From NCBI RefSeq assembly GCF_009789225.1, contig NZ_WSTA01000020.1, forward strand, positions 1 to 51,968: a DNA stretch of 51,968 nucleotides, given 5' to 3'. Each line of letters opens with the position of its first letter. The first letter of the stretch is position 1. Under the pieces are notes generated by a model that saw only the letters and a list, made by a program, of their open reading frames with translations, searched no databases and was not told the DNA's origin. The translations under genes were made by a program, and so were the position numbers. Of this stretch, positions 1 to 51,968 are shown in pieces. Origin of the DNA: Agromyces seonyuensis. Lineage in GTDB: Bacteria; Actinomycetota; Actinomycetes; Actinomycetales; Microbacteriaceae.

Positions 1-284
1 GCCTGCGCGGGGCGGGCTCGATCAGCCGCGACCGGGTGCAGCACCTGCCCGAGACCGCGCAGCGCGCGGCCGGGGCGGTGCGCCCGGGCGAGGCCGTCGG
101 CACGCCCTCCGGCGACGCGGCGAACCTCGTGCGCCGCCGCTGGGAGCAACTGCGCGACGAGGGTCTGCTGGAGGCCGGTGCCGAGCCCGGTTCGGTTCGC
201 CGCACCTGGCACGTGGCGACGATCGCCGTGCTCGCCGTGCTCGTCACGGCGTGCGTCGTGGCGACGGTCGCACCGCTCGGCTGA
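1..284 (+). CDS. Unknown protein, C-terminal part (gene enters from left edge)
   Basis: The reading frame is open from the first bases of the window to a TGA at 282-284, so this is probably the 3' end of a longer gene; a GTG at 36 could also start an 82-residue protein. The visible part is charged and Arg/Glu-rich, then has one hydrophobic segment (about TIAVLAVLVTACVVATVAPL) right at the C terminus, like a tail anchor. No family is recognised. It converges on the oligopeptide permease gene that ends at 350; the 65 bp between hold no clear terminator. Confidence 0.5.
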   Translation, partial: LRGAGSISRDRVQHLPETAQRAAGAVRPGEAVGTPSGDAANLVRRRWEQLRDEGLLEAGAEPGSVRRTWHVATIAVLAVLVTACVVATVAPLG

Positions 285-349
285 GCCGCGCACCGGACGG
301 GACGGCTGTGCGGCCGCCCCGATCCGGGTCGTGCGGGAGGAGCGCATCC

Positions 350-1468
350 TCAGACCTTCGCGCCGTTCGCGGCCTTCGCCGACTTGGTCGCCGCGCGGTG
401 ATCGCGGAGCGCCTGACGGCTTGCGGCCCGGGCGAATGCGCGCGCCGACGGCATCTTCTTCTGCCGCGGGTCGAACGCGTCGCGCAGGCCGTCGCCGATG
501 AAGTTGACGCACAGGGCGATCGACACGATGAAGACGCCGGGCCACCAGAAGATCCAGGGCCGCGTGTTGAACGCCGCCTGGTTCTCGCTGATGATCGTGC
601 CGAGCGACGTGTCCGGCGGCTTGACGCCGAAGCCGATGTAGCTGAGCGCCGTCTCGCCGAGGATGGCCGCCGCCATCGCGAGCGTCGCCGACACCGTGAT
701 GACGCCGATCGAGTTCGGCAGGATGTGCTTGAAGATGATCCGCCGGTCGCTCGCGCCCGACAGCCGAGCGGCGTCGACGAACTCGCGCTCCCGCAGCGAG
801 AGGAACTCGCCCCGGATGATGCGCGCGAGGCTCGTCCAGCTGAAGAGGCCGAGGCCGACCGCGAGCAGCGCGGCGCCGAGGTTGCCGATCATGTTGCCGA
901 TGACCGCGCCGACGACGAGGAACGGGATCGTGATGATGACGTCGGTGAAGCGCATCAGCACCGAGTCGACCCAGCCCCGGTAGTACCCGGAGAGTGCGCC
1001 GAAGACGATGCCGATGAACGTCGAGACGATGCCGACGATGACCATGATCATGATCGACTGCTGCGCCCCGCGCATGACGATCGCGAAGACGTCGCGGCCG
1101 ATCTCGTCCTGGCCGAACGGGTGCGGGCCGATGCCGAAGTCCGGCCCGGGGACGAGGTTGAGCGTCGGGTGGCCCCGGTCGACGACCGGCAGCGGCGTGG
1201 TCCAGTGCCAGGGCCACCAGCCGGCCAGGTGCAGCCCGCCGACGTGGAGTCCCACCGAGCTGTAGGACAGCACGATGACGAAGACGAGCACCGCGAGCGA
1301 GATGACGGCCGCACGATGGCGGAAGAAGCGCTTGCGGACGATCTGGCCCTGGCTGAGGCCCTTGGTGTCGCGCCCGTCGATGGGCCCGCGGTCTTCGACC
1401 GGGGTCCCGTCGATGTCGGGCGTGGGCTCGCCGGGGATGGGTTCGATGATCGAGGAGTTCAGGGACAT
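350..1468 (-). CDS. Oligopeptide/dipeptide ABC transporter permease (OppC/DppC type)
   Basis: Inner permease subunit of a peptide ABC importer, 372 aa. The N terminus is a polar cytoplasmic extension of about 45 residues, followed by one membrane segment, a periplasmic loop, and the BPD_transp_1 domain. The EAA-type coupling loop reads FVDAARLSGASDRRIIFKHI and ends in LPN, as in OppC proteins. The C-terminal tail after DAFDPRQKK is about 40 residues longer than usual and basic/Ala-rich. The ATG overlaps the TGA of the upstream permease (TGATG at 1466-1470), so the pair is translationally coupled. The substrate is inferred from the family only. Confidence 0.9.
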   Translation of the reverse strand: MSLNSSIIEPIPGEPTPDIDGTPVEDRGPIDGRDTKGLSQGQIVRKRFFRHRAAVISLAVLVFVIVLSYSSVGLHVGGLHLAGWWPWHWTTPLPVVDRGHPTLNLVPGPDFGIGPHPFGQDEIGRDVFAIVMRGAQQSIMIMVIVGIVSTFIGIVFGALSGYYRGWVDSVLMRFTDVIITIPFLVVGAVIGNMIGNLGAALLAVGLGLFSWTSLARIIRGEFLSLREREFVDAARLSGASDRRIIFKHILPNSIGVITVSATLAMAAAILGETALSYIGFGVKPPDTSLGTIISENQAAFNTRPWIFWWPGVFIVSIALCVNFIGDGLRDAFDPRQKKMPSARAFARAASRQALRDHRAATKSAKAANGAKV

Positions 1469-2985
1469 CAGGAGACTCGGATTCTCGGGTCGAGCGACGC
1501 GTACAGCAGGTCGGCGATGAGGTTGAAGAGCACCGCGAGGATGCCGGTCACGAGGAAGAACGCCATGACGGGGTTCGGGTCGACCGAGCGCACGCCCTGC
1601 ACGAACAGCTGCCCCATGCCCTTCCAACCGAAGACCTGCTCGGTGATGACGGCGCCGCCGATGAGGGCGCCGATGTCCATCGCGATGATCGTCATGACGG
1701 GGATGAGCGCGTTGCGCAGCCCGTGCCGGACGACGACGGTGCGACCGGAGAGGCCCTTGGCCTTCGCCGTGCGGATGTAGTCCTGGCCGAGGACCTCGAG
1801 CATGCTCGCCCGGGCGTACCGGCTGAGGCTCGCGATCGAGATGAGCACGATCGCGATCGTCGGCAGCAGCAGGTGCGTGAACGTGTCGATGCCCTGGATC
1901 CAGAAGTTGCCGCCGAGGCTCGGCGTCTGCGAGCCGACGGTGGCGATCGGACGGCCGCCGATGCGGCTCGCGTTCGCGTACGCGCTCCACCAGACGAGGT
2001 AGCCCTCGAGGGCGAGGACGCCGGCCACGAGGAACGCCGTGATGGCGCTCGTGCGAGCCGAGGCGGCCCGGTGGTTCCCGCCGATGAACCAGCCCACGAG
2101 GCCGCCGACGACGACCGCCAGGATCGCGAGGGCGATGAGGAGCGGCCAGCTCATCATCGGGAAGACGAGCGTGAGCATCGGGTAGTACAGGGCGACGCCG
2201 ATGCCCGCGGTGATGAGCGCGCCGTACAGCGTGCGCCGCTGGCGGAGCCCCGTGGAGACGGCGGTCACGAGGAACGCCGCGCCGACGGCCGTCGCGGCGA
2301 CCCCGACGATGCCGATCGACGGTGTCGCGAACCACTGGGTGAGGTCGAAGAACACGAGGATCGCGGCGGTCGCGGCGGTCGCGACGCCGAACGTGAGCCA
2401 CCGTCGCTTCGGAGGCCCGCCGAGGATCGACATCCAGAGGAAGCCCGAGAGCAGCGCCAAGCCGATCGTCACGGGGACGGAGATGGTGGGTTCGGCGAGC
2501 CAGTCGTTGAACGCGATCGCGCCGTACTGCTTGAGGAGCACCGCGACCCAGAAGACCGGGAGCGAGAAGAAGAGGAACGCGAGGAAGGTGATCGAGTAGT
2601 CGAACCCGCTGTACTGGCGCAGGGCGGTCGCGATGCCGACGATGAGGCCGATGACGATCGCGATGATCTCGGCGGCGGTGACGAGCTGGATGGTCGAAGC
2701 TGCGGCGTTGGCGAGGACTTCGTTGACCGAGAGTCCCTGGACCGTGTAGCCGAAGTCGCCGTGGACGACGCCTCCGAGCCACAGGAAGTAGCGGAGGATC
2801 GGGGGGACGTCGAGGTTGAGGAGATCGCTCCGCGCCTCGATGAGCGCCTCTTTGTTGGGAGCCTGGCTCTCGTAGAGCTCTTTCAGCGGATCACCGGAGT
2901 AGGCGACCAGCAGATACATGATGAACGTCGCGGCGAAGAGGACGAGCGCTGCGGCGAACAGGCGTCGGAGGATGAATGATGCCAT
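1468..2985 (-). CDS. Oligopeptide ABC transporter permease (OppB/DppB type) with extra membrane insert
   Basis: Partner permease of the gene at 350-1468. It starts MASFILRRLFAAALVLF, the usual OppB N terminus with one membrane helix. At 505 aa it is much longer than the common 310-340 aa. The extra length is an insert at about residues 165-345 with some five hydrophobic segments, between the early transmembrane helices and the EAA loop (DYIRTAKAKGLSGRTVVVRH, then GLRNALIP). The C terminus LYASLDPRIRVS is canonical. It lies 140 bp after the binding-protein gene, behind a perfect stem-loop. The role of the insert is unknown; similar long permeases occur in related actinobacteria as far as I recall. 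Confidence 0.88.
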   Translation of the reverse strand: MASFILRRLFAAALVLFAATFIMYLLVAYSGDPLKELYESQAPNKEALIEARSDLLNLDVPPILRYFLWLGGVVHGDFGYTVQGLSVNEVLANAAASTIQLVTAAEIIAIVIGLIVGIATALRQYSGFDYSITFLAFLFFSLPVFWVAVLLKQYGAIAFNDWLAEPTISVPVTIGLALLSGFLWMSILGGPPKRRWLTFGVATAATAAILVFFDLTQWFATPSIGIVGVAATAVGAAFLVTAVSTGLRQRRTLYGALITAGIGVALYYPMLTLVFPMMSWPLLIALAILAVVVGGLVGWFIGGNHRAASARTSAITAFLVAGVLALEGYLVWWSAYANASRIGGRPIATVGSQTPSLGGNFWIQGIDTFTHLLLPTIAIVLISIASLSRYARASMLEVLGQDYIRTAKAKGLSGRTVVVRHGLRNALIPVMTIIAMDIGALIGGAVITEQVFGWKGMGQLFVQGVRSVDPNPVMAFFLVTGILAVLFNLIADLLYASLDPRIRVS

Positions 2986-3072
2986 GGGTGGTTCGGCTGC
3001 CTGTCGATCGGGAGCGGCGCCCCGGCCGGCCCGTTTCGGGCGGGCTCGGCCGGAGCGCCGGTCGGTTCCGAA

Positions 3073-3103
3073 GCGGGTGCCGGGCCGATGGCCCGGCACC
3101 CGC
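3073..3103 (-). promoter_or_regulatory. Intercistronic stem-loop between binding protein and permease genes
   Basis: A perfect 14-bp inverted repeat GCGGGTGCCGGGCC / GGCCCGGCACCCGC with a 3-base spacer, starting 22 bases past the binding-protein stop. No T tract follows on the minus strand. In peptide importers such structures usually protect the upstream mRNA or partly terminate, giving more binding protein than permease. Confidence 0.6.
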
Positions 3104-3125
3104 AGACGGGGCGGTCGTGGGCCGA

Positions 3126-4937
3126 TTACTCGGCCTCGACGACCTCCCAGTCCCAGATGTTCCAGAAGACCGTCGGGGCCAGCGGGGAGCTGGAGACGCC
3201 CGACAGGGTGTTCGAGAACGCCGTGACCTCGGGGTGCTGGAAGATCGTGATGCCGAAGGCGTCGTCGAGCAGCAGCTTGTCGAGCTCCACCTGGATCTCG
3301 ATCTGACGGTCGTGGTCGAAGGAGGTGTTCAGCTCCTGGACGAGCGCGTCGACCTCGGGGTTCGAGTAGAACGACATGTTGTTGATGCCGCCGGTCTCGT
3401 AGTTCGGGCCGACGCTCGAGACGCCGAGGCTCGTGGACTGCCAGCCGAAGAGCGACGCGTCGTAGGCGCCGGGCGTGCCGAGCAGGCCGCCCCACTCCTC
3501 GGAGCCGCAGTCGGTGACGTTGAAGCCGGCCTGGGCGGCCGAGGCCTGGATGAGGGCGAACTCGTTGACGCGGCGGGGGTTGTTCGACGCGTAGAGGAGG
3601 CAGACCTCGGGGCTGGTCACGCCGGCCTCGGCGAGCAGCGCCTTGGCGCCCTCGACGTCGACCTCGGCGTAGTCGGCGATGCCGCTGGTCTCGAGGGACT
3701 CGTCATAGCCCTCGGCGCCCGGCACGAAGTTGAACGAGCCGCGGAGCTCGGCGCCGTCGCCCGTGATGGGGGCGATGAGCTTGTCGAGGATCTCCTGACG
3801 CGGGACGACCTTGAGGAAGGCCTCGCGCACGAGCGGGTCGGCGAAGGTGCCGTTCTTCGACTGGTCGATCTGGAGGTCGACGTGCTCGTAGGTGCCGCCG
3901 ACGCCCGTGTTGATCGTGATGTCCTCGATGTCCTCGAGCTGCTCGACCAGGTCGGCCGTCGCCTGGGGCTGGATCACGTCGACCTCGCCGTTCGCGAGCG
4001 CCTGGGCGGCCGCGAGGGGGTCGGGGATGAAGCGGACGGTGACCTCTTCGATGTGCGGGGCGAACTTGCCCTCGTACGCCTCGTTGGCCTTCAGGGTGAT
4101 GTACTCGTCGGCCGCGAAGTCGGTGATGAGGTACGGGCCGCTCGAGACGAGGCGGTCCTCGTCCTCGGGCATCGAGGTGTAGTTGAAGCCCGAGTTCCAG
4201 TCGGCGGAGAGCTTGGCGAGCGCCTCGGCGTCGTCGTTCTCGATCGCGTCGATGACGGCGGCCTTCGCCTCGTCGCCGTCCTCGATGCCGAGGGCGTGCT
4301 TGGCGATGATGTGCGCGGGAAGCGGGCCGTTGAGGGCGAGCTGCCAGTCGACGTAGGGCTGCGAGTAGACCATCGTGACCGACTTGCCGTCGTCCGAGAC
4401 CTCGGGGGTGTCGTGGACGAGGCCGAGGCCGGAGTCGGGGGTCGCGCCGGAGTCGAAGTAGACGACGTCGGTCGGGAATTCGTCGGTGAACTCGCCGGTC
4501 TCCTGGTCGGTGAACGCCGTCGCGTCGAAGTCGGGAGTGTCGAGCGACTTCGAGAGGGCGGCCCAGCTGAGGAGGAGGTCGGCCGCGTCGACGGGCTCGC
4601 CGTCGGACCACTTCGCCGTATCGGCGAGGGTGTACTTCACCGTGAGCGGGTCTTCCGACTCGAGCTCGACGGTGCCGAACGACTCGTCCCACTGCAGCTC
4701 GGGGGTGTTGTCGTAGTACCAGAACCCGGCCTGGGTCAGGTAGTTGATGTTGTTGTTGGCCGTCGCGTTGCCGTAGGACGTGTTGCCGTTGGCCGAAAAG
4801 AACGCCTGGTTCCAGGCGACGGTCACGGACGTGCCTTCGTCGAGACCGGACTCGGCGGCGGGCGCCGAGCAGCCGGACAGGACGAGTGCACCCGCGCCGA
4901 GTGCGGCGATTGCAGCGCCGTATCGTGCGATCTTCAA
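3126..4937 (-). CDS. Oligopeptide-binding lipoprotein of ABC importer (SBP family 5)
   Basis: Extracytoplasmic peptide-binding protein, 603 aa, anchored as a lipoprotein. I place the start at the TTG at 4935-4937: it is preceded at 6 bases by a strong AGGAGG and gives a normal lipoprotein signal (KIARYG, hydrophobic core, lipobox LSGC). The longer frame upstream lacks a signal at its N terminus. The body shows SBP_bac_5 hallmarks: KWSDGEPVDAADLLLSW near the start, the central SSGPYLITDFAADEYITLKAN, and VREAFLKVVPRQEILDKLI in the middle. It is first in the operon with the two permeases downstream. Ligand specificity cannot be read from the sequence. Confidence 0.9.
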   Translation of the reverse strand: MKIARYGAAIAALGAGALVLSGCSAPAAESGLDEGTSVTVAWNQAFFSANGNTSYGNATANNNINYLTQAGFWYYDNTPELQWDESFGTVELESEDPLTVKYTLADTAKWSDGEPVDAADLLLSWAALSKSLDTPDFDATAFTDQETGEFTDEFPTDVVYFDSGATPDSGLGLVHDTPEVSDDGKSVTMVYSQPYVDWQLALNGPLPAHIIAKHALGIEDGDEAKAAVIDAIENDDAEALAKLSADWNSGFNYTSMPEDEDRLVSSGPYLITDFAADEYITLKANEAYEGKFAPHIEEVTVRFIPDPLAAAQALANGEVDVIQPQATADLVEQLEDIEDITINTGVGGTYEHVDLQIDQSKNGTFADPLVREAFLKVVPRQEILDKLIAPITGDGAELRGSFNFVPGAEGYDESLETSGIADYAEVDVEGAKALLAEAGVTSPEVCLLYASNNPRRVNEFALIQASAAQAGFNVTDCGSEEWGGLLGTPGAYDASLFGWQSTSLGVSSVGPNYETGGINNMSFYSNPEVDALVQELNTSFDHDRQIEIQVELDKLLLDDAFGITIFQHPEVTAFSNTLSGVSSSPLAPTVFWNIWDWEVVEAE

Positions 4938-5196
4938 GGGTTTCCTCCTGGTGGGAACGATGCCGACACGCATTCGGGGGTCATGCCGGTCAGGAGAAAC
5001 GTATTGATCCAGCGGGCTCGAAACCAAACCCGATATCAACTCTTTACCTTGGCGAAATACTCTGTCGCCGATCCACACACTTTCGCAATGAATCGTCAAT
5101 AAGTTCAGTGCTCGCGCAACGAACAGTGCCTCTCGGGCTGTTCTTGCAGCTGAGTTAAGCTCAGCAATTTCGACGGGAAACCGCTTGCGAAACGCA
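4938..5196. other. Intergenic region upstream of binding-protein gene
   Basis: With the terminator next to it this is about 309 bp without a gene. It is noticeably more AT-rich around 5000-5160 than its surroundings, as expected for the promoter of the binding-protein operon on the minus strand. A TTGACG lies at 5094-5099 (minus), but no good -10 sits at the right distance, so I do not call a promoter. No ORF or repeat is seen. Confidence 0.4.
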
Positions 5197-5234
5197 CGAC
5201 GGGCGGCGCCCCCGGCAGGGGGCGCCGCCCGTCG
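5197..5234 (-). terminator. Strong hairpin terminator after the fused ATPase gene
   Basis: A perfect 17-bp stem (5197-5213 pairs with 5218-5234) with the 4-base loop GGCA, 12 bases past the ATPase stop. Only a weak T run (GTTTCG) follows on the minus strand, common in GC-rich actinobacteria. It separates the two importer operons. Confidence 0.75.
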
Positions 5235-5246
5235 GCGCGGTCGCTG

Positions 5247-7001
5247 CTACAGCCCGAGCGGGATGTTCGCGCCCGGGATCGCCGCGAGCAGGTCGCGGGT
5301 GTACTGCTGCGTCGGGTTGCCGAAGACCTCGTCGGTCGTCGCCGTCTCGACGATGCGGCCCTTCTGCATGACCGCGACGTTGTCGGCGATCACGCGCACG
5401 ACCGCGAGGTCGTGCGTGATGAAGAGGTACGTGAGGTCGAGCTCCGCCTGCAGGTCGGCGAGCAGGCGCAGGATCTGGGCCTGCACGAGCACGTCGAGCG
5501 CCGAGACGGCCTCGTCGAGCACGACGATGTCGGGCTTGAGCGCGAGCGCACGCGCGATCGCGATGCGCTGGCGCTGGCCGCCCGAGAGCTCGTTCGGGTA
5601 GCGCGTCACGAGGCTCGTGGGCAGCGACACCTGGTCGAGGAGCTCGTGCACGCGCGCACGACGGGAGTCCCGGTCGCCGAACTTGTGCACCTTCATCGGC
5701 TCCGCGATGAGGTTGCCGATGTTCATGAGCGGGTTCAGGGAGCCGTACGGGTCCTGGAACACCGGCTGCATGCGGCTGCGGAGCGCGAACGCGTCCTTGC
5801 TGCTGAGGCCGTTCAGGCGCTTGCCGTCGATCGTGATCTCGCCGCTCGTGGGCTCTTCGAGCTTGAGCAGCATCTTCGCGACCGTCGACTTGCCCGAGCC
5901 CGACTCGCCCACGAGGGCCATGGTCGTGCCGCGCGGGATCTGGAAGGACACCTTGTCGACGGCGGTGAAGTCGCCCGAACCGCGGATCTTGTAGACCTTG
6001 GTGAGATCCTCGACGATGATCGCCGACTCCTTCGCCGCGGCGACCGAGTCGGTGTCGTGGCGCGCCTCGAGGGTCGCCACGAGATCGAGCGAGTCGCCGG
6101 CCACGTCGCCCGTCAGGTCGGTCTCGGCCTGGTCGAGCGAGGCCGACGCCTCGATGCGGCGCGACGCGAGGCTCGGGGCCGCCGCGACGAGGCGCTTCGT
6201 GTACGGGTGCTGCGGGTTCTGCAGGATCTCGACCGACGGGCCCGACTCGACGATGCGGCCCTTGTACATGACGACGAGCTGCTCGGCGCGTTCGGCGGCG
6301 AGGCCGAGGTCGTGCGTGATGAAGACGAGCGTCGTGCCGAGGTCGCGGGTGAGCGTCTCGAGGTGATCGAGGATGACCCGCTGCACGGTGACGTCGAGGG
6401 CCGAGGTCGGCTCGTCTGCGATGAGCAGCTGCGGGTCGGCCGAGAGGCCGATGCCGATGAGCACGCGCTGGCGCATGCCGCCGGAGAACTGATGCGGGTA
6501 CTGCTTGAGGCGGCGCTCCGCGTCCTGGAGGCCGGCCTGCTTGAGCACCTGGATCGCGCGCTCGCGCACGGCCTGCTTGCCCTTGGCGACGCCGTTGGCC
6601 CGGATGGCCTCCTCGACCTGGAAGCCGACCGACCACACGGGGTTCAGGTTCGACATCGGGTCCTGGGGCACGAAGCCGACCTGACGGCCGCGGATGGACT
6701 CCATCTCGCGCTTGGAGACCTTGGTGAGGTCCTTGCCGTCGAGGAGGATCTGACCGCGGGTGATGCGGCCGGTGCCGGGCAGCAGGTTGATGATCGCGTG
6801 GGCGGTCGTCGACTTGCCGGAGCCCGACTCGCCCACGATCGCGAGCGACTGGCCGCGGTAGAGCGTCAGGTTCACGCCGTCGACCGCGGTGACCATGCCG
6901 TTCTGGGTCTGGAAGCCGACCTGGAGGTCCTTGATCTCGAGGATGGGGCGCTCGGCCCCGGACTCGGCCGCCGATGCCGTGGTGGTGTTCGTGTCGGTCA
7001 T
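5247..7001 (-). CDS. Fused dipeptide ABC transporter ATPase (DppD-DppF fusion)
   Basis: A 584-aa protein with two complete ABC domains that powers peptide uptake on the cytoplasmic face. Domain 1 (about residues 18-270) and domain 2 (about 325-575) each have Walker A GESGSGKS. Signature motifs are FSGGMRQR and LSGGQRQR. Walker B is LLIADEP in domain 1 and IVVLDEA in domain 2, so domain 2 has Ala in place of the usual Pro. Both have ITHDL switch loops. Each domain ends with the oligopeptide-type tail (HPYTKRL; QQYTRDLLAAIPG). The start ATG overlaps the dppC-like stop (ATGA, 6998-7001). It is the only ATPase near the two permease pairs. Confidence 0.93.
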   Translation of the reverse strand: MTDTNTTTASAAESGAERPILEIKDLQVGFQTQNGMVTAVDGVNLTLYRGQSLAIVGESGSGKSTTAHAIINLLPGTGRITRGQILLDGKDLTKVSKREMESIRGRQVGFVPQDPMSNLNPVWSVGFQVEEAIRANGVAKGKQAVRERAIQVLKQAGLQDAERRLKQYPHQFSGGMRQRVLIGIGLSADPQLLIADEPTSALDVTVQRVILDHLETLTRDLGTTLVFITHDLGLAAERAEQLVVMYKGRIVESGPSVEILQNPQHPYTKRLVAAAPSLASRRIEASASLDQAETDLTGDVAGDSLDLVATLEARHDTDSVAAAKESAIIVEDLTKVYKIRGSGDFTAVDKVSFQIPRGTTMALVGESGSGKSTVAKMLLKLEEPTSGEITIDGKRLNGLSSKDAFALRSRMQPVFQDPYGSLNPLMNIGNLIAEPMKVHKFGDRDSRRARVHELLDQVSLPTSLVTRYPNELSGGQRQRIAIARALALKPDIVVLDEAVSALDVLVQAQILRLLADLQAELDLTYLFITHDLAVVRVIADNVAVMQKGRIVETATTDEVFGNPTQQYTRDLLAAIPGANIPLGL

Positions 7002-7951
7002 CGGGTCGCCCGCGCCTTCGGGTCGAGCGCATCGCGGAGGACCTCGCCGAGCATGATGAAGCTCAGCACGGTCAGCGACAGCGCGATGGAGGGGTAGATC
7101 AGCGTCATCGGGTTGTTGCGCAGATCGCGCTGCGCGGCCGAGATGTCGTTGCCCCAGGACATGATCGTGTTCGGCAGGCCGACGCCGAGGAACGACAGGG
7201 TCGCCTCGGCGACGATCGCACCGGCGAGGCCGATCGTCGTCACCACGATCACGGGTGCGATGGAGTTCGGCAGCACGTGGCGGAGCAGGATCTTGAACCG
7301 CGAGACGCCGATGGCGGTGGCCGACATCACGTAGTCCGAGTTCTTGACCCGGAGGATCTCGGCTCGGAGCACGCGCGATGTCGACGGCCACGCGAACAAT
7401 CCGATCGCGAGGGCGATCACGAACACGTTGCGGTACTGCGAGAGCACCGACATCACGACGACGGCCGCGAGGATGTAGGGGATCGAGAAGAAGATGTCGC
7501 CGACGCGCGAGAGCACCGAGTCGACCCAGCCGCCGTAGAAGCCGGCCAGGGCGCCGAAGGTGATGCCGAGGACGAGGATCAGGATCGTCACGATGATGCC
7601 GACCGAGAGCGACGTGGCGGCGCCGTGCACGATGCGCGAGAAGACGTCGCAGCCCTGCTTGGTGAAGCCGAGCGGGTGGCCCGCCTCGGGGCCGCCGTTG
7701 CTGTTCTCGAGGTAGCACCCGCTGCTCGGCGGCTCGCTCGTGAAGAGGCCGGGGAACAGCGCGACGAAGGTGATGAGCACGATCAGCACGGAGCTGATCC
7801 AGAACATCGGGCGCTTGCGGAGGTCGGCCCAGGCGTCCGTCCAGAGGTTGGACACGCGGCCGGAGGCCTTGACCGAGTCGACCGCGACGAGCGGGGTCTC
7901 CTCGATCGGCGCGACGTAGTGCGCGGCGTTGGAGCGGGTGTTACTTGACAT
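6998..7951 (-). CDS. Dipeptide/oligopeptide ABC transporter permease (DppC type)
   Basis: Permease of 317 aa. It has an N-terminal cytoplasmic stretch, a first helix (FWISSVLIVLITFVALFPG), a periplasmic loop with two cysteines (SSGCYLEN, TKQGCDVFSR), then the BPD_transp_1 domain. The coupling loop is YVMSATAIGVSRFKILLRHV followed by LPNS, and it ends LRDALDPKAR as DppC proteins do. It overlaps the upstream dppB-like gene by 11 bases and the downstream ATPase by 4, so the three are one translational unit. Confidence 0.92.
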   Translation of the reverse strand: MSSNTRSNAAHYVAPIEETPLVAVDSVKASGRVSNLWTDAWADLRKRPMFWISSVLIVLITFVALFPGLFTSEPPSSGCYLENSNGGPEAGHPLGFTKQGCDVFSRIVHGAATSLSVGIIVTILILVLGITFGALAGFYGGWVDSVLSRVGDIFFSIPYILAAVVVMSVLSQYRNVFVIALAIGLFAWPSTSRVLRAEILRVKNSDYVMSATAIGVSRFKILLRHVLPNSIAPVIVVTTIGLAGAIVAEATLSFLGVGLPNTIMSWGNDISAAQRDLRNNPMTLIYPSIALSLTVLSFIMLGEVLRDALDPKARATR

Positions 7952-8870
7952 AGCGGATCCTCGGGTCGAGCACGGCGTAGAACAGGTCCACCACGAGGTT
8001 CACCACGAGGTAGATGAGGACCATCACCGTGACGAAGGAGACGACGGTCGGGCCTTCACCGCGGATGATCGCCTGGTACAGCGTGTTGCCGACGCCAGGG
8101 ACGTTGAAGATGCCCTCCGTGACGGTGGCGCCGACCATCAGCGTGCCGAAGTCGACCGCGAGGAACGTCACCACCGGGATGAGGGAGTTGCGCAGGATGT
8201 GCACGGGGACGATGCGTCGGCGCGAGAGGCCCTTGCTCGCCGCAGTGCGGACGAAGTCGAGGCCGCTCGACTCGATGACGCTCGAACGCGTCAGTCGCTG
8301 GATCTGCGCGAAGCTGATCGTCGCGAGCACGATGCCCGGGAGGATCAGGTCGGACCATGGAGCGCCGCTGCCCACGGTCGGTCTCGCCCAGCCGAGTTGG
8401 ATCGCGAACACGTACTGGAAGACGAACGCGATGACGAAGATCGGCAGCGAGATGAAGATGAGGCTGACGACGAGGGCGCTCGAGTCGAAGAGCTTGCCCT
8501 TGCGGAGGCCGGAGACGAGGCCCACCGCGATGCCGACGACCATCTCGATGACGAGGGCGATCAGCGCGAGCCGCAGAGTCACCGGGAACGTGCGCGCGAG
8601 GATCTCGCTGACCGGCTGGCCCGAGAAGGAGACGCCGAAGTCGCCGCGGAAGATGCCGCCGATGTACAGGAGGTACTGCACGATGAACGGCTTGTCCAGG
8701 TTGTACTGGGCGCGAAGCTGCTCGAGCACCGCCGGGTTCGGGGTCTTGTCGCCGAAGAGCGCCAGGATCGGGTCGCCTGGAAGGGCGAACACCATGAAGT
8801 AGATCAGGAACGTCGTTCCGAAGAAGACGGGAATCGCCTGCAGGACACGGCGGAGGATATAGCCGGTCAT
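7941..8870 (-). CDS. Dipeptide/oligopeptide ABC transporter permease (DppB type)
   Basis: Permease of 309 aa, the normal length for DppB. It begins MTGYILRRVLQAIPVFFGTT and ends LFYAVLDPRIRYVK, both typical. The EAA loop reads FVRTAASKGLSRRRIVPVHI then LRNSLIP. Unlike the permease at 1468-2985 it has no extra membrane insert. It lies 228 bp after its binding protein, behind a structured spacer, and overlaps the DppC-type gene by 11 bases. Confidence 0.92.
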   Translation of the reverse strand: MTGYILRRVLQAIPVFFGTTFLIYFMVFALPGDPILALFGDKTPNPAVLEQLRAQYNLDKPFIVQYLLYIGGIFRGDFGVSFSGQPVSEILARTFPVTLRLALIALVIEMVVGIAVGLVSGLRKGKLFDSSALVVSLIFISLPIFVIAFVFQYVFAIQLGWARPTVGSGAPWSDLILPGIVLATISFAQIQRLTRSSVIESSGLDFVRTAASKGLSRRRIVPVHILRNSLIPVVTFLAVDFGTLMVGATVTEGIFNVPGVGNTLYQAIIRGEGPTVVSFVTVMVLIYLVVNLVVDLFYAVLDPRIRYVK

Positions 8871-9009
8871 CCGTCAGACCCCGCGTTCCAGGGTGCTGCT
8901 TGGCATGGGAGTGGGACCTCGCTTGTGTTTCGTAGTGCGGACACCTCTGCAGAGGGGATGCACTGCATGGGAGGCTGCGCAGATGAGCGCGAGAGGTGTC
9001 AGCATCGGA

Positions 9010-9041
9010 GTGGGGGCGGTGGCCGAAGCCACCACCCCCAC
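9010..9041 (-). promoter_or_regulatory. Intercistronic stem-loop with UUCG tetraloop
   Basis: On the minus strand GTGGGGGTGGTGGC, TTCG, GCCACCGCCCCCAC: a 14-bp stem with one G-U pair, closed by a UUCG tetraloop, 57 bases past the binding-protein stop and 139 before dppB. The same spacer holds a longer-range pairing (ACACCTCT 8941-8948 with AGAGGTGT 8992-8999). It mirrors the stem-loop at 3073-3103 and probably stabilises the binding-protein mRNA. Confidence 0.6.
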
Positions 9042-9098
9042 CAAGATGATCTTGAGGAGTCTACCCCTCAATCACCGAGTAACGGAATCGAACCGTTC

Positions 9099-10718
9099 TT
9101 ACTCGCTCTTCTCGATCTCGTAGTAGAGCGGGACCGAGTTCCAGCCGAACTCGACGTTCGAGACCTTGGTGCCCCACGCGCCGTTGACGGTGGAGTACCA
9201 GAGCGGGATGGCGGGCAGGTCCGTGAAGAGGATGGTCTGCGCCTCCTGGAACTTCTCGTTGGCGGCGTCGAGGTCGCTCAGCGAGCGGCCCTCGGCGAGC
9301 AGCGCGTCGAACTCGGGGTTCGAGTAGTCGCCGTCGTTCGAGCCGGCACCCGTGCCGTAGATCGGGCCGAGGAAGTTGTAGAGCGACGGGTAGTCGCCCT
9401 GCCAGCCGGTGCGGAACGCCGTCTGGATGGTGCGGTCGGTGATCTTCGTGCGCGCCTCGGCGAAGGTCGGGTACGGGTCGCCCGAGGCCTCGATGCCGAG
9501 CACGTTCTTGATCGAGTTGGTGACGGCGTCGACCCACTCGGCGTGTCCGCCGTCGGCGTTGTAGGCGATCTTGAACTCGCCGGTCCACGGCGAGATCGCG
9601 TCGGCCTCGGCCCACAGCTCCTGGGCCTTCGCCTCGTCGAAGTCGAGGACATCGCTGCCCTCGACGTCCTCGGAGTAGCCGTCGATGACGGGCGACGTGA
9701 AGTCGTGCGCCGGGGTGCGCGTGCCGGAGAAGATCACGTCGGTGATCTCTTCGCGGTTGATCGCGTGCGAGATGGCGGCGCGGCGGAGCTCGCCTTCCTC
9801 GCCACCGAAGTGCTCGAGGCGAGCGGGGATGGTGAAGGACTGGAAGACCGCGACGGCCTGGTTGACCGAACGGCCGTCGAACTCGTCCTGGTAGGACGCG
9901 AGCGCGGAGCCCGGGATCTGGTCGACGACGTCGACGTTGTCACCCTGCAGGTCGGCGTAGGACGCGTCCTGGGTGGCGTAGAAGATGATGTCGAGGCCGC
10001 CGTTCTTCGGCTGACGGTCACCCTGGTAGGTGTCGTTCACGACGAGCGAGATCTTCTCGTTGTGCTGCCAGGCGTCGTCCGAAGCGAGCTTGTACGGGCC
10101 GTTGCCGATGGGGGCCTGGCCGAAGGCGTCGATGTCGTCCCACGCCGAGGCGGGGAGCGGGTAGAACGCCGAGTAGCCGAGCGAGAGGGCGAAGTCCGAC
10201 TGCGGCGAGACGAGGTCGATCGTGAACGTCAGGTCGTCGACGACCTTGAGGCCCGACATCTCCTCGACGTTCTCGTCCCACGAGAAGCCCTCGATGGACT
10301 CGAAGAAGTACGAGCTGAGCTGCGCGTTGTCGAGCGCGGCGCCGTAGTTCCAGGCCTTGACGAACGACTCGGCGTCGACCGGGTCGCCGTTCGAGAACGT
10401 CTGGTCGGCCTTGAGCTTGACCGTGTAGTGCTGCGAGTCCTCGGTGTCGATGGACTCGGCCATGTCGTTGTGCACGGAGCCGTCGGCTGCGTAGTAGACG
10501 AGGCCGGCGAAGATGGAGTCGAGGATCTTGCCGCCGCCCACCTCGTTGGTGTTCGTCGGGATGAGCGGGTTCTGCGGCTCCGAACCGTTGGTCGAGATGA
10601 TCGCGGTGGCCGACGCGGACGACGTGTCGCTCTCGGGGCTGCTCGAGCAACCGGCGAGCACGAGCACGCCGGCGGCGGCGAGTGCCGTCGCTGCGAGACC
10701 GAACTTCTTGATCTGCAA
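9099..10718 (-). CDS. Peptide-binding lipoprotein of ABC importer (SBP family 5)
   Basis: Extracytoplasmic binding protein, 539 aa, DppA/OppA type. The start is taken as the TTG at 10716-10718, which follows GGAGGAACA and gives a lipoprotein signal QIKKFGLAATALAAAGVLVL with lipobox LAGC. Family features include TFSNGDPVDAESFVKAWNYG, an IGNGPYKLASDDAW segment and RRAAISHAINREEITDVIF. The mature N terminus has the ILTTNG-like motif IISTNGSEPQNPLIPTNTNE found in actinobacterial members. It heads the operon SBP-dppB-dppC-ATPase. It is clearly a different subfamily from the protein at 3126-4937. Confidence 0.9.
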   Translation of the reverse strand: MQIKKFGLAATALAAAGVLVLAGCSSSPESDTSSASATAIISTNGSEPQNPLIPTNTNEVGGGKILDSIFAGLVYYAADGSVHNDMAESIDTEDSQHYTVKLKADQTFSNGDPVDAESFVKAWNYGAALDNAQLSSYFFESIEGFSWDENVEEMSGLKVVDDLTFTIDLVSPQSDFALSLGYSAFYPLPASAWDDIDAFGQAPIGNGPYKLASDDAWQHNEKISLVVNDTYQGDRQPKNGGLDIIFYATQDASYADLQGDNVDVVDQIPGSALASYQDEFDGRSVNQAVAVFQSFTIPARLEHFGGEEGELRRAAISHAINREEITDVIFSGTRTPAHDFTSPVIDGYSEDVEGSDVLDFDEAKAQELWAEADAISPWTGEFKIAYNADGGHAEWVDAVTNSIKNVLGIEASGDPYPTFAEARTKITDRTIQTAFRTGWQGDYPSLYNFLGPIYGTGAGSNDGDYSNPEFDALLAEGRSLSDLDAANEKFQEAQTILFTDLPAIPLWYSTVNGAWGTKVSNVEFGWNSVPLYYEIEKSE

Positions 10719-11032
10719 TGTTCCTCCAGGTGAAAAGGACATGCCGATGCCAGGGGGACAATCGGCATGGGATGGATACGAGGGTAAGTAGCCCCCGAAC
10801 GCGGCGCAAACCCTGGAGCGAACCGTTATCTTCACGGGACATTCCGCACAGGTGCCGCTCAGGCTGGCGACGCGCGCGCGTCACGATCCCGACGCCGTCC
10901 CGACTCCGATACCGTCGACCTCGATCCGCGCCAGCATGCGGATCGAGCGTGTCGGCAGGCCCGGCGCCGACGCCGCCCGACGCCCGATCCGGCCGCCGAC
11001 CGCCGTTCGGACGCCCATGACAGGATGCTCGG
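10719..11032. other. Divergent intergenic region, no gene
   Basis: About 314 bp between the divergent binding-protein and CPBP genes. Apart from the possible minus-strand promoter (10781-10809) I see no ORF, repeat or structured RNA. The GGATG just before the CPBP start could belong to a leaderless-type promoter, but this is weak. Confidence 0.4.
10781..10809 (-). promoter_or_regulatory. Possible promoter of the peptide importer operon
   Basis: On the minus strand TTGCGC (10804-10809), a 17-base spacer and TACCCT (10781-10786), 62 bases before the TTG start of the binding protein. Both hexamers are partial matches to sigma-70 consensus. Confidence 0.35.
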
Positions 11033-11827
11033 ATGAGCACCTCCCCCGTCGCCGCGGCCGTCGCCCCCGTCGACCGCCGCCGGCTCGGCTTCGAGATCGT
11101 CATCGTCCTGGGGCTCTCGCTCGGGGCATCCGCGGTCTACTCGATCGTCAACCTCATCGCGCGCCTGACCGCGCCGACCCCCCTCGGCGACCAATCGGCC
11201 TCCATCAACCAGACGCAGTCCGAACGCGGCTGGCTCGACATCACGGCGCAGCTGCTCGGCATCCTCTTCCCGCTCTTCGCCGTCGCCCTCGTGCTGTTCC
11301 TGCTCTGGGAACCCGGGCGCAGCCCGTTCGCACGCATCGGGCTCGACTTCCGCCGGCCCTGGCGGGATCTCGGCACCGGCGTCGGGCTCGTCGCGGTCAT
11401 CGGCATCCCCGGGCTCGCGCTCTACGCGGCCGGCCGCGCCCTCGGCATCACGGTCGCGGTCGTGCCCGCACCGCTCGACGCGGCCTGGTACACGATCCCC
11501 CTGCTCGTGCTCGCCGCCCTCAAGGCCGCGCTGCAGGAGGAGGTCATCATGATCGGCTACCTCTTCACGCGGCTACGGCAGCTCGGCTGGGGCACGTGGA
11601 CGATCATCGTCTCGAGCGCGCTGCTGCGCGGCACATACCACCTGTACCAGGGCTTCGGGCCGTTCATCGGCAATGCCGCCATGGGCGTGATCTTCGGCTG
11701 GGCGTACGTGCGCTGGGGACGCACGATGCCGCTCGTGATCGCCCACTGGATCCTCGACATCGTCTCGTTCGTGGGCTACCCGCTCGCGGTGGCCTGGTGG
11801 CCGGGGATCTTCGCGGCGCCGGCCTGA
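11033..11827 (+). CDS. CPBP family intramembrane metalloprotease (Abi/CAAX-like)
   Basis: Membrane protein of 264 aa with about seven hydrophobic segments. The CPBP (Rce1/Abi) core is at about residues 160-255: a di-Glu motif QEEVIMIGYLF, then LLRGTYHLYQG with the second metal ligand His, then HWILD with a further His. The family usually has EExxxR; here the position after EEVIM is IG, so the Arg is missing. Members cleave prenylated proteins or act in bacteriocin self-immunity; the substrate here is unknown. It converges on gcvP with a repeat array between them. Confidence 0.8.
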   Translation: MSTSPVAAAVAPVDRRRLGFEIVIVLGLSLGASAVYSIVNLIARLTAPTPLGDQSASINQTQSERGWLDITAQLLGILFPLFAVALVLFLLWEPGRSPFARIGLDFRRPWRDLGTGVGLVAVIGIPGLALYAAGRALGITVAVVPAPLDAAWYTIPLLVLAALKAALQEEVIMIGYLFTRLRQLGWGTWTIIVSSALLRGTYHLYQGFGPFIGNAAMGVIFGWAYVRWGRTMPLVIAHWILDIVSFVGYPLAVAWWPGIFAAPA

Positions 11828-11842
11828 GGCCGGGGTCCCGTT

Positions 11843-12039
11843 GGTCGAGTAGCGGAGCGTATCGAGACCCCGAGCGGCGTCCCCCAGGGTCTCGATACGG
11901 CGCTGCGCGCCGACTCGACCAGCGAAGCGATCCCCGCCGGTCGAGTAGCGGAGCGTATCGAGACCCCGAGCGGCGTCCCCCAGGGTCTCGATACGGCGCT
12001 GCGCGCCTACTCGACCAGCGCGACGCGTATCGAGACCCC
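11843..12039. repeat. REP-like composite repeats, 96-bp period, between convergent genes
   Basis: Two nearly identical 78-bp composites (11843-11920 and 11939-12016), 96 bp apart, plus a half copy CGCGTATCGAGACCCC at 12025. Each composite is an inverted pair of units: GGTCGAGTAGCGGAG + CGTATCGAGACC, a spacer, then GGTCTCGATACG + GCGCTGCGCGC + CGACTCGACC (CTACTCGACC in the second). A single unit folds on itself through its inner palindrome, and the pair can form a long hairpin. The array starts 15 bp after the CPBP stop and ends 11 bp before the gcvP stop, so it could also act as a bidirectional mRNA end. Confidence 0.9.
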
Positions 12040-12050
12040 GTGGCTGCGAC

Positions 12051-14974
<2,924 letters not shown>

Positions 14975-14975
<1 letters not shown>

Positions 14976-15346
14976 CAGGAGAGCGTCGCCTCGTACGCGG
15001 CGGGGTCGAGCAGGCCCTCGGGCAGGGCGGCGAAGCGCACCTTCACGAGCCAGCCGGCGCCGTACGGGTCGGAGTTGACGAGCTCGGGCTGCTCGACGAC
15101 GGCGTCGTTGATCTCGACGACCTCGCCGTCGATCGGCGCGAAGAGCTCGCCGACGGACTTCGTCGACTCGACCTCGCCGACCTGCTCGCCCGCGGCGAGG
15201 GTCGCGCCCACGGCGGGCAGCTCGACGAAGACGACGTCGCCGAGCGCGTCCTGGGCGAAGTCGGTGATGCCGACGGTGGCGATGTCGCCCTCGACGAGGA
15301 CCCACTCGTGGTCGGTCGTGTACTGGCGGTCGGCGGGAACGGTCAT
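14975..15346 (-). CDS. gcvH: Glycine cleavage system H protein
   Basis: Lipoyl carrier of the glycine cleavage system, 123 aa, normal length. The lipoylation site is the Lys in [16 protein letters not shown], inside the usual H-protein fold (YTTDHEWV at the N terminus, GWLVKVRF near the C terminus). The ATG at 15344-15346 has GAAAGG upstream at 8 bases. It sits between gcvT (65-bp gap) and gcvP (1-base overlap). Confidence 0.97.
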
Positions 15347-15411
15347 GTCGGTGGCCTTTCGGTTGTCCGTTGGGAGATCGGTTTCGGGGCGGATGTCGGT
15401 GGGGTGCTGCG

Positions 15412-16551
15412 TCACTTGGCGCGGGAGTAGAACGGGAGGGCGACGACGTGCGCCGGGATGCGGGTGCCGCGCACGTCGAGCTCGAGCGCGGTGCCCGGCT
15501 CGGCCGACTCGGGCGCCACGAACGCCATCGCGATCGGGTGGCCGAGGGTCGGCGAGAGCGCGCCCGAGGTCACCTCGCCGACGGGCTCGGCGTCGGCCGC
15601 GGCGCCCTCGGCGAAGACGGCATAACCGGCGCGGGCGGCGCGGCGGCCCTCGGCGGCGAGGCCGACGAGCACGCGCGCCCCCTCGGCCGGACCGGCCTCG
15701 ATGCCCGCGCGGCCGACGAAGTCGCCCTTCGTCGCGAGCGGGACGATGCGGCCGAGACCGGCCTGCACCGGCAGGATGCCCGTGCCGAGCTCGTGCCCGT
15801 AGAGCGGCATCCCCGCCTCGAGGCGGAGCGTGTCGCGGGCGGCGAGGCCCGCCGGGGCGAGCCCGAACGCTTCGCCGGCGGCGGTGAGGGCGTTCCAGAG
15901 GTTCACGGCGTCGCGGCGGTCGACGTAGAGCTCGAAGCCGTCCTCGCCGGTGTAGCCGGTGCGGGCGACGAGGATCGCGGCGCCCTCGTAGAGCATGCCC
16001 ATGCACGCGTAGTACGGCAGGGACTCGAGCGTGTGGCCCATCGCGAGCAGCTCGTCCGCGTGCAGTCCCTCGGTGGACTCGAGGATCTCGAGGGCGCGCG
16101 GCCCCTGCACCGCGATGAGCGCGATCTCGTCGGTGCGGTCGGTCACGTGCACGTCGAAGCCGGCGGCGCGCTCCGCGAGGGCGGCCGCGACGACGTCGCG
16201 GTTGCCCGCGTTGGCGACGACGAGGAACTCCGCCGGGTGGTTCTTGTAGACGATGAGGTCGTCGAGGATGCCGCCGTCCGCGGCGAGGATCATCGAGTAC
16301 TTCGCCTTCGACAACGGCAGCGTCGAGACCTTGCCCGCGAGGGCGTAGTCGAGGAACGCCCCGGCGTCGAGGCCGCCGACGGCGAACTCGGCCATGTGCG
16401 AGATGTCGAAGATGCCGGCGCGCTCGCGCACGGCCTGGTGCTCGGCGAGGTCGCTGCCGTAGCGGACGGGCATCTCCCAGCCGCCGAAGTCGGTGAAGGA
16501 GGCGCCGAGGGCGCGGTGCACGGGCTCGAGGGGACTGACACGTTGGGACAC
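15412..16551 (-). CDS. gcvT: Aminomethyltransferase, glycine cleavage T protein
   Basis: T-protein, 379 aa: moves the methylene group from aminomethyl-GcvH to tetrahydrofolate, releasing ammonia. Visible motifs: [12 protein letters not shown] and [11 protein letters not shown] near the N terminus (folate site), [14 protein letters not shown] in the middle, and the GcvT C-terminal barrel ([20 protein letters not shown]). The start is a GTG at 16549-16551 with GGAGAA just upstream. It is the first gene after the glycine riboswitch. Confidence 0.97.
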
Positions 16552-16603
16552 GAGTTCTCCAGGGATCGCGAAGGAATCCGCGAGGCGACGGCCTCGCTGG
16601 GAA

Positions 16604-16849
16604 CTCCCCCTCTGTCATCGGCCTGAGAGTTTCGCGCCGCCCTCCACCCGGAGTGCGGTGCTTTCACCTTCGGCGGCTCCGCCGCATCCGCTGGTCGAGT
16701 GCGGCGACGGAGTCGTCGCGAATCGAGATCGAGGATGCGCCGGGGCGCTTTTCAGAGACGGCCTCGTCATCGCGGTACAGAACCTGAGAGATTGGCGGGG
16801 AGGCTTGCTCCTTCGGTGCCGGATGCACATGGCAGCCGGCTCTCCCGCG
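16604..16849 (-). promoter_or_regulatory. Tandem glycine riboswitch (gcvT RNA), aptamer II carrying a repeat insertion
   Basis: Read on the minus strand. Aptamer I (about 16849-16754): GGAGAG, core CACCGAAGGAGCAAG (16818-16804), CTCTCAGG (16790-16783) and a closing GTCTCTG. Aptamer II (about 16752-16604): core GCCGAAGGTGAAAGC, CTCTCAGG (16629-16622) and ACAGAGGGGG. These are the conserved glycine-aptamer elements in the right order, and the target is gcvT. A downstream hairpin GCGAGGC-CGTC-GCCTCGC (16576-16593) probably belongs to the expression platform. Glycine should switch the operon on. The 5' arm of aptamer II (GAAAAG) is unusual, and a REP-like copy fills its P2-side loop. A TAGGCT at 16886-16891 (minus) may be the -10. 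Confidence 0.92.
16693..16731. repeat. Degenerate REP-like unit inside riboswitch aptamer II
   Basis: On the plus strand GGTCGAGTGCGG, an inner palindrome GCGACG-GAGT-CGTCGC, then AATCGAGATC: the same outline as the repeats at 11843-12039, with a diverged core. Its flanks GCATCCG (16684-16690) and GAGGATGC (16731-16738) are complementary, so the unit sits at the tip of a helix of the aptamer. Confidence 0.7.
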
Positions 16850-16861
16850 ACGCGTCGGTGG

Positions 16862-17190
16862 CCCGATATGCGGTTGTGGAGGCCCAGCCTACCCGAGGGC
16901 GGCCGGAGAGGATCGCGCGACCGCGCCCTCCTCGAGCGGATGCGCCGCGACGAAGGCGTCGACCCGGGCCGAGACCGTCCCGAGCGCTGCAGTCGGGATC
17001 CGCACCCTCGACCGGCCCGCCGTGGCCCGTGGACCGAGTCGCCGAAGCGTTACGCGTCCGTAATGGACCGTGCCTTTCGTCGAAATCGGACAGTGTCCAT
17101 CATGGAGGCACCGACTCCGCCCGTCCCGCCGACGGCCGCACCGCGACCGTCTCCCGACGACGCCGGGCGCGTCCGAACGAGAGAAGCGAG
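16862..17190. other. Divergent promoter region of gcv operon and M20 amidohydrolase gene
   Basis: About 330 bp without a gene. The left part should hold the gcv promoter. The right part has two inverted repeats sharing the GGAC/GTCC half-site: GTCC-GTAAT-GGAC (17056-17068) and GGACA-G-TGTCC (17088-17098). They are candidate operators for the TetR regulator encoded two genes on (18704-19306); this pairing is inference. Confidence 0.4.
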
Positions 17191-18648
17191 ATGAGCAGCA
17201 CGCAGACGGCGACGCCGATCGCCACGGTCACCCCGATCGTCGACGGGATCGCCCCCCGATTCACCCGCCTCAGCGACGAGATCTGGGCCGAACCGGAGCT
17301 CCGCTGGGAGGAGCACGCCTCCATGGCCAAGCAGATCGCCGCCGCCGAGGAGTTCGGCGGGCGCATCGTCCGCGACTCCGGAGGCGTGCCCACCGCCTTC
17401 TCCGCCGAGTGGGGCTCCGGCTCCCCCGTCATCGCCTTCCTCGGCGAGTACGACGCGCTCGACGGGCTCAGCCAGGCCGCCGGCTCGACCGTGCGCGAGC
17501 CCGACCCCGGCAACACCGGCGGTGCCGGCCACGGATGCCACCACAACCTGCTCGGCTCGGGTTCGCTGCTCGCCGCCGTCTCGACCGCGCAGGCCCTCGA
17601 GTCGGCCGGCCTGCCCGGCACCGTGCGCTACTACGGCTGCCCTGCCGAGGAGGGCGCGGCCGGCAAGACCTTCATGGTCGCCGGCGGCGCGTTCGCCGAT
17701 GTCGACGCGGCCGTCACCAACCACCCGGCCTCGCTGTCCTCCGCCTCGCAGTGGAAGACCCTCGCCTACACGCAGGCGTACTTCCGCTTCCGCGGCATCG
17801 CCGCGCACGCCGGCGCCGACCCGCACCACGGCCGCAGCGCGCTCGACGCCGCCGAACTCATGAACGTCGGCGTCAACTTCCTGCGCGAGCACATCGAGGA
17901 CACCGACCGCGTGCACTACGCCTTCACCGACGCCGGCGGCCCCTCAGCGAACGTCGTGCAGTCGAACGCCGAGCTGTACTACATCGTGCGCTCCCCCACC
18001 GTGGCGAAGATGCGCGCCCTCTACGAGCGCGTCGTCAAGATCGCCGAGGGCGCCGCGCTCATGACCGAGACCGAGCTCGAGGTCGAGTTCGACGGTGCGT
18101 GCGCCGAGGTGCTGCCGAACTTCGTCCTCGAGGCGAGGATGCACTCGCACCTCGAGGAGCTCGGCGGGGTCCCGTTCGACGACGCCGACCAGGCCTACGG
18201 CCGCATCCTCTCCGCCGGCCTGCCGGACGGCGCTGCGGCCGGTCAGCGAGCGATGCTCGGCCTGCCCGCCGAGGGCGAGCCGTACCTCACGGGCGTGCTC
18301 CCGTTGCCGCCGAAGGCCTTCCGTCCGCAGATGACCGGCTCGACCGACGTCGGCGACGTGAGCTGGAGCACGCCGACCGTGCAGGTGGCCGCCTGCACCG
18401 CGATCATCGGCACCCCGGGCCACTCGTGGCAGAACGTCGCGCAGGGCAAGACCCCCGCGGCGCACAAGGGCATGATCCACGGCGCGAAGGTCATGGCGGC
18501 CACGGCACTCGACCTCTTCACGGACGCGGACCTGCTCGCCGAGGCGCGCGCCGAGTTCGAGTCGACCGTCGCCGTCACCCCGTACGACAAGCCGATCCCG
18601 GAGGGCGTCGTCGTGCCGTCGCTGCGCCCCGGGTACCGCCCGGCCTGA
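17191..18648 (+). CDS. M20 family amidohydrolase, AbgB-like
   Basis: Zinc-dependent amidohydrolase of 485 aa, closest in pattern to AbgB, the p-aminobenzoyl-glutamate hydrolase subunit. Metal-site motifs are GAGHGCHHNLLG and GCPAEEGAAGKTFMV, typical of this branch; the dimerisation domain follows (AYFRFRGIAAHAGADPHHGR). C-terminal STDVGDVSW and GTPGHSWQNV match AbgB-type proteins. The ATG at 17191 follows GAGAAGCGAG. It is followed at 55 bp by a TetR gene on the same strand. Substrate is inferred from family; other N-acyl amino acid conjugates are possible. Confidence 0.85.
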   Translation: MSSTQTATPIATVTPIVDGIAPRFTRLSDEIWAEPELRWEEHASMAKQIAAAEEFGGRIVRDSGGVPTAFSAEWGSGSPVIAFLGEYDALDGLSQAAGSTVREPDPGNTGGAGHGCHHNLLGSGSLLAAVSTAQALESAGLPGTVRYYGCPAEEGAAGKTFMVAGGAFADVDAAVTNHPASLSSASQWKTLAYTQAYFRFRGIAAHAGADPHHGRSALDAAELMNVGVNFLREHIEDTDRVHYAFTDAGGPSANVVQSNAELYYIVRSPTVAKMRALYERVVKIAEGAALMTETELEVEFDGACAEVLPNFVLEARMHSHLEELGGVPFDDADQAYGRILSAGLPDGAAAGQRAMLGLPAEGEPYLTGVLPLPPKAFRPQMTGSTDVGDVSWSTPTVQVAACTAIIGTPGHSWQNVAQGKTPAAHKGMIHGAKVMAATALDLFTDADLLAEARAEFESTVAVTPYDKPIPEGVVVPSLRPGYRPA

Positions 18649-18703
18649 CAGGATGCTGCGGCGGGGCGATCCCGCCTCGCCGCAGCACTTCGGAGGAACT
18701 GCC

Positions 18704-19306
18704 GTGACCGATGCCGAGTCGAAGCAGGACTCCCTGCGCACACGCCGCGTCGACAGCACCGACACCCGGGTGCTGCGCACCCGCGAGAAGCTCGTCGCCG
18801 CCTTCGGCCGGCTCCTGGACGAGCGGCCGATCGCCGAGATCACTGTCACGGCCGTCGTCGAGGCCGCCGGAGTCACGCGGTCGTCGTTCTACGCGCACTT
18901 CACCGGCGTCGACGCCCTCGCGGCGACCGCCCTCGCCGCGCACACCGGGGAGATCGTCGACCTCGCACGCGACGCCATCGCTGCGGGCGCATCGAAGACC
19001 GCCGTCAACGAGGGGGTCTACGCCGACCTCGCAGGCTTCCTCGCCGCGCGCCGTTCGACCTTCGGCGTGCTGCTCATCGCCGGCGGTGAGTTCACCCGGG
19101 CGCTGAGCGAGGGCATCATCGCCTCGAGCCTCGAGACGCTCGCCACGCGCCCAGCCCTCCATGCCGACCCCGAGGTCACCGCGCGCTACGTCGCCGGCGG
19201 CGTGATCGCCGTGCTCGCCTGGTGGCTCGCCGACGACGGCGGGCGCAGCGTCGACGACTTGGCCCACGCGTTCATCACCATCGCGCCGCCCGACTTCCGC
19301 GACTGA
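18704..19306 (+). CDS. TetR family transcriptional regulator
   Basis: DNA-binding repressor of 200 aa. The HTH is at about residues 20-65 (TREKLVAAFGRLLDERPIAE, then VVEAAGVTRSSFYAHFTGVD). The C-terminal ligand domain is all-helical. The GTG start at 18704 is chosen because GGAGGA lies 7 bases upstream. A hairpin (CTGCGGCG/CGCCGCAG, 18656-18685) lies in the short gap after the amidohydrolase gene and may tune its translation. It probably regulates the amidohydrolase operon. Confidence 0.85.
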   Translation: MTDAESKQDSLRTRRVDSTDTRVLRTREKLVAAFGRLLDERPIAEITVTAVVEAAGVTRSSFYAHFTGVDALAATALAAHTGEIVDLARDAIAAGASKTAVNEGVYADLAGFLAARRSTFGVLLIAGGEFTRALSEGIIASSLETLATRPALHADPEVTARYVAGGVIAVLAWWLADDGGRSVDDLAHAFITIAPPDFRD

Positions 19307-19321
19307 GGCCGCGACGTCTGA

Positions 19322-19759
19322 TCAGAAGCCCGCTGCCGCGGCGACGAGGTCGCCGAACCACTCGCGCACCTGCGGGAGCGCGATCGCGACGACGACGAGC
19401 AGGTTCAGGACGACCGTGAGGCGGAACACGGCGACGAACTCGGCCTTGCGGGTCTTGTGCCGGAACAGCTGCTGGGCGAGGATCGCGCCCGGCCAGCCGC
19501 CGAGCACGCCGAGCACGTGCAGGCGCACCTCGGGGACGCGACGCCGCCCGGCGATCGCGGCGCGCTTGTCGAACCAGTAGACCGCGAACGCCAGGATGCT
19601 CAGCGCGGCCATGACCGCGGCGACCCACCCCGGCACGCCGAAGGCGAGGATGCCCGCGGCGAGCGCGACCGCGAACACGGCGAGGCCGACGAGCGGCGCG
19701 GCGTCGACGCGACGGGAGCGTGCTCGGCGCTTCGGGACGGCGCGGACCGGTGCGGGCAT
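19322..19759 (-). CDS. DUF1294 family membrane protein
   Basis: Small integral membrane protein, 145 aa. After a basic N terminus (VPKRRARSRRVD) it has about four hydrophobic segments. The DUF1294 signature is YWFDKRAAIAGRRRVPE ... GGWPGAILAQQLFRHKTRK. Function of the family is unknown; some members are fused to cold-shock domains, not here. The ATG at 19757-19759 lies 7 bases after TACCCT on the minus strand, suggesting a leaderless transcript. It ends 15 bp from the convergent TetR gene. Confidence 0.85.
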   Translation of the reverse strand: MPAPVRAVPKRRARSRRVDAAPLVGLAVFAVALAAGILAFGVPGWVAAVMAALSILAFAVYWFDKRAAIAGRRRVPEVRLHVLGVLGGWPGAILAQQLFRHKTRKAEFVAVFRLTVVLNLLVVVAIALPQVREWFGDLVAAAAGF

Positions 19760-19812
19760 GCCGCAAGGGTACGGGCATCCGGCCTCGGTTCGCGTTCGGG
19801 TCAGGTTGACTG

Positions 19813-19853
19813 TAAGCTCGGCCCGGCTTAGTGTCGGACTGACTTGAAGTCCG
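19813..19853. promoter_or_regulatory. Candidate NrtR operator region
   Basis: Two inverted repeats lie before nrtR: TAAGC-N8-GCTTA (19813-19830) and CGGACT-N7-AGTCCG (19835-19853). Either could be the site for NrtR autoregulation, which is usual for this regulator. No experimental consensus is available to me for this group. Confidence 0.3.
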
Positions 19854-19884
19854 GTCCGTGAACCGCGAACGAAGGGGCGGGGGC

Positions 19885-20670
19885 ATGAACGCAGGCGGCG
19901 ATCCACGCGGGATCCGCGTCGCGGTGTCCACCGTGATCTTCGCGCTCGAGCCCGGCGTGAGCCCGGAGGAGTTCTGGGCGGGGGGTCTGGATACGGCGCT
20001 CCGCGCCTACTCGACCGGCGAGAGCAGCAGCCTCGGCCGCACGCTCTGGATGCCGCTCGTGCGACGCCTCCGCGAACCCGGCGAGGGCCGCTGGGCGCTC
20101 CCCGGCGGCTGGCTCGACCCCGAGGAGTCGCTCGAGGCCGCCGCCGCCCGCACGCTGGAGGAGACGACGGGCGTGCGCCCCGCCTACCTCGAGCAGCTCT
20201 TCACCTTCGGCGATCCCGGCCGCTCCCCCGACGAGCGCGTCGTGTCGGTCGTGTACTGGGCGCTCGTGCGCCCCGAGGAGACGAGCGACGCGATCGACGA
20301 CCCGAACGTGCGCTGGTTCGACCCGGACCGCACGCGCGGCCTCGCCTTCGACCACGACACGATCATCGAGTACGCCCTCGGGCGCCTGCGCACGAAGCTC
20401 GGCTACTCGCAGATCGCGCACGCCTTCCTCGAGCCCACGTTCACCCTCGCCGAACTCCGCGAGGTCTACGAGATCGTGCTGCAGCGCCCCCTCGATCCCG
20501 CCAACTTCCGCCGCGCCGTGGAGAGCTCGGGCGCCGTCGTCGACACCGGCGAGCTGCGCACCGGCACCCCGCACCGCCCGCCGAAGCTCTACCGTCCCGT
20601 CCACCCGGCCGACGCCGGGCCGGGCGGGTTCGTCCGCGTGCCCATCGCACCGCACCTGCGCCGGTCCTGA
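19885..20670 (+). CDS. nrtR: NrtR-type Nudix transcriptional regulator of NAD synthesis
   Basis: Regulator of 261 aa: a Nudix domain (about 1-150) senses NAD metabolites and a C-terminal winged-helix domain (TKLGYSQIAHAFLEPTFTLA ... LQRPLDPANFRRAVESSG) binds DNA. The Nudix box (75-97) is degenerate, with Thr at both the 90 and 94 Glu positions, so it is probably not a hydrolase. The ATG at 19885 is preferred over the GTG at 19858 because GAAGGGG precedes it. Residues 34-44 (GLDTALRAYST) are encoded by a REP-like unit in frame. It heads the nad operon, 43 bp before nadA, and likely represses it. Confidence 0.9.
   Translation: MNAGGDPRGIRVAVSTVIFALEPGVSPEEFWAGGLDTALRAYSTGESSSLGRTLWMPLVRRLREPGEGRWALPGGWLDPEESLEAAAARTLEETTGVRPAYLEQLFTFGDPGRSPDERVVSVVYWALVRPEETSDAIDDPNVRWFDPDRTRGLAFDHDTIIEYALGRLRTKLGYSQIAHAFLEPTFTLAELREVYEIVLQRPLDPANFRRAVESSGAVVDTGELRTGTPHRPPKLYRPVHPADAGPGGFVRVPIAPHLRRS
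19984..20016 (+). repeat. Single REP-like unit read in frame inside nrtR
   Basis: A 33-bp unit GGTCTGGATACG + GCGCTCCGCGC + CTACTCGACC, nearly identical to the intergenic units at 11843-12039. It spans exactly 11 codons and falls in a surface loop before the Nudix core strand LWMPLVRR. Confidence 0.9.
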
Positions 20671-20713
20671 ACCGCTCCGACGCGAACCTCTGTCCCATCT
20701 CCGAGGAGTCCCC

Positions 20714-22057
20714 ATGACCATCACCGACACCGACGTGCGCCTCGCCGCGAGCGTCGACCGCAGCATCCGGCTCATCACGACCGGCAAGGCGTCCGGCGAG
20801 ACCTGCACGCCCGACCTCGCTGCCGGCCCGTGGGACTTCGACGCCGGCGCGCCCGGCTACGGCCCGGGCTCGTCGATGGGCGACGTCATCCCGGTCGGCT
20901 CGCCCCGCCAGGGCGCGCTCCCCGAGGCGTACCGCACAGCATCCGACGACGACCTGCACGAGCGCATCCGTGCCGCCAAGGCGACCCTCGGCGACCGCGT
21001 CGTCGTGATGGGCCACTTCTACCAGCGCGACGAGGTCGTGGCCCACGCCGACTACGTCGGCGACTCGTTCCAGCTCGCGAACGCGGCCAAGGCGAACCCG
21101 CAGGCCGAGGCGATCGTCTTCTGCGGCGTGCACTTCATGGCCGAGACGGCCGACATGCTCTCGGGCGCCGACCAGGCGGTCATCCTCCCGAACCTCGCCG
21201 CCGGCTGCTCGATGGCCGACATGGCCGACCTCGACTCGGTCGAGGAGTGCTGGGAGCAGCTCGAAGCCCTCTACGGCACCGAGCCCGACGCGGACGGCCG
21301 CGTCCCGGTCATCCCGGTGACGTACATGAACTCGTCGGCGGCCCTCAAGGCGTTCTGCGGACGGCACGGCGGCATCGTCTGCACCTCCTCGAACGCGCAG
21401 ACCGTGCTCGAGTGGGCGTTCGAGCGCGGCCAGCGCGTGCTGTTCTTCCCCGACCAGCACCTCGGCCGCAACACCGCGAAGGCCATGGGCGTGCCCCTCG
21501 ACCTGATGCCGATGTGGAACCCGCGCAAGCCCCTCGGCGGCAACGACGCCGACGGGCTCGTCGACGCCCGCGTCATCCTCTGGCACGGCTTCTGCTCGGT
21601 GCACAAGCGCTTCACCGTCGACCAGATCGAGCGCGCCCGCGCCGAGCACCCCGGCGTGCGCGTCATCGTGCACCCCGAGTGCCCGATGCCCGTCGTCGAC
21701 GCGGCCGACGGGGCCGGGTCGACCGACTACATCGTCAAGGCGATCGCGGCCGCGCCCGCAGGCACGACCTTCGCGATCGGCACCGAGATCAACCTCGTGC
21801 AGCGCCTGGCCGCCGAGCACCCGGAGCACACGATCTTCTGCCTCGACCCGGTGGTGTGCCCGTGCTCGACGATGTACCGCATCCACCCCGGCTACCTCGC
21901 GTGGGTGCTCGAGGAGCTCGTCGCGGGCCGCGTCGTCAACCGCATCCAGGTGGATGACGCGACGACCGAGCACGCGAAGGTCGCCCTCGAGCGGATGCTC
22001 GCCGCCAAGCCGCCGGCCGCCCCCGCGGGCGCGCCGGTGCCGCTCATCGGAGCCTGA
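20714..22057 (+). CDS. nadA: Quinolinate synthase
   Basis: Condenses iminoaspartate with dihydroxyacetone phosphate to quinolinate, using a 4Fe-4S cluster. It is 447 aa, the long actinobacterial form. Motifs: VVMGHFYQRDEVVAHADYVG, VFCGVHFMAETADML, LAAGCSMADM, HPECPMPV and VVCPCSTMYRIHP, which include the cluster cysteines. An AGGAG lies at the right distance before the ATG. It is followed by nadB after one base. The NifS-like protein at 24640 probably supplies its cluster sulfur. Confidence 0.97.
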   Translation: MTITDTDVRLAASVDRSIRLITTGKASGETCTPDLAAGPWDFDAGAPGYGPGSSMGDVIPVGSPRQGALPEAYRTASDDDLHERIRAAKATLGDRVVVMGHFYQRDEVVAHADYVGDSFQLANAAKANPQAEAIVFCGVHFMAETADMLSGADQAVILPNLAAGCSMADMADLDSVEECWEQLEALYGTEPDADGRVPVIPVTYMNSSAALKAFCGRHGGIVCTSSNAQTVLEWAFERGQRVLFFPDQHLGRNTAKAMGVPLDLMPMWNPRKPLGGNDADGLVDARVILWHGFCSVHKRFTVDQIERARAEHPGVRVIVHPECPMPVVDAADGAGSTDYIVKAIAAAPAGTTFAIGTEINLVQRLAAEHPEHTIFCLDPVVCPCSTMYRIHPGYLAWVLEELVAGRVVNRIQVDDATTEHAKVALERMLAAKPPAAPAGAPVPLIGA

Positions 22058-22058
22058 C

Positions 22059-23777
22059 ATGCGGGTGCTCGTGATCGGCTCGGGCCTCGCCGGGCTCGCG
22101 ACCGCGATCGGCGCGCACGACGCCGGCCACGACGTGCGCGTCGTGACGAAGGCCGCCGCGGACGCCGGTTCGACCGCCCTCGCCCAGGGCGGCATCGCCG
22201 CGGCCGTCTTCCCCGGCGACTCGGTGCAGCGCCACATCGACGACACCCTGGCCGCGGGCGCGGGGCTCTCCGACGCCCACGCCGTGCGGGTGCTGTGCGA
22301 GGAGGGGCCGGCAGCCGTCCGCGAGCTCATCCGCCACGGCGTACCGTTCGACCGGGACGCCTCGGGCATGGCCCGGGGGCTCGAGGCCGCGCACTCGCGG
22401 CCGCGCATCCTGCACGCCGGCGGCGACTCGACCGGCCGCGCCGTCGAGGATGCGCTGCTCGCCGCCGTGCGCTCGCGCGGCATCGAAGTGGTCGAGCGGG
22501 CGATGCTCGTCGACCTGCGCCTCGCGGGCGGCCGGGCCGTGGGGGCGCGGATGCTGATCGACGACGACCTCGTCGACCTCGACGCCGACGCGGTGGTGCT
22601 CGCCACGGGCGGCTGGGGGCAGCTCTACGGCCGAACGACGAGCCCCGCGGTCGCCACGGGCGACGGCGTCGCCGCCGCGCTGCGCGCGGGCGCGGCCGTG
22701 GCCGACCTCGAGTTCACGCAGTTCCACCCGACGGCGCTCGCCGTCGAGGGCGCGCCGCTCATCAGCGAGGCCGTGCGCGGCGAGGGCGCGATCCTCGTCG
22801 ACGAGTCCGGGCACCGGTTCCTGCTCGACGACGACCCGCGCGGCGAGCTCGCACCCCGCGACGTCGTCGCGCGCGGCGTGCACCGTGCCATGCTCCGCCA
22901 AGGCGGCCGTCCCGTGCTGCTGGACGCCACCGCGCTCGGCGCCGAGTTCCTCGCACGCCGCTTCCCGGGCATCGACCGCATCGTGCGCGAGCACGGATTC
23001 GACTGGGCGGCCTCGCCGATCCCCGCCGCCCCGGCCGCGCACTACGCCATGGGCGGCGTCGTCGTCGACGACCTCGCCCGAACGGGCATCCCGGGGCTCT
23101 CGGCGGTCGGCGAGGTCGCCCGCACCGGCGTGCACGGCGCCAACCGCCTCGCGTCGAACTCGCTGCTGGAGGCCGCGGTCTTCGCCGCTCGGGCGGTGGA
23201 GGGGCTCGACGCCCCGGGTCTCGCCCACGCTGGTCGAGGAGCGGCGCAGCCGCGTATCGAGACCGACGCACCAGGTCTCGATACGGCCCTGGCGGGCCTA
23301 CTCGACCGACGTGGGGCGACCTCCGCTGGTCGACGAGCGGCGGAGCCGCGTCTCGAGACCGACGCACGAGGTCTCGATACGGCCCTGGCGGGCCTACTCG
23401 ACCGACGGGGGGCGGGTCTACTCGACCGACGGGGGGCTGGCCTACTCGACCGACCCTTCTCGCGGAGCGCGCTGCAGGCGCTCATGCACGAGCACGTCGG
23501 CCTCGTCCGCGACGCCGACGGTCTGACGGCCGCACTCGCGCAGCTCGAGGCGTGGAGCGCCGACCTCCCCTCCGAGTGGGTAGTTCCTGCGGGTGCCACG
23601 CCCTCCCGACCCGCGATGCCTACCCACTCGCGAGAGGGGTTCGAGGACCGCAACCTGCTCGAACTCGGCCTCGCGACCGTGCGGGCCGCCCTCGCCCGCA
23701 CCGAATCGGTCGGCGCGCATTACCGCAGCGACGACGAGCACGCCGCGGCACTCCAACCGGTCGAGGAGGCCGCATGA
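22059..23777 (+). CDS. nadB: L-aspartate oxidase with palindromic repeat insertions
   Basis: FAD enzyme oxidising L-aspartate to iminoaspartate, 572 aa. The FAD-binding N terminus is VLVIGSGLAGLATAIGAHDA; GSTALAQGGIAAA, FTQFHPTAL and GVHGANRLASNSLLEAAVF are all present. Between the flavin domain (ends about 385) and the C-terminal helical domain (resumes about 466, FSRSALQALMHEHVG) lies a 75-residue repetitive segment encoded by REP-like DNA. A second palindrome adds about 20 residues at 503-527, just before EDRNLLELG. The frame is intact and active-site regions look normal, so I consider it functional. It overlaps nadC (ATGA). Confidence 0.95.
   Translation: MRVLVIGSGLAGLATAIGAHDAGHDVRVVTKAAADAGSTALAQGGIAAAVFPGDSVQRHIDDTLAAGAGLSDAHAVRVLCEEGPAAVRELIRHGVPFDRDASGMARGLEAAHSRPRILHAGGDSTGRAVEDALLAAVRSRGIEVVERAMLVDLRLAGGRAVGARMLIDDDLVDLDADAVVLATGGWGQLYGRTTSPAVATGDGVAAALRAGAAVADLEFTQFHPTALAVEGAPLISEAVRGEGAILVDESGHRFLLDDDPRGELAPRDVVARGVHRAMLRQGGRPVLLDATALGAEFLARRFPGIDRIVREHGFDWAASPIPAAPAAHYAMGGVVVDDLARTGIPGLSAVGEVARTGVHGANRLASNSLLEAAVFAARAVEGLDAPGLAHAGRGAAQPRIETDAPGLDTALAGLLDRRGATSAGRRAAEPRLETDARGLDTALAGLLDRRGAGLLDRRGAGLLDRPFSRSALQALMHEHVGLVRDADGLTAALAQLEAWSADLPSEWVVPAGATPSRPAMPTHSREGFEDRNLLELGLATVRAALARTESVGAHYRSDDEHAAALQPVEEAA
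23232..23451 (+). repeat. REP-like composite repeats read in frame inside nadB
   Basis: Two 76-bp composites (23232-23307, 23328-23403) 96 bp apart, then two partial units ending TACTCGACC (23415-23427, 23439-23451). The outline is GGTCGAGGAGCGGC + CGTATCGAGACC, spacer, GGTCTCGATACG + GCCCTGGCGGG + CCTACTCGACC. The 96-bp period equals 32 codons, so the protein shows a 32-residue repeat (AGRGAAQPRIETDAPGLDTA, then LAGLLDRRGATS). The same 96-bp spacing is seen at 11843-12039. Confidence 0.93.
23567..23639 (+). repeat. Second-family palindromic element inside nadB
   Basis: A long interrupted palindrome: CCCCTC + CGAGTGGGTAG, then GCGGGT, loop, ACCCGC, then CTACCCACTCG + CGA + GAGGGG (arms 23567-23583, 23589-23594, 23609-23614, 23620-23639). 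It is unrelated in sequence to the REP-like units. It is in frame and encodes SEWVVPAGATPSRPAMPTHS. Confidence 0.75.
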
Positions 23778-24643
23778 ACCCGTCCCAGCGCGAACTCGAC
23801 CGTCTCGTCGGGACCTTCCTCGACGAGGACGCGCCCTGGGGCGACCTCACCGCCGAACTGCTCATCCCCGCGGACGCGCGCGCCGAGGCCGCCCTCGTCG
23901 CCCGTGAGGCGGGCGTCTACTCGGGCGCCGACGTGTTCGCGACGGCGTTCCGCCTCACCGACCCGCGCATCGAGGTCGAGGCGCTCATCGCGGACAGCGA
24001 CGCGTTCGACGCCGGGCAGACGCTCGCGGTCGTGCGGGGGCCGGCGCGAGGCATCCTGACGGGCGAGCGCGTCGCCCTGAACCTCGTGCAGCGCATGAGC
24101 GGCATCGCGACGCTCACCCGGCGCTACGTCGACGCCGCGGCCGGCACGCGCGCGCGCATCGTCGACACCCGCAAGACGACGCCCGGACTCCGCTCGCTCG
24201 AACGGCAGGCCGTGCGCGACGGCGGCGGCCGCAACCACCGCCGCTCGCTCTCCGACGCGGTCATGGCGAAGGACAACCACCTCGCCGTGCTCACGGCCGG
24301 CGGACTCGACCTCGCCGACGCCCTGCGCGCGCTCCGCGACCGGATGCCCCACACCGCGCACCTCGAGGTCGAGGTCGACCGTCTCGACCAACTGCCGGCC
24401 GTGCTCGACTCGGGCGTCGTCGGCACGATCATGCTCGACAACTTCACCACGGCCGAGCTCGCGGCCGGCGTCGAGCTCATCGCCGGGCGCGCCGTCGTCG
24501 AGGCCTCGGGCGGCGTGAACCTCGACACCGTCGCCGCGATCGCCGCGTCCGGCGTCGACGTCGTCTCGGTCGGCGCGCTCACCCACTCGGCACGAGCGCT
24601 CGATCTCGGGCTCGACCTCGAACTGGATGCCCCGGCGCGATGA
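23774..24643 (+). CDS. nadC: Nicotinate-nucleotide pyrophosphorylase (carboxylating)
   Basis: Quinolinate phosphoribosyltransferase, 289 aa, forming nicotinate mononucleotide from quinolinate and PRPP. Family motifs: EDAPWGDLTAELL, GERVALNLVQRMSGIAT, VDTRKTTPGLRSLERQAVRD, GGGRNHRRSLSDAVMAKDNH, EVEVDRLDQ and MLDNFTTAEL, EASGGVNLDTV. It overlaps nadB and the NifS-like gene by 4 bases on each side (ATGA), so the operon is tightly coupled. Confidence 0.97.
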   Translation: MNPSQRELDRLVGTFLDEDAPWGDLTAELLIPADARAEAALVAREAGVYSGADVFATAFRLTDPRIEVEALIADSDAFDAGQTLAVVRGPARGILTGERVALNLVQRMSGIATLTRRYVDAAAGTRARIVDTRKTTPGLRSLERQAVRDGGGRNHRRSLSDAVMAKDNHLAVLTAGGLDLADALRALRDRMPHTAHLEVEVDRLDQLPAVLDSGVVGTIMLDNFTTAELAAGVELIAGRAVVEASGGVNLDTVAAIAASGVDVVSVGALTHSARALDLGLDLELDAPAR

Positions 24644-25785
24644 TCTACCTCGACCACGCCGCCACGTCCCCCGTCCGCCGGGAGGCGATCGAGGCGATGT
24701 GGCCGTACCTCACGGGCGAGTTCGGCAACCCGTCGAGCGTGCACGGCATCGGCGACCGGGCGGCCCACGCCCTCGCCGACGCCCGCGCCTCGGTCGCCGA
24801 GGTCCTCGGCGTGCGGCCGGGCGACGTGGTCTTCACCTCCGGCGGCACGGAGGCCGACAACCTCGCGGTGAAGGGCCTCGCGCTCGGCACCCCGCGCGGA
24901 CGGCACGTCGTGGTCTCCCCGATCGAGCACGAGGCCGTGCTGGAGTCGGCCGACGCGCTCGCACGGCTCCACGGGTTCGCCGTCTCGGAGGCCGTGGTCG
25001 ACGGATTCGGCCGCGTCGCGCCCGACGCCCTCGCCGCTGCGCTGCGCCCCGACACCGCGCTCGTGAGCCTCCACTACGCCAACAACGAGGTCGGCACGGT
25101 GCAGCCGATCGCCGACCTCGCCCGACTCGCCCACGAGGCCGGCGCGCTCGTGCACACCGACGCCGTGCAGGCCGCCGGCTGGCTGCCGCTCGGCCTCGAT
25201 TCGCTCGGCGTGGACGCCCTCAGCCTCTCCGGCCACAAGGTCGGCGCGCCGAAGGGCATGGGCGTGCTCGCCGTGCGCGGCCGGCTCCCCCTCGAGCCCG
25301 TCCTGCACGGCGGCGGTCAGGAGCGCGGGCGGCGCTCCGGCACCGAGAACGTCGCGGGCGCCGTCGCCCTCGCGACCGCGCTCCGCCTCGCCGAGGAGGA
25401 GCGGGCGGGCCTCGTCGAGCGCATCGCCGCACTGCGCGACGGCTTCGTCCGTCGCATCCTCGCCGGCCTGCCCGACGCCCGCCTCACCGGCGACCCCGTC
25501 GACCGACTGCCGAACCTCGCCTCGTTCACGCTCGCGGGCGTCTCCGGCGAATCCGTGCTGCTCGAGCTGGAGCGACGCGGCGTCATCGCCTCGAGCGGCT
25601 CGGCCTGCGCGGCCGGGCGCGACGAGCCGAGCCACGTGCTCACCGCCATGGGCGTGGATGCCCCGCTCGCCCAGACCGCCGTGCGCTTCGCCTTCGGCCG
25701 CACCGCGAACGCCGAGGAGCTCGCGGCGGCGGCGTCCGCAATGCTCGACGCCGTCGCGGCCGTCGGCGGTATCGTGACGAAATGA
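24640..25785 (+). CDS. Cysteine desulfurase, NifS/IscS-like (NAD operon member)
   Basis: PLP enzyme, 381 aa, class V aminotransferase fold. Hallmarks: YLDHAATSPVRREAIEAMWP, TSGGTEADNLAVKG, HYANNEVGTVQP, the PLP lysine in LSGHKVGAPKG, and the persulfide cysteine in SSGSACAAG. In the nad operon it most likely provides sulfur for the NadA Fe-S cluster, a role known for NadS/NifS in other bacteria. General Fe-S or tRNA thiolation roles remain possible. Its stop overlaps the start of a small acidic ORF. Confidence 0.92.
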   Translation: MIYLDHAATSPVRREAIEAMWPYLTGEFGNPSSVHGIGDRAAHALADARASVAEVLGVRPGDVVFTSGGTEADNLAVKGLALGTPRGRHVVVSPIEHEAVLESADALARLHGFAVSEAVVDGFGRVAPDALAAALRPDTALVSLHYANNEVGTVQPIADLARLAHEAGALVHTDAVQAAGWLPLGLDSLGVDALSLSGHKVGAPKGMGVLAVRGRLPLEPVLHGGGQERGRRSGTENVAGAVALATALRLAEEERAGLVERIAALRDGFVRRILAGLPDARLTGDPVDRLPNLASFTLAGVSGESVLLELERRGVIASSGSACAAGRDEPSHVLTAMGVDAPLAQTAVRFAFGRTANAEELAAAASAMLDAVAAVGGIVTK

Positions 25786-25931
25786 GCGACGAGCAGGATT
25801 TCGAAGACGAGTCGACCGCCGACGAGCTCGGCGACCGCGAAGCCGAACGCGAAGCGGCCGAGACCGACCGGAGGGCCGGGAACTGGCTGCCCGAGGGCCA
25901 ACGCACCGACGGCCCCGCGCCCGCACCCTGA
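25782..25931 (+). CDS. Small acidic protein at end of nad operon
   Basis: A 49-codon ORF beginning at an ATG that overlaps the NifS-like stop (ATGA). The product is strongly acidic at the N terminus (SDEQDFEDESTADELGDREA), then has ETDRRAGNWLPEGQRTDG and a Pro/Ala tail. No family is recognised. The coupling and the terminator just after it argue that it is translated. Confidence 0.6.
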   Translation: MSDEQDFEDESTADELGDREAEREAAETDRRAGNWLPEGQRTDGPAPAP

Positions 25932-25951
25932 GCACGAGGACGCGCCGAGAC

Positions 25952-25991
25952 GCGAACGGGCCGGTCTCCCGAGGGAGACCGGCCCGTTCGC
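25952..25991. terminator. Bidirectional hairpin terminator between nad operon and VWA gene
   Basis: A perfect 19-bp inverted repeat (25952-25970 with 25973-25991, GCGAACGGGCCGGTCTCCC and its complement), 20 bp past the last nad-operon stop and 8 bp from the stop of the convergent gene. It lacks long T tracts, as is common at this GC content. Confidence 0.8.
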
Positions 25992-25999
25992 ATTCGGGC

Positions 26000-27676
26000 T
26001 CAGCCCTCGCAGTCCGGTCGGCAGGTGCGCTGCGTCAGCGCGTCCACCAGCACGGTGCCGAGGTCTTCCGGCTTCTCCGCCGAGTACGCGGCACCACCGG
26101 TGACCTTCGCGATCTTCGTCATCGCGTCCAGGTCGGTGTCGGGACCGAAGCCGATCATGATGACCGGCACCTGCTGCTCGGGCGCCTCCTGCTGGAGCTG
26201 CTCGAGGTTCGCGAGGAGCTGGTCGAGCGAGAGCCCCTCGGTGTCGTCCTCGTTCTTGCCGTCCGTGATGAGGAGCACGGCGTTGATCTTGTCGGCGTCG
26301 TACGTCTCGCGGACGCGCTTGACGGCGGCGAAGGTGGAGTCGTAGAGGGCCGTTCCGCCGCCGAGACGGCCGGGCAGCGACTGGATGACGCCCGCGATCT
26401 GCTGGGTGTGGGCGGCGTCCGCGAGCGGCTCGATCGGCAGCAGGTCCTCGTAGTCGAGGTCGCCGTTGCGGCCCGACGAGAAGATCCACACGCCCAGCTC
26501 CATCTCGCCGGAGAACTTCGACACGGCGCCCATGGCCGCCTGCTGGAACACGTCGATGCGGCGCAGGCCGTTCGAGGCGGGTTCCTCCATCGAGCCGGAC
26601 ACGTCGATGACGGCGAGGAGGCGGGTGCGGAGCGTCAAGACGCCCCACGTGCGCAGGAGTTTGAGCTGGTTCTGCGCGTCGTCGGCGGACGGAGCGGGAC
26701 TCGCGGTCGCGACGATGCCGGGCGCCGTGACGACGCCCTCGCCCTTGCCGTCGCGGAAGCCCGCCTCGGTGAACACGTCGGCGGCATCGCGCAGCGCCGC
26801 CTCGAACGCGTTGACGGCGTCGGTCAGGCCGTCCTCCGCGGACAGGTTGCCGACGCGCACGAACGGGTAGCCGACCGAGACCGTGCCGTCCTTGGGGAAG
26901 ACGGCCGCGAGCTGGTCGCCGGTCTCGGCGCGGTTGAACTCGACGACGTCGTGCTCGCTCGCGATCGCGACCGTCGGCTTGGGGGCCGCGACGATCGAGC
27001 CGAACGCGGCTTCCGTCGAGGCGGGGATCGCTTTGCCGAGCTCGATGAGGGCGGCGTTGAGCCGGCGCTGGTCGCCGCCGTCGGCATCCGAGAGCGCCGC
27101 GAGCCCGGCGAGGCTCGCCGATGAGCCCTCGGGGTCGGGCAGCACGGCCGCGACGCCGGCGTCGAGGATGCTCGTCCAGGACAGCGAGTCGCCGAAGTCG
27201 CCCGCGCGCGCCGCCGGCGTCGCGAAGATGACGGGCGTCGAGGCGACGGGCTTGTCGACGTCGACGCGAGGGGCGGCTCGGCCGAGCGAGGAGCTGACCG
27301 AGTACATGCGGTCGACCCAGACCTCGCCGTCCGGGATCCAGACGTCGGCGGCGATCTGGCCGCCCGAGGCGAGCACCGCGGCCGTGTCGGCCGGGCTCTG
27401 CGACGCGACGCTCGTCTCGGTGCAGCCGGTCTCATCGAAGTCGGCGGCGATGCTCTCGACCACGTCCGCGATCGACGCGGAGGCGACGACGTCGATCGCG
27501 ACGGGATCGGCGCAGCCGGGCTCCTGCGCGGTGGACGCGGTCGCATCGAGGATGCCGGATGTCGCGACGACGTAGCCGCCGCCGGCGATCAGCCCGAACG
27601 CCACGACGATGGCGACGACGGGGACGAGGAACTTCGGACGCGGCTTCGCCGCGGGCTTGACGCTGTGACGCCCCAC
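26000..27676 (-). CDS. Membrane-anchored substrate-binding-like and VWA domain protein (paralog A)
   Basis: A 558-aa exported protein. A basic N terminus leads to one membrane helix (about 15-40). Residues 55-330 resemble a periplasmic binding fold (ADVWIPDGEVWVDRMYSV, TPVIFATPAARAGDFG). A VWA domain follows from about 350 with the MIDAS motif DVSGS at 358-362 and LITDGKNEDD later. Both paralogs end with QRTCRPDC, a conserved CxxxC tail. The GTG start at 27674-27676 has GGAG about 10 bases upstream. It is very similar along its whole length to the protein at 29790-31481 and shares its leader hairpin. Function unknown; adhesion or sensing is a guess. Confidence 0.85.
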   Translation of the reverse strand: MGRHSVKPAAKPRPKFLVPVVAIVVAFGLIAGGGYVVATSGILDATASTAQEPGCADPVAIDVVASASIADVVESIAADFDETGCTETSVASQSPADTAAVLASGGQIAADVWIPDGEVWVDRMYSVSSSLGRAAPRVDVDKPVASTPVIFATPAARAGDFGDSLSWTSILDAGVAAVLPDPEGSSASLAGLAALSDADGGDQRRLNAALIELGKAIPASTEAAFGSIVAAPKPTVAIASEHDVVEFNRAETGDQLAAVFPKDGTVSVGYPFVRVGNLSAEDGLTDAVNAFEAALRDAADVFTEAGFRDGKGEGVVTAPGIVATASPAPSADDAQNQLKLLRTWGVLTLRTRLLAVIDVSGSMEEPASNGLRRIDVFQQAAMGAVSKFSGEMELGVWIFSSGRNGDLDYEDLLPIEPLADAAHTQQIAGVIQSLPGRLGGGTALYDSTFAAVKRVRETYDADKINAVLLITDGKNEDDTEGLSLDQLLANLEQLQQEAPEQQVPVIMIGFGPDTDLDAMTKIAKVTGGAAYSAEKPEDLGTVLVDALTQRTCRPDCEG

Positions 27677-27727
27677 GCTCGCTCAACTCCATGGCGGACC
27701 GACGGCGCACGGGACCGCGCCGTCGAA

Positions 27728-27757
27728 CCTTCTCGGGAACCCCCGGACGGGGGAAGG
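27728..27757 (-). promoter_or_regulatory. Conserved leader hairpin, copy A
   Basis: On the minus strand CCTTCCCCC-GTCC-GGGGGTTCCCGAGAAGG: inner CCCCC/GGGGG and outer CCTTC/GAAGG pairing, 51 bases before the start of the VWA gene. CGTTTGTA occurs 13 bases upstream (27771-27778). The same layout precedes paralog B (31534-31563). Confidence 0.6.
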
Positions 27758-27892
27758 TCGTGCATCAGGATACAAACGAATCGCACCGGTTCCGGACGCT
27801 TGGGGAATAGCGCTCCGGACCGATGGGTTGCGGGAGGAGTCGCCGGAGCCGGCGGCCGCTGCATTTCCGACTCCGAACCGACGGGACGACAC

Positions 27893-29374
27893 GTGACCGA
27901 ATCCGCCGCCGACCTCCGCCCAGACACCGGATCGCTGCCCGCGACCCGGACCGTCGGCCCTGCCGAACGACGCGTGATCTGGCTGCTGCTCGCAGCCGCC
28001 TTCGTCGTCATCCTCAACGAGACGATCATGGGCGTCGCGATCCCGCACCTCCAGATCGACCTCGGCATCGACCTCGCCGCCGCGCAATGGCTGACGACCG
28101 GCTTCATGCTGACGATGGCCATCGTCATCCCGATCACCGGCTACCTGCTGCAGCGCTTCCCGACGCGTCCGATCTTCATCGCGGCGATGTCCCTGTTCTC
28201 GGCGGGCACGCTGCTCGCGGCCCTCGCGCCCGGCTTCGAGGTGCTGCTCGCCGCACGCGTCGTGCAGGCCAGCGGCACAGCGATCATGATGCCGCTGCTC
28301 ATGACGACCCTCATGGAGCTCGTGCCGCCCGCCGAGCGCGGCCGCTTCATGGGACGCGTCTCGACCGTCATCTCGGTCGCCCCCGCGATCGGGCCGACGC
28401 TCTCCGGCCTCATCCTGAACTTCCTGTCGTGGCGGTTCATGTTCTGGTTCGTGCTGCCGATCGCGCTCGCGATGCTCGTCATCGGCATCCGCAAGGTCGA
28501 GAACGTCAACGACCCCAAGCCGACCCCGATCGACCCGTTGTCGGTCGTGCTCGCGGCGTTCGGGTTCGGCGGGCTCGTCTTCGGCCTCACCCTCATCGGC
28601 GAAGCCGCCTCGCACGATCCGTCGATGCTGATCATCTCGCTCACCGTGGGCGTGCTCGCGCTCGGCACCTTCGTGTGGCGCCAGCTGCGACTGCAGCGCT
28701 CGGAGCGCGCGCTGCTCGACCTCCGCACGTTCCGTTCGGGCAACTTCGCCGTGTCGCTCGTCGTGATGGCGATCATGATGATGGCGCTGTTCGGCACGAT
28801 CATCCTGCTGCCGGTCTACCTGCAGCAAGTGCTCGGGCTCGACCCGCTCGCGACCGGACTGCTGCTGCTGCCCGGCGGCCTGCTCATGGGCCTCATCGCG
28901 CCGGTCGTCGGCCGCCTCTACGACCGCGTCGGCGCCGCGCCGCTGCTCGTGCCCGGCACCGCGCTCGTGAGCGCCACCCTGTGGGGGCTCACGCTCGTCG
29001 GGCCGGCCACGCCGGTCTGGGTGATCCTCGGCGCGCATCTCGTGCTGAGCGCCGGTCTCGCGCTGTCGTTCACCCCGCTGTTCACCTCGGCCCTCGGCTC
29101 GGTCGCCCCGCCGCTCTACTCGCACGCGTCGGCGACGGTCGGCACCGTGCAGCAGGTGGCGGGTGCGGCGGGAACGGCGCTGTTCGTGACGATCGCGGCG
29201 ACCGCCCAGGCGGCCTCGATGGGGTCGGCGTCGGTCGCGGATGCCGCGGACGTCGCCGCGGGCGTCCAGGCGGCGTTCCTCATCGGCGCGATCATCTCCC
29301 TCGGCGCGGTCGCCGGAGCGTTCTTCGTGCGCAAGCCGGCGGACGCCCCGGAGGGCTTCCACGGCGGCCACTGA
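27893..29374 (+). CDS. DHA2 family MFS transporter (drug exporter type)
   Basis: Proton-driven exporter of 493 aa with about 14 hydrophobic segments, as in EmrB/QacA. After a polar N terminus the first helix carries VVILNETIMGVAIPHLQIDL; motif C-like GPTLSGLILNFLSWRFMFW in helix 5 marks an antiporter. The GTG at 27893 is chosen because the predicted protein then begins near the normal family position (TESAADLRPDTG before helix 1); the ribosome site is weak. It lies between the two VWA paralogs, divergent from the first. Substrate unknown. Confidence 0.88.
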   Translation: MTESAADLRPDTGSLPATRTVGPAERRVIWLLLAAAFVVILNETIMGVAIPHLQIDLGIDLAAAQWLTTGFMLTMAIVIPITGYLLQRFPTRPIFIAAMSLFSAGTLLAALAPGFEVLLAARVVQASGTAIMMPLLMTTLMELVPPAERGRFMGRVSTVISVAPAIGPTLSGLILNFLSWRFMFWFVLPIALAMLVIGIRKVENVNDPKPTPIDPLSVVLAAFGFGGLVFGLTLIGEAASHDPSMLIISLTVGVLALGTFVWRQLRLQRSERALLDLRTFRSGNFAVSLVVMAIMMMALFGTIILLPVYLQQVLGLDPLATGLLLLPGGLLMGLIAPVVGRLYDRVGAAPLLVPGTALVSATLWGLTLVGPATPVWVILGAHLVLSAGLALSFTPLFTSALGSVAPPLYSHASATVGTVQQVAGAAGTALFVTIAATAQAASMGSASVADAADVAAGVQAAFLIGAIISLGAVAGAFFVRKPADAPEGFHGGH

Positions 29375-29390
29375 TCGGCGGGAGTCGCGA

Positions 29391-29590
29391 GGTCTCGATG
29401 CGCGGCTCCGCCGCTACTCGACCAGCGGTCAGCGGGTCGCGAGGTCTCGAGACGCGGCTCCGCCGCTACTCGACCAGCGGTCAGCGGGTCGCGGGGTCTC
29501 GATACGCGGCTCCGCCGCTACCCGACCAGCGGTCAGCGGGTCGCGAGGTCTCGAGACGCGGCTCCGCCGCTACTCGACCAGCGGTTCTGC
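29391..29590. repeat. Tandem array of REP-like units, 52-bp period, four copies
   Basis: Units start at 29391, 29443, 29495 and 29547, exactly 52 bp apart and all in the same orientation: GGTCTCGATACG (or GAGACG / GATGCG) + CGGCTCCGCCG + CTACTCGACC + AGCGGTCAGCGGGTCGCG. A fifth degenerate copy follows (to about 29612). The array fills the gap after the MFS stop, facing a convergent gene. It is not a CRISPR: there are no unique spacers. Confidence 0.92.
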
Positions 29591-29709
29591 TCCGCCGCGA
29601 CGCGACCGGCGGCTTCGTTCCGACCCTCCCGACGGGCCGCGCCACGAATCCGGTCGCGCCCGCGGCGCGCCCGAACGCGGGGCGGGCGGAGCCCGCCTTC
29701 CGCGTAGAC

Positions 29710-29759
29710 AAAACCGTACGGGGGCCGAGCGACGCCGTTGTCGCTCGGTCCCCGTACGG
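29710..29759 (-). terminator. Intrinsic terminator of VWA paralog B
   Basis: A 20-bp stem with one G-U pair (29714-29733 with 29740-29759; CCGTACGG at the base, CCGAGCGAC near the loop) followed on the minus strand by TTTTGT. It lies 30 bases past the VWA stop. It is the only hairpin in the window with a clear T tract. Confidence 0.88.
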
Positions 29760-29789
29760 GCTCGGTGCCGCCCGCGCCGGGGCGGCGGT

Positions 29790-31481
29790 CTATCCGCAGT
29801 CGGGCCGGCAGGTCCGCTGCGAGAGTGCGTCGACGAGCACGGTGCCGAGGTCTTCGGGCTGCTCGGCGAGGTAGGCGGCGCCGCCGGTCGACTTGGCGAT
29901 CTGCGTCATGGCGTCCATGTCGGTGTCGGGGCCGAACCCGATCATGATGACGGGCACCTGTTTGGTGGGGTCGTCGGCCTGCAACTGCTGGAGGTCGGCG
30001 AGGAGCTGCTCGAGGGAGAGCCCGTCGGTGTCGTCTTCGTTCTTGCCGTCGGTGATGAGCAGCACGGCGTTGATCTTGGTCGGGTCGTAGCTCTCGCGCA
30101 CCCGCTGCACGGCGGCGTAGGTCGTGTCGTAGAGCCCGGTGCCGCCGCCGAGCCGGCTGGGCAGCGACTGCACGAGGGCGCCGATCTGCTGGGTGTGCGC
30201 CGAGTCGGCGAGCGGCGCGATCGGCACGACGTCTTCGTAGTCGAGGTCGCCGTTGCGGCCCGTGGAGAAGAGCCACACGCCGAGCTCGACCTCGCCCGAG
30301 AACTTCGACACGGCCCCCATGGCGGCCTGCTGGAACACGTCGATGCGGCGCAAGCCGTTTGAGGCGGGCTCCTCCATCGAGCCGGACACGTCGATGACGG
30401 CGAGGAGGCGGGAGCGCAGTGTCAGCACGCCCCAGGCGCGCAGGATGCCGAGCTGCGCGGCGCCGTCCTCGACGGCGGGAGCGGGCTTCGAGGTGGCAAG
30501 GACGCCGGGGGCGGAGACGACGCCGTTGCCCTCGCCGTCGCGGAAGCCGGCTTCGGTGAGCCGATCGGCCGCTCCGCGCAGCGCCTGCTCGAGACCGCTG
30601 ACGGCCGCGGCACGGTCGCCGTCGGCGGCGACGTCGCCGACGCGGACGAACGGGTAGGACACCGACACGGTGCCGTCGGTCGGGAACACGGCGACGAGCT
30701 GGTCGGTGTTCTCGTCGCCGTTGAACTCGACGACTTCCTGTTCGCTCGCGATGGCGACGGTGGGCTCGGCGGCGGCGAAGACGCTGCCGAATGCGGCCTC
30801 GGGCGAGGCCGGGATCGACTTGCCGAGCGCGATCATCGCGGCGTTGAAGGGTCGCGGGTCGCTCTGGTCGGTGTGCGCCGAGAGTGCGGTGAGGCCGGCG
30901 AGGCTCGCCGCGGACGACTCCGGGTCGGGCAGGAGCGCGGGGAGATCGGCGCCGAGCACCGAGGCCCAGGAGAGGGAGACGTCGCCGAAGTCGCCCGCGC
31001 GGGCGGCCGGCGCCGCGAACACCACCGGCGAGGAGGCGACCGGGGATCCGACCTCGACGGCGACGGCGTCGCGACCGAGCGACGTGGCGATGGAGTTCAT
31101 GCGGTCGACCCAGACGCTGCCGTCGGGCACCCAGACGTCGGCCGGGACCTCGCCGCCGGCGGCGAAGACCGCCGCGGTGTCGGCGGAGCCCTGCGCGGTG
31201 ACCTCGGTGTCGGTGCACCCGGCCTCGTCGTAGGCGGACGCGATGTCGTCGAGCACGCCGGCGATGGAGGGCGCGGCGATCACCGAGAGCTCGGTGCGGC
31301 CGTCGGCGCATTCGCCGCCGCCGCCCACAGCGGCCTGCTCGCCGATCGCGGCGAAGACGCCGGACTTGACCACGAACGCGCCGCCGCCGGCGATGAGCGC
31401 GATGGCTGCCGCCGACGCGACGAGCGGCATGACGATCTTCGGCATCGACCGCGCGGCCGGATTCGAGCTGTGGCGCCCCAT
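29790..31481 (-). CDS. Membrane-anchored substrate-binding-like and VWA domain protein (paralog B)
   Basis: A 563-aa protein with the same plan as the one at 26000-27676: basic start MGRHSSNPAARS, one membrane helix, a binding-protein-like domain (ADVWVPDGSVWVDRMNSIAT), then VWA with DVSGSMEEPASNGLRRIDVF, and a C terminus QRTCRPDCG. Long blocks of the VWA half are identical between the two; the binding-like half has diverged more, suggesting duplication with change of ligand. The ATG is at 31479-31481. It has its own terminator and a conserved leader hairpin. Confidence 0.85.
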   Translation of the reverse strand: MGRHSSNPAARSMPKIVMPLVASAAAIALIAGGGAFVVKSGVFAAIGEQAAVGGGGECADGRTELSVIAAPSIAGVLDDIASAYDEAGCTDTEVTAQGSADTAAVFAAGGEVPADVWVPDGSVWVDRMNSIATSLGRDAVAVEVGSPVASSPVVFAAPAARAGDFGDVSLSWASVLGADLPALLPDPESSAASLAGLTALSAHTDQSDPRPFNAAMIALGKSIPASPEAAFGSVFAAAEPTVAIASEQEVVEFNGDENTDQLVAVFPTDGTVSVSYPFVRVGDVAADGDRAAAVSGLEQALRGAADRLTEAGFRDGEGNGVVSAPGVLATSKPAPAVEDGAAQLGILRAWGVLTLRSRLLAVIDVSGSMEEPASNGLRRIDVFQQAAMGAVSKFSGEVELGVWLFSTGRNGDLDYEDVVPIAPLADSAHTQQIGALVQSLPSRLGGGTGLYDTTYAAVQRVRESYDPTKINAVLLITDGKNEDDTDGLSLEQLLADLQQLQADDPTKQVPVIMIGFGPDTDMDAMTQIAKSTGGAAYLAEQPEDLGTVLVDALSQRTCRPDCG

Positions 31482-31533
31482 CGTTCACTCCATGGCGACC
31501 CGGGGGCGCCATGCAGGAGCAGCACCGCCGAAT

Positions 31534-31563
31534 CCTTCTCGGGAACCCCCCGAGGGGGGAAGG
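31534..31563 (-). promoter_or_regulatory. Conserved leader hairpin, copy B
   Basis: On the minus strand CCTTCCCCCC-TCG-GGGGGTTCCCGAGAAGG in outline, 52 bases before the ATG, with CGTTTGTA 13 bases upstream (31577-31584). Distances match copy A (27728-27757) almost exactly, while the sequence between hairpin and start codon differs. Confidence 0.6.
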
Positions 31564-31651
31564 ATTTGCCACATAGTACAAACGTTCCGCCGCATCCGCG
31601 AACCGATGTCGCGGAATCCGAAATCCGACTCCGTTCGTGACGCCCATCCCG

Positions 31652-32524
31652 TCATTTCACGAGGCGCGAGCGCAATCGGTCGGCGAGCACCGTGCCGCCG
31701 GTCTGGCAGGTCGGGCAGTACTGGAACTCGGAATCGGCGAAGACGACGCGGCGCACTTCGTCGCCGCACACCGGGCAGGCCTCGCCCGTGCGGCCGTGCA
31801 CGCGCATCCCGCGCCGCTTGGCGTCCTTGAGTTCGGCGGCGGGCTTGCCGGATGCCTCGCGCCGAGCGGACTCGAGGGTCTCGCGCATGGCGGCGTAGAG
31901 CCGGGCGACGTCCTCCGGCGCGAGGTCGCCCGCGATCGCGTCCGGCGACATCCGCGCGGCGTGGAGGATCTCGTCGGAGTAGGCGTTGCCGATGCCGGCG
32001 AGCACGCGCTGATCACGGAGCACGCCCTTGATGCGGTGCCGCCGCCCCGACAGGATGCCCGCGAACTCTGCCTCGCCGAACTCCGGCGCGGACGGGTCGG
32101 GACCGAGCTCGGCGATGCGCGGCACGTCTTCGAGGCGGCGCACGACCCACACGCCGAGCGACTTCTTCGAGCCGTACTCGACGAGGTCGAAGCCGCTGCC
32201 GTCGTCGAGGCGCACGCGGAGCGCGATCGGCGAGCGGCCGGGACGGACCGGAGCGGTCGGCTGGGTTTCGGCCCAGCGCAGCCAGCCTGCTCGCGCCAGG
32301 TGCACGACGAGGTGCAGCGGATCCCCGGGGGTCGAGAGGTCGAGGCCGAGGAACTTGCCGCGGCGCCCGGCGCCGACGACGGTGCGGCCGACGAGCGCGC
32401 CGACGGGCGGGTCGTAGGTCTTGAGGGCGGCGATCTCCGCGACGTCGACCCGCTCGATCACGCGGCCGCTCGCGCGCTCGCCGAGGTACTCGGCGAGCGC
32501 GGCGACCTCGGGCAGTTCGGGCAT
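31652..32524 (-). CDS. Fpg/Nei family DNA glycosylase
   Basis: Base-excision repair glycosylase/AP lyase, 290 aa. I start at the ATG at 32522-32524 because it gives the obligatory N terminus MPELPEV (Pro nucleophile, Glu catalytic) and follows GGGGGAGG. Also visible: the lysine in AGRRGKFLGLDL, the helix-two-turn-helix GIGNAYSDEILHAARMSP, and a C-terminal zinc finger CPVC ... CPTC. It could be MutM or an actinobacterial Nei-like paralog; I cannot decide from motifs. It lies downstream of the acyl-CoA dehydrogenase gene but behind a terminator. Confidence 0.9.
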   Translation of the reverse strand: MPELPEVAALAEYLGERASGRVIERVDVAEIAALKTYDPPVGALVGRTVVGAGRRGKFLGLDLSTPGDPLHLVVHLARAGWLRWAETQPTAPVRPGRSPIALRVRLDDGSGFDLVEYGSKKSLGVWVVRRLEDVPRIAELGPDPSAPEFGEAEFAGILSGRRHRIKGVLRDQRVLAGIGNAYSDEILHAARMSPDAIAGDLAPEDVARLYAAMRETLESARREASGKPAAELKDAKRRGMRVHGRTGEACPVCGDEVRRVVFADSEFQYCPTCQTGGTVLADRLRSRLVK

Positions 32525-32604
32525 GCGCGCCTCCCCCGTGCTTGGGCTCACGGGCATCCTGGCACCGACGGCCGACACCGTCGGGAATCGGAGGCGGAAC
32601 TGCG

Positions 32605-32637
32605 CGGCGCCGCCCCGAGCAGGTCGGGGCGGCGCCG
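32605..32637 (-). terminator. Hairpin terminator after hydroxyacyl-CoA dehydrogenase gene
   Basis: A perfect 14-bp stem CGGCGCCGCCCCGA / TCGGGGCGGCGCCG with loop GCAGG, 20 bases past the dehydrogenase stop. No T tract. Confidence 0.7.
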
Positions 32638-32657
32638 GGGCGTGCGGATCGGGTCGA

Positions 32658-33518
32658 TCAGGCCGCGTAGGAGTAGAAGCCCTCGCCCGTGGCGACGCCG
32701 AGCTTGCCCTGGTCGATGAAGCGCTCCTTCAGCAGCTTCGCGAACGCCTGCGCCTTCGGATTCGGGTTCGCGATCGACACGTTGTAGGCGGTCGTGAGCC
32801 CGACGACGTCGAAGATCTGGAACGGGCCGGCCGGGGCGCCGGTGCCGATGCGCCAGGCGGCGTCGACGGCCTCGGGCTCCGCGATGCCGTCGGCGTAGAG
32901 CTGCCCCGCCGCGTCGAGGAGCGGCACGAGGAGGGAGTTCAGCAGGTAGCCCGGCTGCTCCTTGCGGATCTCGATGGGGACCATGCCGATCTCGGCGGCG
33001 AACGCCGAGACCGCGGCGAACACGGCCGGGTCGGTGCCCGGGTGGCCCATGATCTCGCCCGTGTTGTGGATCCAGATCTCGTTGGCGAAGTGCAGGGCGA
33101 GGAACTGCTCGGGCCGGCCCGTCCAGTCGGCGATCGCGGACGGCAGCAGGGTCGAGGAGTTGGTGGCGAAGACGGTTTTCGCCGGTGCGACGTCGGCGAG
33201 CTTCGCGTACGTCGCGCGCTTGACCTCGAGCGACTCGGGCACGGCCTCGATGACGAGGTCGGCGTCCCGGACGGCGTCGGCGAGGTCGGCGCTCAGGCGG
33301 ATGCGGGCGATCGCGGCATCGGCCGCGCCGTCGGCCGCACCGGGGACCTGGGCCCGGTAGATGTCGGCGAGCTTGGCGAACCTGGCCGTCGCGGCTTCGA
33401 GCGCCTCGTCGCTGATGTCGTAGGCGACGACGGGGAACCCGGAGTAGGCGGTCTGGAAGGCGATCTGCGAGCCGAGGACGCCCGTGCCGAGCACGGTGAT
33501 CTGGTGGAACTGCGACAT
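32658..33518 (-). CDS. 3-hydroxyacyl-CoA dehydrogenase family protein
   Basis: NAD-dependent dehydrogenase, 286 aa. The Rossmann domain starts VLGTGVLGSQIAFQTAYSG (GxGxxG); DADLVIEAVPESLEVKR and FATNSSTLLPSAIA follow. The catalytic His region reads FLALHFANEIW, and the helical C-terminal domain has GYLLNSLLVPLLDAA and GPFQIFDVVGL. Likely substrate is 3-hydroxybutyryl-CoA or another 3-hydroxyacyl-CoA. It follows the MarR gene by 53 bp on the same strand and is probably under its control. Confidence 0.9.
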   Translation of the reverse strand: MSQFHQITVLGTGVLGSQIAFQTAYSGFPVVAYDISDEALEAATARFAKLADIYRAQVPGAADGAADAAIARIRLSADLADAVRDADLVIEAVPESLEVKRATYAKLADVAPAKTVFATNSSTLLPSAIADWTGRPEQFLALHFANEIWIHNTGEIMGHPGTDPAVFAAVSAFAAEIGMVPIEIRKEQPGYLLNSLLVPLLDAAGQLYADGIAEPEAVDAAWRIGTGAPAGPFQIFDVVGLTTAYNVSIANPNPKAQAFAKLLKERFIDQGKLGVATGEGFYSYAA

Positions 33519-33571
33519 GTTCTGTCTTTCTCTGCGGATGACGCCGGGCTCGGGTCGGGCCCGGCGAACGG

Positions 33572-34045
33572 TCACTCGGGTTCGCCGAGCGGTTCTGCGG
33601 GCGGCCGGCCGGCGGCCTCGAAGCGATCGAGGTCGGCGGCGAAGCGCGCGACCTCCTCGTCGGTCCAGCCGTCGAGCTGGGCGGCCACGTCGGCCTGGAG
33701 CAGCGCGATGGCGGCGTCGTACTCGCGCCGGCCGGCCGGGGTGAGCTCGAGCGGACGGCCGCGGCCCTCGGCGTCGGCCTCGCGCACGAGCCCGAGCGCC
33801 ACGAGTCCGCCGACCTGGCGGCTGACGGTGGAGCGGTTCAGCCGGAAGGCGGCGGCGAGGTCGACGGCGCGGGTGCCGGGGTGGTCGACGAGGTGGGTGA
33901 GGAGGGACTGGTCGACGACGCTCAGCGAGGACCGGACCCGCCGTGCGTCGGCGACGCCGCGCCGGGACACGACGATGAGCGAGTGCAGGATGCTCCGCGC
34001 GTCGGTCTCCCGTGCGATTTCGGCGTGCTCGCCTTCCCGTTGCAT
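33572..34045 (-). CDS. MarR family transcriptional regulator
   Basis: Repressor of 157 aa with the MarR winged-helix: SVVDQSLLTHLVDHPGTRAV, then LAAAFRLNRSTVSRQVGGLV (recognition helix) and the wing EGRGRPLELTPAGRRE. The ATG at 34043-34045 lies 6 bases after a good -10 (TACAGT) with no ribosome site, so the mRNA is probably leaderless. Two identical-type palindromes flank this promoter. It forms an operon with the hydroxyacyl-CoA dehydrogenase and diverges from the serine hydrolase-like gene. Confidence 0.9.
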   Translation of the reverse strand: MQREGEHAEIARETDARSILHSLIVVSRRGVADARRVRSSLSVVDQSLLTHLVDHPGTRAVDLAAAFRLNRSTVSRQVGGLVALGLVREADAEGRGRPLELTPAGRREYDAAIALLQADVAAQLDGWTDEEVARFAADLDRFEAAGRPPAEPLGEPE

Positions 34046-34053
34046 TCTGCAAC
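34039..34053. promoter_or_regulatory. MarR operator site 1, over the marR start codon
   Basis: Palindrome GTTGCA-TTC-TGCAAC (15 bp). It covers the ATG of the MarR gene. Same half-sites as the second site at 34067-34081, centre to centre 28 bp. Confidence 0.75.
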
Positions 34054-34080
34054 TGTAAACCTCACTGTTGCATCGTGCAA
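34052..34080 (-). promoter_or_regulatory. Promoter of the MarR gene
   Basis: On the minus strand TTGCAC (34075-34080), a 17-base spacer and TACAGT (34052-34057), six bases before the ATG. The -35 lies inside operator site 2, and site 1 abuts the -10. Confidence 0.65.
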
Positions 34081-34081
34081 C
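34067..34081. promoter_or_regulatory. MarR operator site 2, over the -35 box
   Basis: Palindrome GTTGCA-TCG-TGCAAC (15 bp), same arms as site 1. It faces the divergent gene at 34198 and could influence that gene as well. Confidence 0.75.
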
Positions 34082-34197
34082 CGACGTCGCGGGCCGCTCC
34101 GACGGCCCGCCGCTTGGGCCATCGGCGGCCTCGGGGCCAAGATGGTCCCGGCGGCGCGCACGCGCCCCGAGCACGGACACCCGGGAAGGCGGCCACG

Positions 34198-35544
34198 ATG
34201 GCTCGCGACGACGCGAACGCGGATCGAACGCGGTCCACGTCGCCGTCGGGCATCCTCGCGCTCGTCCTCGCCTGCGGGCTCGCGAGCGGGCTCGCGGGCT
34301 GCAGCACCCCCGTCGAGCCCGCACCGAGCGAGCCGCCTGCGACCGAGACCGCCGTCGAGACGCCCGAGCCGTGCGTCGAGGACCCCGTCGCGGTCGCCGA
34401 TCGACCCGTCGGCCCCGCGACCCTGAATCCCCTCGACACGGGCATCGCCGCGCAGCTCGACGGCACCGTGCAGGACGCCCTCGCCGACACCGCCGCGGAC
34501 GGGGCGGTCGTCGGGGTGCGCACCCCCGACGGCACCTGGACCGCCGCGTTCGGGCTCGCGGACCCCGCGTTCGGCATCCCCATGACGGTCGGCACGCACA
34601 CCCGCCTCGGCTCGGTGACGACGGCCTTCACGACGACCCTCCTCCTGCAGCTCGAGCAGCAGGGCGTGCTCGCGCTCGACGACCCGGTGAGTACGTACGT
34701 CCCGGGAGTCCCGAACGGCGAGTCGATCACCCTGCGGCAGCTCGCCGACGGCACCTCCGGCCTTGCGGACTACTCGCGCGGCACCGACCTCGCCGCGGCC
34801 CGCGACGCCGACCCTCGGACGGTCTTCACGCCGCAGCAGCTCCTCGACGCCGCCTTCGCCGAGCCGAGCGTCGCCGCACCGGGCGCGGAGGCCACCGGCT
34901 CCCCGACCGACGCCGTCCTGCTGGGCGTCGTGCTCGAGGCCGCCACCGGCACCGACGTCGGCACGCTGTACGGCACGGGCATCCTCGGGCCCCTCGGCCT
35001 CGAGCAGACGAGCTGGCCCGGCGACTCGCCGGAGCTCCCCGCCCCCGACGCGTCCGGGGCGACGTGGCAGGGCGACGCGGCGACCCCCGAGTCGCCGAGC
35101 GACGCCACGAGCTGGAATCCGTCGTGGGCGTTCGCGTCCGGTGCGCTGGTGGGCGAGATCGGCGATCTGCTCGACTGGGGTCGCGCCGCGGGCACCGGGC
35201 AGGGAGTGCTCGACCGCGACCACGCGATCGCGCGCCTGGCCTTCCCCGACGGCGACGCGCAGGCGCTCGGCCTGACCTGCATGGACGGCTGGATCGGCGC
35301 CGACGGCAGTATCGCCGGCTACAGCACGAGCGTCTACTACGACACGACGACCGACACGACCGTGGCCGTGCAGACGAACACCGATCTCGGCACCGGCGAC
35401 TGCACCGAGATCGGGGCTCCGCTCGAGAACGACGCGGACCTGCCGTGCCGCACCGCGGCCATGCGGATCTTCGTCGCGCTCTCCGAGACGATGGGCCACG
35501 AGTTCGTCCCCCTCGCCGAGCAGGGGACGTCCGAAACCCCGTAA
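34198..35544 (+). CDS. Beta-lactamase-like serine hydrolase lipoprotein, catalytic residues lost
   Basis: A 448-aa exported lipoprotein (hydrophobic segment about 19-34, lipobox LAGC with Cys 35) with a class C beta-lactamase/D-Ala-D-Ala carboxypeptidase-like fold. The segment RLGSVTTAFTTTLLLQLEQQ, GVLALDDPVSTYVPG aligns with the nucleophile helix, but the SxxK motif reads SVTT, with Thr 142 in place of Lys. The second motif (YxN region) reads GSPTDAVLLG, and the HxG/KTG region reads SIAGYSTSVYY. All three are degenerate, so it is probably a binding pseudoenzyme. TSGLADYSRG keeps the fold signature. It is 35 bp before the helicase gene. Confidence 0.82.
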   Translation: MARDDANADRTRSTSPSGILALVLACGLASGLAGCSTPVEPAPSEPPATETAVETPEPCVEDPVAVADRPVGPATLNPLDTGIAAQLDGTVQDALADTAADGAVVGVRTPDGTWTAAFGLADPAFGIPMTVGTHTRLGSVTTAFTTTLLLQLEQQGVLALDDPVSTYVPGVPNGESITLRQLADGTSGLADYSRGTDLAAARDADPRTVFTPQQLLDAAFAEPSVAAPGAEATGSPTDAVLLGVVLEAATGTDVGTLYGTGILGPLGLEQTSWPGDSPELPAPDASGATWQGDAATPESPSDATSWNPSWAFASGALVGEIGDLLDWGRAAGTGQGVLDRDHAIARLAFPDGDAQALGLTCMDGWIGADGSIAGYSTSVYYDTTTDTTVAVQTNTDLGTGDCTEIGAPLENDADLPCRTAAMRIFVALSETMGHEFVPLAEQGTSETP

Positions 35545-35579
35545 GGCGGTCGTACAGGCAGGACCGGTAACGTTGGCGG

Positions 35580-37514
35580 GTGAGCAACGTCGAAGAAAAC
35601 GCCCCTGATCTGCCGAGCGAACCGGCAGGCACCCCCGCATTCGCAGACCTCGGGCTCGACGACGCCGTGCTCCGCGCACTGCAGGACGTCGGGTACGAAA
35701 CCCCCTCGGCCATCCAGGCCGCCACCATCCCGCCGCTGCTGGCCGGCCGCGACGTGCTCGGCACGGCGCAGACCGGCACCGGCAAGACGGCCGCGTTCGC
35801 GCTGCCGATCCTCTCGCGCCTCGACCTCTCCGGCGAGCGCGGCCGCACCCCGCAGGCCCTCGTGCTCGCCCCGACCCGCGAGCTCGCGCTCCAGGTCTGC
35901 GAGGCGTTCGAGCGCTACGCGGCGCACCTGCCCGACGTGCACGTGCTGCCCGTCTACGGCGGCACCGGCTACGGCCCCCAGCTCGCGGCGCTCCGCCGCG
36001 GCGTCGACATCGTCGTGGGCACCCCCGGCCGCGTCATCGACCACCTCGACAAGGGCGTGCTCGACCTCTCGTCGCTGCGCTTCCTCGTGCTCGACGAGGC
36101 CGACGAGATGCTGAAGATGGGCTTCGCCGAGGACGTCGAGACGATCCTCGCCGACACCCCCGACGACAAGCAGGTCGCGCTCTTCTCGGCGACTATGCCC
36201 TCGACCATCCGGCGCCTCGCCGGCCAGTACCTCACCGACCCCGAGCAGATCTCGGTCAAGGCGAAGACCACGACCTCGGCGAACATCTCGCAGCGCTACC
36301 TCATCACCTCGTACGCGCAAAAGGTCGACGCCCTGACCCGCATCTTCGAGGTCGAGACGTTCGAGGCGATGATCGTCTTCGTCCGCACCAAGAGCGAGAC
36401 CGAATCGCTCGCCGAGAAGCTGCGCGCCCGCGGCTACTCCGCGGCCGCCATCTCGGGCGACGTCGCCCAGGCGCAGCGCGAGCGCACCGTCGAGTCGCTG
36501 AAGAACGGCAAGCTCGACATCCTCGTCGCCACCGACGTGGCCGCCCGCGGCCTCGACGTCGACCGCATCAGCCACGTCGTCAACTACGACATCCCGATCG
36601 ACACCGAGTCGTACGTGCACCGCATCGGCCGCACGGGCCGCGCCGGCCGCACGGGCGACGCGATCAGCTTCGTCACGCCCCGCGAGCGCCGCCTGCTCAA
36701 CGCGATCGAGAAGGCCACCCGTCAGCCGCTCACGCAGATGCAGCTGCCGAGCGTCGACGAGGTCAACGCCACGCGCCTCACGCGCTTCGACGACGGCATC
36801 ACGGCGGCGCTCGAGCAGACCGACCGCATCAGCCGGTTCCGCGACATCATCGCCCACTACGTCTCGCACCACGACGTGCCCGAGACGGATGTCGCCGCCG
36901 CCCTCGCCGTGCTCGCGCAGGGCGAGGAGCCGCTGCTGCTCGACCCCGAGGCCGAGCGTCGGCAGGACCGTTTCGACCGCGACCGCGGCGACCGCCAGCA
37001 GCGCGACGACCGGGGCCAGGACGACCGCTCGGGCGGCCGCGGCAAGCCGCGCCGCGAGGGCATGACGACCTACCGCATCGCCGTGGGCCGTCGCCAGCGC
37101 GTGCAGCCGGGCCAGATCGTGGGAGCGCTCGCGAACGAGGGCGGCCTCGGCCGCGACGACTTCGGCCAGATCGACATCCGCCAGGACTTCTCGCTCGTCG
37201 AGCTGCCGAGCGACCTGCCCGGCGACGTCTTCGACCGCCTCGCCGGCACCCGCATCTCGGGCCAGCTCATCGACCTGCGCCCGGACCGCGGCGGCCCCTC
37301 GCGCGGCGGCGACCGCGGCGGACGCGGCGGCGACCGCTACGGCAATGACCGGGGCGGACGCGGCGGCTACGACCGCGGCGGACGCGGCGGCGGCGACCGC
37401 TACGGCAACGACCGCGGCTCGCGCGACGACCGGGGCGGGCGCGGCTACGACCGCGACGACCGCGGCCCGCGCGAGGACTCGGGCGAGCGCCCGTACCGCA
37501 AGCCGCGGCACTGA
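35580..37514 (+). CDS. DEAD-box ATP-dependent RNA helicase with DbpA domain and RGG tail
   Basis: Cytoplasmic RNA helicase, 644 aa, DeaD/CsdA type, for ribosome assembly and RNA unwinding. Motifs in order: Q-motif TPSAIQ, Walker A AQTGTGKT, PTRELA, DEAD, SAT, RGLD and HRIGRTGRAGR. A DbpA-like RNA-binding domain follows (about 495-580, YRIAVGRRQRVQPGQIVGAL ... FSLVELPSDLP). The C terminus is an Arg/Gly/Asp/Tyr-rich disordered tail of repeats such as RGGDRYGNDRGG. The GTG start at 35580 gives the family N terminus; TAACGT lies just upstream, so transcription may be leaderless. Confidence 0.95.
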   Translation: MSNVEENAPDLPSEPAGTPAFADLGLDDAVLRALQDVGYETPSAIQAATIPPLLAGRDVLGTAQTGTGKTAAFALPILSRLDLSGERGRTPQALVLAPTRELALQVCEAFERYAAHLPDVHVLPVYGGTGYGPQLAALRRGVDIVVGTPGRVIDHLDKGVLDLSSLRFLVLDEADEMLKMGFAEDVETILADTPDDKQVALFSATMPSTIRRLAGQYLTDPEQISVKAKTTTSANISQRYLITSYAQKVDALTRIFEVETFEAMIVFVRTKSETESLAEKLRARGYSAAAISGDVAQAQRERTVESLKNGKLDILVATDVAARGLDVDRISHVVNYDIPIDTESYVHRIGRTGRAGRTGDAISFVTPRERRLLNAIEKATRQPLTQMQLPSVDEVNATRLTRFDDGITAALEQTDRISRFRDIIAHYVSHHDVPETDVAAALAVLAQGEEPLLLDPEAERRQDRFDRDRGDRQQRDDRGQDDRSGGRGKPRREGMTTYRIAVGRRQRVQPGQIVGALANEGGLGRDDFGQIDIRQDFSLVELPSDLPGDVFDRLAGTRISGQLIDLRPDRGGPSRGGDRGGRGGDRYGNDRGGRGGYDRGGRGGGDRYGNDRGSRDDRGGRGYDRDDRGPREDSGERPYRKPRH

Positions 37515-37519
37515 GCCGC

Positions 37520-37543
37520 CGGCCGGAACCGCGGTTCCGGCCG
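37520..37543. terminator. Hairpin terminator between helicase and convergent gene
   Basis: An 11-bp stem CGGCCGGAACC / GGTTCCGGCCG with a GC loop base pair, 5 bp past the helicase stop and 7 bp from the stop of the convergent gene; likely serves both. Confidence 0.65.
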
Positions 37544-37550
37544 ACCCGCA

Positions 37551-37973
37551 CTACTGACGGCCCTCGGCGCGCTTCGGCGCGACGGGGGCCGTCCGGCGTC
37601 CGGCGGGCGCGGCGCGCTCGCCCTCGAGGCGCCCGATGTGGTGCTCGAGCAGGCCGAGCGCGGTACGGGCGCGGTCGGCGTCGCGCTCGCCCAGCCGCCC
37701 CGTCGAGCGGAGGGCGCGTGCGCGCACCGTGAGGGAGTGCATCCGACGGCGCGTGTCGTCGACCCACGCCCGGTGCGCGGGCTCCGGGCGACGCGTGAAG
37801 TGCTCGAAGCGGCCGAGCAGCACGGACAGCCGCAGGTCGAGGAGGGACAGGTCGGCGACGAGCGCGTCGGCGTGCTGAGCCGACCCGACCGGGCGGCGGA
37901 CGGGCGTCTCCCGGACGGCCGCGAGGATGGGGTCGATCGGTGCGGCGGAATCGGCTCGGGTCTCGGGTCCCAT
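37551..37973 (-). CDS. Hypothetical protein, helical
   Basis: A 140-aa protein rich in Arg, Ala and Leu with a central region likely to form long helices (LVADLSLLDLRLSVLLGRFE, RARTALGLLEHHIGRLEGER). No signal, membrane segment or known motif. An AAAGGA lies 8 bases before the ATG, supporting the start. The 138 bp upstream hold no recognised signal. Convergent with the helicase gene. Confidence 0.7.
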   Translation of the reverse strand: MGPETRADSAAPIDPILAAVRETPVRRPVGSAQHADALVADLSLLDLRLSVLLGRFEHFTRRPEPAHRAWVDDTRRRMHSLTVRARALRSTGRLGERDADRARTALGLLEHHIGRLEGERAAPAGRRTAPVAPKRAEGRQ

Positions 37974-38111
37974 GTCGGATCCTTTCGGAACTCCGGCCTC
38001 GGCCGAAGATCACGACGTTACCCGGCACCCCGGACAACACGTGTCACCCGCGCTCGGCGCGTCGGTCCGATCGCGCTTCCCGCGGCCATCCGGGCCGCCC
38101 GCACCCGGCGC

Positions 38112-38345
38112 TCAGAACGCGGCGACGAGCAGCCAGACGAAGATGAACACGCCCATCGCGAGGAACACGAGTCCGATCGCGAGGAACATCCCCGCCTTCG
38201 GGCTGCGCAGCCCGGGCCGCATGCCCGGCGCCTCGCGCTCGGCCTTGATGGTCGCCGCGAGCCAGTTGCGCCGGACGACGAGCAGGCCGCCGACGAAGAG
38301 GGCGAGCACGGCCCAGACGAGCGCGAAGATCAGGCCGGGTTCCAC
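38112..38345 (-). CDS. Small two-helix membrane protein
   Basis: A 77-aa protein with two hydrophobic helices (about 4-24, LIFALVWAVLALFVGGLLVV; and about 53-76, FLAIGLVFLAMGVFIFVWLL) joined by a basic loop (RRNWLAATIKAEREA). No family recognised. The GTG start has GGTAGG 8 bases upstream. It follows the YgiB-like gene by 35 bp on the same strand and may belong to that operon. Confidence 0.7.
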   Translation of the reverse strand: MEPGLIFALVWAVLALFVGGLLVVRRNWLAATIKAEREAPGMRPGLRSPKAGMFLAIGLVFLAMGVFIFVWLLVAAF

Positions 38346-38380
38346 CCGGGAAGCCTACCCGCGCGCGCCGGCGCGTCCGT

Positions 38381-39034
38381 TCAGCCGCCCACCGAGAAGC
38401 CGCCGGCCGACTTCGCCGAGGTGCCGAAGCCGGTCTTGCCCGAGTTGCCGAAGCCGCCGGTGAGGGGCGCACGCGAGCCGAGCGTCGCATCCGGAGCCGC
38501 CTTGGAGACGACATCGGGCTGCGCGGCCGCGCCCGAAGCGGCGAAGCCGCCGCTCGTGACGCTCGACCACGAGCTCGCCCGGGACGAGTCCCAACGGGAC
38601 CCCGCGAAGAGCAGCGGTCCGAGCCAGAGGCCGCCGCCGTAGTGGCCGTGGTAGGCGTCGGTGCTCTCGCAGAGTTCCTCCGGGGTGCCCTCGACCTGCT
38701 GGCCGTCGGCCTCGAGCGCGGCGATCCGCTCCCGCACGTCGGCGAGGCAGTCGGCCTCCGACTCGTAGACGGGGCGCTCGACGCCGTCGGGCAGCACGTA
38801 CTTCTCGCCGTCGGCGCCGAGCACGACCTCGCCGTCCTCGGGGATGCTCGTGCAGCCCGCGAGCAGGAACAGGGCGCCGGCGACGCCGATCGCGAGCCCG
38901 ACCCGTGCGGCGGGGCGCCGGGCGGCCAGCGCGTCGAGCGGCACGCCCGTGCTCCGTCGACGGGCGGCGCCCGTCGGCGAGGATGCGGCGGTCGCGACGG
39001 CGCTCGGGTCGCCGTCGGCGTCGGGTCGGCTCAT
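38381..39034 (-). CDS. YgiB-like (DUF1190-type) lipoprotein
   Basis: A 217-aa protein with a long basic N terminus, a hydrophobic segment and a lipobox LLAGC near residue 60. After it come a Cys-containing stretch (ESEADCLADVRERIAALEAD, EELCESTD), a GGGLWLGPLLFAGSRW segment and a Gly/Ser-rich tail (GGFGNSGKTGFGTSAKSAGG). This layout matches E. coli YgiB as I know it (lipoprotein, paired Cys, FWMPLM-like segment, GGFG tail). Its ATG overlaps the stop of the YgiC-like gene (ATGA), the same pairing as ygiB-ygiC. Function unknown. Confidence 0.65.
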   Translation of the reverse strand: MSRPDADGDPSAVATAASSPTGAARRRSTGVPLDALAARRPAARVGLAIGVAGALFLLAGCTSIPEDGEVVLGADGEKYVLPDGVERPVYESEADCLADVRERIAALEADGQQVEGTPEELCESTDAYHGHYGGGLWLGPLLFAGSRWDSSRASSWSSVTSGGFAASGAAAQPDVVSKAAPDATLGSRAPLTGGFGNSGKTGFGTSAKSAGGFSVGG

Positions 39035-40299
39035 GCGGATTCCTCGGCGTGGTCGGGGTCGGCAGGGCGACCGGCGGGGCGCGGGTCGGTGATGAAGTGC
39101 GGCACGAACTCGGCGAGGTCGCCCGTGATCGGGCCGCTGGTCTCGCGGATGCCGATGCCGGCGGGGGTCTCCCCCACGACCCACGAGCCCACGACCGGGG
39201 TGCGACCGTCGAAACGGGCGAAGCCCGCGCGCTGCTGGAAGACGAAGCCCTCGGCGCCGTAGTCGCCCGGCTGCTCCGCCTCGATCGTGCCGTCGGCGCG
39301 GATGAGGGTGACGTTGCCGCCCTCGCGGCCGAGCAGCGGCTTCATGACGCGGTCGACGTCGGCGAGCGGCGCGGGGCTGCGGAACGCCGGCAGCAGGTTC
39401 GGGTGCCCGGGGAAGAGCTCGTGCAGCACGACGAGGAGCTGCTTGTTGGAGAGGAGCAGTTTCCAGGCCGGCTCGATCCACGCGGTCGCTCCGCGCGTCT
39501 CGGGCAGGAGCGCGGCGAACTGCTCGATCGCCATCCACTCCCACGGGTAGAGCTTGAAGATGCGCTCGACCCGCTCCCCGTCGGCATCCACGAACGCCCG
39601 CGCGTCGGCGTCGAAGGCGAGCTGCTCGACGAAGATCTGCTTCGGGTCGAACCCGGCCTCGCGGGCCGTCTCGGCGAGGTAGGCGACGGTGTCGAAGTCC
39701 TCGACGATGAGCCGGCCGTCGCCGCCGTCGTGCAGCGAGGCGAGGTGCAGGCGGGCGCCGGGCGCGACCCCGAACCGTTCGGCCCGCACGTGCGCCCACT
39801 GCTCGACCAGCAGCTCGTGGAGGAGGTTGAACTGGTCGGACTCCGCCCCGCGCGACTCCCGCAGCCACTGCCACTGGGCGGCGGACGACTCGACGAGCGA
39901 GGTCGGGGTGTCGGCGTTGAACTCGAGCATCCGGATGTCTCGGACCTCGACGGACCCGTCGGGCCGGGCCGGGCCGTCGAGCGCGAGGTCGAAGCGCCCG
40001 TAGAGCGTCGGGTCGTCCTCGTCCCACGAGCGCTCGACGAGGTCGTGCAGCGGGGTCGGGATCGCGAACTCGGCGAAGCGGCGGTGCCGCACGACGTGCT
40101 CGACGGCGTCCATGCAGCGCGCGAAGAGCTCGGCGGTCGCCGCCTCGATCGCGTCGATCTCGGCGGAGGCGAATCCGTAGGCGGCCTCCTCCTGCCAGTA
40201 CGGGCGGCCGCCCTCGGAGGGCAGGTCGTGGAACGTGAAGCCGATGCGGTCGAAGCCCGCGCGCCAGTCGGGGCGGGGCGCCTGGGCGACGCGGATCAT
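39031..40299 (-). CDS. Glutathionylspermidine synthase family protein (YgiC/YjfC-like)
   Basis: ATP-grasp type ligase domain protein, 422 aa, the normal length of YgiC-like members that lack the amidase half. Recognisable: IGFTFHDLPSEGGRPYWQEE near the N terminus, LEFNADTPTSLVESSAAQWQ, LYPWEWMAIEQFA, EPAWKLLLSNKQLLVVLHEL, FPGHPNLLPAF and ETSGPITGDLAEFVPHFI. YgiC-like proteins are thought to ligate a peptide or protein partner, not spermidine. Coupled to the lipoprotein gene by a 4-base overlap. Divergent from the MOSC gene. Confidence 0.88.
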   Translation of the reverse strand: MIRVAQAPRPDWRAGFDRIGFTFHDLPSEGGRPYWQEEAAYGFASAEIDAIEAATAELFARCMDAVEHVVRHRRFAEFAIPTPLHDLVERSWDEDDPTLYGRFDLALDGPARPDGSVEVRDIRMLEFNADTPTSLVESSAAQWQWLRESRGAESDQFNLLHELLVEQWAHVRAERFGVAPGARLHLASLHDGGDGRLIVEDFDTVAYLAETAREAGFDPKQIFVEQLAFDADARAFVDADGERVERIFKLYPWEWMAIEQFAALLPETRGATAWIEPAWKLLLSNKQLLVVLHELFPGHPNLLPAFRSPAPLADVDRVMKPLLGREGGNVTLIRADGTIEAEQPGDYGAEGFVFQQRAGFARFDGRTPVVGSWVVGETPAGIGIRETSGPITGDLAEFVPHFITDPRPAGRPADPDHAEESA

Positions 40300-40374
40300 C
40301 GGAGGATCGGGCGCGGGTTCGGGCGGTGCACGGCACGACACTAGCCGCTCGGCGGCCTCCGCTAGCCTCGTCGG

Positions 40375-41082
40375 ATGACCACGGCCGGCACCATCGAGCG
40401 CATCTGGCGGTATCCCATCAAGTCGACGGGCGGCGAACTGCTCGACTCGGTCGAGGTCGAGGCGCGCGGACTCGTCGGCGACCGGCTCTGGGCGGTGCGC
40501 GAGTCCGACGGCAAGCTCGGCTCCGGCAAGAACGGCAAGCGGTTCCGGCGGATGCCCGAGCTGCGCGATCTCGCCGGGCGCACGAACCCGGGCGGCGTGC
40601 CGACGCTCCTCGACTCCGAAGGTCGGGTCGTCGACGACGTCGACGCGTTCCTCCGGGCGACGACGGGGCGCGACGTCGCCCTCGAACGCGAGGACGCCGT
40701 CCAGCACCTCGACTCGGCGCCCGTGAGCATCCTCTCGACGGCGACGCTCGAGTGGATGCGCGAGGCGCTGCCCGAGGTCGCCACCGACGAGCGCCGGTTC
40801 CGCCCGAACTTCCTGGTGCGCACGCCCCCGGGCACGCCGCCGTTCGTCGAGGAGACGTGGGCGGGCCGGACGTTGCGGATCGGCGAGCAGGGCGTGCGCA
40901 TCGCCGTCGACCACGCGTGCGAGCGCTGCATCATGGTGAACGCCGCCCACGAGGACCTGCCGGAGTCGAACCTCGTGCTGCGCACCATCGCGAAGCAGCG
41001 CGACAACCGGCTCATGGTGCTGTGCTTCGTCGCCGGCGGCGGCATCGCCCGCGTCGGCGACGCCGTGGTGCTCGAGGACTGA
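40375..41082 (+). CDS. MOSC domain-containing protein
   Basis: A 235-aa protein with an N-terminal MOSC_N-like beta domain (TIERIWRYPIKSTGGELLDS, GLVGDRLWAV) and a MOSC domain with the conserved Cys in HACERCIMVNAA. MOSC proteins bind molybdenum cofactor and may act as sulfur carriers or N-hydroxylamine reductase partners. The ATG lies 6 bases after TAGCCT (40363-40368), so the transcript may be leaderless. RidA follows at 59 bp on the same strand. Confidence 0.88.
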   Translation: MTTAGTIERIWRYPIKSTGGELLDSVEVEARGLVGDRLWAVRESDGKLGSGKNGKRFRRMPELRDLAGRTNPGGVPTLLDSEGRVVDDVDAFLRATTGRDVALEREDAVQHLDSAPVSILSTATLEWMREALPEVATDERRFRPNFLVRTPPGTPPFVEETWAGRTLRIGEQGVRIAVDHACERCIMVNAAHEDLPESNLVLRTIAKQRDNRLMVLCFVAGGGIARVGDAVVLED

Positions 41083-41141
41083 ACCGACCCGCTCGTCCGC
41101 GCCCGGGCCGCGCTGTCCGGGGTGCGTGCGAACGTGAGGGA

Positions 41142-41543
41142 ATGTCCGGTATCCAGTTGCTGCGCCCCGAGGGGCTCGTCCGCAGCCCCGCCTTCAGCCA
41201 CGTCGCGGTGGTGCCGCCCGGCGCGACGACGATCTACGTCGGCGGCCAGGACGCGATCGACGCCGACGGCGCGCTCGTCGGCGGCGACGACGTGGCCGCC
41301 CAGTCGATCCGTGCGGTCGAGAACGCCGAGGTCGCGCTCGCGGCGGCGGGGGCGGGCCTCGCCGACGTCGTGCAGTGGACGGTGCTCTTCGCCGCGGGCG
41401 CCGACGTCGCCGCGGGGTACGGCGCGATCGCGGGCAAGCTCGCGGCCGAGGAGCCGCCGCTCGTCGTCGCGGCGTTCGTCGCGGGGCTCGCCGTGCCGGG
41501 CGCGCTCGTCGAGGTCTCGGCGATCGCGGCCGTCGTGCGCTGA
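41142..41543 (+). CDS. RidA family (YjgF) protein
   Basis: A 133-aa member of the RidA/YjgF family, which deaminates reactive imines from PLP enzymes. Features: HVAVVPPGATTIYVGGQDAI, QSIRAVENAEVALAAAGAGL, DVVQWTVLF and an ALVEVSAIAAV C terminus. The Arg that RidA uses to bind the carboxylate (usually in the C-terminal part, near SR/AR) is not evident, so it may belong to another YjgF subgroup. GAGGGA precedes the ATG. Confidence 0.8.
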   Translation: MSGIQLLRPEGLVRSPAFSHVAVVPPGATTIYVGGQDAIDADGALVGGDDVAAQSIRAVENAEVALAAAGAGLADVVQWTVLFAAGADVAAGYGAIAGKLAAEEPPLVVAAFVAGLAVPGALVEVSAIAAVVR

Positions 41544-41577
41544 GCGACGTCCGCGCGGGCATCCGGTCGACCGCAGT

Positions 41578-41618
41578 CGAGCCGAGCGCGAACGAGCCGA
41601 GCGCGAAACGAGCCGAGC
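41578..41618 (+). repeat. Short 15-bp tandem repeat
   Basis: CGAGCCGAGCGCGAA occurs twice in tandem and a third time partly, between the convergent RidA and EamA genes. With a downstream CGGCTCG it can form a weak hairpin. Confidence 0.6.
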
Positions 41619-41649
41619 CCGTGCCGTCGTGCCCGGCTCGCCCGTCTGC

Positions 41650-42489
41650 TCAGCCGAGCGCGAGCGTCGCCACGGCGAGCGTGCAGATGCCGATGCCGAT
41701 GCGCTGCGCGAGGCGGATCCGCTCGCCGAGCAGCGCCGCGGCGAGCAGCACCGTCACCGCCGGGTAGAGGGATGCCAGGACGGCGACGATCCCGAGTTCG
41801 GACGCACCCGCGGCGAGGGCGAATGCGAGGGTACCGCCGGCTCCGAGCACCCCGGAGGCGCTGCCCCAGCCGATCGCGCGCCGCCCCGGGCGCCACGGCT
41901 GCCGGAGCGCCAGGCCGGTCGCCGCGGTCAGCAGCGCGCCGATCGCCTGGTCGGCGGCGAGCGGCAGCGGTCCCGCGTCGTCCGAGAGCTGGGCGAGCGC
42001 GATGAAGAGCAGCCCGAAGCCCGCACCGGCGAGGGCTCCGTCGACGAACGCTCCGCGCGAGCCCGACGTCGCCGGGCTGCTCGTCTCGCGGGACACCAGC
42101 CAGATCCCCGGCAGCGCCACGAGCATGCCGGTCCAGGAGATCCACCCGGGCCGGTCGCCAAGGGCGGTGCCCGCCAGCACCGGCAGCGCGGCCGCGCCGA
42201 CGGCGGAGACCGGCGCGACGACGCCCATCCGACCGCGCGCGAACCCGCGCAGCAGGAAGATGCTGCCGCTCGCGGAGCCGACACCGGCCAACGCGGCCCA
42301 GCCGAAATCCGACGGGATCGGACTGCCGGGCAGCACCGCCGCGTACGCGAGCAGCGCGAGGGCGCCGGCGGTCTGCCCCACGAGCGCGATCTGCAACGAG
42401 GACGCGCGTCGCGCACCGACGCCGCCGACGAAGTCCGAGGCGCCGTAGGCGACGGCCGACGCGAGGCCCAGCAGGATTCCGAGGTTCAC
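41650..42489 (-). CDS. EamA/DMT family transporter
   Basis: Membrane transporter, 279 aa, with ten hydrophobic segments in two EamA halves (about 1-130 and 150-279); the N terminus reads LLGLASAVAYGASDFVGGVG. Each half has the small-residue-rich helices of the family (GVVAPVSAVGAAALPVLAG; ELGIVAVLASLYPAVTVLLA). Start is a GTG at 42487-42489, 7 bases after TATCTT, suggesting leaderless transcription. It diverges from a MocR regulator gene 89 bp away, a common pairing for PLP- or amino-acid-related transporters. Confidence 0.88.
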   Translation of the reverse strand: MNLGILLGLASAVAYGASDFVGGVGARRASSLQIALVGQTAGALALLAYAAVLPGSPIPSDFGWAALAGVGSASGSIFLLRGFARGRMGVVAPVSAVGAAALPVLAGTALGDRPGWISWTGMLVALPGIWLVSRETSSPATSGSRGAFVDGALAGAGFGLLFIALAQLSDDAGPLPLAADQAIGALLTAATGLALRQPWRPGRRAIGWGSASGVLGAGGTLAFALAAGASELGIVAVLASLYPAVTVLLAAALLGERIRLAQRIGIGICTLAVATLALG

Positions 42490-42510
42490 GGCCTCGAAGA
42501 TACGGGCGAT

Positions 42511-42555
42511 GCGGTCTAGCCTGGAGAGCCAATCGGCGACCTCGCCGGTGGACCA
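42511..42555. promoter_or_regulatory. Possible MocR operator half-sites
   Basis: GCGGTCTA (42511-42518) and GGTGGACCA (42547-42555) lie in the divergent region; related MocR/PdxR regulators recognise paired GGTCTA/GGACTA-like half-sites. Tentative. Confidence 0.25.
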
Positions 42556-42578
42556 TTCGCGAGGGTGGGGGTGCGGCG

Positions 42579-44042
42579 ATGGAGTGGGCGCGAGGCGGTC
42601 CCGATCTCCCGCTGAGCCTGGACCGGGAGGCCGGCCCCCTCGGCGTGCAGATCCAGGACCAGCTGCGTGCGGCGATCCGGGAGCGACGGCTCACCGCGAG
42701 CGACCCGCTGCCGGCCAGCCGGCGCCTCGCGGCGCTGCTCGGCGTCTCGCGGGGCACGGTGGTCGACGCGTACGAGCAACTGGTGTCCGAGGGCTACCTC
42801 GAGGCGACCGTGGGCGCGGGCACCCGGGTGGCCGCAGCGGCCGACGGACCGGCCGGTCCCCCGCACCGCGTCGCCGCGGCATCCGCCGCCCCGCTCCCCC
42901 GGCCGGTCGGGATCGACTTCGAGTACGGCGTCCCCGACCTCCGCTCGGTGCCGCTGCTCGACTGGAGCCGCGCGGTCGCCGAAGCGACGCGCACCCTCCC
43001 GACCGCGGAACTCGGCGACGAGACCGCGGGCGGCTCGCGGCACCTCCGCGAGGTCGTCACGGCCTACCACCGACGGGTCCGCTCCGGCGTCGCGGTCGCC
43101 GACGACGCCGTCATCGTCTCCGGCTTCCGTCAGGGGCTGGCGTTCTCGCTGGCGGTGCTGGCCCGTCACGGCATCCGCCGGGTCGCCCTCGAAGATCCCG
43201 GCCCGCGCGACCACGACCGCATCGCCCGGCGTGCCGGCCTGGACGCGGTGGCGGTGCCGGTCGACGACGACGGGATCGACGTCGAGCGGCTGCGCGCGAG
43301 CGGCGCGCGCGCCGTCGTCGTGACGCCCGCCCACCAGTGCCCGACCGGCGTCGCGCTCGCCCCGGCACGACGCCGCGCGCTCGTCGCGTGGGCGGACGAG
43401 GTCGACGGCGTCATCCTCGAGGACGACTACGACGCCGAATTCCGCTACGACCGCCAGCCGGTCGGGTCGCTCCAGGGGCTCGCCCCGCACCGCGTGATCG
43501 CGCTGGGATCGGTCAGCAAGACCCTCGCGCCGGCCATCCGACTGGGCTGGGTGCTGGCGCCGCCGCGGTTCGTGCCGGAGATCATGGAGGAACGACGGCT
43601 CAGCAGCCGCGGGGTGCCCGGCCTCGATCAGGAGGCGTTGGCCCTGCTGATCGAGTCCGGTCGGTTCGACCGGCACCTGCGTCGCATGCGGGACCGCTAC
43701 CGGGTGCGCCGCGACGTCCTCGCCGTCGAGGTCGAGCGGGCGTTCGGCCCGGGTCGTCTGCAGGGGCTGGCGGCGGGGTGCCACGCACTCCTCCGGCTGC
43801 CGGACGGCGCCGACGAGGACGCCGTCGTCGCGGGGGCGGCCGCCCGAGGCGTCCGCGTCAACGGGGTCGGCGACTACCGGGTCCCGTCGACGGCGCCGAC
43901 CGCCGAGCGGGGAGACGCGTCCGTGCCGAGTCCGCCCGCCCTCGTGCTCGGGTTCGGCAACGTGAGCCGCGACCGGATCCCGGAGGGCGTCCGCCTCATC
44001 GCCGACGCGCTCGACGACGCCGGCAGGGCTCCGCGAGTCTGA
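42579..44042 (+). CDS. MocR/PdxR-type regulator (GntR HTH plus aminotransferase domain)
   Basis: A 487-aa regulator. The N-terminal winged-helix GntR domain (about 15-85) reads LGVQIQDQLRAAIRERRLTA then LGVSRGTVVDAYEQLVSEGY. The rest is a fold-type I aminotransferase-like domain that binds PLP, with the Lys in GSVSKTLAPAIRLGW and DDYDAEFRYDRQPVGSLQGL. It probably controls the divergent EamA gene and perhaps the convergent PPOX gene. It ends 5 bp from that gene. Confidence 0.92.
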   Translation: MEWARGGPDLPLSLDREAGPLGVQIQDQLRAAIRERRLTASDPLPASRRLAALLGVSRGTVVDAYEQLVSEGYLEATVGAGTRVAAAADGPAGPPHRVAAASAAPLPRPVGIDFEYGVPDLRSVPLLDWSRAVAEATRTLPTAELGDETAGGSRHLREVVTAYHRRVRSGVAVADDAVIVSGFRQGLAFSLAVLARHGIRRVALEDPGPRDHDRIARRAGLDAVAVPVDDDGIDVERLRASGARAVVVTPAHQCPTGVALAPARRRALVAWADEVDGVILEDDYDAEFRYDRQPVGSLQGLAPHRVIALGSVSKTLAPAIRLGWVLAPPRFVPEIMEERRLSSRGVPGLDQEALALLIESGRFDRHLRRMRDRYRVRRDVLAVEVERAFGPGRLQGLAAGCHALLRLPDGADEDAVVAGAAARGVRVNGVGDYRVPSTAPTAERGDASVPSPPALVLGFGNVSRDRIPEGVRLIADALDDAGRAPRV

Positions 44043-44047
44043 TCGGC

Positions 44048-44467
44048 TCAGCCGAGGTCGACCGACTCGATCGCCGCAGGCCGCTCGCGGTAGTCGCCGT
44101 GGCGCGCCCAGTTCGGGATGACGCGGACGAGCACGACGCCCGGGTCGTCGAAGGACGCCGCGTACTGCGGGAACGCGGCGAGGTAGGCCGCGGTGCAGCG
44201 CTCCTGGTCCCCGCCCGCCGGCGAGTCCGCGACGCCCTCGACCTGGAGCGTCGTGCCGTCGAGGCCGCCGATCACGACCGAGACGCGGTCGTCGCGCCCG
44301 AGGTCGGCGATCTTGCGCGAACCGCTCCGCGCGTTGCACACGAGCTCCCCGGCGTCGGTCGCCGTCAGTTCGAGGAACGCGGAGTGCGGCGACCCCTCCG
44401 GACCGACCGTGGACAGCACGCCCCAGCCCTGCGCCCGCACGTACTCGATCATCCGCTCCGCCCGCAT
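44048..44467 (-). CDS. Pyridoxamine 5'-phosphate oxidase family protein
   Basis: A 139-aa split-barrel flavin-binding-like protein: RAQGWGVLSTVGPEGSPHSA, VCNARSGSRKIADLGRDDRV and a beta-rich remainder. It is too short for PdxH and is a PPOX-type protein of unknown substrate (FMN, F420 or heme binding are all known in the family). Its neighbour is a PLP-binding MocR regulator. Confidence 0.85.
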   Translation of the reverse strand: MRAERMIEYVRAQGWGVLSTVGPEGSPHSAFLELTATDAGELVCNARSGSRKIADLGRDDRVSVVIGGLDGTTLQVEGVADSPAGGDQERCTAAYLAAFPQYAASFDDPGVVLVRVIPNWARHGDYRERPAAIESVDLG

Positions 44468-44509
44468 GGATCGCAGCCTAGGGGGCGGGCCTGGTCTGGG
44501 CCGGTCGCC

Positions 44510-44767
44510 TCAGCGCCCGTCCGCGTCGACGTCGGTGACCACGGCCGCCCAGGCGGCGGGCAGGTGCGGGTGCGGCTCGAACACGAGCGCGTGGCCCTGC
44601 TCGGCGAGGAGCGCGGCAGCCGCGGCGACGGCGGTCTCGTCGTCCTGCACCTCGCGCGGCAGGTCCTCGCTCCAGAGCGGGTCGCCGTCGGCATCCTCGA
44701 GCTGCACGCGCCAGCGCCCGTCGTCGTCGCGGAAGACGAGCGCGAGCGCCGGATCGCCGTGGAGCAT
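44510..44767 (-). CDS. Small acidic hypothetical protein
   Basis: An 85-aa acidic protein: RDDDGRWRVQLEDADGDPLW near the start and EQGHALVFEPHPHLPAAWAA near the end. No known family. I place the start at the ATG at 44765-44767, with AGGA 9 bases upstream; the frame extends to 44875, but the extra part is Arg/Gly/Ala-rich and unlikely. Its ATG is 42 bp before the PPOX stop-side gap on the same strand, so the two may be cotranscribed. Confidence 0.6.
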   Translation of the reverse strand: MLHGDPALALVFRDDDGRWRVQLEDADGDPLWSEDLPREVQDDETAVAAAAALLAEQGHALVFEPHPHLPAAWAAVVTDVDADGR

Positions 44768-44859
44768 GCCGCGATCCTGCCAGCGCGCCGCGGGCGCCGC
44801 CAGCATCCCGCCCGCTCGCCCCGCCCGCCCGCGCACCCACGCCTCCCCACCCCACAGCA

Positions 44860-44918
44860 TCGAACGGTCGCACATCGTCGTCTTCGGAGGCCCGAAGCGA
44901 CGATTCGCGACCGTTCGA
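44860..44918. repeat. Long interrupted palindrome
   Basis: A 59-base structure: TCGAACGGTCGC / GCGACCGTTCGA (12 bp), then ATCGTCG / CGACGAT (7 bp), then TTCGG / CCGAA (5 bp) around the loop AGGC, with only short interior mismatches. It could end the amidohydrolase transcript (minus strand) or be a member of another palindromic repeat family. Confidence 0.7.
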
Positions 44919-44930
44919 CGAACAGGATGA

Positions 44931-45038
44931 CCGCGCGCAGCGAGGGTGCCGCGCGCAGCGGGGGTGCCGTGCGCAGCGAGAGTGCCGCGCGCAGCGAGAG
45001 TGCCGCGCGCAGCGAGAGTGCCGCGCGCTGCAGCCGGT
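44931..45038. repeat. 18-bp minisatellite, five copies and a partial sixth
   Basis: Units of CCGCGCGCAGCGAGAGTG start at 44931, 44949, 44967, 44985 and 45003, with a partial at 45021. Units 4 and 5 are identical and units 1-3 differ by one or two bases. It lies directly after the M20D amidohydrolase stop (45041, minus strand). Confidence 0.9.
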
Positions 45039-45040
45039 GC

Positions 45041-46279
45041 TCAGCCGCGCGCGAGGCGCGCCCAGGCGAGCGCGGCGAGGGCCGCCGCCTCGTCGCCGAG
45101 CACGGCGTCGTCGAAGATCACGCGCGGCGAGTGGTTGAACTCGGCCGTGCGGAGGTCCTGGCCGACCGGCGCGGCACCGAACATGACGAACGTGCCGGGC
45201 ACCTCGTCGAGCACGAACGAGAAGTCCTCCGAGCCCATCTGCGGGGTCGGCAGCGGCATCAAGCGGTGCGGGCCGAAGGTCTCCTCGAGCGTCGCGACAG
45301 CGGCGGCGGTCTCGGCCGGGTCGTTGACCGTCACCGGGTACATGACCTCGAACAGCACGTCGGCGGTGCAGCCGTGGGCCGACGCGATGCCTTCGGCGAG
45401 GCGGGGCAGCTCGGCCTGCAGGCGCTCGAGCGAGGCGGCCGACATCGTGCGCACCGTCGCGTGGAGCTCGGCGTGCTCGGGGATCACGTTGAACGCGGTG
45501 CCGCCGGCCTGGAGCCCGGTGACCGAGAGCACGATCGGGTCGAAGGCGTCGAAGCGGCGCGTCACGAACGTCTGCAGCGCGAGCACGATCTCGGCGGCGA
45601 CGGGCACCGGGTCGATCGTCTGATGCGGCTGCGAGCCGTGGCCGCCGCGGCCGTGCACCGTGACGGTGAGGTGGTTCGAGCCCGCCATCACGGGGCCGGG
45701 GCGGGTGCCCATGAAGCCGTGCGGCGCCGGGGCGACGTGCGCGGCGAACGCGGCGACGGGCCGCTCGCCGGCGACGTCGAGCAGTCCCTCGTCGAGCATG
45801 ATCTTCGCGCCGCCCTGGCCCTCCTCGCCGGGCTGGAACATGAAGATCACGTCGCCGGGCAGGTCGCCCTGGTGCGCGGCGAGCAGCTTGGCGGCGCCGA
45901 CGAGGCTCGACGTGTGCAGGTCGTGGCCGCACGCGTGCATGGCGCCGTTCGTCGACGCGTACTCGAGGCCGGTCTGCTCGACGACGGGCAGGGCATCCAT
46001 GTCGCCGCGCAGCAGCACGCTCGGGCCGGGCTTGCCGCCGCGGAGGACCGCGACGACGGAGGTGAGCGCCTCGCCGGTCGTGATCTCGAGGTCGAGCCCC
46101 TGGAGCGCGGCGAGCACCTTGGCCTGCGTGTTCGGCAGGTCGAGCCCGATCTCCGGCTCGGCGTGGATGTCGCGGCGCAGGGCGACGAGCTCGTCCAGGA
46201 TCGCGGCGCCGGCGGCGACGAAGTCGGGGGTGCCGACGACGGCGTCGGTCTCGGAAGCGGGCTGGAGTTCGATGGTCAT
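45041..46279 (-). CDS. M20D family amidohydrolase (hippurate/N-acyl amino acid hydrolase-like)
   Basis: Metal-dependent amidohydrolase, 412 aa. Metal ligands appear in HACGHDLHTSSLVGAAKLL and QPGEEGQGGAKIM; the dimerisation domain has VTVHGRGGHGSQPHQTIDPV, and the last ligand His is in EFNHSPRVIFDD. GSEDFSFVLDEVPGTFVMFG is a further family signature. It has AGGA before the ATG at 46277-46279. It follows an MFS gene by 53 bp on the same strand and may process the MFS substrate. Confidence 0.9.
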   Translation of the reverse strand: MTIELQPASETDAVVGTPDFVAAGAAILDELVALRRDIHAEPEIGLDLPNTQAKVLAALQGLDLEITTGEALTSVVAVLRGGKPGPSVLLRGDMDALPVVEQTGLEYASTNGAMHACGHDLHTSSLVGAAKLLAAHQGDLPGDVIFMFQPGEEGQGGAKIMLDEGLLDVAGERPVAAFAAHVAPAPHGFMGTRPGPVMAGSNHLTVTVHGRGGHGSQPHQTIDPVPVAAEIVLALQTFVTRRFDAFDPIVLSVTGLQAGGTAFNVIPEHAELHATVRTMSAASLERLQAELPRLAEGIASAHGCTADVLFEVMYPVTVNDPAETAAAVATLEETFGPHRLMPLPTPQMGSEDFSFVLDEVPGTFVMFGAAPVGQDLRTAEFNHSPRVIFDDAVLGDEAAALAALAWARLARG

Positions 46280-46332
46280 GAGCGTGTTCCTGTTCCGGAT
46301 GCCGCACCGGGCGGCATCCTCGATCGTTCGGG

Positions 46333-47784
46333 TCAGGCGGCGACGGCGGTCGGGGCCGGCTCGCCGGTCTCGACCCGCGCGGGGATGCGGATGCAGCAGA
46401 TCGCGATGAACGCGACGACGAAGGCGAGCGTGCAGGTCGCCCACACGAGCACGTAGCCGCCGACGGCGGGGATGCCCGCCGCGTCGGCCGTCGCGGTGAG
46501 CAGCAGCGCGAAGACCGCGCCGGCGACCGCGCCGCCGAGGGTGCGGAGCGAGTTGTAGACGCCCGCGGCGATGCCCGTCGAGTTCGACGGCGCGAGCTCG
46601 GCCACGAGTGCCGGCAGTGCGCCGAGCAGGAGGCCGTAGCCGATGCCGCAGATGACGGCGCCGACCCAGATCTGCCAGAGCTCGTCATGGAAGCAGACCT
46701 GCACGAGCGAGCCGAGGCCGGCCGCGCCCGCGCCGATGAGCAGCACCGTGCGGATGCCGATGCGCTTGGCGATCGGGGCGAAGAACGCCGCGCCGAGCGT
46801 CGCGAGCAGCGTCACGGCGGCCGTGATCGCGGAGAGCCCGCCGGAGGACACCGCGAAGCCGTAGCCGACCTCGGCGGGGTCGGAGCCGAGGAAGGTCGTG
46901 AGCGGGGCGGTCGCGCCGAACATGACGAGGCCGAAGCTGAAGCCGGCGATGTAGACCGGGCCGAGCGAACGGCTCGTGACGAGGCGGATGTCGATCGCGG
47001 GGGCGTCGACGCGCAGCTCCCACCACACGAACACGGCGAAGACGACGACGGCCGCCGCGAGCGGGAGGAACGCGCCCGGGTCGGCGAAGCCGACCTCCGC
47101 GGCCATGCGCAGGCCCCAGAGCAGAGCGATCATGGCGACGCCGAGCAGCACGAAGCCGAGCACGTCGATCTTCGCGCCGGTACGGGTCGTCGACTCGGGC
47201 ACCTTGAAATACACGGCGAAGGCCGAGACCACGACGAACAGCGCAGGCACGAGCAGCACGACCGCGAGCGGGATGGGGAACTCGCCGACGATGCCCGCCG
47301 CGACCGTGCCGAGCACGGCGCCGAAGGTGAGGGTGGAGACGAGCAGGCCGATCGAGCGCCGGGCGGTCTCGCCCGAGATGCGGTTGTGCACGAGGGCGAT
47401 CTCGAGCGGCAGCCACACGGCCAGGGGGCCGATGAGGGCGCGGCCGACGAGCACGAGCGCGAGGTTCGGCGCGAGGGCGACGAGCAGCGTGCCGATGAGC
47501 ACGGCGACGACCGCGATGCGGAGCATCCGTCGGTGGCCGAAGATGTCGCCGAGCTTCGAGAGCAACGGCACCGAGACCGCGGCCGCGAGGGTCTGCACGG
47601 TCATGAACCAGGTGATGTCGGCGTCGCTCACCGCGAGGTGGTCGGCGATGCGCGGGAGCAGGGGCGTGTAGTAGCCCTGCACGAACCCGCTGGCCAGTTC
47701 GCAGAAGATCAGGAAGCCGACGATCGCGCCGGCCTTGGCGATGGGCGGGGCCGCCGCGGCGGGCGCGGGGGTGGATGCAGACAT
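46333..47784 (-). CDS. MFS transporter
   Basis: Major facilitator, 483 aa, about 14 hydrophobic segments (drug:H+ antiporter-2-like). Motif A is present after helix 2 as LSKLGDIFGHRRMLRIAV. The start MSASTPAPAAAAPPIAKAG leads into helix 1 (GAIVGFLIFCELASGFVQGY). Encoded 101 bp after a TetR gene and followed by an amidohydrolase; probably a TetR-controlled efflux or uptake unit. Substrate unknown. Confidence 0.88.
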   Translation of the reverse strand: MSASTPAPAAAAPPIAKAGAIVGFLIFCELASGFVQGYYTPLLPRIADHLAVSDADITWFMTVQTLAAAVSVPLLSKLGDIFGHRRMLRIAVVAVLIGTLLVALAPNLALVLVGRALIGPLAVWLPLEIALVHNRISGETARRSIGLLVSTLTFGAVLGTVAAGIVGEFPIPLAVVLLVPALFVVVSAFAVYFKVPESTTRTGAKIDVLGFVLLGVAMIALLWGLRMAAEVGFADPGAFLPLAAAVVVFAVFVWWELRVDAPAIDIRLVTSRSLGPVYIAGFSFGLVMFGATAPLTTFLGSDPAEVGYGFAVSSGGLSAITAAVTLLATLGAAFFAPIAKRIGIRTVLLIGAGAAGLGSLVQVCFHDELWQIWVGAVICGIGYGLLLGALPALVAELAPSNSTGIAAGVYNSLRTLGGAVAGAVFALLLTATADAAGIPAVGGYVLVWATCTLAFVVAFIAICCIRIPARVETGEPAPTAVAA

Positions 47785-47885
47785 GTGCGGGCTTTCGGGG
47801 ACGGTCGGCCGGGGACGGCGGACGGGACGGACGTCGGAGCGGAGCGGTGCGGGGTCGCCGCGGTTCGGGCGGGGTCGGGCGGGCT

Positions 47886-48500
47886 TCAGCCCCGTGCCGC
47901 GCTTCCCGCCCGGGGCGGGTCGGCGACGAGGGAAGCGGCGATGACGCGGTACTGGTCGGGGGTGATGACCGTGCCCTTGACGGATTGCCGGTACAGGGTG
48001 AGCCCGGCGATCGTGTCGAGGATGAGTTCGGCGTCGGTGTCGGCCGGGAGTTGGCCGCGCTCGATGCCGCGCTCGATGAGGTGGACGCCCTGGTCGCGGC
48101 GCTGCTCGAAGAGCGCCGACCAGATGAGCGGGAACACCTCGGGTTCGAAGACCACCCGCCACGGCGAGTAGCCCTCCACCTGGGCCGCGGCGGCGGTGCC
48201 GCGGGCCTGGTTGGTCTGGTTCTGGGTCGCGTGGAGCACGAGGTCGATCACGACGTCGCCCGTGTCGGGCTCCTCGCCGACCTCGGTGTGCTCGAGCACG
48301 GACGCCGCAGTGAGCGCGGCCTTGTCGGGCCAGCGCCGGTAGATGGCGGTCTTGCCGCAGCCGACCCGCTTCGCGATCTGCTCGATCTTCAGCCCCGCGT
48401 AGCCGCGCTCGATGAGCAGTTCGCCGGTCGCGGCGAGGATGCGCGCGGTGAGCTCGGCGTCGGTCGGGCGGCCGAGCGGTTCGTTCGCGGGGCGGGTCAT
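47886..48500 (-). CDS. TetR family transcriptional regulator
   Basis: A 204-aa repressor. The HTH is at about 15-62: AELTARILAATGELLIERGY, then IAKRVGCGKTAIYRRWPDKA, typical of TetR. The rest is a helical ligand domain (VIDLVLHATQNQ, LILDTIAGLTLYRQSVKGTV). The ATG at 48498-48500 lies 7 bases after TAATGT (leaderless type). It likely controls itself and the following MFS and amidohydrolase genes. Confidence 0.9.
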   Translation of the reverse strand: MTRPANEPLGRPTDAELTARILAATGELLIERGYAGLKIEQIAKRVGCGKTAIYRRWPDKAALTAASVLEHTEVGEEPDTGDVVIDLVLHATQNQTNQARGTAAAAQVEGYSPWRVVFEPEVFPLIWSALFEQRRDQGVHLIERGIERGQLPADTDAELILDTIAGLTLYRQSVKGTVITPDQYRVIAASLVADPPRAGSAARG

Positions 48501-48512
48501 GCCGGTTACATT

Positions 48513-48526
48513 ACGGTACGTTCCGT
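48513..48526. promoter_or_regulatory. TetR operator candidate
   Basis: ACGG-T-ACGT-T-CCGT, an almost perfect 14-bp palindrome that adjoins and overlaps by one base the -10 TAATGT (48508-48513, minus). Good position for autorepression. Confidence 0.5.
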
Positions 48527-48570
48527 TTCGTTTGTGTGAACCGAGGCTGGATGCCCGGCGGGCGGGCGCC

Positions 48571-48592
48571 CGACGCCTCAACGGCGGCGTCG
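48571..48592 (-). terminator. Weak hairpin after cardiolipin synthase gene
   Basis: CGACGCC / GGCGTCG (7 bp) with an 8-base loop, 13 bases past the cls stop. No T tract. Confidence 0.35.
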
Positions 48593-48605
48593 ACCTCGCT
48601 GCGCG

Positions 48606-50063
48606 TCAGTTCAGCGCCGACGTGAGACGCGCGAGCCCGTCGAGGAACGTCGATCCGGCCGGCTCGTCGAGCCACTCCTCGAGCGTCAGTTCGCGGCCGG
48701 CATCCCGATAGCCCTGCTCGACCTCGCGCATGTCCGCGACGAACGAAGCGCCGCGCACGAGCAGCGAGACCTCCATGTTCAGGCTGAACGAGCGGATGTC
48801 CATGTTGCTCGAGCCGATGACCGCGTACTCGTCGTCGATCGTGAAGTGCTTCGCGTGCAGGATGTACGGCCCCGGGTAGAGGAAGATCCGCACGCCCGCG
48901 CGCAGCAGCGTCTCGTAGTACGAGCGCTGCGCGTGATAGACCAGCCCCTGATCGCCGAGCTCCGAGACGAAGAGCTGCACCTCGAGGCCGCGCTGGCAGG
49001 CCGTGGTGATCGCGTAGACCATCGCCTCGTCGGGCACGAAGTACGGGCTCGTCAGGATGACCTTCTCGGTCGCGCCGTAGATGAGCGAGAGGAAGAGCCG
49101 CAGGTTGTTCTCGGTGTCGTACCCGGGGCCGCTCGGCACCACCTGGCATGTGAGATCGCCCGTCGGCGCGATCGCCCGGGCCGGCACGGGCTCGAGCGCC
49201 TCGCCGGTCTCGATGAGCCAGTCGGAGCAGAACACCGCGTCGGCCTCGGTGACGGCCGGGCCGGTCAGCCGGGTCACGAGTTCCTGCCACTGCAAGCCGC
49301 GCTTGAGGTTCTTCGGGGAGTTGTAGGAGCGGTCGATGAGGTTCTGCGAGCCGAGGAACGCGACCCGGCCGTCGACGACCACGATCTTGCGGTGGTTGCG
49401 CAGGTCGGGGCGCTGGTACTTGCCCTCGAGCGGCTTGACGGGGAGCATCCACTCCCAGCGCACGCCGATGCGGTCGAGCTCCGCGAACGTCTCCTTCCAG
49501 TTCGCCACCCGGCGCGAGGAGATGTAGTCCGCGAGCAGGCGCACGTCGACGCCGCGGGCGACGGCGCCCTCCATCGCCGCGAAGAATCCGCGCGTCGTGT
49601 CATCCCAGGAGACGATGTAGAACTCGACGTGCACGAACGAGGTCGCCCGGTCGATGTCGGCGGCCATGGCGTCGATCGAGCCCTGGTAATCGCCGATGAG
49701 CGTCGCGGCGTTGCCGTCGACGGCGGGCAATGCGGTGAGCTCGCGGTTCTGCACGACGACGCGCTCGAACCAGCGCGGCCACTCCCCCGCCGACGCCGGC
49801 TCGTCGTAGCCCGCCGCCTGCGTCGCGATGACCTGGTCGATGCGCGCCTGCTCGTCGCGCCGCTTCTTCGGCAGGTGGTAGCTGCCGATCAGCAGGAAGA
49901 ACAGGATGCCCGCGAACGGGATGATGTAGATCGCGAGCAGCCACGCCATCGCGGCGGTCGGCTTGCGACCCTTCGGGATCACGATGAGCGCGGTGATCTT
50001 GATCGCGAGGTCCAGGAGGAATCCGGCCAACCACCACAGGTTGGCCCCGAGCACGGCATCCAT
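48606..50063 (-). CDS. cls: Cardiolipin synthase
   Basis: Phospholipase D family membrane enzyme, 485 aa, making cardiolipin from phosphatidylglycerol. Two N-terminal membrane helices (about 5-30 and 40-62), then two PLD domains with HKD motifs: NHRKIVVVDGRVAFLGSQN and HAKHFTIDDEYAVIGSSN. The spacing and length fit ClsA-type enzymes. Start at the ATG 50061-50063 gives MDAVLGANLWWLAGFLLDLA. Confidence 0.93.
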   Translation of the reverse strand: MDAVLGANLWWLAGFLLDLAIKITALIVIPKGRKPTAAMAWLLAIYIIPFAGILFFLLIGSYHLPKKRRDEQARIDQVIATQAAGYDEPASAGEWPRWFERVVVQNRELTALPAVDGNAATLIGDYQGSIDAMAADIDRATSFVHVEFYIVSWDDTTRGFFAAMEGAVARGVDVRLLADYISSRRVANWKETFAELDRIGVRWEWMLPVKPLEGKYQRPDLRNHRKIVVVDGRVAFLGSQNLIDRSYNSPKNLKRGLQWQELVTRLTGPAVTEADAVFCSDWLIETGEALEPVPARAIAPTGDLTCQVVPSGPGYDTENNLRLFLSLIYGATEKVILTSPYFVPDEAMVYAITTACQRGLEVQLFVSELGDQGLVYHAQRSYYETLLRAGVRIFLYPGPYILHAKHFTIDDEYAVIGSSNMDIRSFSLNMEVSLLVRGASFVADMREVEQGYRDAGRELTLEEWLDEPAGSTFLDGLARLTSALN

Positions 50064-50150
50064 TCCGGCACCGTAGCGAGCCGGGCTCCCTCCGACGGGG
50101 AACCCGCGGACGACTCGCCGCATCCGCGCTCACGGGCATCCCCCGGCACG

Positions 50151-50180
50151 TATGCAGGCAACGCCATACCCCCCTGCATA
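50151..50180. promoter_or_regulatory. Inverted repeat before the acyltransferase gene
   Basis: TATGCAGG (50151-50158), 14 bases, CCTGCATA (50173-50180): a perfect 8-bp inverted repeat whose right arm runs into TATGGT (50179-50184), a -10-like box 6 bases before the ATG. Candidate operator. Confidence 0.45.
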
Positions 50181-50190
50181 TGGTTGGCGG

Positions 50191-50784
50191 ATGCTCAGAC
50201 GAATGTTCGCCCGGGTTTTCTGGGCCGGCAGCCGATGGAAGCTTGCCGGCGAGGGCGCCCCCGGTCGCCCATCGGTGCTCATCGGCGCCCCGCACACCTC
50301 CAACTGGGACTTCGTGCTCATGCTCGGCATCGCCTGGCACTACGGCATCGACGTCCGCTGGCTCGGCAAAGCCTCGCTCTTCGCGGGCTGGCGCGGCCCG
50401 ATCATGCGCAAGCTCGGAGGCATCCCGGTCGACCGCTCCGACGCCGCCCGCGTCGTCGACGAGGTCGTCGACCGCATCAGGGCGGGCGAGGTCTTCGGCC
50501 TCGTCGTCACCCCCGACGGCACCCGCAACTCGACGTTCTGGAAGTCTGGTTTCTACCGCATCGCGCAGGAGACCGGCCTGCCCGTCACCCTCGGCTTCGT
50601 CGACCGCACCACGATGACGACCGGCCTCGGCCCGACGTTCGAGCTCTCGGGCGACGTGCCGGCCGACATGGACCGCATTCGCGCGTTCTACGCCGACAAG
50701 TCGGGCTTGCGCCCCGAGGCCCGCACCGAGCCGCGCCTGCGCGACGAGGCATCCTTCTCGCCGTCGAGCGACCTGGCGGCCTGA
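50191..50784 (+). CDS. 1-acyl-glycerol-3-phosphate acyltransferase family (PlsC-like)
   Basis: A 197-aa acyltransferase. The catalytic HX4D is HTSNWD at 35-40 and the substrate motif is PDGTRN at 108-113 (consensus EGTR), with LGGIPVDR (76-82) between. It is short but complete for the small PlsC-like group. Start at the ATG at 50191 rather than 50152, since the latter adds non-conserved residues and lies inside an inverted repeat; a TATGGT box precedes it by 6 bases. Divergent from cls, both membrane-lipid genes. Confidence 0.88.
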   Translation: MLRRMFARVFWAGSRWKLAGEGAPGRPSVLIGAPHTSNWDFVLMLGIAWHYGIDVRWLGKASLFAGWRGPIMRKLGGIPVDRSDAARVVDEVVDRIRAGEVFGLVVTPDGTRNSTFWKSGFYRIAQETGLPVTLGFVDRTTMTTGLGPTFELSGDVPADMDRIRAFYADKSGLRPEARTEPRLRDEASFSPSSDLAA

Positions 50785-50794
50785 CGCCGCGACG

Positions 50795-50829
50795 ACGAGG
50801 GCCGGGGCGCACTGCACCCCGGCCCTCGT
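50795..50829. terminator. Bidirectional hairpin terminator
   Basis: A 13-bp stem ACGAGGGCCGGGG / CCCCGGCCCTCGT with a 9-base loop, between two convergent genes (stops at 50784 and 50842). Confidence 0.75.
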
Positions 50830-50841
50830 GCGTCCGTCGGC

Positions 50842-51968
50842 TCAGCCCGCGAAGTCGAGCTGGGAGTCGGCGACCGCGATCATCGACCACTCGGCGCCCG
50901 CCGCGTCGGTGAAGTAATAGGTCGGCACGACGAGCACCGAGCCGTCGCTCTGCCACTGGGAACCGAGACCGAGCCGCGCCGACACGATCTCGACGTCGTT
51001 CACCGCCCACGAGAGGGCGCTGCCCGCCTCGGGGGTCGCAGGCGCCTCGGTCGGGGGCGTCCAGATCTCGGAGGAGGCGGCCTCCCGCTCGGCGACGCCC
51101 ATGTCGAGGGCGACCGGGCCGTCGGCGGGCATGATCGACATCGAGGCGCCGAAGCGGGGGTCGGAGAGCCGTTCGAACGCCGCCTGCTCGCTGACGATCG
51201 GGTAGTCGCCGAGGCCGACGAGCGGGGCGAGCGAGCCGTTGACGCTGTAGACGCCGCCCGTCGCGTACTCGAGGTACCAGGCCTGCTGGAGCCGCTCGCC
51301 GTCGAGGAGCGGCCACGCCTGCACGGAGCGAGAGACGGCGCCGTCGTAGACCGTCGAGGTGTACTCGAAGGCGTCGGCGTCCTGCCCGCTCGCCGCGATC
51401 ACGTCGCGCATCGCGGCGATCGCCGTGTCCTCGGCGGGCAAGTCACCCGCGGCCTCCTGCGTGCAGACGCCCGAGGCGTCGACGGTCGCGCACCACGGGT
51501 TGAGGGCCGGGTCGGTGTACGAGAACGAGGTCGTGCCGTCGAGGCTCACGCTCAGCACGGGCGCCGTGCCGTCGTAGGAGCCGAGCATCCACGAGCCGTT
51601 CTCGAGCGTCGGCGTGCCCGACATGCCGAGCGCCGCGGCGAGCGCGGCGACGTTCTCGGCCGTCGCGGCCGAGCGGGCGTCGTACCCGTACGCGACCGCG
51701 CTGCCGGTCTCGGTCGAGAGCCCGCTCGCGTGGAAGGCGTTGCGGCCGCTGCCGCCGGGGTAGACGAGGCTGCTCCGGGAGTCCAGGGCCGCGCCGTTCG
51801 CGCCGGCGCCGGCGTCGGCCGCGATGCCCGGCTCGATGGCCAGTTCCTCGGTCGACCGGCCCGAGTCGGCCGCCAGTTGGCCGGTCGAGGAGCCGCCGCC
51901 GGACGCGGCGCCGACGCCGTACCCGGCCGTGCCGACGAGCGCGAGGGCCGCGGCGACGGACGCCGCGG
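50842..51968 (-). CDS. Membrane-anchored secreted protein, N terminus beyond window
   Basis: The frame is open to the right edge, so the 5' end is missing; 375 codons are visible. The first visible residues form a hydrophobic stretch (AALALVGTAGYGVG), then a Ser/Gly-rich linker, then a beta-rich domain (GTPTLENGSWMLGSYDG, TSFSYTDPALNPWC, PIVSEQAAFERLSDPRFG). Likely a single-pass membrane protein with an extracytoplasmic domain. An internal ATG at 51622 is not the start, as the frame and composition continue upstream. Family not named; similar proteins often lie next to sigma-factor genes in related genomes as far as I recall. Confidence 0.75.
   Translation of the reverse strand, partial: AASVAAALALVGTAGYGVGAASGGGSSTGQLAADSGRSTEELAIEPGIAADAGAGANGAALDSRSSLVYPGGSGRNAFHASGLSTETGSAVAYGYDARSAATAENVAALAAALGMSGTPTLENGSWMLGSYDGTAPVLSVSLDGTTSFSYTDPALNPWCATVDASGVCTQEAAGDLPAEDTAIAAMRDVIAASGQDADAFEYTSTVYDGAVSRSVQAWPLLDGERLQQAWYLEYATGGVYSVNGSLAPLVGLGDYPIVSEQAAFERLSDPRFGASMSIMPADGPVALDMGVAEREAASSEIWTPPTEAPATPEAGSALSWAVNDVEIVSARLGLGSQWQSDGSVLVVPTYYFTDAAGAEWSMIAVADSQLDFAG

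Follow-up and report, generated by a model that had tools for sequence, protein, structure and literature searches.

The nadB gene of the soil bacterium Agromyces seonyuensis, which encodes L-aspartate oxidase, was found to contain palindromic repeats of two families that are dispersed in the genome and lie in the reading frame of the enzyme. Across the genus, the interdomain linker that holds the first of these families has been occupied repeatedly by palindromes, which turn over there. Palindromes are also linked, both physically and in sequence, to genes encoding DUF559 proteins, which are predicted nucleases. The starting point was a window of 51,968 nucleotides (contig NZ_WSTA01000020.1, positions 1 to 51,968), to which the coordinates in and around nadB refer, and the comparison covered 60 genomes of an Agromyces set that includes the focal genome.

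The nadB gene (22059..23777, plus strand) encodes 572 amino acids and is host to both palindrome insertions; its reading frame is uninterrupted over the whole length and the product matches TIGR00551 above the cut-off. The neighboring ORFs, both assigned by eye, are nadA-like (20714-22057) and nadC-like (from 23774). The FAD-binding domain comprises residues 3-369 (22065..23165, plus strand; PF00890, E 9e-85) and the C-terminal helical domain residues 469-558 (23463..23732, plus strand; PF02910, E 1.2e-12). Two inverted doublets of the first repeat family, designated family A, lie between these domains on the plus strand, at 23232..23307 (units 23232-23264 and 23274-23307) and, 96 bp after the first, at 23328..23403 (units 23328-23360 and 23370-23403). 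Within each 76-bp doublet, a unit of 33 bp is followed, after a 9-bp spacer, by an oppositely oriented unit of 34 bp; the start of every one of the four units is in codon phase 0. Repeat comparison within the window gave two further unit ends, CTACTCGACC, at 23418..23427 and 23442..23451 (plus strand), the first belonging to a 24-bp (8-codon) repeat. The preliminary description had placed two 76-bp inverted composites, 96 bp apart, and two unit ends inside nadB, and its coordinates were correct to the base. The direct repeat within nadB extends over 91 bp at a spacing of 96 with 95% identity, indicating that the doublets are separate copies and not one copy assembled twice. With dispersed palindromes in frame inside a conserved gene, nadB has the form of a protein-coding palindrome, the translated insert being a prediction from the DNA.

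NadB linkers were extracted from 57 of the 60 genomes. Measured between the chosen anchors, the focal linker has 96 amino acids and is the longest of the 57 (range 38-96, median 54), consistent with the insertion at the domain junction that had been proposed from the focal sequence. A run of six residues identical to the focal insert was found in none of the other 56 linkers and a run of five in two, so these linkers did not give the result that would have refuted the preliminary description. The linkers of 23 relatives with no assignable palindrome measured 38-58 amino acids, with one exception at 77, and the net gain of NadB is therefore about 38-58 residues. The repetitive linker in an intact frame that had been described thus stands, with this smaller gain in place of the 75 residues first given. 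One of the predicted linker peptides is IETDAPGLDTALAGLLDR.

Family A is abundant beyond nadB. The string GGTCTCGATACG, with at most one mismatch, gave 14 matches in the window against 0.49 expected from shuffles, and its exact form was found at 177 sites per strand in the focal genome, where the reversed control gave 0. In the focal genome the longer pattern GGTCTCGATACG-N4-30-CTACTCGACC matched 143 times forward and 137 times in reverse, more often than in any other of the 60 genomes; it was present in 43 of the 60, and the reversed control gave no match. The units listed are palindromic, 27-41 bp long, of high copy number and often arranged as inverted doublets; their ends are constant and their middles variable, most of the middles being small hairpins by eye. 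Units spaced 96 bp apart also occur at 11843..12037 (plus strand), where the preliminary description had reported them near 11843-12039, and the coding filter raised no flag there. An array of four units lying head to tail, 52 bp apart, occupies 29391..29579 (plus strand); given the 52-bp spacing of its four units (29391-29558), the shared 96-bp spacing was judged to be a coincidence. A common origin read from that spacing was not adopted, as other arrays differ. Further palindromes in the window scoring above 16 are located at 5197-5234, 25952-25991, 29714-29759 and 44860-44918.

A conservative coding filter was applied to 79 distinct family A units from a subset of focal loci and flagged one of them, which is a low estimate because the nadB units themselves were unflagged. 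The flagged unit is a member of an inverted doublet at 1246-1331 of locus L363 (G000:C80, G000 being the focal genome), which is in frame with the N-terminal portion of a ccsB ORF and shares the codon phase seen in NadB. The CcsB part matches TIGR03144 above the cut-off; the doublet lies before the matched part and the ccsB start codon is not fixed, which makes this case less certain than nadB.

The second in-frame palindrome of nadB is located in the C-terminal domain at 23573..23630 (plus strand), with a core of 52 bp at 23576-23627 (GTGGGTAG..CTACCCAC). The corresponding NadB residues 507-524 are extra in the focal protein, the other rows displayed in the alignment being gapped, with four residues next to the gap in four rows. 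This 52-bp palindrome was found at 18 sites in the focal genome, at one shorter site in G041 and in none of the other 58 genomes; the loops vary from copy to copy, and the stems show paired changes. A rough GC3-based filter of stop-to-stop ORFs with starts not fixed placed 12 of the 17 other focal copies outside coding-like ORFs and the remaining five (L157, L159, L162, L163 and L167) in overlap with one. The account of dispersed REP-like units placed in frame and in tandem was therefore sound as far as it went, and is extended here by the second palindrome and the ccsB case; the event in nadB was not a lone one.

NadB may tolerate both inserts. Indirect support comes from the match to both Pfam domains and from a predicted structure in which low-confidence stretches (pLDDT<50), residues 389-460 and 514-521, coincide with the two inserts. 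Confidence in this structure is modest overall (mean pLDDT 61.8) and low in conserved stretches as well; the best PDB match of the structure was E. coli L-aspartate oxidase.

When the linkers of the relatives were inspected by eye, other palindromes were seen at the same place: C (CGGATATACGATCCG...CGGATCGTATATCCG), B (CAGGAACTTC...), D (AACTCCGGA...) and further types, besides doublets in two species that look like decayed family A. Type E (TTGCCCGACTTTC..GAAAGTCGGGCAA) is present as three tandem in-frame copies in L037 (G042) and L053 (G034). A folding z below -3 was obtained for 14 of the 57 linkers vs 3 of 223 control windows from the same loci (Fisher p 2e-8), and an inverted-repeat score with p<=0.01 for 13 of 57 linkers vs 3 of 111 controls. 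On a tree of the FAD domain made by a quick method, the palindrome labels, which were set by eye and leave 23 of the 55 rows with no assignable palindrome, require 22 changes, and the starred branches force at least three changes for A, four for C, three for B and three for D. Two rows labelled as lacking a palindrome, L050 and L060, reach an inverted-repeat p of 0.01; L032, labelled C, also has an A-like string, and when it is scored as A three separate A places remain. The longest end branch of the genus tree is that of the focal NadB, at 0.53 changes per column. In G012 (C15:125924), G029 (C18:731912) and G049 (C1:3349716) the only exact C-arm copy of the genome is the one in nadB. In the five of six Leifsonia loci that were inspected, the NadB linkers looked short by eye.

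A wider palindrome family, with the core CGACACGCC-N4-34-GGCGTGTCG, was found in 32 of the 60 genomes, with up to 14 sites, and at no site in the focal genome; the reversed control gave one match in each of four genomes and 0 elsewhere. In 30 loci, one per genome, the outer arms of this palindrome differ between loci and, by eye, are mostly complementary within a locus, the exceptions being L095, L096 and L101.

In several genomes a segment of about 1.1 kb between two C palindromes encodes a protein with AbiEi_4 and DUF559 domains, AbiEi_4 being a winged-helix-type N-terminal domain seen in the one Agromyces DUF559 protein that was scanned. Across 49 Agromyces DUF559 loci, of which 29 come from the top 30 matches in the genus and 20 are weaker matches, 59 palindromes were located no more than 350 bp from the gene (34.3 kb of sequence), two inside it (41.1 kb) and one beyond (112.7 kb). 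At least one side of the gene carried a palindrome in 38 of these loci and both sides in 16. A family-level search of 30 loci, one per genome and 29 of them outside Agromyces, gave a palindrome in 23 and palindromes on both sides of the domain in 13, vs 13 of 30 and 0 of 30 for TetR control loci of Agromyces; this control comes from one genus and the DUF559 loci from many, and palindromes anywhere in the locus were counted, a few of which (for example in L310) do not adjoin the gene.

The two sides resemble each other. Two-sided palindromes were present in 11 of 30, 7 of 21 and 13 of 30 loci of three DUF559 sets, and the mean likeness of the sides within their own locus, vs other loci, was 29.5 vs 17.4 (11 loci, permutation p 1e-4), 24.1 vs 9.0 (7 loci, p 0.004) and 28.7 vs 7.5 (13 loci, p 5e-5). 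The sides match strongly in three of the seven loci of the second, paralog set and do not in the other four; 11 of the 13 loci of the third set stand out, L310 and L317 being the two that do not. A loose pattern for a nuclease-like active-site string, some matches to which are spurious by eye, was found in 27 of 30, 17 of 21 and 27 of 30 DUF559 loci vs 0 of 30 TetR loci. The focal genome has a DUF559 gene of its own, at L149 (G000:C160), which is located between matching palindromes at 1365-1431 and 2429-2491 with CGAACGGTCGCA arms; these form a third family in this genome, and a gene held between two like palindromes in this way is referred to here as a DUF559-palindrome cassette. Core or C sites were present in 24 of 31 genomes with a DUF559 ortholog (>200 bits) vs 13 of 29 without (Fisher p 0.01, kinship ignored), a count that includes the flanks of the DUF559 gene itself and nadB. 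Among DUF559 genes of Microbacteriaceae (L172-L201 and L282-L331), locus-specific flanking palindromes with like sides are frequent.

The most serious alternative is that these flanking palindromes are operators or terminators of the DUF559 gene, and that their likeness to the nadB linkers has nothing to do with mobility. The palindromes do lie just outside the gene, and the N-terminal AbiEi_4 domain, being of winged-helix type, could bind operators. However, they are often present on both sides with locus-specific arms that are alike, and the C arm occurs at 24+18 sites in one genome. We therefore regard a purely regulatory role as unlikely, although it is the alternative that deserves the most weight.

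A relation between the DUF559 flanks and nadB was seen when the two were compared within genomes. The likeness of the nadB linkers to the DUF559-flank palindromes of their own genome summed to 520 vs 405 (sd 19) over 37 genomes, with p 5e-5 in a permutation test that ignores the relatedness of those genomes. The own genome ranked first in seven of the 37 comparisons, and the rows that bear the signal (score >=19) are G007, G047, G023, G028, G032, G041, G052 and G013. G047 and G028 are kept from first rank by other genomes whose arms are the same and whose scores are as high, and G037 ranks first with 18.0 while being labelled palindrome-less. The arms differ between species at both places and agree within the signal genomes, which is the pattern expected of concerted replacement. 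For the focal genome, the nadB repeats showed no likeness to its DUF559 flanks (score 7.5, rank 37 of 37). A search of 81 DUF559 loci found no strings of the 52-bp type and four A-like strings, every one inside the gene region.

Taken together, these observations are probably best explained by a joint reading in which a family A doublet would have entered nadB in frame and then undergone tandem duplication as part of a 96-bp block. A palindrome of the second family would likewise have entered the C-terminal domain, and throughout the genus the linker would be a spot where palindromes repeatedly land or are replaced. Both insertions would persist because they sit between folded parts of the enzyme. 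The DUF559 predicted nucleases would be the agents that spread or convert their palindromes, in the fashion proposed for RAYTs and REPs, a role suggested by the likeness between the nadB palindromes of several relatives and the palindromes that bracket DUF559 genes in the same genomes. The order of events in nadB, the mobility or conversion of the palindromes and the agency of the DUF559 protein are accordingly put forward as the presumed course, and not as observations. More tentatively, and with slightly less than even confidence, the scheme may be extended to RAYT-free Actinobacteria in general: DUF559 (Vsr-like) nucleases would power palindromes there, each gene being bracketed by its own 60-100 bp palindrome, which it would spread, and others would be overwritten by cut-and-repair where palindromes already sit. 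The NadB linker would be a long-lived protein-coding site of successive families whose sequence would have been rewritten repeatedly by selfish DNA.

The families of the focal nadB were considered separately in this respect. A search of the focal genome found no mobiliser for family A. The sole DUF559 match of this genome is flanked by the third palindrome family and was rejected as mobiliser of family A or the 52-bp family, and a search for AbiEi_4 in the focal genome gave one match below the cut-off, in what by eye is a LacI-like regulator. A different source would be REPs of the ordinary GTAG type, brought into nadB by a RAYT (Y1 transposase) as in proteobacteria. Family A has the abundance, the palindromic form and the frequent inverted pairs of such elements, and many units carry GTAG in one arm. 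However, this GTAG is internal to the unit and is not an unpaired end tag, and the focal genome, which has the highest copy number, gave no Y1_Tnp match at E<=0.001 in a search by which E. coli was positive. Subclass 1.1 of the Y1 transposase superfamily is, on our understanding, presumably distinct from the RAYT group. The sampled Actinobacteridae carry only this subclass according to the part of PMC6006769 available here. Mobilization of family A by a RAYT is consequently improbable.

Similarly improbable is the proposal that the hairpin in the linker belongs natively to the nad operon mRNA as a regulatory element, maintained by compensatory change, with only a secondary likeness to repeats. 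Many species do have hairpins at this site, with arms that are different yet complementary. The stems of the 52-bp family also covary between copies: among the 18 sequences, six pairs beyond the searched arms are changed on both sides, giving 19 covarying cells vs 8.3 in shuffles, with a value as high in 0 of 500. Against this, 23 of 55 rows lack an assignable palindrome, sister rows carry different families (L055/L069 and L032/L056), and the A and C arms are present at many other places in the genomes. An artefact of assembling a repeat-rich draft of 169 contigs is scarcely credible even for so repetitive a region, since the copies differ at several bases (95% identity), the frame is open and relatives have analogous inserts.

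If the joint reading is correct, a single spot in a core metabolic enzyme has been rewritten time and again by dispersed palindromes within one genus, and the linkers offer a natural series for studying the uptake of mobile DNA into protein sequence. In that case DUF559, a widespread domain of unknown function, would also gain a testable role, and there would be a candidate palindrome mobiliser for bacteria in which the known one was not found. Novelty is most likely for the association of DUF559 with palindromes: judged by title and the start of the abstract, none of the open-licence PMC papers retrieved for DUF559 linked it to repeats, and in the Agromyces-titled paper that was checked in a search of that text for Agromyces and palindromes, the word belongs to the CRISPR abbreviation.

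In-frame REPs are already known. The part of Di Nocera et al. 2013 (PMC3733652) available here describes REPs of the GTAG and CGTC families in frame in several genera, as single units, dimers and clusters, with some genes hit twice; clusters encode 43 to 82 amino acids in Thauera and R. conorii, and recB of two Xanthomonas species contains different REPs at about one site. The nadB case is therefore a variation on a known theme, and the two share short palindromes within genes and clusters that code for stretches of protein. The text of PMC3733652 contains no words beginning actinobact-, micrococc-, microbacter- or clavibacter-. The likeness to the gene-inserted palindromes of Rickettsia that had been pointed out initially is one of form, the Rickettsia palindromic elements (RPEs), as described in PMC3733652, being in-frame protein-coding palindromes too; a confinement of in-frame REPs to Rickettsia does not hold, going by the same part of PMC3733652. 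The host here, unlike that of the RPEs, is a high-GC actinobacterium.

As a 20-40 bp palindromic unit of high copy number that often forms inverted dimers, family A resembles the GTAG REPs. Unlike in those elements, GTAG follows GGTCGA inside the unit and is not terminal and unpaired, and this position reads GGAG in the nadB unit at 23232 and CGAG in that at 23328. The absence of Y1_Tnp matches in the focal genome and the refilling of one linker by different families across the genus also set the nadB repeats apart from intragenic REPs. GTAG REPs are known to be partnered by RAYTs, and in REPtrons and REPINs a RAYT is flanked by REPs. This layout is echoed by the DUF559 loci, in which an enzyme gene is enclosed by a pair of related palindromes that have relatives elsewhere, although the enzyme is a DUF559 predicted nuclease and not a Y1 tyrosine transposase. 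In homing endonuclease systems, cuts made by the nuclease are repaired from the sequence that flanks its own gene, and by analogy a homing-like process of cut and repair would explain the replacement of arms at fixed sites. The cutting is hypothetical here and, unlike in homing systems, what is copied would be, in place of an intron or intein, a palindrome some 60-100 bp long.
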